From a virus: DNA of 27,449 nt. A program made the position numbers and the translations under genes. The stretch lies in IMG/VR virus record IMGVR_UViG_3300013136_000037, positions 1 to 27,449 of that record; one strand, given 5' to 3'. Shown here one piece after another: positions 1 through 27,449 of the stretch; position 1 is the stretch's first letter; each line of letters opens with the position of its first letter. The notes below the pieces were generated by a model. It was given only the letters and a program-made list of their open reading frames with translations. It did no database searches and had not been told where the DNA came from.

Positions 1-11
1 CCACAGCTTAG
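1..11 (-). tRNA. tRNA-Arg(UCU), 3' exon (truncated by window edge)
   Basis: The minus strand reads CTAAGCTGTGG and continues out of the window. Joined to the 5' exon at 219-253 it restores a normal anticodon arm: stem ACAGC/GCTGT around loop CTTCTAA, anticodon UCU. The variable loop, T-arm and acceptor 3' strand must lie beyond position 1. Confidence 0.8.
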
Positions 12-218
12 CCTACCACTACAGTTTTCACTGCCAATTATTGTTTGTGGTCTGGACTATGCCTTCACCTTAATATTTCTATCTTAGGTGGGTGATTATA
101 GTCTCTGCACGTTTTCTTATACAAGAACTTCGCTCAAAGTTAACATCAGCATTACCTGTTAAGCATTCTTTGAATTTACACCATTCGACACACATTTTCA
201 TCTATGAAGCTCCTTTTG
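12..218 (-). ncRNA. Group I intron (IC3-like, 207 nt) in the tRNA-Arg anticodon loop
   Basis: The core resembles the small tRNA introns of Azoarcus (tRNA-Ile) and cyanobacteria (tRNA-Leu). On the minus strand one sees GTGCAGAGACTATAATC, then CACCCACCTAAG, then GGTGAAGGCATAGTCCAG. P7 pairs 98-103 with 55-60, P8 pairs 86-90 with 66-70, and a P9-type helix pairs 47-50 with 16-19 and encloses a stem with a GAAA tetraloop (22-33). P1 can form between exon CTT and intron GGAG with a U.G wobble at the 5' splice site (U219), and the intron ends in G (position 12), as the family requires. There is no reading frame inside, so splicing should be autocatalytic. The length matches the roughly 205-nt Azoarcus intron. 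Subgroup assignment is by recognition only. Confidence 0.88.
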
Positions 219-253
219 AAGGCTGTTGCTCTATCCAGCTGAGCTACGGGACC
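219..253 (-). tRNA. tRNA-Arg(UCU), 5' exon
   Basis: The exon begins GGTCCCG TA GCTC and has a normal D-arm (GCTC/GAGC with GG in the loop). It ends in ACAGCCTT within the anticodon loop, where the group I intron begins. Spliced to 1-11 it gives anticodon UCU, which reads AGA, the arginine codon favoured in AT-rich genomes. The 5' end directly touches the stop codon of the upstream HNH gene (254-256), so the two are probably cotranscribed and separated by RNase P cleavage. Confidence 0.85.
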
Positions 254-925
254 TTAGTATGATTTTTTATCTTTATATCTTTCTCGCCTATTATATCTAC
301 CATTTCCTCTATTTGCACCCTTATATGTTTCTGTTAAAGAATGACAATTAGGACATAATAGAGTTAAATTTTCTTCTTTATTATTTTTACTATTGCCATC
401 TTTATGCTCTATCTCTAATGGAATATTACCTGTATATTGATTTTTTTCACCCCATCCACATCTCGTACATTTTCCATTAAACTTTTCAAATAAATATTTT
501 TTTATATATCTTGATGTTCCATATTCACCAGACACACCATCAACTTCATCATTTTTCCACTTCTGAATATATACAGCATATTGATGTTCTATTTGACATT
601 TATTAGAACAAAATTTGTATCCAAACTTTTTGGTTTTGTTTCCACAAACTATACAATTTGATTCTTTGTGAATTCTTTTTTTATTGTTATGTTTTGCAGA
701 ACATGATGATGAACAGAATTTTTTATTTTTTTCAATATCTTTATTACACTCTAAGCATTTATTTGCCTCCTTTTTAAGGAAAGACTTAAAATTAAGTCCA
801 CACTTATTAGCTTTTTCTTTAACACTTTTTTTAGTTCGATTTAATTTAATAGATATATCCAAATATGTAAATCCATTTTCTAATAAAGAAATTAAATCAT
901 TTTCTTCTTCTTCAGACCACTTCAT
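254..925 (-). CDS. HNH homing-type endonuclease next to the intron-bearing tRNA
   Basis: This 223-residue DNA endonuclease presumably cuts a specific site to spread itself or its neighbour. An N-terminal helix-turn-helix/SANT-like segment (residues 1-48, beginning MKWSEEEENDLISLL) is followed by two zinc knuckles (C57/C60/C71/C75 and C91/C94/C106/C110). The HNH domain has C153/C156, the catalytic segment EIEHKDGN with H174, and C191/C194/H195. Its own TTTATATATA promoter lies 13-25 nt upstream and is like those of the endonucleases at 11037 and 24562. The stop codon abuts the 5' end of tRNA-Arg, which carries a group I intron without an ORF, so the enzyme could mobilise that intron in trans (inference). 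It otherwise resembles free-standing phage HNH genes. Confidence 0.88.
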   Translation of the reverse strand: MKWSEEEENDLISLLENGFTYLDISIKLNRTKKSVKEKANKCGLNFKSFLKKEANKCLECNKDIEKNKKFCSSSCSAKHNNKKRIHKESNCIVCGNKTKKFGYKFCSNKCQIEHQYAVYIQKWKNDEVDGVSGEYGTSRYIKKYLFEKFNGKCTRCGWGEKNQYTGNIPLEIEHKDGNSKNNKEENLTLLCPNCHSLTETYKGANRGNGRYNRRERYKDKKSY

Positions 926-937
926 ACTTTTTTATTT

Positions 938-950
938 GTATATATAAATA
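938..950 (-). promoter_or_regulatory. Phage late-type promoter, HNH gene
   Basis: The coding strand reads TATTTATATATAC, ending 13 nt before the HNH start codon. The same block, AAATATTTATATATA, precedes the endonuclease units at 11738 and 24562. Confidence 0.5.
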
Positions 951-960
951 TTTTTAAGTC

Positions 961-992
961 AAAAATTCATTTCGAGAGAGAAATGAATTTTT
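961..992 (-). terminator. Rho-independent terminator of the tRNA cluster
   Basis: This is a perfect 13-bp stem (AAAAATTCATTTC / GAAATGAATTTTT) with a GAGAGA loop and a U-run in either direction. It lies after the last full tRNA of the cluster and before the HNH promoter, so it separates the array from the HNH/tRNA-Arg unit. Confidence 0.8.
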
Positions 993-1011
993 ATTTTTTA
1001 TTAGGTATGAG

Positions 1012-1098
1012 AGCCGAATACTGGATTCGAACCAGTGCGGGGTATAAAAACCCTCGTGATTACAAGTCACGCCCAATCAACCACTATGGGAATTCGGC
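1012..1098 (-). tRNA. tRNA-Thr(UGU) with a long class II-like variable arm
   Basis: The acceptor stem is GCCGAAT/ATTCGGC with discriminator U73, as in Bacteroidota Thr tRNAs. The anticodon stem is CGTGA/TCACG around loop CTTGTAA, anticodon UGU. The T-arm ACTGG-TTCGAAT-CCAGT is perfect. The D-stem is 3 bp (CCA/TGG), and the variable region is 18 nt with a GGGT/ACCC stem, where class I tRNAs have about 5 nt. Both are class II features, normally found only in Ser, Leu and Tyr tRNAs. No CCA is encoded. Confidence 0.85.
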
Positions 1099-1124
1099 TT
1101 ATAAATACCTGATTATCAGAGTTG

Positions 1125-1197
1125 TCGAAGATATCCGATTTGAACGGCTTCTGAGCATCCCAAATGCCCCGTGTTACCAGGTTACACCATATCCTCG
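1125..1197 (-). tRNA. tRNA-Pro(UGG)
   Basis: The acceptor CGAGGAT/ATCTTCG has the C1-G72 pair typical of bacterial Pro tRNAs, with A73. The anticodon stem GGGCA/TGCTC encloses loop TTTGGGA, anticodon UGG. The T-arm is CCG-TTCAAAT-CGG with a mismatch further out. A second Pro(UGG) gene lies at 2675-2749. Confidence 0.85.
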
Positions 1198-1241
1198 ATA
1201 TTTACTTTTATAATATGAAAAAAAAAGTTTTAATTTTTTTG

Positions 1242-1408
1242 TGGAAAATGCGGGATTCGAACCCGCGACGTTGGTAACTAGTAACGCGCTTCCCTTGCTC
1301 ATTTTTTCACCACCTCAATAAGGTCGCTATAGGTGCATCCGCAATTCGTTATCCAATCAGGATTACTTTCGTTGCCTGTACGATCCGCCTTTTCATCGTT
1401 GATTTCCC
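1242..1408 (-). ncRNA. tRNA-like element with a 167-nt span and tRNA 3' end
   Basis: The 3' part (1242-1266) is a textbook T-arm, GCGGG-TTCGAAT-CCCGC, followed by acceptor strand ATTTTCC and A73. The sequence GGGAAAT at 1402-1408 can pair with that acceptor strand (one G.U), but about 140 nt lie between them and no D-arm is seen. The interior is richer in G+C than its neighbours and holds a strong hairpin near 1262-1285. One frame is open without a start codon and ends at a TGA near 1300. It may be a tRNA interrupted by an unrecognised insertion, a tRNA fragment left by recombination, or a tmRNA-like RNA. The usual tmRNA 5' signature is absent. Confidence 0.45.
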
Positions 1409-1418
1409 ATTCATTTTG

Positions 1419-1502
1419 AGCTGATGGTGAGACTCGAACTCACGATGTCTTCTCAGACGCTGGGTTACAAAGCCAGTGTAATAGCCGCTATACTACATCA
1501 GC
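1419..1502 (-). tRNA. Class II-like tRNA with UGU anticodon (Thr?)
   Basis: The acceptor GCTGATG/CATCAGC is perfect, with U73. The D-stem is 3 bp (GTA/TAC). The anticodon stem CTGGC/CCCAG has an inner C.C mismatch around loop TTTGTAA, giving anticodon UGU. The variable arm is a stable GTCT-GAGA-AGAC hairpin (16 nt in all), and the T-arm GTGAG-TTCGAGT-CTCAC is perfect. Anticodon and discriminator suggest Thr, while the arm layout is that of Ser/Leu/Tyr tRNAs. Confidence 0.8.
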
Positions 1503-1504
1503 AT

Positions 1505-1582
1505 TGGTGCGAACAGATGGAGTCGAACCATCGACTTCTTGTTTGTAAGACAAGTACTCTGAACCTACTGAGTTATGCTCGC
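1505..1582 (-). tRNA. tRNA-Val(UAC), CCA encoded
   Basis: The acceptor GCGAGCA/TGTTCGC has one G.U pair and is followed by ACCA in the DNA, the clearest encoded CCA end in the cluster. The anticodon stem CTTGT/ACAAG encloses loop CTTACAA, anticodon UAC. The T-loop is TTCGACT. It is 2 nt from the next tRNA downstream. Confidence 0.9.
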
Positions 1583-1586
1583 ATGG

Positions 1587-1657
1587 AGCGAAATGTGGGA
1601 ATCGAACCCCTTCCTCTGGTTGGAAGCCAGATACTTTACCGTTAAGCTACATTTCGC
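1587..1657 (-). tRNA. tRNA-Gly(UCC)
   Basis: The acceptor GCGAAAT/ATTTCGC is perfect, with U73. The anticodon stem TCTGG/CCAGA encloses loop CTTCCAA, anticodon UCC. The T-arm GGG-TTCGATT-CCC has two outer mismatches. At 71 nt it is short, with a reduced D-arm. Confidence 0.85.
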
Positions 1658-1666
1658 AATTTACTG

Positions 1667-1739
1667 AGCGAATGATGGGATTCGAACCCACGAACCTTCT
1701 GGTTGGCAACCAGACTATCTACCGCTGATATACATTCGC
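1667..1739 (-). tRNA. tRNA-Gly(GCC)
   Basis: The acceptor GCGAATG/CATTCGC has U73. The anticodon stem TCTGG/CCAGA encloses loop TTGCCAA, anticodon GCC. The T-arm has loop TTCGAAT. The anticodon stem matches the neighbouring Gly(UCC) gene, suggesting duplication and divergence. Confidence 0.9.
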
Positions 1740-1749
1740 ATTTTATCAC

Positions 1750-1816
1750 AGATTACATTTTTTCAGAATTTCAAATTACAAGTTTGGTCCTTTTTTAAGA
1801 TTGCTGTATGTAATCT
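1750..1816 (-). ncRNA. Minimal tRNA-like element with a UGU loop
   Basis: A 67-nt element is closed by AGATTACAT/ATGTAATCT. Inside it a CAAA/TTTG stem holds the 7-nt loop CTTGTAA, identical to the anticodon loop of the Thr(UGU) gene at 1012-1098. There is no normal D- or T-arm. The 5' segment ACATACAGCAA is shared with the element at 1837-1886. Function is unknown; it could be a decayed tRNA-Thr or a mimic. Confidence 0.45.
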
Positions 1817-1836
1817 TTAGATAATTTTTTAAGAAC

Positions 1837-1886
1837 AGAATACTTTTTTTGCTAACCATGCATTTTTTTGTTGCTGTATGTATTCT
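1837..1886 (-). ncRNA. Minimal tRNA-like element with a GGU loop
   Basis: A 50-nt element is closed by a 7-bp stem, AGAATAC/GTATTCT, with the same ATACAGCAA segment after the 5' strand as its neighbour. The fourth pair has changed from T-A to A-T with pairing kept. An inner TGC/GCA stem presents the 7-nt loop ATGGTTA, whose middle triplet GGT is a Thr anticodon. It lies next to the real tRNA-Thr(GGU). Confidence 0.4.
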
Positions 1887-1895
1887 TTATCTTAG

Positions 1896-1968
1896 AGCGA
1901 AAGGTGAGTTACGATCTCACGACCTCTTCCTTACCAAGGAAGTATTCTACCAACTGAACTACAATCGC
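1896..1968 (-). tRNA. tRNA-Thr(GGU), partly degenerate
   Basis: The anticodon stem CTTCC/GGAAG encloses loop TTGGTAA, anticodon GGU, with U73. The D-arm contains GTTGGTAGA. The acceptor GCGATTG/CTTTCGC has two internal T.T mismatches, and the T-loop is ATCGTAA instead of TTCRANN, so it may be decaying or structurally relaxed. Confidence 0.78.
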
Positions 1969-1973
1969 ATGGA

Positions 1974-2007
1974 CCGGGCTCTGCGATACAACAGAGGATC
2001 ATCCCGG
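1974..2007 (-). ncRNA. Inter-tRNA hairpin, unknown
   Basis: A two-tier hairpin: outer CCGGG/CCCGG, a one-sided bulge of about 6 nt, inner CTCTG/CAGAG and an 8-nt loop. It fills the spacer between tRNA-Thr(GGU) and tRNA-Ala. There is no U-tract, so it is not a terminator. It could be a processing element or a small structured RNA. Confidence 0.4.
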
Positions 2008-2012
2008 ATATG

Positions 2013-2086
2013 TGGATCGTGTGAGATTTCAACTCCTCTTAAACATTGCAAGTGTTTCGTGCTAAGCAGGTTACACTACACAACCC
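2013..2086 (-). tRNA. tRNA-Ala(UGC)
   Basis: The acceptor GGGTTGT/ACGATCC contains the G3.U70 wobble that is the main alanine identity element, plus A73. The anticodon stem AAACA/TGTTT encloses loop CTTGCAA, anticodon UGC. The T-arm is weak, with loop TTGAAAT. Confidence 0.82.
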
Positions 2087-2164
2087 ATATAAATTTCTTT
2101 TAATTCATTTAAATCTATAAATATTTTTATTTCAGTATCATAATATTTACCCTATAATAAAATA

Positions 2165-2238
2165 GTGGAGACGAATATAATCGAAATCTCCCAGAAACAT
2201 TGCAAATGTCTCTCGCCAGCCTTGGTACATGCGCCCCC
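2165..2238 (-). tRNA. tRNA-Ala(UGC)-like, second copy, diverged
   Basis: Like its neighbour it is 74 nt long with G3.U70 in the acceptor (GGGGGCG/CGTCTCC) and A73. The anticodon stem AGACA/TGTTT encloses loop TTTGCAA, anticodon UGC. The T-stem is poor around loop TTCGATT, and the D-arm does not fit the usual shape. It may be a decaying duplicate. Confidence 0.65.
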
Positions 2239-2270
2239 TAATTTTCCAACATGTCAAAGAACAACTACTC

Positions 2271-2492
2271 TTACCAACTACTCAATTCAATACTGTGATT
2301 TTTACCACACTCACAATTTACTGAAACATTCACAGAACCGTGTGAACCACACAATTCACACTCACTTTCACTACCCAAAAAATATAACTTAGATATATCC
2401 ACAGTCACATTTTTCTCTAAGTTTTCACAGAATATTTCTACTGCTAAAACTTTTGATTCTACTTTTTTTACTGCTACTTTTTTTGTTTTCAT
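2271..2492 (-). CDS. Small protein with CxxC / CxC zinc-ribbon-like C-terminus
   Basis: This hypothetical 73-residue protein lies inside the tRNA cluster. The start is placed at the ATG giving MKTKKVAVKKVESK, because the longer frame would run into the tRNA-Arg(CCU) gene at 2507. The N-terminus is basic. The C-terminal half has CELCGSHG and CECGKNH, which could bind one zinc ion. It reads in the direction of the tRNAs and sits between an Ala tRNA-like gene and the D-armless Arg tRNAs, so it is presumably transcribed with them. I recognise no family. A role in RNA binding would fit the place and the zinc motif but is only a guess. Confidence 0.6.
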   Translation of the reverse strand: MKTKKVAVKKVESKVLAVEIFCENLEKNVTVDISKLYFLGSESECELCGSHGSVNVSVNCECGKNHSIELSSW

Positions 2493-2506
2493 AATCTTTA
2501 TTTTTG

Positions 2507-2586
2507 TGACCCAGAAGAGATTCGAACTCTCATTTTTCATTCCAATTATGCACATAGAGTTTAGGAAACTCCGCCATTACAGGGCC
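2507..2586 (-). tRNA. tRNA-Arg(CCU), apparently D-armless
   Basis: The acceptor is GGCCCTG/CTGGGTC with A73, one G.U and one T.T. The anticodon stem GGAGT/ACTCT encloses loop TTCCTAA, anticodon CCU. The T-arm is GAGAG-TTCGAAT-CTCTT. Only TAATGGC separates the acceptor and anticodon stems, leaving no room for a D-arm, while the variable region is 24 nt. Against the next copy, acceptor pair 3-70 is C-G here and T-A there, which supports the fold. Confidence 0.72.
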
Positions 2587-2592
2587 AATTTG

Positions 2593-2669
2593 TGATCCAG
2601 GAGAGATTCGAACTCTCATTTTCATCCATTATGCACATAGAGTTTAGAAGACTCCGCCATTACAGGACC
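2593..2669 (-). tRNA. tRNA-Arg(UCU), apparently D-armless
   Basis: The acceptor GGTCCTG/CTGGATC has A73, and the anticodon stem GGAGT/ACTCT encloses loop CTTCTAA, anticodon UCU. The T-arm GAGAG-TTCGAAT-CTCTC is perfect. The same 7-nt linker TAATGGC replaces the D-arm. The 21-nt variable region has a CAT/ATG mini-stem also present in the CCU copy. It is a tandem partner of 2507-2586 and a second UCU reader beside the intron-containing gene. Confidence 0.72.
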
Positions 2670-2674
2670 AGTTG

Positions 2675-2749
2675 TCTAAGTGAGAGGAGTCGAACCTCCA
2701 ATAACCCCGGTTCCAAGCCGGGTAACCACACCACATGGATCGCACCTAG
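2675..2749 (-). tRNA. tRNA-Pro(UGG), second copy
   Basis: The acceptor CTAGGTG/CACTTAG has C1-G72 and A73. The strong anticodon stem CCCGG/CCGGG encloses loop CTTGGAA, anticodon UGG. The T-arm is GGAGG-TTCGACT-CCTCT. The D-arm is unusual. It is the first tRNA of the cluster in transcription order. Confidence 0.85.
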
Positions 2750-2770
2750 ATATTTTCTACAAAGAACACA

Positions 2771-2813
2771 CTATTAAAAACAAAACCCGAAGTCGCTTAG
2801 CGCCCTCGGGTTT
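2771..2813 (-). terminator. Rho-independent terminator of the 31-codon gene
   Basis: An 8-bp outer stem AAACCCGA/TCGGGTTT and an inner CGC/GCG are followed on the minus strand by TTGTTTTT. It separates the small gene upstream from the tRNA cluster, which must then rely on read-through or an unseen promoter. Confidence 0.8.
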
Positions 2814-2838
2814 CTACCTATAATCTATAAAACATACT

Positions 2839-2934
2839 TCACTTTAGGTATACGCCCGAGCATAATCCGACTGGTCTGCCTCCTGTTACGGGGGTTGTCG
2901 TGGCTACTGCTGTATTTTTCCTAAAGTTTTTCAT
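2839..2934 (-). CDS. 31-residue peptide in its own transcription unit
   Basis: ATG to TGA gives a 31-residue peptide beginning MKNFRKNTAVATTTPVTGG and ending SGVYLK. It has no homologue known to me. Support is contextual: a late-type promoter ends 4 nt before the ATG, a strong terminator lies 26 nt after the stop, and base composition is richer in G+C than the surrounding spacer. It carries one Cys, several Thr and a basic N-terminus, with no membrane segment. The promoter lies so close that the message would be leaderless unless a further promoter near 3061-3073 is used. Alternatively the RNA, not the peptide, is the product. Confidence 0.5.
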   Translation of the reverse strand: MKNFRKNTAVATTTPVTGGRPVGLCSGVYLK

Positions 2935-2937
2935 ATT

Positions 2938-2950
2938 ACTTATATATTAA
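2938..2950 (-). promoter_or_regulatory. Late-type promoter, 31-codon gene
   Basis: The coding strand reads TTAATATATAAGT just before the ATG at 2934. A related GTAATATATAAGAA lies at 3061-3074. A host-like TATCTTTG element in the same direction lies near 2986-2993. Confidence 0.5.
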
Positions 2951-3149
2951 AAATTTTTGTTTCTGTTTTATCATCTTTAATCTTTTACAAAGATAAAAAT
3001 ATTTTCCGAAATAAAAAACTAAAAATGTAATTTTTTTATAATTTTTATAATTTTTTTCTTTTCTTATATATTACTCAAAAAATGTCGTTTTTTTCTAATT
3101 TCTATTTTATACGCAAATTTATAAAAAAAGTTTATTTTTTGCGGTGTTT

Positions 3150-3413
3150 TTATAAATTATATTTTTTAGAATTTAATATTACTTCTAAATCTTCTAATTT
3201 ATCTGGTAAATTACCAATCTCCCAAAATTCTTCATCCTCTATGTAAGTACCACTAATATTATAACCCAATACTTTTAATACAAATCTCCAGTCTATACTA
3301 TGTCCTTCATCAATTAATTTACCATCAATATAAATACCTTCCCAATCATCTCCAGAAATTATTACGAGTTTTTTATTTTCTATTGTCTCATTTATTTTAT
3401 TTAAGTATTTCAT
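3150..3413 (-). CDS. Hypothetical protein, 87 aa
   Basis: This small acidic protein begins MKYLNKINETIENKKLVIIS. It has no signal peptide, membrane segment or recognisable motif. It is the last gene of a four-gene minus-strand operon and overlaps the end of the upstream gene by 4 nt, so translation is probably coupled. The downstream spacer (2951-3149) is almost pure A+T, with an imperfect hairpin at about 3120-3155 that could end transcription. Confidence 0.7.
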   Translation of the reverse strand: MKYLNKINETIENKKLVIISGDDWEGIYIDGKLIDEGHSIDWRFVLKVLGYNISGTYIEDEEFWEIGNLPDKLEDLEVILNSKKYNL

Positions 3414-3871
3414 TTCTTCTTTTTGTTTTTTAATTCATCGAAATTTAACAAAAGTTTTTTAAGCGTTTCTCTAACTTCTGTTAATGCTGATTCATACTCA
3501 TCATCCTCTTCATCTTCTTCCGCCACATTTTCTTGGATTTCTTCAACATTCTCTTGTATATCCTCAACATTCTCTTGTATATCCTCAACATCTTTTTGAA
3601 TATCCTCAACATTCTCTTGTATATCTTCTACATCTTTTTTAATTTCTTCAAATTTTTTGGATTGAAAATTTACACTCATTTGAATAAGTATAGATAGATA
3701 AATTGCTTCTAATGATACGATCGTTGTTAAGATTAGCAATATTGTATTTTTATCAAATATTTCTGAAAAGTATAGAAAAAAGGCTATAATAAATATTATA
3801 GAATGAATTATCAACGAACCAGTGGATCCTATTGATTTTATAATTTTTTGTATAATTTTTTCCGTCATCAT
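3410..3871 (-). CDS. Two-TM membrane protein with heptad coiled coil (DUF1003-like)
   Basis: A 153-residue protein. Two hydrophobic segments (about residues 17-36 and 42-65) are joined by a short turn. Their layout, with GS near the start and a LIQMS...QSKKFEEIKKD segment after the second helix, recalls the DUF1003/low-affinity iron permease-like family, though that is not certain. Residues about 74-118 form a run of heptads (VEDIQEN, VEDIQKD, VEEIQEN), visible in the DNA as 21-bp repeats near 3530-3640, which should make a long coiled coil. A very acidic stretch and a basic tail follow. The gene starts directly after the TAA of the upstream gene. It may oligomerise at the inner membrane. Confidence 0.65.
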   Translation of the reverse strand: MMTEKIIQKIIKSIGSTGSLIIHSIIFIIAFFLYFSEIFDKNTILLILTTIVSLEAIYLSILIQMSVNFQSKKFEEIKKDVEDIQENVEDIQKDVEDIQENVEDIQENVEEIQENVAEEDEEDDEYESALTEVRETLKKLLLNFDELKNKKKK

Positions 3872-4708
3872 TTATATTCTTCCCGTTTCGTCCTCAGACA
3901 GGCCCAGTGTTTTAGCTAAATTTTGTAATTCTTTTGCGTTCATGTTAATTATCTTATTAAGAATCATTTTTTTTGCATTATCATTAGCTGAGCCTTTTAT
4001 CTGATCCGATATTTGATCAACTGCATTAGATGTATTTGCACCTAATTGATTTAATAATTGCATTTTAGGTTTTAGTAAATCAAATAAGGTCGTATTAATC
4101 CAATTAGTAGCTGCCTTTTTATATGCGACTAAATCGGCCTGTTCATTTGGATTATCAGCTTCTAATATCTTTTGTATATTATACTTTATTCTTTCAGTTG
4201 TATTCTCTGTTTGAGCTGGTTCGTTTTCTTTTTCTTTATCCAGACCAGATAATTCTTTTATTTGTGGTACAGCAACCTGTCCAATATACTCCGGTGCGGC
4301 ATTTGCAAATTGATCTTCTGGATATGTCATTAAAACTTTCAATCTTTTATCTCTTGCTCTACTAAATATTTCATCCATAGTAAATTCATCATTTTGTAAT
4401 TTATTTACTATCGGTTTTAGAGAATAATAGAAATATTTTAAAGAATCTGTAACAATTTTATTAACAGCATCAATAGATTCTGCTTGATTAATCTCATTTT
4501 GAATATTAGTTTGATTAGCTTTGATATATCTTTGATATAGATTAGAAACATTTTTATCTGTATCTACTTTTTTAGTAAAATCAACAAATAAATTATGTAA
4601 TGATTGATTAGGTTCTTTGAAAATGTTTTTATAATAAGTCTTTAAAAACTTTGACACAGAAGATAATTCTTCATTTAAAAAATTGTAATATGAAATTATA
4701 TTATTCAT
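3872..4708 (-). CDS. Putative internal (head) protein with capsid-targeting-like N-terminus, 278 aa
   Basis: This hypothetical, mostly helical, hydrophilic protein starts MNNIISYYNFLNEELSS. Residues 1-13 match the pattern of the T4 internal-protein targeting peptide MKTYQEFIAEA, with aromatic/hydrophobic spacing and an L-N-E cleavage-like site at residues 11-13. T4 prohead protease cleaves after I/L-x-E. There are no membrane segments. It is the second gene of a late operon, with its ATG immediately after the stop of the 343-aa gene, which has a similar N-terminus. Packaging in the capsid is an inference; the family is unknown to me. Confidence 0.65.
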   Translation of the reverse strand: MNNIISYYNFLNEELSSVSKFLKTYYKNIFKEPNQSLHNLFVDFTKKVDTDKNVSNLYQRYIKANQTNIQNEINQAESIDAVNKIVTDSLKYFYYSLKPIVNKLQNDEFTMDEIFSRARDKRLKVLMTYPEDQFANAAPEYIGQVAVPQIKELSGLDKEKENEPAQTENTTERIKYNIQKILEADNPNEQADLVAYKKAATNWINTTLFDLLKPKMQLLNQLGANTSNAVDQISDQIKGSANDNAKKMILNKIINMNAKELQNLAKTLGLSEDETGRI

Positions 4709-5740
4709 TTAAGCACCTTCAGTTATATCCATTAAAGTATTTTTATTAATCATAAATCCGCCTCCACCTTTAGGTCCAATAACAGTTACTAGTCCTTTAT
4801 CGTTTGGTTTATCTGATTTTACTTTTACTTTAATTATCTCACCTTTCGAATTATAAAAATTGTAATCTTTACCTTTCTCCGGAGTAAAGTCCTTATCTAT
4901 ATTTTCAGCTCTAAATGGCTGAAGTTCAGTCTTACCCATTTCATCTGAAATATATCTAGCAATAACTTCATCTGGATCTTTAGCTTTATCTGAAATTTTA
5001 ATAATTGCAATACTACCATCTTTCTTTTTGTATCTATATGGAACGCCAACTCTAAATAAATTACCACCTACATTTATCTCAACATCCTTATTCTTTACTA
5101 TATTATCAAGTCTTGCATTTATTTCTTTAGCTAATTTATTTCTTTCTATCGCAAGTTTAGATGCAGTGGTTTTATCACCACCTTTTTCAAGGGCAGAAAT
5201 TTCAGCATTCAAAAACATTAATCTAAATTCATCTTTTTTAGTTTCTATATACAAGGCCAATTTAGGATTTTTTTCTTTTCCTCCCATTTTTTGTAAAACT
5301 CTATCCATTTTAAGTAAAGCCTTATCTCGATATTGATTAATAAGATTTTGAATTAATTTCTGTTTCTCTTTTAATGTTTTTAATGATAATTTAGTATTTT
5401 TTTCTTGTTCTTCTGTATTATCAGTTTGATCAGGTTGAGTAGTTTGTTTTTGTTCTGTATCAACAGCTTCCTTTACTGGATTTTTTCCAGAATCTTTCAT
5501 ATCTTGTAATTGTTCTTCGGCTGTTATACCTAAATCAATATTAAATTTTTTCTTAAATTCGTTATCTATAATTGTTTGATATTCTTTGAAAATTACATCA
5601 ACCTCTTTGGCACCCTTAACCTTATTAATGACGGCATTGATTTTCTTAAAAATATTTCCCATGAATTGAAATAATCCTTCATTTAATTTATCTAAATTTT
5701 CAAGATTTTTGAACTCATTTCTTGTATATAAATTCTTCAT
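4709..5740 (-). CDS. Putative internal (head) protein, 343 aa
   Basis: First gene of the operon running to 3150. The N-terminus MKNLYTRNEFKNLENLDKLN is followed by E21-G22, giving an L-N-E processing-like site at residues 19-21 and a K-x-x-x-x-R-N-E-F core shared with neighbouring genes. After it come a helical region, a Gln/Thr/Glu-rich linker (about residues 85-118), a long coiled-coil-like segment (about 118-215) and a C-terminal region with two repeated beta-rich halves (lines such as VGVPYRYKKKDGSIAIIKI and KDYNFYNSKGEIIKVKV). A late-type promoter lies 19-29 nt upstream. Function is unknown. Confidence 0.65.
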   Translation of the reverse strand: MKNLYTRNEFKNLENLDKLNEGLFQFMGNIFKKINAVINKVKGAKEVDVIFKEYQTIIDNEFKKKFNIDLGITAEEQLQDMKDSGKNPVKEAVDTEQKQTTQPDQTDNTEEQEKNTKLSLKTLKEKQKLIQNLINQYRDKALLKMDRVLQKMGGKEKNPKLALYIETKKDEFRLMFLNAEISALEKGGDKTTASKLAIERNKLAKEINARLDNIVKNKDVEINVGGNLFRVGVPYRYKKKDGSIAIIKISDKAKDPDEVIARYISDEMGKTELQPFRAENIDKDFTPEKGKDYNFYNSKGEIIKVKVKSDKPNDKGLVTVIGPKGGGGFMINKNTLMDITEGA

Positions 5741-5758
5741 TTGTTTAAATATTTTTTT

Positions 5759-5769
5759 TTATATATTAA
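5759..5769 (-). promoter_or_regulatory. Late-type promoter, internal-protein operon
   Basis: The coding strand reads TTAATATATAA, 19 nt upstream of the ATG at 5740. It diverges from the plus-strand promoter at 5800. Confidence 0.6.
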
Positions 5770-5799
5770 TTTTTCAAAATCATTTTGAGAATAAAGAAT

Positions 5800-5810
5800 T
5801 TAATATATAT
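5800..5810 (+). promoter_or_regulatory. Late-type promoter, surface protein gene
   Basis: TTAATATATAT lies 18 nt before the ATG at 5829. Its position argues for that start over in-frame codons further upstream. Confidence 0.6.
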
Positions 5811-5828
5811 CATAAAATATTTTTATCA

Positions 5829-7481
5829 ATGCCAATCGAATTTTTAAAACAATTAATTCCTAATCCTTTGGACAAGGAAAATTTTAATAGTCCCAATGTG
5901 GATGATTTTGAAAAAATTATTGATGATGCTAAAGATAAAATAAATAAACTACAAGAAATAGGTCTACCTGGAATTAAAGATGTAGCAAATATGATTTGGA
6001 AATTAATCCAAGATAAATTTTTATTATCACCTAGACAGATCTCTAAAAAAATGTTAATTATTCAAGGCAGTAAATTCAATCCTGGTTGGTTTCCAGGTGC
6101 AGAACCGATTGATGAAGAAAGAGCACAATTAATTGTATATGGTAAAGTTTTTTATAAAGATGGTAAGCTATACGACAAAGATTATGAAGGATCCGCATGG
6201 GTATGGTATAAGAATGCAAATTATGATGATAGTAATATAGAATGTGTTGCTCATCCTGGTGAAGAAGATTATATGCCACCTATGGATACTAAGCATCCTA
6301 TGTTTAAAGATGCAAAAGATTTGGTCAAAGGATTAAAGGAAGATTTAAAGCAATTGGCAATTAAAATTGCAGAATTCATACTTGCTTTACCTGAAGCTAT
6401 TATTCAAATTGTACTTGCATTATTATCTCTAATTTCTTCAATAATCATAATACCACCAGGTTCAGGTGTACCGACAGCATTAACCGCTGTTCAAACAGTA
6501 TTTAGAACTATTAAAGCACTTCAAGAAAAGGTAGCAGAATTATTACCATTTTTAAGTGTATTAAAAAAATTAGGTATAGTACTTTCAAAACAAGCTCAAG
6601 CAATAATTTCTCAAATTATCGCTGTAATAACTGTAATTTTAGGTATAATAGGTTCTTTAACTTCAATATTAGGATTATTAAATAAAGTAGTTGAAGCATT
6701 CAAAAAATTAATGAAGAAAAAAGATGAACAGAAGCTAGAAGTAGATCCAAGAGCAAGTGATACGAATTTAGAACCAGGTGAATCTACAAAATTAGATGCA
6801 TATCCAAGTGGTGGAAGTTGGGATTATGATTATCAATGGACTGATGATCAAGGTAATGTAATCGGAACAGATAGAAATGTTAGTATAGCTCCTGAAAAAA
6901 CAACAATCTATACGGCTAAAGTTACAGATAAAACTACTGGCGAGGTTAAAGAAGGAACAGTCAGAATTAAAATAAGACCTATGCCAGAAAAAGGCGCATC
7001 TGGAACTAGTGGTACTAGCGGTTCTAGTGGAAAACCTGGCACAAGTGGAACAAGCGGAGCAAGCGGAAGTAGCGGTGTTAGTCCATCCGGAAGTTCATCA
7101 GAGACAACAACCACAACAACAGGATCATCCGAAACTACAACAACTACTACAGACGGTGGTGAAACAACAACAACTACAACCATATTTTCACCAACAACAT
7201 CATTACCAACTACTACACCAGCACCAGATCCTTATAATTATTATACTGTTAAAGAATTTAGTTGTCCAGGATGTACATTGAATAGCACTTATGATATAAA
7301 AACATTAGATTATGTGGCACCTGGTGATTATGGTAAATATTATCTATCTGGCTCTGTTGCATTACAAATTCAAGGTCCAACAACATCTGGAGCTTATCCA
7401 GAGCATACATTATTAACTGGTTATGTTAGTTGTGTTCTTGCTTGTGGAACAACTACTACAACAACTACACCATCACCATAA
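5829..7481 (+). CDS. Large virion/surface protein with Ig/PKD-like domain and Thr-rich stalk
   Basis: A 550-residue protein, start MPIEFLKQLIPNPLD, chosen because the late promoter lies just before it; the frame is open further upstream only by chance. Residues 1-165 are globular. Residues about 170-295 are long hydrophobic/amphipathic helices (ILALPEAIIQIVLALLSLIS and following), possibly membrane-active. An Ig/PKD-like beta domain (about 305-390, with YQWTDDQGN) comes next, then a collagen-like Gly-Ser-Thr run (GTSGTSGSSG) and blocks of six or more Thr. The C-terminal unit has CPGC near 477-480 and a second Cys pair, closing on another Thr tract. It looks like a baseplate or fibre protein carrying an exposed, probably host-binding tip. 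It stands alone on the plus strand among minus-strand genes. Confidence 0.65.
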   Translation: MPIEFLKQLIPNPLDKENFNSPNVDDFEKIIDDAKDKINKLQEIGLPGIKDVANMIWKLIQDKFLLSPRQISKKMLIIQGSKFNPGWFPGAEPIDEERAQLIVYGKVFYKDGKLYDKDYEGSAWVWYKNANYDDSNIECVAHPGEEDYMPPMDTKHPMFKDAKDLVKGLKEDLKQLAIKIAEFILALPEAIIQIVLALLSLISSIIIIPPGSGVPTALTAVQTVFRTIKALQEKVAELLPFLSVLKKLGIVLSKQAQAIISQIIAVITVILGIIGSLTSILGLLNKVVEAFKKLMKKKDEQKLEVDPRASDTNLEPGESTKLDAYPSGGSWDYDYQWTDDQGNVIGTDRNVSIAPEKTTIYTAKVTDKTTGEVKEGTVRIKIRPMPEKGASGTSGTSGSSGKPGTSGTSGASGSSGVSPSGSSSETTTTTTGSSETTTTTTDGGETTTTTTIFSPTTSLPTTTPAPDPYNYYTVKEFSCPGCTLNSTYDIKTLDYVAPGDYGKYYLSGSVALQIQGPTTSGAYPEHTLLTGYVSCVLACGTTTTTTTPSP

Positions 7482-7482
7482 G

Positions 7483-8361
7483 TTATTTATTTTTGAAATC
7501 TTGAAATTTAATAGTAAGTTTATTATCTGAAACTTTAAGAGGAAATTTAATAGGAAATTTTAATTCTATGGTTTCTATTTCAAATGGATTTTCTTCATTA
7601 TTAGTAATTAAATTGGTAGTCAAGATTAATTTGTTATTTTCCAATCTATTATTTATATATTCCTGACACTCATCATCACTATTCCTAACTAAAATATCAA
7701 AATACTCTTGTAAATTATTAGCATTTACTATATTTGATTTAATATCATCGTAAAAATAAACAGTATTATATGCTTCTTTTTTAATGGGTACAAATCTATC
7801 TTTTTCAATTGTTAAACCAACTAAATGTTCTAATAGAATTTTATTTTTATCATAAAAAACTTTATCTAAATGTCCGACCAATTTAATTGATTCAGAAACA
7901 AAATATATCTTGTTTATTTCGAAACCATATTCTTTTAATTTTAATCTCAATTTATTAAGTAAATTTGCATGCTTTTTTCTATCACTTCTAGCAGTTAAAA
8001 CACCAATTTCAATATTTTTACCTATTAAATGCCTAATATTATTAAGCAACAATTGAACCTCTTTCTTATTGAGTATATCTTCATCAAAAAATTCAGCATA
8101 AGAAATACCAATATTACCCAATCTAATATTTTTCTTTCTTTGAATTCTTTCAACCATATCTTTAGAAATATAAAAACTATCACCATTGAATTCAATTAAA
8201 ATATCATCCTTAACATAAATTCCACTTTTAATAAGAGCAAATTCAATAGGTGAAATTTTTAAAATCGGTTTAGATGGATCATTCTTATCAATTACCCAAA
8301 TATCACTCTTTATAAACCAAAGAGTATTATCCAAATCAAAAAAAGCAATTTCTTTATTCAT
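7483..8361 (-). CDS. HAD-superfamily phosphatase-like protein
   Basis: A 292-residue protein. HAD motif I is FFDLDNTLW with nucleophile D9 and acid D11, motif II is GVLTARS, and the motif IV acidic pair is in YFYDD (about residue 200). The fold hydrolyses phosphate esters; phage members include polynucleotide 3'-phosphatases and nucleotidases. A hydrophilic insert (about 20-100) forms the cap, and the C-terminal 60 residues are beta-rich and unfamiliar. It overlaps the Nudix gene by 8 nt, so the two are translationally coupled and may clean up nucleotides or RNA ends together (inference). Substrate unknown. Confidence 0.78.
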   Translation of the reverse strand: MNKEIAFFDLDNTLWFIKSDIWVIDKNDPSKPILKISPIEFALIKSGIYVKDDILIEFNGDSFYISKDMVERIQRKKNIRLGNIGISYAEFFDEDILNKKEVQLLLNNIRHLIGKNIEIGVLTARSDRKKHANLLNKLRLKLKEYGFEINKIYFVSESIKLVGHLDKVFYDKNKILLEHLVGLTIEKDRFVPIKKEAYNTVYFYDDIKSNIVNANNLQEYFDILVRNSDDECQEYINNRLENNKLILTTNLITNNEENPFEIETIELKFPIKFPLKVSDNKLTIKFQDFKNK

Positions 8362-8821
8362 AATCTAAAAAATTCAATAATTGTAATTGATGTCTTTCTA
8401 TAATTCTTTTTGCATCATTTTTATTAAAAAAACCAGCCTCCACAGTCTCACCTTTTAAAAAATTACTTAATATCATATCATTAAATAATCTAACGTTAAT
8501 TTCATACCTTTCAACTTTAACAACATAACATGTTAATTCTTTATTGTAACCAGCTTTAAAATATTTAATTGTAATTTTTTCAGACTTTTTTAGTTTTTGT
8601 TTATTTAATTTTATTCTAGATTCTTCTCTTAATTCTTTTAGAGCAGTTTCCATTTTATTCATCTTTGCCTCAATATGACCCTTTGGTATAGACCATTTTC
8701 TCATATTTCTTCTAAATTTCTTAGGTCTAACCAATAAAATCTTATTATTATAAATAAGTACGACACCTGAAAGTCTATGATGACTTACAGCTTCCATTAT
8801 ATATTCATAAAAACTAATCAT
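8354..8821 (-). CDS. Nudix hydrolase with capsid-targeting-like N-terminus
   Basis: A 155-residue enzyme that should hydrolyse a nucleoside diphosphate linked to another moiety. The Nudix box is GHIEAK-M-NKMETAL-KELREES-RI: the metal-binding REES glutamates are kept, while three usual positions are changed (first Glu to Met, Arg to Lys, Gly to Arg). The core fold is visible (GVVLIYNNKILLVRPKK, WSIPKGHIE). The N-terminus MISFYEYIMEAVSHH closely follows the T4 internal-protein targeting peptide MKTYQEFIAEA, with cleavage-like I-M-E at residues 8-10, so the enzyme may be packaged in the head and injected. It lies between a 68-aa gene with a similar N-terminus and the HAD gene. Confidence 0.85.
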   Translation of the reverse strand: MISFYEYIMEAVSHHRLSGVVLIYNNKILLVRPKKFRRNMRKWSIPKGHIEAKMNKMETALKELREESRIKLNKQKLKKSEKITIKYFKAGYNKELTCYVVKVERYEINVRLFNDMILSNFLKGETVEAGFFNKNDAKRIIERHQLQLLNFLDYE

Positions 8822-8842
8822 AAATTAGGCGGTCTCTAAATC

Positions 8843-9049
8843 TTAAATTTCTGAACTTGATTCTTTTTTTGTAATTTGAACAGGTATATTTTTAATTCCC
8901 TTAAAATCTATAAACGCAATCTTCTCACCCTCTCTCCAACTTACCTTATCTACTATATCACCAATGCTTGGTAATTGATCTAATGTTATTGTAAAAGATT
9001 CATTTACAGGTGTTTGATTAAATTCATTATAAGACTTAATATTTTTCAT
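8843..9049 (-). CDS. Small protein with capsid-targeting-like N-terminus, 68 aa
   Basis: Begins MKNIKSYNEFNQTPVNESFT: the K-S-Y-N-E-F core and V-N-E site at residues 15-17 resemble the T4 targeting peptide and its cleavage site. The remaining 50 residues suggest a small beta barrel (GDIVDKVSWREGEKIAFIDF). It is the first gene of the Nudix/HAD operon, behind a late-type promoter. It may be a small internal head protein delivered with the DNA; no homologue is known to me. Confidence 0.65.
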   Translation of the reverse strand: MKNIKSYNEFNQTPVNESFTITLDQLPSIGDIVDKVSWREGEKIAFIDFKGIKNIPVQITKKESSSEI

Positions 9050-9067
9050 AGTGTTAAATTATTTTTT

Positions 9068-9080
9068 CTTATATATTTAA
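9068..9080 (-). promoter_or_regulatory. Late-type promoter, 68-aa/Nudix/HAD operon
   Basis: The coding strand reads TTAAATATATAAG, 19 nt before the ATG at 9049. Confidence 0.5.
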
Positions 9081-9092
9081 TTTTAAAATCAA

Positions 9093-9117
9093 AAAAGTTC
9101 ACATTTTGTGAACTTTT
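9093..9117 (-). terminator. Rho-independent terminator
   Basis: A 10-bp perfect stem AAAAGTTCAC/GTGAACTTTT with a 5-nt loop and A/T flanks lies just after the stop codon at 9125. It closes the baseplate-protein operon. Confidence 0.8.
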
Positions 9118-9124
9118 CTGAAGA

Positions 9125-9373
9125 TTATGGTTTATATTTTCCTAAATTGCTCATCATTGAACCAACATTCGGTATTTTGTTTGAATAATCAGGTATCTTA
9201 GGTTGATTTTTCTCAGAATCCTTATGCGCTTTATTTTCTCTTTCTATTCTATCATTCAGTCTTTTAACATATTCCTCAAATTCCCACCAAGCCAATTCAT
9301 TCATATATCTAGGTGGAATATGATCAATATCCATGAATCCAAATTTATTATCCAAAATATTCGTCAAAGGCAT
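9125..9373 (-). CDS. Small protein following the baseplate-type gene, 82 aa
   Basis: The start is taken at the ATG giving MPLTNILDNKFGFMDIDHIP, which overlaps the end of the 319-aa gene by 26 nt; another possible start is MDIDHIPPRY at 9334. The frame is open further upstream inside the larger gene but has no better start. The protein is helical and charged in the middle (WWEFEEYVKRLNDRIEREN), with a flexible C-terminus. Position and overlap recall the small tail-assembly or hub-assembly proteins that follow gp26-type genes in T4-like phages, but I see no motif to confirm it. Confidence 0.6.
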   Translation of the reverse strand: MPLTNILDNKFGFMDIDHIPPRYMNELAWWEFEEYVKRLNDRIERENKAHKDSEKNQPKIPDYSNKIPNVGSMMSNLGKYKP

Positions 9374-10307
9374 CTGGAATAACGAAAATATTTGAGGCTC
9401 CTGTGGGAAAGGACATATCAGTGCGGACCTCCACTCCACACGATGGACAGTTACACTTAAGTTCCTTTATACCAAAAACCATCTGATTTACAGCACTATT
9501 CAAAATTTGAAAAGTTGACATACTCAATTTTTTAAATTCTTGCTCCTTAACTTTAATACCATCTTCGGTGATTCTATTTCTATCATGTAGCATAAATGAA
9601 GCAACTTTTAAAAATGCAACATTAGGATTTTTATCAACCTGAATCTTATTCTTAATATCACCGAAAAATATCTCCTGTATACCTATAGTAGGAGGTGCTA
9701 ATTTATAATCTGCACCTTCTATATTAAAAGAAAAAACTCTTTCAGTAGGATCAAAAAATTTAAAAAGTTTCTCTGGCATCTCATAATTAACAAAAGTTTT
9801 ACCATTTGCTTCAGTTCCAGTGGCTCTTAATTCCATCTTAAATTCATTACCACAGTTACCACAAGTTACTTCTTTCGATAAATTTTTACCACCAGGAAAA
9901 GTTAATTCTCTAATCATAAAAATTAAAAATAATCTATCACCATCTTTAATATCTTTATAAGATCCTTGCATACCATTAGGATAATAATATTTTATACAAG
10001 AAGCCAAAATACCATTCATCTTCTCAGTTATATCTAGATAATTATTATCATCAACAACAGAATAAGCCTGAACTTCTTGAACTCTAGCGGCTCTAATACT
10101 AATCTTTGTTCCTTGTTTATAAAATGTACCACACGGTAAAACATCCAACGGTATAGCAATATATTCATTAGAAGGTACACTATCAAAATAAGATAAATCT
10201 ACTTTCTTAACCGACTCAATAGAATTATCTTGCTCACCACCAACAAAATTTTTTTCTAAGTAATTTAGTGCATCTTCTTCTTTTTTATTTTTAAAATTAT
10301 CACTCAT
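9348..10307 (-). CDS. Baseplate/tail-assembly type protein (T4 baseplate family-like) with zinc motifs
   Basis: A 319-residue protein. After a charged N-terminus, YIAIPLDVLPCGTFYKQGTK and RAARVQEVQAYSV resemble the opening of the T4-type baseplate hub proteins (gp26 and relatives), where a LPSxG-like strand precedes a helical region. CGNCGNEF (C149/C152) and CPSCG (C287/C290), about 135 residues apart, could form one zinc ribbon. It sits between a plus-strand virion-like gene and a small coupled gene and is read from a late-type promoter 20 nt upstream. Structural or assembly role is likely; the exact T4 counterpart is uncertain. Confidence 0.6.
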   Translation of the reverse strand: MSDNFKNKKEEDALNYLEKNFVGGEQDNSIESVKKVDLSYFDSVPSNEYIAIPLDVLPCGTFYKQGTKISIRAARVQEVQAYSVVDDNNYLDITEKMNGILASCIKYYYPNGMQGSYKDIKDGDRLFLIFMIRELTFPGGKNLSKEVTCGNCGNEFKMELRATGTEANGKTFVNYEMPEKLFKFFDPTERVFSFNIEGADYKLAPPTIGIQEIFFGDIKNKIQVDKNPNVAFLKVASFMLHDRNRITEDGIKVKEQEFKKLSMSTFQILNSAVNQMVFGIKELKCNCPSCGVEVRTDMSFPTGASNIFVIPDAFDEYFG

Positions 10308-10326
10308 ATTAAAATATTATTTTTAT

Positions 10327-10337
10327 TTATATATTAA
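10327..10337 (-). promoter_or_regulatory. Late-type promoter, baseplate-type gene
   Basis: The coding strand reads TTAATATATAA, 20 nt before the ATG at 10307, back-to-back with the plus-strand copy at 10375. Confidence 0.6.
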
Positions 10338-10374
10338 AACAATCCCGTCCCCTTAAAAAAATTAGATTAATTAA

Positions 10375-10387
10375 TTAATATATAAAA
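10375..10387 (+). promoter_or_regulatory. Late-type promoter, 212-aa gene
   Basis: TTAATATATAAAA ends 14 nt before the ATG at 10402. Confidence 0.6.
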
Positions 10388-10401
10388 GAAAATGTGCTAA
10401 A

Positions 10402-11040
10402 ATGATTATATCTGAAAATTTTATATCCAACACGACACTAGAGCATTCCTATCCAAATAAACCACCTGGCTATTCACAACCACAAATTCTTTATAAATTA
10501 CATTATGAGGGTGCAAAAAAGAATTCATATCTATGGACAGTAGAACCACCTTTTCATATTATATCAGGACAAGGTTCACCAAGTATAGTATGCCAACTAA
10601 TGCCAAAAGTATCAACAAAAATAGAACCAATAAATTCTAGTATCCTTACATTAAATGCGGATGACGAAAAAGAATATTATAATTTATATTATCAACACGG
10701 TCCACAATGGAAAATATTAGGAAATAAAAATCCAAAAATAAATGAATTCAGAGGTCTCTACACGCCAACTATAGAAACATATACAATAATACCACAATAC
10801 GAGCAAATTGGACATTCACCTAAATATATCACAGATCCGAATAGTTATAAGTTTGAAATAAAAAACGGAAGAATACTTAAATTTTATGGGGGAATACCAC
10901 CTACAGGTAATCCAATGATAGATATTTCCTGGTTTAAACCAGGACCAGCTTATATAACATTTTATTCAGCATGGATTAATGAGAAAATTAAGTATCCCAA
11001 TACCTTAGATATTCTAATATCAGAAATTAGAGTTTATTAA
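10402..11040 (+). CDS. Hypothetical protein, 212 aa, probably virion-associated
   Basis: Begins MIISENFISNTTLEHSYPNK. It is rich in Tyr, Pro, Ile and Asn, predicted to be mostly beta, with no signal peptide or membrane segment. Segments such as LWTVEPPFHIISGQGSPSI suggest an Ig-like or jelly-roll shape. It has its own late-type promoter and lies alone on the plus strand, converging with the HNH gene by a 4-nt overlap of their ends. The surroundings (baseplate-type gene on one side, tail tube beyond the HNH) make a fibre or baseplate decoration protein plausible, without direct evidence. Confidence 0.6.
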   Translation: MIISENFISNTTLEHSYPNKPPGYSQPQILYKLHYEGAKKNSYLWTVEPPFHIISGQGSPSIVCQLMPKVSTKIEPINSSILTLNADDEKEYYNLYYQHGPQWKILGNKNPKINEFRGLYTPTIETYTIIPQYEQIGHSPKYITDPNSYKFEIKNGRILKFYGGIPPTGNPMIDISWFKPGPAYITFYSAWINEKIKYPNTLDILISEIRVY

Positions 11041-11738
11041 AATTTATTATTTTTATGTAAATTTTCATCCGCCCACAAAGGTTGTAAATTCTCCAAAGCA
11101 CATACAATTTTAACATCTTCAGTTGTTGCAAACTTAGTTACAGGACGTATATGGTCAATATGCCACTCACCATGATTCTTCCAAGTCATACCCTCTGTGA
11201 ATTGTTTCTCAATATAATGCTTTAATTCTAATGCAGAATAACCTAACATATCTATGGTATGTCCTTGTTTTTTAGTATCAAGTCGTTTAAGAGTTGAATA
11301 TAAAACAGAACGCCAAGCGATTATATGAGGATTATTTAATCTATAATTTTCTTGGTTCTTTGCTAAAATATGTCGATTATTTTTTCTCCACTCTTTCAAC
11401 TCTTCTTTATTATTAATCCTATATTCATTTAAATATTCCTTAATTCTTTCTTTATTATCAGGATCATTTCTATATTGCTTCTTTTGAACTAATATTTTTT
11501 CTCTATTTTCTTTATGATACTCTTTTTTTCTTTCTAAAACACTTTCTCTATTTTCATCATATCTTTTCTTATCATATTCTTTTTGTTTTTCTTTAAATCC
11601 AGGTGCTTCCTTATATTTTTTTTGGATATCTTTCACACACTCTTTACATTCATTTCTATAGCCATCAGATGTTCCTTTCTTCTTGTGAAATTCATTTACA
11701 TATTTAATTTTTCCACAAATTCTACATTGCTTTTCCAT
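11037..11738 (-). CDS. HNH endonuclease, zinc-ribbon type (homing-like)
   Basis: A 233-residue protein. The N-terminal zinc ribbon uses C5/C8 and C31/C34 (CRICGK ... CKECVK). Residues about 38-130 are a very basic helical region with repeated Lys/Arg/Glu-rich units (KKEYHKENREK and similar) that probably contacts DNA. The HNH domain carries HIDHIRP (residues 193-199), ENLQPLW and the closing N-x-x-K-N-N. This architecture is common among free-standing phage homing endonucleases. It separates the tail tube gene from the virion-like block, and carries the same AAATATTTATATATAC promoter block as the HNH at 254, so promoter and gene may have moved together. Confidence 0.9.
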   Translation of the reverse strand: MEKQCRICGKIKYVNEFHKKKGTSDGYRNECKECVKDIQKKYKEAPGFKEKQKEYDKKRYDENRESVLERKKEYHKENREKILVQKKQYRNDPDNKERIKEYLNEYRINNKEELKEWRKNNRHILAKNQENYRLNNPHIIAWRSVLYSTLKRLDTKKQGHTIDMLGYSALELKHYIEKQFTEGMTWKNHGEWHIDHIRPVTKFATTEDVKIVCALENLQPLWADENLHKNNKF

Positions 11739-11751
11739 AATCTTTTTATTT

Positions 11752-11767
11752 GTATATATAAATATTT
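11752..11767 (-). promoter_or_regulatory. Late-type promoter, HNH gene
   Basis: The coding strand reads AAATATTTATATATAC, 13 nt before the ATG at 11738, nearly identical to the block before the HNH at 925. Confidence 0.5.
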
Positions 11768-11791
11768 ATCGTTCCCAATAGTCATAAAAAC

Positions 11792-11824
11792 AAAAAAAGA
11801 TACAATTTCTTGTATCTTTTTTTG
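11792..11824 (-). terminator. Terminator after the tail tube gene
   Basis: A near-perfect hairpin, AAAAAAAGATACA/TGTATCTTTTTTT with a short loop, works in either direction. It ends the tail tube message before the HNH promoter. Confidence 0.85.
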
Positions 11825-11851
11825 TAATCTATTGATTATAAGCATTATAGC

Positions 11852-12415
11852 CTAATAGTAGAAATCTTCCCAGTAGTCTGCTACCCAAGTACAAGAAAGA
11901 TCGAAGATTGCTGTTGAATCGTCCCAGTTGACTTCTTCAAACCCTGTAAATTGTCTTAGCATTGCATTATGGTAAGTAACTCTACGGATAACTTTACCTT
12001 CTTTGTCGTGTAGGTGTATGATAATATCACCAACTAAATTTTTCTTGTAATGAAGTGTACCTGTTTCATTGTTCCATCCTAAATCATACCAATCTTTAAG
12101 CATTTTGAAGCAAAAAATTTGATAGTCATCATTCTGGTTGAGATTGAATGTCATAGTTAAATCATCAACGTGAGTTTGTGCAGGCATCATGACGAATACT
12201 CTAGTTGAGTATTTAAATCTTTGTGTTTGAGATTGTAAATCTGGATAAGTTGGGAACTTAGCCGATTTGGTATTCTCCATCAATAAATGAGTTGCATTTG
12301 GGTGAATCGTTTGAAGTACGGTTGGTAAAATAATCGTAACTTCGTATAGATTCTTGTGAATGGGTTCCCATTTTTCTCTGTGAGAATCAATGGCAGTGAA
12401 ATGTGCTAATGGCAT
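11852..12415 (-). CDS. Tail tube protein (gp19-like)
   Basis: A 187-residue structural protein whose rings stack into the inner tube of the contractile tail. The size is close to T4 gp19 (163 aa). The family pattern is visible: an N-terminal strand LYEVTIILP, the central LKDWYDLGWNNETG after a helix, and the C-terminal half with IIIHLHDKEGKVIRRVTYHNAM and FEEVNWDDSTAIFDLSCTWV, where a basic strand is followed by acidic D-D and a final sheet. It is a single-gene unit with a late-type promoter and a terminator, as expected for a protein needed in many copies. The tail sheath lies at 15127-18768 on the same strand, separated by the kinase and an endonuclease. Confidence 0.85.
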   Translation of the reverse strand: MPLAHFTAIDSHREKWEPIHKNLYEVTIILPTVLQTIHPNATHLLMENTKSAKFPTYPDLQSQTQRFKYSTRVFVMMPAQTHVDDLTMTFNLNQNDDYQIFCFKMLKDWYDLGWNNETGTLHYKKNLVGDIIIHLHDKEGKVIRRVTYHNAMLRQFTGFEEVNWDDSTAIFDLSCTWVADYWEDFYY

Positions 12416-12442
12416 ATTTTTATATTATTTTTTATATTTTTT

Positions 12443-12458
12443 TATATATATAAATAAT
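12443..12458 (-). promoter_or_regulatory. Late-type promoter, tail tube
   Basis: The coding strand reads ATTATTTATATATATA, about 27 nt before the ATG at 12415. The spacer to the kinase stop (12579) also holds a second TATATATAAA near 12560 and an A/T-rich hairpin near 12475-12508. Confidence 0.45.
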
Positions 12459-12578
12459 ATATCCTTTCCCTCTGAAAATTAAGAAGAAAAACTTTTTTTC
12501 TTAAATTTTAACACATTTAATAAGGTTTTTAACAAAAAATACAAAAAACGATTAAAAAAAATTTATATATACCAGTTT

Positions 12579-13253
12579 TTAAAATGATCTTATATTTTTA
12601 GAAATTTCCTGAACAAATTTCTTTCTTTTAACATATTCCGGTGATCTTAAACTATCTAATTTATTTACTATCTTATCTAAAAAGTCTTTACGCTGGTTAT
12701 CATCGTAAATATTAAAATTATCTACATCTAAACTCATTTTTTCAGATTGGTTATAGTTATTATACCATGATTCGTATTTATCGTTTAATCTTAGCCAATA
12801 TTTAATAGGTACGCTAGTTTCTATACCTCTATTGCGGGTTGCTATTCTTTGAACTGCGGTTTCAGTTGAGCATTTTAGATATATCATAAGATGAGGTGGT
12901 TTAATATGTTGTATCATATTATCGAACAATGTTTTATAGGTATTGAACTCTTCTTTTGTCATTTTTTCATCTTCGTAAAGCATTTCTGCGAATATTTTAT
13001 CACCATATATACTTCTATCTAGAATGCCTTCTGATAATTTATTAATTTCTTTAATCATTCTAAATCTTTCATTTAGAAAGTGAATTTGAAGTGCGAATGA
13101 CCATCGGGTTTGATCTGCATAAAATTTATCTAATAAAACTGAGGTGTCGTTACTGGTAAGTTCTTCGTAAAGTTGTATATTAGTGTATTCTGAGAGAAAT
13201 TTTCCAAGTGTAGTTTTGCCAGCGCCAACTGTGGATTCTATTGCAATTTGCAT
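12579..13253 (-). CDS. Deoxynucleoside kinase
   Basis: A 224-residue enzyme of the dCK/dGK family that phosphorylates deoxynucleosides and so feeds phage DNA synthesis. The P-loop is ESTVGAGKTT (residues 6-15; the usual first Gly is Ser). The EELTSND segment, the helix WSFALQIHFLNERF and the LDRSIYGDKIFAE motif (catalytic/base-binding DRS) follow in family order. The lid has RIATRNRGIE. Length is normal for the family. It is a single gene on the minus strand, diverging from the endonuclease at 13355. Its upstream region has TTGATATATTT but no clean copy of the late promoter. Confidence 0.9.
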   Translation of the reverse strand: MQIAIESTVGAGKTTLGKFLSEYTNIQLYEELTSNDTSVLLDKFYADQTRWSFALQIHFLNERFRMIKEINKLSEGILDRSIYGDKIFAEMLYEDEKMTKEEFNTYKTLFDNMIQHIKPPHLMIYLKCSTETAVQRIATRNRGIETSVPIKYWLRLNDKYESWYNNYNQSEKMSLDVDNFNIYDDNQRKDFLDKIVNKLDSLRSPEYVKRKKFVQEISKNIRSF

Positions 13254-13325
13254 AATATTGGATTATTTTTGATAAAAAATATATCAAAAAATTAATGTAT
13301 AGTTGATAAACATGATATAAATATT

Positions 13326-13335
13326 TTAATATATA
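13326..13335 (+). promoter_or_regulatory. Late-type promoter, Vsr-like endonuclease
   Basis: TTAATATATA lies 19 nt before the ATG at 13355. Confidence 0.55.
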
Positions 13336-13354
13336 GGAATAAAAGATACATATA

Positions 13355-15076
13355 ATGAAAAACAATTTCGTAGAAATAATAAAAAAAGAAAATGGACCAT
13401 CTGGTAGGATGTATGTTGAAAAGTATGTAAAAAGTAATTATCCTGATATATTTAATGATATTATTGAATTTTGTAAAGATAATTTATCAGATTTGCCTTT
13501 TAAAGAAAAAGTATATCATTATGTTAATAATTTGCAAGAAATTGTAAAATGTGCAAATATAAATTGTGATAATACAACAAAATTTAAAAATTCAACTTTG
13601 GGATATTATAAATATTGTTGTACAGCTTGCATAAGTAGTGATCCAAATATCAAAAAAACTAAAGAAAATAAATCTTATGAAAAATACGGCACCAAGGCTC
13701 CTGCCATGAACAGTGATATCAAAGCTAAAATTATTAAAACTAATAATAAAAAATATGGTTCAAATAGTCCAATGCAAAATGAAAATATACTAAAGAAATC
13801 TAAAGATACCTTATTACAAAATTATGGCGTTGATAATCCAAATAAATCAGAAGAAATAAGGATAAAATCAATAAAAACATTAATGAAAAATTATGGCGTT
13901 GATAATCCAAAAAAAAGCAAAGAAATAAATAATAAAATTAAAGAAACTATGTTATTAAAATATGGTGTAGAACATGCTTTACAAAATGAAAAAATTAAAA
14001 TTAAATCAAAAGAAAATCAATTATTAACATTAGCAAAAAATATTAAAGAATATTATAAAGAATATAATATATTAAATATTGACAATAAAAACAGAAAATA
14101 TACAATGAAATGCGATAATGGTCATATATTTGATATTGATTACGTTTTATTAAATTCTAGAAGAAAAACCAGCACTTTAATATGCACAGAATGTAATCCA
14201 ATTAATAAAGGTATCTCTGGATTAGAAATTGAAATGAAACAATTTATTCAAGAAAATTATAATAAAATAATTTCGTTTAATGATAAAGATATTATTGGTA
14301 AAGAATTAGATATATATTTACCCGATTTAAATCTAGCATTTGAATTTAATGGTTTATGGTGGCACAATGAAATTAATAAAACCGATAACTATCATTTAGA
14401 TAAAACAAATCTATGTGTAGAAAAAAATATTCAGCTAATCCACATATGGGAAGATGATTGGATTCATAAAAAAAATATTATTAAATCTATGATATTAAAC
14501 AAATTAAATAAAACAACTAATAGAATTTTTGCCAGAAAATGTAAAATAAAAGAAATATCAGATAATAAAGTAATTAAGGAATTTTTAGAAAAAAATCATA
14601 TTCAAGGTTATATAACAAATAAAATTGGTTTAGGTCTATACTACAATGAGGAATTAATTAGTTTAATGACATTTGGAAATAAAAGAATTGTGATGAATGA
14701 TAAAAATATAAAAAATGAATGGGAATTAAGTAGATTTTGTAATAAATTAAATACTAATGTTATTGGAGGGGCATCAAAATTATTTAATTATTTTACAATT
14801 AATTATAATCCAAATGAAATTATTACATACGCAAATAGAAGTTACTCAAATGGAAATTTATATAAAAAATTAAATTTTAATTATTCCCACATTACAAATC
14901 CAAATTATTATTACATTGTGGATAAAATAAGAAAACATCGTTTTACATATAGAAAAAATAAACTTATTAATGATGGTTTTGATCCTACTAAAACTGAACA
15001 TCAAATAATGTTGGAAAGAAAAATTTATAGAATATATGATTCAGGACAGATTAAATTTATCTGGAAAAAGCAATAA
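13355..15076 (+). CDS. Large homing endonuclease with 23-residue repeats and Vsr-like (EDxHD) nuclease domain
   Basis: A 573-residue protein. Cys pairs (C66/C71, C88/C89/C92) suggest an N-terminal zinc site. Five repeats centred on (K/N)YG, with Tyr at 111, 134, 157, 180 and 203, are spaced exactly 23 residues and are probably helical DNA-binding units. A further zinc-ribbon-like part (C253, C277/C280) leads to the nuclease: ELDIYLPDLNLAFEFNG (317-333), H337, H347 and EDDW (366-369), the pattern of Vsr-fold homing enzymes such as I-Bth0305I. The C-terminal 180 residues contain ELSRFCNKLN and a GNAT-like layout seen in other phage enzymes of this type. It is inserted on the opposite strand between dNK and tail sheath. 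Confidence 0.82.
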   Translation: MKNNFVEIIKKENGPSGRMYVEKYVKSNYPDIFNDIIEFCKDNLSDLPFKEKVYHYVNNLQEIVKCANINCDNTTKFKNSTLGYYKYCCTACISSDPNIKKTKENKSYEKYGTKAPAMNSDIKAKIIKTNNKKYGSNSPMQNENILKKSKDTLLQNYGVDNPNKSEEIRIKSIKTLMKNYGVDNPKKSKEINNKIKETMLLKYGVEHALQNEKIKIKSKENQLLTLAKNIKEYYKEYNILNIDNKNRKYTMKCDNGHIFDIDYVLLNSRRKTSTLICTECNPINKGISGLEIEMKQFIQENYNKIISFNDKDIIGKELDIYLPDLNLAFEFNGLWWHNEINKTDNYHLDKTNLCVEKNIQLIHIWEDDWIHKKNIIKSMILNKLNKTTNRIFARKCKIKEISDNKVIKEFLEKNHIQGYITNKIGLGLYYNEELISLMTFGNKRIVMNDKNIKNEWELSRFCNKLNTNVIGGASKLFNYFTINYNPNEIITYANRSYSNGNLYKKLNFNYSHITNPNYYYIVDKIRKHRFTYRKNKLINDGFDPTKTEHQIMLERKIYRIYDSGQIKFIWKKQ

Positions 15077-15105
15077 AAAAGAGGAAGATTAATCTTCCTC
15101 TTTTT
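15076..15105. terminator. Bidirectional terminator between endonuclease and sheath
   Basis: A perfect 30-nt palindrome, AAAAAGAGGAAGATT and its complement, overlaps the endonuclease stop codon and lies 22 nt beyond the sheath stop. It serves both converging genes. Confidence 0.9.
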
Positions 15106-15126
15106 ATTAACCATATTTAGATGATC

Positions 15127-18100
15127 TTATCTAAATCCCATTGATTGAATATCACCTTTTTTCAAGATTGTGATATTATTTACAATAATACCCATTCCTT
15201 TTATTATTTCCACGTAAGTATCCAACACACCCATCTGTAGGTCAATAACATAATCTGTGTTATTGGTTTCGTCGCAAACGTTCCAGAAATCGTAGAATGC
15301 GTCGTTATCTAACATATCTTTACAGATTTTATCTGCGCGATATTTAATCTCGGCTCTAATCTCAGGTGTATTGAAGCTCCATTGATATTTCAATAACATA
15401 TCATACAGTCTATTTTCAAGTTCGATAAGAACTTCTCTTGAATGCATGAAACTAAGTGAACTATATGGAAAGATTTGAGCGGTTGATTCGTCATTAATAC
15501 AATAACCGTTATTAATCTTATATACAATTGGGTTAGCGCCCATTGCGTGTAAGTTCTCAAGATCGGTATTTGTGAAGTCCATTTCGGTCTTAGTTATATT
15601 ATTAACTCTACCGTTTGTAATACCTGCTGCAATTGTCCAAGGCAACATACCAGCAACATTAGATACGAATTTATTCATATAAGTTGTTGCTGCGAACATT
15701 GCTGGTGGAACCCATTTTGGAATACCATTGTCATATATTTTAATATATGGGAAGAAGTATCCAACACAGCTACTACCATTGATTTCACCATGTTTTTGTG
15801 CAAATTGATAGTAGAAATCTGGGTTTTTGCTATCATCGGCACCATCTTTAACATATTCAAGATTAAGAGTACCATCATCATTAGTAAACGATGGATTAGT
15901 TGACTCTCTGAATATTTTTGCACTTGGCATATTGATGAAACCTAAACAGTTCATTTTCATACCGCAAATATCAGCAAGTTGTTGTTTTGAACCGAATCCG
16001 TCCATAGGTACAAGTCCTAAACCGAAAGAATCTACAAGGTATCTCCAAGATATTTTATTCTTATCAGCTAAGCCTTTAGCAAGATTTGTATCTTTTGCGA
16101 TAACATTAAGAATCGAATTTTGTCTTTCATCTGTACCGTTTGGAATTGAATCTGTGTGAACAACGAATGGTGAAATTACCAAAGCTTTATATTCATCAAC
16201 ATAAACATCAATTGATGGGTATGTGAATGTTTGATAATCTACTTCAGTTGTACCAGTTACGATATTATAATCAACAATTCTAATTGGAGCATCAGCATAA
16301 AGGATCTTAGCGTTAACATCGGTTGGATCGTTTTGTACTTTGATTACTCTAGTGAATTTTCTTGGAACTGATCCTTCAAGATAACCTGGTCCACTAGGTG
16401 CAGCCCAATATGATTCATCATAATAAGCAGCTAAGAAACTACCCTTAGTAACTTCTGAGTATCTATTTTTATCAACTTTAATTTGTTGACAAGTTGTAAG
16501 ATCATCACCATACCATTCTTCAATTTCTACTGATTGTTGCCAGTTTGATTTATTTGAATGTAAGATTAAATCGTAATCATATTTGGTTACATCTGACCAA
16601 TCTGACTGGATAACTTCATAAGCAACATCTGGATCTAAAGCTGATAAGAAGTTAACAGTAAGAAGATTGTTTTGATCAAGATACATTTTTAAGTATACCT
16701 TATTAGTAGTTCCGCTATTGTTATTTACATAGAAATAATCCAAGTTATTAATTACACCATTATAATAATCTTGATATAATTGTGAATAAGTTGCAACGAT
16801 ACCATTTTTAGTAGTTGTACCTAAAACATCATATCTGGTTAATAATGTATCTGTATTTATAACACTATCATGTAATAAGAACTCATTATCAACATAGTAA
16901 AGTAAGAATGAGGTTCCTGAATAGCATGAAGATGGAGTATCACAATAAATTTTAATTTTTGAGTTTGATGTTGTGGTTGCCTCAATTGGAATTACCGAAA
17001 CAACTGGAACCTTATCACCAGTATCAAAAGTACCACCAGTTGTTTTAATCATAACACTCTGAGTTGAGATATTATCATAAATTTCAGTAAAACCTTGCAT
17101 TAGTCTGAGATATTCATAATCGTTATATACACCTGTTTGTCCTGATGTACCAAGAAACTCAATAAGCATATAGGTTCCTAATGTATCATAACTATCTGTT
17201 ATAGTGGTTTGGTAACCTGTAGTTTTACCAAGTGCTACATATGAAGCTGAACCTGCTGTTGAATTAACAGTTACTGGGTAATAATCAAGAGTATAGGTTG
17301 TACCTGATTTAAGATGATGTACATAACCTAATATAATAGTACTTGCTAAACTATAATTGTAATCTGGTTTAACTGCACCAGTATATAGATTAGAAGATGT
17401 ACCGTAGAGTATGTTAACAGAATTATCGTTAGTAAGATATAAAACATCATATCTTGATCCAACGGTATATGTTACACTACTTAATTCAATTGAAGTGGTA
17501 GTAAATCCACTAACAACGGAACCATTAATAACATAATAAGTATCAGTTCCACCGTCTGCGAATTCAATTGTACAAGTTGTCGTTCCAGTTACGGTTGAGC
17601 CAGAATTAAAATATATATCAAATGTATGTCCATTAGTGAATACACCAGATCTATCATTAACACCACTATTTAAATAATCTTGATTATAGCTATTAATATC
17701 GTTAGTAATAACATTATTGCTTGAATCTAGATATTTTTGTGAGTATGTTAACTCTTCTTTAAGTGTAGTTTCGTAAGACATAAATTTAATACTACTAATA
17801 TCTTGTCCAACTAAAACATCACCAATAATATCAAGGTTACCAAGTTTGAAATCTGCTTCTAATAATGAGTCTTCATTATAGGTACAGAATAAACCAGTTT
17901 TATCGGTATTATTATTTACGATATTTTTAATGTACATGTCTCTATCGTTCAAATCTTTGAAATAAGGTATTAATGAACAATCGTATTTAGCAAGAACGGT
18001 TACGGTTCTCTCATTGATAAAATTATCAACCTCAGTTTTAATTAAACCATTTCTATTGAAATAGTTACCATAAGTAGTATCATTTGATAAGGTTCTATAA

Positions 18101-18768
18101 TCTGACCAATCACCAGCCAACACTAACACAGTTACCATATAATCTGAAATCCATTCTCTATAATCGATATACGCTGGAACTTTTGTTCTATCACCGTACC
18201 ATTCTTCTGCGGTTACGTCAAAACCAGTTATATCTGACTTATACATAAAAACAGTGATATCTTTATCACCCATGTTAGTAATATGTAAAAGTCTTTGATT
18301 ATCTTGAACACCATAGTTATTAGCTTTTACAACATTCATAAAAGCATCTGGATCTCTTTCCCAGAAATCTTGTCTATTGAAAAATGATTCGTAAGCTGAG
18401 CTTTTAACATCACTATTCTGATACTGAGAAGAAACTGAAATAGTTTGCCATTCAACCTTATCTCTATTTGGATTGGTTGCTAGGAGATTAAGTGCCCAAA
18501 CTGGTCCACTTTTCAACATTTGTTTTACTGTTTTGTGAAAAAATGATCCTTTGTTTTCTAATCGTCTATCATCGTCACCAAAAATAGCAGTAAAATCAGT
18601 TGGATTTGTTACATAAATTGGTGCGTTAAAAGGTCCTTTTTTAGAAAACCCTGGGACAAGATTAATAAGAACATCCTGTACTGGAAGTTCTATAATACTG
18701 TCATCAATCTCATTAATGAAAACACCTGGCCTTTTGTATTTTCCGAAATCTTTGTCTTTAATTGGCAT
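15127..18768 (-). CDS. Tail sheath protein (gp18-like), exceptionally large
   Basis: The contractile sheath subunit, 1213 residues against 659 in T4 gp18. The N-terminus is typical (YKRPGVFINEIDDS, then VLINLVPGFSKKGPFNAP). The C-terminal part has the conserved contractile core: LGFINMPSAK, VGYFFPYIKIYD, WVPPAMFAAT, PWTIAAGI, the NGYCINDESTAQ region and SREVLIELENRLYDML. The excess lies mainly in the middle (about residues 370-730), a Ser/Thr/Gly/Tyr-rich beta region (FADGGTDTYYVINGS, YNDYEYLRLMQGF) that probably forms extra domains outside the tail. It is read alone from a late-type promoter. Downstream it is closed by the palindromic terminator at 15076. Confidence 0.9.
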   Translation of the reverse strand: MPIKDKDFGKYKRPGVFINEIDDSIIELPVQDVLINLVPGFSKKGPFNAPIYVTNPTDFTAIFGDDDRRLENKGSFFHKTVKQMLKSGPVWALNLLATNPNRDKVEWQTISVSSQYQNSDVKSSAYESFFNRQDFWERDPDAFMNVVKANNYGVQDNQRLLHITNMGDKDITVFMYKSDITGFDVTAEEWYGDRTKVPAYIDYREWISDYMVTVLVLAGDWSDYRTLSNDTTYGNYFNRNGLIKTEVDNFINERTVTVLAKYDCSLIPYFKDLNDRDMYIKNIVNNNTDKTGLFCTYNEDSLLEADFKLGNLDIIGDVLVGQDISSIKFMSYETTLKEELTYSQKYLDSSNNVITNDINSYNQDYLNSGVNDRSGVFTNGHTFDIYFNSGSTVTGTTTCTIEFADGGTDTYYVINGSVVSGFTTTSIELSSVTYTVGSRYDVLYLTNDNSVNILYGTSSNLYTGAVKPDYNYSLASTIILGYVHHLKSGTTYTLDYYPVTVNSTAGSASYVALGKTTGYQTTITDSYDTLGTYMLIEFLGTSGQTGVYNDYEYLRLMQGFTEIYDNISTQSVMIKTTGGTFDTGDKVPVVSVIPIEATTTSNSKIKIYCDTPSSCYSGTSFLLYYVDNEFLLHDSVINTDTLLTRYDVLGTTTKNGIVATYSQLYQDYYNGVINNLDYFYVNNNSGTTNKVYLKMYLDQNNLLTVNFLSALDPDVAYEVIQSDWSDVTKYDYDLILHSNKSNWQQSVEIEEWYGDDLTTCQQIKVDKNRYSEVTKGSFLAAYYDESYWAAPSGPGYLEGSVPRKFTRVIKVQNDPTDVNAKILYADAPIRIVDYNIVTGTTEVDYQTFTYPSIDVYVDEYKALVISPFVVHTDSIPNGTDERQNSILNVIAKDTNLAKGLADKNKISWRYLVDSFGLGLVPMDGFGSKQQLADICGMKMNCLGFINMPSAKIFRESTNPSFTNDDGTLNLEYVKDGADDSKNPDFYYQFAQKHGEINGSSCVGYFFPYIKIYDNGIPKWVPPAMFAATTYMNKFVSNVAGMLPWTIAAGITNGRVNNITKTEMDFTNTDLENLHAMGANPIVYKINNGYCINDESTAQIFPYSSLSFMHSREVLIELENRLYDMLLKYQWSFNTPEIRAEIKYRADKICKDMLDNDAFYDFWNVCDETNNTDYVIDLQMGVLDTYVEIIKGMGIIVNNITILKKGDIQSMGFR

Positions 18769-18789
18769 AATTTAAAAATTATTTTTTAT

Positions 18790-18800
18790 GTATATATTAA
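18790..18800 (-). promoter_or_regulatory. Late-type promoter, tail sheath
   Basis: The coding strand reads TTAATATATAC, 21 nt before the ATG at 18768. Confidence 0.6.
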
Positions 18801-18913
18801 AATATTTTTGTAAAAAAAATCAATTTTTAGCTGGCTTCTTTTTACTTCTATTATATATTAATTCTATTTTTAAAAAAAAAGTTAAAAAAACATGCAAGAT
18901 ATACCATTTAAAT

Positions 18914-18944
18914 TTTGCCAGATAAAAAAATAACGTTATCTTTG
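18914..18944 (+). promoter_or_regulatory. Bacteroidota-type promoter
   Basis: TTTG (18914-18917), a 19-bp spacer, then TATCTTTG (18937-18944) fits the Bacteroidota -33/-7 consensus exactly. The block TAACGTTATCTTTGT is repeated unchanged at the rhomboid promoter (20922-20936). Confidence 0.85.
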
Positions 18945-18972
18945 TGTTATCAAAATGATAAAAAATAAAACT

Positions 18973-19827
18973 ATGAGAAAAAATTACTTCTACAACAGGT
19001 CAGTAGCAATCACTAAAGTTTTTGATTCAGTTAAAATTAACGAAGATCTTGATAAATTTTCCAACAAAATTGAAGACGGTTGGTTAATAACTAGTTATGA
19101 TGGTCGTGAAATTTGCAGAGTTGAAGTATCTAAAATTTATTATAATTTTGATTTTACAAATTTTTCAAAAACTATTGTTTCTGAAATTCTGAATTATTTC
19201 AATCCTGAAAAATATGCACTCAAGGCTGCTAGTGGTGTACAGGAAATTAGGCTTGTTGGTGATGAATTATATATCGATAACGAAAGGTATGAAAAAATGA
19301 TTAGTATCGTTAATTCAACTGACAAATCCAAAGCTCTTTCAATGAATGTTGGCTTGATCAGATGTAATAAAGATGAAAGACCTCTGTTCTATACCATTCT
19401 CACCAATTTCAGTAACAAACATTATAAAGCATCTCTTCCTGATAAAATTAAGGCTTTTTCTGATAATCTCATCAATTTCAATATGGATATTGATTTTCAT
19501 ATTAAAACTATTGAAGATTTGAAAAATAAAAATTTCTCTATTATTGATTTTGCCAAATCACTTCTTTTTGATAAAGATGGTAAGGTAATTAAATCTATGG
19601 AACTTAAACTTCGTGCACTCGGTAAAAAACTTTATTATGAATATGGTTTCAAAAAGAACTACAGTACTCTCATGAATATGACAGCATCAAATATCGATAG
19701 AATTGATGATTTTGAAATTAATGCCAAAACTATTTATAGCGCTTATATTGAACTGTTCAAAGATTCGGACACTTCTATTATCGCAAGAGAATCAAGAAGG
19801 GTAATAGAAGCTATTGATAGTTTATGA
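18973..19827 (+). CDS. Hypothetical early protein, 284 aa
   Basis: No family recognised. The start MRKNYFYNRSVAITKVFDS is preferred over an in-frame ATG at 18955, because the latter lies only 10 nt after the -7 element while other genes of this block begin 23-34 nt after it. The protein is soluble and mixed alpha/beta, rich in Lys, Asp and Asn. The second half is helical (FSIIDFAKSLLFDKDGKVIK, LRALGKKLYYEYGF). It is the first gene of the host-promoter block, monocistronic with a strong terminator, so presumably made early. A host-takeover role is possible but unsupported by motif. Confidence 0.7.
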   Translation: MRKNYFYNRSVAITKVFDSVKINEDLDKFSNKIEDGWLITSYDGREICRVEVSKIYYNFDFTNFSKTIVSEILNYFNPEKYALKAASGVQEIRLVGDELYIDNERYEKMISIVNSTDKSKALSMNVGLIRCNKDERPLFYTILTNFSNKHYKASLPDKIKAFSDNLINFNMDIDFHIKTIEDLKNKNFSIIDFAKSLLFDKDGKVIKSMELKLRALGKKLYYEYGFKKNYSTLMNMTASNIDRIDDFEINAKTIYSAYIELFKDSDTSIIARESRRVIEAIDSL

Positions 19828-19841
19828 TACTAAATTCTCAG

Positions 19842-19877
19842 AAAAAGTACTAATTTTAGAATTAGTACTTTTTTTCT
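19842..19877 (+). terminator. Rho-independent terminator
   Basis: A 14-bp stem with core AGTACTAATT/AATTAGTACT and a TTAG loop, followed by a T-run, lies 15 nt after the stop at 19827. Confidence 0.9.
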
Positions 19878-19886
19878 TTTAAATAA

Positions 19887-19918
19887 TTTGGAGAATAAAA
19901 AAATGGGCATTAACTTTG
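19887..19918 (+). promoter_or_regulatory. Bacteroidota-type promoter, sigma factor gene
   Basis: TTTG, a 20-bp spacer, then TAACTTTG. It would give a leader of about 95 nt before the sigma gene. A TATATATAAG element nearer the gene (19998-20007) resembles the phage late promoter, so the gene may be read from both. Confidence 0.65.
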
Positions 19919-20019
19919 TATTAAGCATTAAAAAAAAAAATAAAAATCTTAAACTTTTTGAATTAAAAATAATAAACAAAATGTTATAGATTTACTATAT
20001 ATAAGTTCAAATAACAAGT

Positions 20020-20655
20020 ATGAAGAAAAACGATAAAATCAATGAACTCGAACTTAGGTTCGAAGAACGCACCGGTCAGAATTTCCAAAACTTTTACAAA
20101 AATAACAAACCAAAATTAATGTGGCATATTGCTAGATATACTAAAGATACGAAAATTGCTGAAGATCATGTTGAAGATGCTTTCATCCAAGCCCTGTTAA
20201 ATATTAACACATACAAAAGACCCGAAGAAGGTGGTGCACAGGTTAACACTTGGATATATAAGATCGCAGAAAACATTGTGAAAAAGGCACATAAAGATAG
20301 TGAAAGAATACCAACCAACTCATTGGATAAAGAGATGGCAGAGAATTTCAAGTTATCTAACTTGATACCATACGATGATGGTAAAAGAAATAATGATGAA
20401 TATAATATTTTTGTAAAAAAAGCAAATCTTATAAAAGAAACCATTTATAATTTATCAGAAAAAGACTCTAAATATAAGAAAGTTCTTATTATGAGAGAAA
20501 TAGAAGGTATGGCCTATAAAGAAATTTCAGAAGAGCTAAATATAAATCTTTCTACCATTAAATCTCAGATAAAAAAAGGTAGGAATATCATTAAGAAAAA
20601 AGTAATGAAGAAATTTCAAGAAATAGATCATAACGGTAACGAAGATGAAATATGA
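20020..20655 (+). CDS. Phage ECF-like sigma-70 family factor
   Basis: A 211-residue RNA polymerase sigma subunit with regions 2 and 4 only. Region 2 (about residues 20-92) includes FYKNNKPKLMWHIARYTKD, AEDHVEDAFIQALLNI and TWIYKIAENIVKK, the core-binding and -10-recognising helices. Region 4 (about 143-195) has YKKVLIMREIEGMAYKEISE and the recognition helix NLSTIKSQIKKGRNIIKKK. The linker is poorly conserved, as usual for ECF factors. It lies at the junction between host-promoter genes and the late block. I infer that it could direct transcription from the TTWATATATA promoters, as T4 gp55 does at its TATAAATA late promoters. The ATG of the next gene overlaps its stop. Confidence 0.88.
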   Translation: MKKNDKINELELRFEERTGQNFQNFYKNNKPKLMWHIARYTKDTKIAEDHVEDAFIQALLNINTYKRPEEGGAQVNTWIYKIAENIVKKAHKDSERIPTNSLDKEMAENFKLSNLIPYDDGKRNNDEYNIFVKKANLIKETIYNLSEKDSKYKKVLIMREIEGMAYKEISEELNINLSTIKSQIKKGRNIIKKKVMKKFQEIDHNGNEDEI

Positions 20656-20903
20656 TCTCTTACGAAAGTTCAAAATGGTATGTTAAATTATGGAGACAAA
20701 GATGGTATTTATATGCTATCTTGCTTCATTTTAAAAATCTTATAAATGTAAATTTTTTTATAGAACTTCTCTTGGATAAGCAACTTGAAGAAAGCAGTAA
20801 AAAAGATCTTAATAAAGAGTGGAAGTATATAAAGCGTCATGTAGAATTAAGTAAAATGCATAAATTTTCGGCAAAAACTATAATTGATAGAAATGATATT
20901 TAA
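20652..20903 (+). CDS. Small protein coupled to the sigma factor, 83 aa
   Basis: The start codon overlaps the sigma stop (ATGA), so translation is coupled and the product is probably made in step with the sigma factor. It begins MISYESSKWYVKLWRQRWYL, unusually rich in Trp and Tyr, then a helix (LLHFKNLINVNFFIELLLDK) and a basic, helical C-terminus. There is no membrane segment of convincing length and no zinc motif. Sigma-linked small genes often encode anti-sigma or coactivator proteins (as gp33 assists gp55 in T4), which makes such a role a testable guess. No homologue recognised. Confidence 0.65.
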   Translation: MISYESSKWYVKLWRQRWYLYAILLHFKNLINVNFFIELLLDKQLEESSKKDLNKEWKYIKRHVELSKMHKFSAKTIIDRNDI

Positions 20904-20904
20904 T

Positions 20905-20920
20905 TTTCTCAAATGAGAAA
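20905..20920 (+). promoter_or_regulatory. Inverted repeat over the rhomboid promoter
   Basis: TTTCTC-AAAT-GAGAAA covers the -33 position and part of the spacer of the next promoter, just after the stop at 20903. It could be a repressor site; the stem is short for a terminator and lacks a T-run. Confidence 0.4.
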
Positions 20921-20921
20921 T

Positions 20922-20936
20922 TAACGTTATCTTTGT
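20922..20936 (+). promoter_or_regulatory. Bacteroidota-type promoter, rhomboid gene
   Basis: TAACGTTATCTTTGT contains the -7 box TATCTTTG and is identical over 15 nt to the promoter at 18931-18945. The -33 position reads TTTC instead of TTTG. Confidence 0.75.
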
Positions 20937-20958
20937 ATTCACATTAAAAAATAATAAA

Positions 20959-21684
20959 ATGAAAAATAAAAATTATGATTTTTCGTCAAAAAAAGATGAA
21001 ATAAAAAATATTTTTAATACTACAGACTTTCAAGAATATAGAGAAAAACAGAAGAAAAAACAGAAGAGAAAAGAAGATATTTATAAAGTTACTTCTATTG
21101 GTAATTCTACCAACACAGTTAGATTTTTAATTCTCTCTAATATTCTTATATTTATTATAAGCTATATAGTACCTTCAATTGTAACTAACTTTGCTAGTTA
21201 CAATATCTCAGATGAAAACTTTTCCTTTTATCCGCCCCTTACATCCATGTTCCCTCATGCCGGTATTAATCATATTATATTTTAAATGATAATGCTATGG
21301 TCATTTGGAAACCCACTTGAACAAATTATTGGAACTAGAAAGTTTCTATTTATTTACTTTGTAAGTGGATTAGTATCTGGTATTCTTTGGATGTTATTTG
21401 GAACTGGTGCTGCTATTGGTGCATCCGGAGCATTATGTGGACTATTATCCACTTTTGTTTTTATTTCACCCGAAACAAAAGTATATCTTTTCTTTGTATT
21501 ACCTGTAAAAGTTAAGAGTCTGGTTTATGGATTTGCATTATTCTCACTCATATTTGGTATACTATCTCTGATAGATCCAGTATTAGGATTTGGAATCGGA
21601 CACTTTGGACATTTGGGTGGATTGATTGGTGGTTATCTAATTACGTTATATTGGTCAAAGAAAAAACTTATTCAAACAGCATAA
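20959..21684 (+). pseudogene. Rhomboid-family intramembrane protease, interrupted by an in-frame TAA
   Basis: Two frames in the same phase, 108 and 132 residues, are separated only by TAA at 21283-21285 and together make one rhomboid. The first part has a basic cytoplasmic N-terminus, a first membrane helix (about residues 54-74) and FPHAGINHIIF. The stop follows where the family has Asn (HxxxN; N154 in E. coli GlpG, an oxyanion residue). The second part begins MIMLWSFGNPLEQIIG and carries the catalytic GASG Ser (residue 47 of that part) and HLGG His (residue 109). The ATG directly after the TAA would allow reinitiation and a two-piece protein. Otherwise it is a nonsense mutation or sequence error. 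It has its own promoter and terminator. Confidence 0.8.
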
Positions 21685-21708
21685 AAAATATTGAAAATAT
21701 TTTTTTAT
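21684..21708 (+). terminator. Terminator after the rhomboid gene
   Basis: The stem AAAAATATT/AATATTTTT with a GAA loop and trailing T's overlaps the stop codon at 21684. It is weaker than other terminators here because it is all A-T. Confidence 0.6.
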
Positions 21709-21723
21709 TTTAATTATTAATCG

Positions 21724-21731
21724 TATATTTG
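21724..21731 (+). promoter_or_regulatory. Bacteroidota-type -7 element, VWA gene
   Basis: TATATTTG lies 28 nt before the ATG at 21760. No clear TTTG is found 19-20 bp upstream. Confidence 0.6.
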
Positions 21732-21759
21732 TACTCAAATCAAATAAAATTATAACAAG

Positions 21760-23370
21760 ATGGTTGATTTCTATAAACATGTGATTCCTGGACAGATGCA
21801 CGAAAAGCTCACAGAAGCCGTAGTAGCAATGATGGCGACTGGTAATTTACCTTATTATGGTGAATTTGCTTTGTTCATCAATTTTTACGAATCAAAAAAT
21901 AATCCGTATATTCCAACTGCTGGTGTTAATGTTACATCAAAAGGTATGAATTTCTATTGGGATCGTAAATTTATTGACAAATTACCTCAATCTGAGATTA
22001 ATTTCCTCTTAATTCACGAGGAATTTCATCTTCTATTTGATCATGTTAAAAGAAGTGTTGGTTATGATGCACGCTCTGCTAATATTGTTCAAGACATGAT
22101 TATCAATCAAATTATTTATGATGAAATTATGAAGCAGCAGGGATTAGGTCAGGGTTCTAAGCCATTTCTTAGTATTCCTAAAGATGAATTTAAAAGAAAC
22201 AGTGCCTTATTTATTCCTAAAGAATACAAAGGTGAAGCAATCTTTGAAGATTTATATGAATGGTATGTTAATAAGAAACGTGAATGGCAGGAAAAAAATA
22301 AAGAAGCTATTCAGAAAATGCGCAACGAATCGAACAAATGTCCAAAATGTGGTTCACCAATGAATCAGCCAGGTGATCAGTCTGGAGATAAATCAGGTGA
22401 TGAAAATGGAGAGGGAGAGGGTAAAGAACAGAAAGATCAGAAAGATCAGAAAGGAAAAGGAAAAGGAAAAGAAAAATCTAACGAAAATAATGAAAATGGT
22501 AATGATGGAAGTGGCGGTGAAAGTGGTGATAATAGCCAGAGTAATAAATGTCCAAATTGCGGTCACGAAAATCATAATAATAAATCTCGTCAGGGTCAGA
22601 AAGATACTTCAGGTAATGATAGATATGGTAAATATGGTAAAAATGATGCCGAATGCTATTCGTTAGAAACCATTTTTGAAGGTGAAGAACGTGAAGAACA
22701 GAATACTCTTGATGCACATCTTGGTGATGAAATTCCTCAGGAATTAAAAAGAGAAATTGTTGAGAATGCAATGACTAAATTGAAAAATAGAGGTTTAAAC
22801 TCTGGTGATGTTGAATCTATTCTTAATAAACTTCGTAAAACCAAAAAAGATTACTTAAAAGAAATTAAAAGAACTATGAGTAATCATATCTTTGGCTCCA
22901 AGAAAGAAAAAACCATCGTTCGTCCTAACCGTAGAGGTATTTCTGGTCTTAAAGGTCACAAAAAATATAAGAATGAAATTAACGTTCTTCTAGATACTAG
23001 TGGAAGTATGGGGGGAAGTTTTGAAAAAGTTCTCTCTTATATCTTCCAGAATGACATTCAGATTAATCTTATTCAGTGTGATGCTCAAATTCAGCAGGTT
23101 CTTAAAATTAAAGAAAAAAAAGAGCTTGAAAAGATGAGGATCAGGGGATTGGGCGGGACTTCCCTAATGCCAGGACTTGATTTTATTGCGGAAAAGAAAA
23201 ATAAAATCTATATGTATAACACGGTGATTCTTACTGATGGCTATACAGATTCTTTAAATTTCAGTAAGATCAAAACAAAAACCTTGATTTTGTCCACCGC
23301 AAGTAAATGTCCGATAGATCACGATAATGGTCGTGTTAAACAAATTACAGACATAGATAAGCAAGATTAA
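21760..23370 (+). CDS. Putative metallopeptidase with VWA domain (DUF2201-like)
   Basis: A 536-residue protein. The N-terminal domain carries HEEFHLLFDH (residues 86-95), a zinc-peptidase HExxH motif, in the layout of the DUF2201 putative metallopeptidase family. A low-complexity, charged linker (about 195-300; runs of Gly, Glu, Lys, Asn) is bracketed by two Cys pairs, CPKCG and CPNCG, that could close one zinc ribbon around it. The C-terminal VWA-like domain has the metal-site motif LLDTSGSMGG near residue 413, followed by GGTS and a TDG segment. VWA proteins of this kind work with MoxR-family AAA+ ATPases, and one begins at 26912. Role in infection unknown. Confidence 0.82.
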   Translation: MVDFYKHVIPGQMHEKLTEAVVAMMATGNLPYYGEFALFINFYESKNNPYIPTAGVNVTSKGMNFYWDRKFIDKLPQSEINFLLIHEEFHLLFDHVKRSVGYDARSANIVQDMIINQIIYDEIMKQQGLGQGSKPFLSIPKDEFKRNSALFIPKEYKGEAIFEDLYEWYVNKKREWQEKNKEAIQKMRNESNKCPKCGSPMNQPGDQSGDKSGDENGEGEGKEQKDQKDQKGKGKGKEKSNENNENGNDGSGGESGDNSQSNKCPNCGHENHNNKSRQGQKDTSGNDRYGKYGKNDAECYSLETIFEGEEREEQNTLDAHLGDEIPQELKREIVENAMTKLKNRGLNSGDVESILNKLRKTKKDYLKEIKRTMSNHIFGSKKEKTIVRPNRRGISGLKGHKKYKNEINVLLDTSGSMGGSFEKVLSYIFQNDIQINLIQCDAQIQQVLKIKEKKELEKMRIRGLGGTSLMPGLDFIAEKKNKIYMYNTVILTDGYTDSLNFSKIKTKTLILSTASKCPIDHDNGRVKQITDIDKQD

Positions 23371-23372
23371 AT

Positions 23373-23402
23373 AAAAAAGCCAGTTAAAAACTGGCTTTTT
23401 TA
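23373..23402. terminator. Bidirectional terminator
   Basis: AAAAAAGCCAG/CTGGCTTTTTT lies between the VWA gene and the converging endonuclease gene, whose stop codon it includes. Confidence 0.9.
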
Positions 23403-24422
23403 TTTAATTATATCATCAACTATTTTCAATTTGATTTTAATTAATAATTTTGGCTCATATATCATATTCTTTTTTCTAGAATTTATATATTTTTTTGTAA
23501 TACATAAATTATCTATTTCACCAATAATCTCTGGTTTGATGTTATTAACAAATCCGTAATAAATAGGAATCTTATGATCGATTGATGGATATAATCTTGA
23601 ATTTTTCTTTAATAAAAAATTATTTATTATTAATTCTCCATCATAATAATCATAACCATTCCATTCTTCAAGTAATTTTTTACTGAACCTTCTACTAATT
23701 TTATTCACATCTTTCTTATACAAAAAAAATAAACTTCGTTCTTGTGAATTAATTATATTTCTAGATTCTAATCTTTTTTTTATTAATTCTGGTACAGATC
23801 CATTATGTTTATAACCATATTTTTTCATACAAGTACTTTCTGATTTTAATTTATATTCTTCAGTCTTACTATAATTATCAACACCATATTTCTCTATACA
23901 TGTTTCTTTTCTTTTATTTAAAATAGACTGTTTCTTATCCATATCTAAAAATATTCTAATATTAGTTTGTTTTACTTTATTTTTAATATCGTAATTTTCA
24001 GAAGCATTTTTATAACCATATCTTTCTACACAAGTATTTTCTTTTTTATTTTTTATTTCTTTATTTTGTAAAGAATAATTACAACCATATTTAATATTCA
24101 TAGTCCTAATCGTTTTTTCCATATTAAAAGAATCATCTTTTCCATATCGTTCATTATTTGTAATTTTTGTTTTTTCGAATTTGCAATTACTACATAAATA
24201 TATATTATTCAATTTTAAACATTTATAATAATCTTGATATCTTATACTTTTAATATTTCCACATTTCTCACATTTGCAATTAACTTTCACTCTAGATGAA
24301 GGTGTCAAATCATCTACTTTAATTAATAATTCTTTTCTACACTTTGCATCATAACCTTTATTTATATAATGCATTATACTATGATTGTTTGGCTTAACAA
24401 AAACATATTCATCTATTATCAT
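23400..24422 (-). CDS. HNH-like homing endonuclease with YG repeats
   Basis: A 340-residue protein. The N-terminal zinc ribbon has CKCEKCGN and CSNCKFEK (about 49-85). Next come repeats around (R/K)YG (RYGKDD, KYGCNY, RYGYKN, KYGVDN, KYGYKH), mostly spaced about 23 residues and of the same type as in the endonuclease at 13355. The C-terminal nuclease part has SIDHKIPIYYGF, EIDNLCITKKYIN and SRKKN, an HNH-like histidine/asparagine pattern. It is thus a sister of the Vsr-like enzyme in its DNA-binding half but not in its nuclease half. It is preceded by and overlaps a small RHH-like gene and lies opposite to all neighbours, as an inserted cassette would. Confidence 0.78.
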   Translation of the reverse strand: MIIDEYVFVKPNNHSIMHYINKGYDAKCRKELLIKVDDLTPSSRVKVNCKCEKCGNIKSIRYQDYYKCLKLNNIYLCSNCKFEKTKITNNERYGKDDSFNMEKTIRTMNIKYGCNYSLQNKEIKNKKENTCVERYGYKNASENYDIKNKVKQTNIRIFLDMDKKQSILNKRKETCIEKYGVDNYSKTEEYKLKSESTCMKKYGYKHNGSVPELIKKRLESRNIINSQERSLFFLYKKDVNKISRRFSKKLLEEWNGYDYYDGELIINNFLLKKNSRLYPSIDHKIPIYYGFVNNIKPEIIGEIDNLCITKKYINSRKKNMIYEPKLLIKIKLKIVDDIIK

Positions 24423-24562
24423 TCTTTATTCTTTATTTTTTCAAATTCCATTTTAATAAGTTTCTCAATCCATTCATTCAACTTAAGTGAATTTTCCTTT
24501 GCATATTTCTTTAATTCTATATGCAAATTCTCATCTATTTTTATATTTTTTAAATTTCTCAT
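24419..24562 (-). CDS. Small ribbon-helix-helix-like protein, 47 aa
   Basis: Begins MRNLKNIKIDENLHIELKKY and ends KIKNKE. The pattern is a short strand (NIKIDENL), a helix (HIELKKYAKEN), a turn and a second helix (LNEWIEKLIKMEFEKIK), as in Arc/MetJ-type repressors that bind DNA as dimers. The stop overlaps the endonuclease start (ATGA), so the two are translated together. A late-type promoter of the endonuclease type lies directly upstream. I infer that it represses its own operon or guides the nuclease. Confidence 0.7.
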   Translation of the reverse strand: MRNLKNIKIDENLHIELKKYAKENSLKLNEWIEKLIKMEFEKIKNKE

Positions 24563-24566
24563 TATG

Positions 24567-24582
24567 TTATATATAAATATTT
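24567..24582 (-). promoter_or_regulatory. Late-type promoter, RHH/endonuclease cassette
   Basis: The coding strand reads AAATATTTATATATAA just before the ATG at 24562, matching over 15 nt the block before the HNH gene at 11738. Confidence 0.5.
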
Positions 24583-24590
24583 AAAAGTCA

Positions 24591-24630
24591 TTTTTATCTT
24601 TTTTTATCTTTTTTTATCTTTTTTAATCTT
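24591..24630. repeat. Tandem 10-bp repeat, four units
   Basis: TTTTTATCTT occurs three times exactly and once with a single change (TTTTAATCTT). It lies between the divergent RHH cassette and the small gene at 24683; it could vary by slippage or serve as a binding array. Confidence 0.8.
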
Positions 24631-24660
24631 TCCAAAATTTTTTTATTAAAAAGAAATGAT

Positions 24661-24668
24661 TATATTTG
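24661..24668 (+). promoter_or_regulatory. Bacteroidota-type -7 element
   Basis: TATATTTG lies 14 nt before the small gene at 24683. The -33 position is only a T-run. Confidence 0.5.
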
Positions 24669-24682
24669 TAAAAAATAAGAAT

Positions 24683-24861
24683 ATGAAAAAATTATATATC
24701 TGGACAACAGAATATGAAATTTTGCTTTCATTATCAGAAACACTAGAAGATGCGAGAAAAGAATTAGAGAATCTTCATTATACTGAAGTTATATCTGTTT
24801 AAATAAAGAACCTCTAATTTTAGAATCTGGTGCTATGATTTTATATCATGCTAACGAATAA
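24683..24861 (+). pseudogene. Small early gene with an apparent frameshift
   Basis: An ATG opens a 39-residue frame (MKKLYIWTTEYEILLSLSET ... EVISV) that stops at 24800. The phase shifted by -1 continues without break as KEPLILESGAMILYHANE and ends at 24859-24861. Together they look like one roughly 58-residue protein of a type common in phages, starting with an I-W-T-T-E-Y strand and a helix, and ending in an acidic tail. The break is in the run GTTTAAATAAAG. It could be a real deletion, a sequencing error or two short genes. Function unknown. Confidence 0.5.
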
Positions 24862-24877
24862 TAATTAATATTAAATT

Positions 24878-25903
24878 ATGAACAAGAAAAAAAATCTAAT
24901 GAACCTTTTTACAGAAGATGTAAAATATAATTATCATCTTATTAAAACAGAAGAACCTAATGGACACTTAATCTATCTTATTAAGAACGGTTCTAAATTA
25001 GATAGGGAACTTTATGAATTCTATCCTACACTGATTGCTGAAAATCTTATTAAGGGTTGTGATGTAAAAATTGAAAAATTTGCACCATGTATCTTTTTTA
25101 CAGAAGAAGAGAATACAGAAAAACTCAAGTATCAACTTAATGACAAATTGACAGAAGATACTGATTTTTCTTCTTTTATCGAAGAAATTAAAGATGAATA
25201 TCGTATTTTGGAGATAAAGGATTCTCTTCTTTATAAAAAAGATCCTGAAGCTTATGAGGATGCTAAACAAAAAGAACATGAAGAGCATCAGAAAGAGTTA
25301 TGGGGAGAATTGATTGAACAAATGAATAGTAAAAAGAAAAAAAGGGAAGAAGCTCTTTTAGAATATGAAAATAATCTATTTAAATTATTAAAAGATAATT
25401 TAGAAAGTGTTGTTGAATATGAGAAGAGAGATTTTAATTTGGAAGAAGTATTGGAAAGAATTATCTCGAATTTGATAGATCCAAATACTTGGATTAAAGT
25501 TAATGATAATCCTTTTGTGTGTAGAGTTGAGCCTATTTCACTTGACAATGATAAATTAGATGTTTTTTTAACAGATAATAACGAACATTCATATACTGCA
25601 ATTCTAAGATTTGATAAAACTGTTTTGATTACTGAAAACGTAATTAAAATCGAAAAGAATGAAACACCAAACTGTATGCCAGATTATGAATTTTTAGCAA
25701 ATCTCTATGATGTTGATTTATCTGATGTTTCAGAATGGGAATTCAAAAATAGCACTGATAGATTTAATTATGTAATTGACTATTTGGTTCCGATATTTAA
25801 AGCAGAAAGAGAAAGAAAAGAAAAAGAATATATTGATAAAATTTCTTCAGAGAATGAAGATGATGATATAGAAAATGATAATGATAATAATGATAACAAT
25901 TAA
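24878..25903 (+). CDS. Hypothetical protein with acidic tail, 341 aa
   Basis: Begins MNKKKNLMNLFTEDVKYNYH. No family recognised. It is highly charged and mainly helical, with a coiled-coil-like stretch (about residues 125-185, EDAKQKEHEEHQKELWGEL and KKKKREEALLEYENNLFKLL). A beta-rich segment follows (NPFVCRVEPISLDNDKLDVF), then a second helical part, and the last 20 residues are almost entirely Asp, Glu and Asn. Such acidic tails occur in proteins that mimic DNA or bind basic partners, but this is no proof. It is followed after 19 nt by the T9SS-secreted protein gene, so the two probably share a transcript. Confidence 0.7.
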   Translation: MNKKKNLMNLFTEDVKYNYHLIKTEEPNGHLIYLIKNGSKLDRELYEFYPTLIAENLIKGCDVKIEKFAPCIFFTEEENTEKLKYQLNDKLTEDTDFSSFIEEIKDEYRILEIKDSLLYKKDPEAYEDAKQKEHEEHQKELWGELIEQMNSKKKKREEALLEYENNLFKLLKDNLESVVEYEKRDFNLEEVLERIISNLIDPNTWIKVNDNPFVCRVEPISLDNDKLDVFLTDNNEHSYTAILRFDKTVLITENVIKIEKNETPNCMPDYEFLANLYDVDLSDVSEWEFKNSTDRFNYVIDYLVPIFKAERERKEKEYIDKISSENEDDDIENDNDNNDNN

Positions 25904-25922
25904 ATAATTTAATATAAATAAC

Positions 25923-26828
25923 ATGAAAAAAGTATTTTTAACAGTAATTGCTTTTTTGACAATTACATCAGCATTCGCTCAGCAAAGTTTCGGTGAGTTC
26001 TTTGTAAATAAATTCACACAGGAATATGATAGTCTTAAGACTTTATGTGCAAGCCTAAATATGGCTTATGTCATGAATCATTTTTGGAGTTCTGATACTT
26101 TGAAAAATCCAGATGTTAGTAAACGTATGACTCAACTCGGTGCAAATGTTATTCCTAGTGTATTTATTAAAGGATACAAACTCAGTGATAATGATCTATT
26201 GAGTTTAGATAAATGGAAAGAAATAGATTCTATTTCTACTCGTTTTTGTATAACACCATCAGTAAAAAGCAAAATAGAAAGGTTTGCATATATGAATCCA
26301 CCTCTTAATGTTTTTACTACTTATGTTAATTTATCGGGTATATATACAGGTGAGATGCATATTGTTGCTATGGTAACGGAAAATTTTCCAGGTACGAAAT
26401 ATATGCATGTAATGCGACAAATTATGTATGACACACTATATAATGGCACTGAAATCAAATATTCTATCGCATTTAAAAGTAACTGGACACTTGATAATAG
26501 TGAATTAACAATAATTATTGAGGATTCAAATAGAAAAGTAATTGGTATATCTCAAATACCAATTAGATCAACATTTACAGGAATTGAGAATAACATCGCA
26601 GAAAATTCACTCAATCTTTATCCAAATCCAGTTACGAGTGTGCTAAATATTAGTAGTGGGCATCCAATTGAAAATATTAAAATTTTTGATGCGACTGGTA
26701 AACTCCTGGTTTATAAAACATTTAAAGATGAACTAACTAAAGAATATAAAATGAACATGAACATTTCATCAGGATTATATTTCATTATCGTGAACAATAA
26801 TGAGGCTCGAAAAATCATAAAAAAATAA
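25923..26828 (+). CDS. Secreted protein with T9SS C-terminal sorting domain (Omp28-like middle)
   Basis: A 301-residue protein. A signal peptide (MKKVFLTVIAFLTITSAFA, cut before QQ) sends it through Sec. The C-terminal 75 residues are a type A sorting domain of the type IX system: LNLYPNPVTSVLNIS, IKIFDATGKLL, and the ending SSGLYFIIVNNNEARKIIKK. The host machinery should therefore move it across the outer membrane. The middle (NPDVSKRMTQLGANVIPSVF, then a beta region) recalls the thioredoxin-fold Omp28-related proteins, without an obvious CxxC. Host-derived cargo genes are rare in phages, so it may modify the cell surface or envelope of the infected cell. It lies 19 nt downstream of an early gene. 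Confidence 0.85.
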   Translation: MKKVFLTVIAFLTITSAFAQQSFGEFFVNKFTQEYDSLKTLCASLNMAYVMNHFWSSDTLKNPDVSKRMTQLGANVIPSVFIKGYKLSDNDLLSLDKWKEIDSISTRFCITPSVKSKIERFAYMNPPLNVFTTYVNLSGIYTGEMHIVAMVTENFPGTKYMHVMRQIMYDTLYNGTEIKYSIAFKSNWTLDNSELTIIIEDSNRKVIGISQIPIRSTFTGIENNIAENSLNLYPNPVTSVLNISSGHPIENIKIFDATGKLLVYKTFKDELTKEYKMNMNISSGLYFIIVNNNEARKIIKK

Positions 26829-26846
26829 AAAAAATATATAATTTGT

Positions 26847-26877
26847 TTTGGTGATAAAAAATAAAACCGTATATTTG
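26847..26877 (+). promoter_or_regulatory. Bacteroidota-type promoter, MoxR gene
   Basis: TTTG, a 19-bp spacer, then TATATTTG: a full consensus match, 34 nt before the ATG at 26912. Confidence 0.85.
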
Positions 26878-26911
26878 TAATCTAATTAAGAAACATAAAT
26901 AATAATTCATT

Positions 26912-27449
26912 ATGGCAGTTAAAAACAAAATCGGTAAAGGTATTTCTTTCGAAGGTGCGAACAAGTTCCCGAAAGGTTTTGAATCTCTCTCCGACAGAGA
27001 AAAAAGGTATTTTAAGATGATGAATGCTAAAAGTGGTGTTCTCTACATTCAATCTGCTCCTGGATATGCTAAATCCGCAATTATGAGATCTATCGCAAAT
27101 AAGATGGGGTTTCAGTATTTTGATATTCGACTTTCAATGGTGGATGAAACTGATGTGGGTCTATTTCCTGCTGTTGATGAGTGCGACATCACTAATAGTG
27201 AAGGTAATATTGTTAAGCAGAAAATGCTTGCTCACGTTGCACCAAAATGGGCTTATATTGCAAATGAAAAACCGTCAATTATTCACTTTGAGGAATTGAA
27301 CCGTTCCACTCTTGCTGTTCGTAACGCTGCACTTCAGATGCTTCTTGAACGTGAAATCGGTGCTTTCTTCAAATTTAATTCAAATGTAATGATGTGTGCA
27401 TCAGGTAACCTTGGTGAAGAAGATGGTACTGATGTTGAAGAATTTGACC
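26912..27449 (+). CDS. MoxR-like AAA+ ATPase (3' part beyond the window)
   Basis: 179 codons are visible, starting MAVKNKIGKGISFEG. The Walker A segment is QSAPGYAKSA (residues 47-56), with Ser and Ala in place of two usual Gly, a change seen in several MoxR-type ATPases that keep the Lys-Ser. Walker B is IIHFEELNR, followed by ALQMLLER and the sensor-like MMCASGNLGEEDGTDVEEFD. MoxR ATPases act as chaperones or remodelers with VWA-domain partners; the HExxH/VWA protein at 21760 is the obvious one. Base composition is slightly less A+T-rich than in the late block. The frame is open to the window end. Confidence 0.88.
   Translation, partial: MAVKNKIGKGISFEGANKFPKGFESLSDREKRYFKMMNAKSGVLYIQSAPGYAKSAIMRSIANKMGFQYFDIRLSMVDETDVGLFPAVDECDITNSEGNIVKQKMLAHVAPKWAYIANEKPSIIHFEELNRSTLAVRNAALQMLLEREIGAFFKFNSNVMMCASGNLGEEDGTDVEEFD

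Follow-up and report, generated by a model that had tools for sequence, protein, structure and literature searches.

Four proteins encoded in a 27,449-nt stretch of viral DNA (the window, from IMGVR_UViG_3300013136_000037) very probably begin with T4-type capsid-targeting and maturation peptides, judging from sequence; such peptides would serve as tags by which cargo for injection is loaded into the prohead and processed. The tag is enriched at protein N-termini and conserved among homologues, relatives of this phage encode a maturation protease fused to a scaffold with repeats, and their major capsid protein carries a conserved x-N-E site. We infer that the tagged proteins are packaged, cut and injected. 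The window lies within an 83-kb contig (L066), kin of the 735-kb phage LR756501.

Four N-terminal tags on different bodies

All four tagged open reading frames were confirmed on the minus strand (Table 1). The earlier note on this DNA had described T4-like capsid-targeting starts on these genes, and the sequence bears this out, with putative cuts at LNE/E, LNE/G, IME/A and VNE/S; the terminal motifs that it named stand, but not the order in which it listed them, since the gene order is LNE, LNE, IME, VNE. Its statement that T4 internal proteins start with MKTYQEFIAEA holds for IPII and IPIII but not for IPI, which starts with MKTFKEFTSTTTPVSTITEA.

Table 1. Tagged genes, their putative tags and neighbouring features in the window.
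Feature	Position	Strand	Details
Tagged protein 3872, 278 aa	3872..4708	minus	all-helical prediction; AlphaFold2 weak, pLDDT 63
Tag MNNIISYYNFLNE of 3872, putative cut after E13, then ELSS	4670..4708	minus	short form; leave-one-out matrix score 18.4
Tagged protein 4709, 343 aa	4709..5740	minus	helical part and small beta-barrels; AlphaFold2 pLDDT 70.6
Tag MKNLYTRNEFKNLENLDKLNE of 4709, putative cut after E21, then GLFQF	5678..5740	minus	long, IPI-like form
Protein starting DLDNTLW, untagged	7483..8361	minus	between the tagged pairs; HAD-like by eye; Pfam weak, Acid_PPase 0.042
Tagged Nudix hydrolase 8354, 155 aa	8354..8821	minus	PF00293 6.2e-9, residues 17-101, over cut-off
Tag MISFYEYIME of 8354, putative cut after E10, then AVSHH	8792..8821	minus	short form; leave-one-out matrix score 12.8
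Tagged small protein 8843, 68 aa	8843..9049	minus	no Pfam or PHROG match
Tag MKNIKSYNEFNQTPVNE of 8843, putative cut after E17, then SFTIT	8999..9049	minus	long, IPI-like form
Tail sheath protein	15127..18768	minus	phage placement: 53% identity to LR756501, 78% to G013

Like the capsid-targeting sequences of T4 IPI, IPII and IPIII, the tags are N-terminal peptides of 10-21 residues with aromatics at or near the Y4 and F7 positions and a terminal I, L or V followed by x-E, and they precede unrelated bodies. Both T4 layouts occur in the window, the short one of IPII and IPIII and the long one of IPI. The Nudix tag matches the IPIII spacing, with F4, Y7, I8 and E10. In 3872 and 8843 the aromatics are Y7 and F10, which is the T4 spacing shifted three residues inward, while 4709 departs from the T4 pattern with Y5 and F10, a wider spacing and a 21-residue tag. 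The gp21 cleavage rule L/I-x-E is obeyed by LNE, LNE and IME; the VNE of 8843 is a conservative departure. The conserved tag positions are those that mutagenesis showed to be important in T4, where, according to the available text of PMC9026906, positions 4 and 7 act in targeting and positions 8 and 10 in processing.

Homologues retain most of these features. M1, Y7, L11 and E13 are invariant in the 3872 family (7 sequences), and each of the six homologues besides the window's own protein has a tag-like start. In the 4709 family (7 sequences), 7 of the 18 invariant columns fall within residues 1-21 of 343 (p 2.4e-5; 1.5e-4 without Met1). An aromatic-rich start and the Glu are kept in 7/7 sequences of the 8843 family (six homologues besides the window's own), two of which have F or K, not I, L or V, at the third residue before the cut; one homologue (G003) keeps the post-cut stretch with the spacer gone, reading MRKMRTYQEFIKE and then SFTITLDQLPS. 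The 4709 and 8843 tags were accepted because they are conserved in relatives, the gapped long form being missed by the matrix used below. The Nudix tag has decayed in two of six homologues (L084 and L075), in which the targeting half is mostly gone and IME/A and LME/A remain; L004 and L111, Nudix ORFs that are more distant, carry no tag.

Among Pfam and PHROG matches, the four bodies have no family in common and none matches an IPI, IPII or IPIII family; 8843 has no match in either collection. The Nudix box consensus is G-x5-E-x7-REUxEE-x-G, and 8354 carries the glutamates of REUxEE that mark the superfamily (E63, E66 and E67 within KELREE, invariant in 7 sequences). Its box differs from the consensus in reading G-x5-M-x7-KELREE-S-R, with the first box Glu replaced by Met. 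The nearest solved relatives of 8354 are asymmetrical Ap4A hydrolases (3u53, E 3.3e-7); compared with these and other Nudix enzymes, it shares the Nudix domain and adds the N-terminal tag, whereas T4 nudE is untagged. In the AlphaFold2 model of 4709, pLDDT is below 50 for residues 1-23 and 72-117 and above 80 from about residue 31. In Foldseek searches of PDB and BFVD, this model had no match reaching E<=0.001; tudor/SH3-like barrels are among the best PDB rows, all short of that threshold. On the broader reading given below, cutting in the 4709 family would release a cationic amphipathic helix that is conserved (GLFQFMGNIFKKINAVINKVKG) and might assist entry at the membrane. The 3872 model was too weak for a structure search. 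Single-protein scans of viral contigs matched only the window's own contig for the Nudix protein and 4709, and seven loci, the own one counted, for 3872; 4709 had zero matches in the named-phage collection and 3872 zero in seven named records.

Enrichment of the motif at protein N-termini

A rule taken from T4 alone (aromatic, two residues, aromatic, I/L, x, E, at offset 2-6) was matched by 3/115 ORF starts of the 83-kb contig versus 0/344 internal methionines (Fisher p 0.015), and by 43/1061 versus 6/3008 in LR756501 (p 1e-19). We also built an 11-residue matrix from 67 training tags, with no T4 sequence among them and each training peptide scored by a model built without it; Asn before Glu is the commonest residue in the training tags (30/67). 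Tags were counted per genome at a matrix score of at least 10. The matrix picks 3872 and the Nudix gene (Table 1) but fails on the long gapped forms 4709 (-1.3) and 8843 (0.2). It also finds a fifth tagged gene on the contig, beyond the window (L066:7359-7946, MKYLKQYEQYIKE then TITT, score 13.3).

N-termini scoring at least 10 numbered 57/1061 in LR756501, 23/687 in LR756500 and, outside the training set, 25/989 in LR745206, versus 1/2917, 1/1357 and 1/2180 internal methionines, respectively. A matrix trained on LR756501 alone retrieved 19/687 in LR756500, 25/989 in LR745206, 3/115 in the window's contig and 2/71 in T4; one trained on LR756500 alone picks just 3872 among the four window tags. 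In the 60-110 kb region of T4, the T4-free matrix selects only IPII and IPIII (2/71 ORFs) and misses the long-form IPI. Lak-B2 encodes an S77 fusion, and its capsid ORF has an LNE close to the beginning, but it has no tags (0/499 plus 0/179).

Resemblance by chance among A+T-rich N-termini, or spread of one 5' segment by recombination, would be a very improbable explanation of the motif and is already contradicted for the short-form tags. Low G+C favours K, N, I, Y, F and E, some tagged families are paralogues, and loose gapped patterns give many false matches; such a pattern found 27/687 N-termini versus 15/1357 internal methionines in LR756500 and, being too noisy in some genomes, was excluded from the counts. 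Against this, matches at internal methionines or in shuffled N-termini are very rare: on the 83-kb contig 0/338 internal methionines reach a score of 8, and 1/575 shuffled N-termini reaches 10 and none 12. MaF61 likewise gave 0/195 at a score of 10 (1/195 at 8). Tagged bodies are mostly unrelated in the three genomes, with 57 proteins falling into 44 clusters, 25 into 23 and 24 into 17; the largest paralogue clusters have 7 and 7 members in LR756501, 3 in LR745206 and 8 in LR756500.

Codon agreement inside the tags is near the codon-usage expectation (0.541 vs 0.576, 0.610 vs 0.573 and 0.774 vs 0.807). Upstream of tagged genes, identity is 34-40% over 60 bases versus 31-34% at bases 61-90. Both measures lie near background, which argues against fresh copying of tag DNA, and recent spread of one DNA segment was set aside. 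The words found upstream of tagged genes were 8-mers present in 4-5 genes, or A+T-rich words.

Protease, scaffold and capsid protein in relatives

The window's own 83-kb contig has no S77 hit, and among seven close contigs the sole hit, in G006, is to a short paralogue that lacks the aligned His; the short paralogues in L014 and L065 lack the His. A gp21-type protease and a close sheath are found on one contig in G013 (sheath 78% identical to the window's) and G016 (70%), a sheath being present in 8/17 contigs asked. The metagenome of the window also yielded L169, a contig with an S77 hit that could not be linked to the window by tetranucleotides (r 0.608, rank 55/80); its protease matches the PHROG head maturation protease (4e-28), and PHROGs confirmed portal, head maturation protease and major head protein in its head module.

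In relatives, the gp21-type protease is fused to a scaffold in which the tag core (YSEYIAE) is usually repeated in tandem, and this fusion adjoins portal and capsid genes. The scaffold repeat unit is 14 residues long (YSEYIAENLDKNIA), with the tag core inside. In five fusions, GE-x-[DN]-HP and SSR stretches align with T4 gp21; their His and Ser, which we take to be the gp21 active-site residues, place the relatives' proteins in the gp21 (S77) family, although PF03420 stays under its cut-off in four of the five. The long proteases belong to an already known PHROG family (phrog_207, 519 positions). All 79 fusions read in the best 80 loci have 3-15 tag-core matches each over the whole ORF, a count that is not independent evidence because the 80 loci were found by similarity to the five fusions. 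In the fusion part read, LR756501 has 10 matches and LR745206 has 11, and repeats are present in the LR756504 and LR756502 fusions too. The LR756500 fusion has just one match and no clear repeats, though the genome has tags. Repeat fusion and tag are thus separable, since this genome has tags with a single tag-core match in its fusion and T4 has tags with gp21 and gp22 as separate proteins. At one site of the major capsid proteins, Glu is found in 56/56 and Asn in 53/56.

The arrangement resembles T4 gp21/gp22 in that the protease gene adjoins the portal gene and the capsid protein has an x-E site. It differs in that protease and scaffold form one polypeptide, in most relatives with tandem 14-residue repeats containing the tag core. 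The inner-body and ejection proteins of phiKZ and SPN3US are comparable in that, according to the available text of PMC9026906 and PMC13282480, a gp21-related protease cuts numerous head proteins, some of which are injected; the phiKZ cleavage motif is S/A-x-E, and that text describes no T4-type N-terminal tag for either phage.

The sorting tag on unrelated bodies that the earlier note had proposed gains support from the N-terminus-only enrichment, the retrieval of T4 IPII and IPIII, the conserved targeting residues and the protease in relatives. That the motif is some other N-terminal sorting signal, for a phage compartment or membrane import, with convergent likeness to T4, appears improbable. 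The phage is uncultured and the tag known from its sequence, and the DPYGEExW motif of LR756501 suggests that other peptide codes may exist; but among 71 T4 ORFs the T4-free matrix retrieves just two, both from the set of three internal proteins, the tag motif recurs in the protease-scaffold fusion, and a terminal [ILV]-x-E follows a rule for cleavage that import would not need. A nucleus-import, lipoprotein or secretion signal was set aside by reasoning only.

Proposed loading route and candidate cargo

For the capsid-targeting tag we propose the following route. Late in infection, the precursor protein would attach through the aromatic half of its tag to the prohead core, whose protein in most relatives examined is the head-maturation protease fused to the repeat scaffold. 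Because the 14-residue scaffold repeats contain the tag core motif, the tag may act as a single free copy of the repeat. Cleavage by the protease after [ILVM]-x-E would follow in scaffold, major capsid protein and tags, emptying the core and leaving mature cargo in the head for ejection with the genome. The Nudix enzyme would be one item of a mixed cargo acting at entry; its targets could be, for instance, signalling or capped nucleotides.

A broader reading, to which we give slightly less than an even chance, is a loading code of the LR756501 clade. The fusion would be a self-destroying dock with up to about a dozen motif copies and cut sites, and an N-terminal copy would get any protein packaged and injected, about 23-57 proteins per genome against three T4 internal proteins. 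This generalisation is weakened because LR756500, a tagged genome, has a fusion with one tag-core match. Candidate counter-defence cargo comprises Nudix and Sa_NUDIX proteins, a 2H/Acb1-like phosphoesterase joined to an exonuclease, a T4-type RNA ligase and DHH proteins. Pfam and NCBIfam searches on 108 tagged proteins gave RNA ligase, PPK2, DeoC, methyltransferase, Sa_NUDIX and LRR proteins.

Alternatively, the tags may only anchor or process prohead-core or structural proteins that are degraded or kept in the capsid, with nothing injected, a reading we regard as unlikely, if less so than the others. In T4, gp21 cuts gp22 and further core proteins into fragments that the head mostly loses (available text of PMC9026906), and 4709 and 3872 are conserved across near relatives, as expected of core parts. 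On the other hand, enzymes and LRR proteins without evident head role are among the 108, and the bodies are highly diverse, like T4 internal proteins.

Phage-injected proteins are the first to meet host defences and are hard to list for uncultured huge phages. If the tag is read correctly, sequence would reveal which proteins some of the largest phages inject, candidates could be tested, and the repeat scaffold would offer a concrete answer to how a capsid-targeting sequence is recognised, which the available text of PMC9026906 describes as affinity for the core and nothing further. In literature searched mostly by titles and abstracts, and including PMC7824862, PMC9391042 and PMC3012670, no title describes capsid-targeting sequences in huge or metagenomic phages. 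Identifying cargo by its tag is not new as an approach, because T-even internal proteins were identified earlier by their signal sequence, according to the accessible part of PMC12373910. The same part reports all three T4 internal proteins as type IV restriction enzyme inhibitors, and for jumbo phages a 2026 review (PMC13282480), as far as its accessible text goes, names Tad1 as the sole anti-defence protein yet described; a catalogue of injected proteins would for these reasons be a large step. Apart from the tag, LR756501 has a second widespread peptide motif, DPYGEExW.

Tags in the window and in related huge phages

The called ORFs bore out the earlier note's description of the N-termini of the minus-strand genes at 3872, 4709, 8354 and 8843, each a putative capsid-targeting tag followed by a putative cut site (|). 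In the 8354 Nudix protein, MISFYEYIME|A aligns position by position with MKTYQEFIAE|A, the short layout of T4 IPII and IPIII, and the 3872 tag, MNNIISYYNFLNE|E, has the same layout with three extra residues at the front. The tags of 8843 (MKNIKSYNEFNQTPVNE|S) and 4709 (MKNLYTRNEFKNLENLDKLNE|G) follow the long layout of T4 IPI (MKTFKEFTSTTTPVSTITE|A). LNE ends two of the window tags and VNE one. Passages of PMC9026906 report that the first ten residues of T4 IPIII are enough for packaging, with residues 4 and 7 serving targeting and residues 8 and 10 processing, and that gp21 cleaves after L/I-x-E; they also report that internal proteins co-purify with gp22 and that tag fusions deliver foreign proteins. 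The window tags share these targeting and processing features.

The window lies in reverse orientation within the 83,240-base contig IMGVR_UViG_3300013137_000010 (G001), from which it differs at 13 of 27,449 positions, none within 3872-9049; this contig holds a fifth gene with a short-form tag (listed in the table of features). The window's tail sheath (1213 aa) is closest to those of uncultured huge phages, with 53% identity to LR756501 (735 kb), 39-41% to LR756502, LR745206 and LR756504 (634-642 kb) and 35% over 61% to LR756500 (462 kb), followed by Flavobacterium phage MaF61 and the Lak phages. The reference genomes were LR756501, LR745206 and LR756500; closer relatives were represented by the contigs G003, G004, G006, G013 and G016, and comparison sets came from MaF61, Lak-B2 and a 50-kb stretch of T4.

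ORFs were called mechanically and their starts compared with two controls, Met residues inside those proteins and shuffled N-termini. A strict pattern occurred at 32/1061 starts in LR756501, 21/687 in LR756500 and 3/115 in G001, versus 0/2821, 0/1303 and 0/334 internal Met, respectively. An 11-residue matrix built without T4 from 67 strict-pattern peptides, each scored without itself, was likewise enriched at starts, including in three sets outside its training (LR745206, G013 and G016).

Matrix matches (score at least 10) at protein starts and in controls
Set	Starts	Internal Met	Shuffled
LR756501	57/1061	1/2917	3/5305
LR756500	23/687	1/1357	2/3435
G001	3/115	0/338	1/575
G006	5/197	0/529	0/985
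G003	4/82	0/251	1/410
G004	3/61	0/223	0/305
LR745206	25/989	1/2180	
G013	7/242	0/544	
G016	7/147	2/328	
T4 60-110 kb	2/71	0/221	

The two T4 matches are IPII and IPIII; IPI, the third internal protein in that region, was missed, and so were the window tags of 4709 and 8843. Training on LR756501 only gave 2/71 in T4, 19/687 in LR756500, 25/989 in LR745206 and 3/115 in G001; training on LR756500 only still gave 2/71 in T4 and found only 3872 in the window. A rule derived from T4 only was likewise enriched in each of six huge-phage sets and in LR745206 (p ≤0.043), with 0/195 in MaF61 and 0/499 in Lak. The matrix found 0/195 at score 10 in MaF61, scanned up to its last 7.8 kb, and tags numbered 0/499 and 0/179 in Lak-B2.

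Conservation of the tags and their homologue families

Tagged bodies fall into many groups (57 into 44, 25 into 23 and 24 into 17 in three genomes, 24 being the final-matrix count). Codon agreement at residues common to tags of different groups was 0.541 versus 0.576 expected from codon usage, and in the other two sets 0.610 versus 0.573 and 0.774 versus 0.807. The 60 bases upstream of tagged genes are 34-40% identical, against 31-34% at gene bases 61-90. Near-expected codon sharing and upstream identity argue against the tags being copied DNA, and selection seems to act on the peptide and not on the DNA. Text from PMC3012670 describes T-even internal proteins as diverse bodies with conservation confined to the targeting sequence.

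The 4709 family (seven sequences including the window's) keeps the blocks M[KR]NLY-x3-[ED]F and [IL]NE, joined by a spacer variable in length and letters; 7 of 18 invariant columns fall within the first 21 residues. In the AlphaFold2 model of 4709, pLDDT is below 50 at residues 1-23 and above 80 in the helix behind, from about residue 31; it is likewise low in the linker 72-117, so the tag is not alone in being disordered. Residues 22-43, the putative mature N-terminus (GLFQFMGNIFKKINAVINKVKG), form a cationic amphipathic helix with a moment of 0.52, a value reached by 27 of 2867 18-mers from eight window proteins; in six homologues the moment is 0.37-0.56.

The G003 homologue of 8843 keeps the mature start SFTITLDQLPS with the long tag replaced by a short one. 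Counting against the tag in this family, F or K replaces the expected I/L/V in two of seven sequences. Of the six Nudix homologues, L019, L079 and L261 carry a short tag and L106 a possible long one; in L084 and L075 the ending IME|A or LME|A persists, but the targeting half is mostly gone; the more distant Nudix ORFs L004 and L111 have no tag. The 8354 protein keeps the Nudix-box glutamates, and its closest solved structures are Ap4A hydrolases; it is a plausible early injected nucleotide hydrolase. Between the tagged genes lies an untagged DLDNTLW protein, with 70-76% identity in six relatives.

The protease–scaffold fusion and the putative cut site

The S77 (gp21-type) protease family PF03420 matched in LR756501, LR756502, LR745206, LR756504, LR756500 and Lak-B2, above the curated cut-off only in LR756500 and Lak-B2, and gave no match in MaF61. 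In LR756501 the protease lies between a portal ORF (PHROG portal, 1.2e-55) and a major head protein ORF (9.2e-23), and is joined in a single polypeptide to a long scaffold-like region built from 14-residue repeats, for example YSEYIAENLDKNIA. These repeats share with the tag the core [FY]-x-[EDNQ]-[FY]-[ILV]-A-E. At a higher threshold, internal tag-core matches number 9 in the LR756501 fusion and 11 in that of LR745206, and at most 2 in any other protein of seven sets. On the strength of this match, the tag may represent a scaffold repeat in free form.

A viral-contig scan with five fusions gave 370 relatives; among the best 80 of these, 79 fusions were read and had 3-15 matches each (whole ORF, lower threshold), which indicates conservation and not 79 independent cases, as similarity was the basis on which the loci were picked and a single phage accounts for several of them. 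The LR756500 fusion has one match although its genome carries tags, and T4 has tags, yet makes its protease and scaffold as two proteins; the link between tag and repeat is therefore frequent, not universal. The Lak-B2 S77 fusion is without repeats, and no tags were found among the Lak-B2 starts scored.

No S77 match was found in the window's own 83-kb contig, and the single match among seven near contigs is to a short paralogue in G006 that lacks the aligned His. Judged by sequence, the short S77-like ORFs of LR756501 and G006 are possibly inactive paralogues. A sheath is present in 8 of 17 fusion-bearing contigs examined. G013 (159 kb) and G016 (96 kb), with sheaths 78% and 70% identical to the window's, carry fusions with 10 and 12 tag-core matches, respectively, and on the evidence of these relatives the window phage very probably possesses one too. 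L169, from the metagenome of the window's contig, encodes portal, protease-scaffold and major head protein; its composition gave no tie to the window phage.

Across 56 distinct major-capsid N-termini, nearly all from the window's clade, one alignment column is Glu in 56/56, preceded by Asn in 53/56 and followed by Asn in 54/56. The site is mostly [ILMV]-N-E|N, as in HQMNE|NVGYA (LR756501) and HSLNE|NVAYS (G013). Across the training tags, the commonest residue before Glu is likewise Asn (30/67), and after it Ala and Ser (15 each).

Capsid targeting sequences are already known from T-even phages, as are injected internal proteins, which have been found there by their signal; long head-maturation proteases are an established PHROG family. 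As far as a search of open-access literature goes, mostly of titles and abstract openings, the huge-phage scale, the tagged enzymes and the tandem tag-core repeats in a protease-scaffold are new.

Tagged proteins and further motifs

We scanned 108 tagged proteins, 106 scoring at least 10 in three genomes and two extra from LR756501. They matched 36 Pfam families at 1e-4, the 25 listed including LRR, PPK2, Sa_NUDIX, polynucleotide 3'-phosphatase, T4-type RNA ligase, methyltransferase, DeoC, GH108 and radical SAM. When 28 of the 108 were read singly, 10 matched; beyond those tabulated, these were a methyltransferase, a DeoC aldolase, a DUF2201/VWA protein and another protein whose Ig-like matches were weak. 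A random untagged set (n=106) gave 50 families, the 25 listed including tRNA synthetases, DNA polymerase B and DNA ligase. Both sets contain LRR and radical SAM, and PHROG names like primase or polymerase appear among tagged proteins too, so that the difference between the sets is not a sharp one. LRR-family matches occurred in 5 of the 108; the NCBIfam names attached to the tagged LRR paralogues belong to LRR effectors from other organisms and probably indicate no more than the repeat itself.

Features by location (window positions, or sequence piece and positions)
Feature	Location	Strand	Remark
Nine tRNA genes	window 1011-2749	minus	
4709 residues 22-43	window 5612-5677		
DLDNTLW protein	window 7483-8361		
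Rhomboid-like ORF	window 20959-21684		by eye
Fifth tagged gene	L066:7359-7946		window's contig
S77-like ORF	L014:1429-1965		LR756501; second, short, no scaffold, no aligned His
S77-like ORF	L065:1471-1923		G006; second, short, no scaffold, no aligned His
Sa_NUDIX	L123:824-1435		4e-30; match begins at residue 16, right behind tag
2'-5' RNA ligase-like, RNase_T	L128:8257-9573		3e-8, 3e-7; sub-threshold Acb1
RNA ligase	L129:10485-11747		8e-21
Radical SAM	L034:704-1237		3e-11
DHH	L039:11567-13015		1e-6; gapped tag; one of the two extra proteins
DHH	L111:5634-7625		2e-4, under its cut-off
Tagged LRR paralogues	L062:13446-14282, L092:972-1730, L092:18758-19531		LR756500; picked by eye
Tagged, exonuclease-like (DTETTG) and HAD-like starts	L190:10230-11006, L190:2035-2889		relative's head region; by eye
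DPYGEE motif, examples	L031:10798-11622, L047:17823-19457		LR756501

A second motif, [LIV]-DPYGEE-x-W-[DNE], was seen in LR756501 pieces L025-L061. DPYGE[ED] occurs 101 times in 87/1061 called LR756501 proteins and in 0/989 from LR745206, 0/687 from LR756500 and 0/115 from the window's contig. Its codings are many (44 different among 97) and nucleotide matches mostly in frame (101/109), which argues for selection as a peptide. It lies at most 20 residues from the C-terminus in 36/101 cases, is carried by 12/57 tagged versus 75/1004 other LR756501 proteins, and may be another motif for docking or sorting.

The window's rhomboid-like ORF is interrupted by an in-frame stop at a point uninterrupted in G001 and in the relatives L074, L080, L084 and L260. 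Positions 21223-21285 hold 12 of the 13 differences between the window and G001, and the split ORF reflects either strain variation or an assembly chimera.
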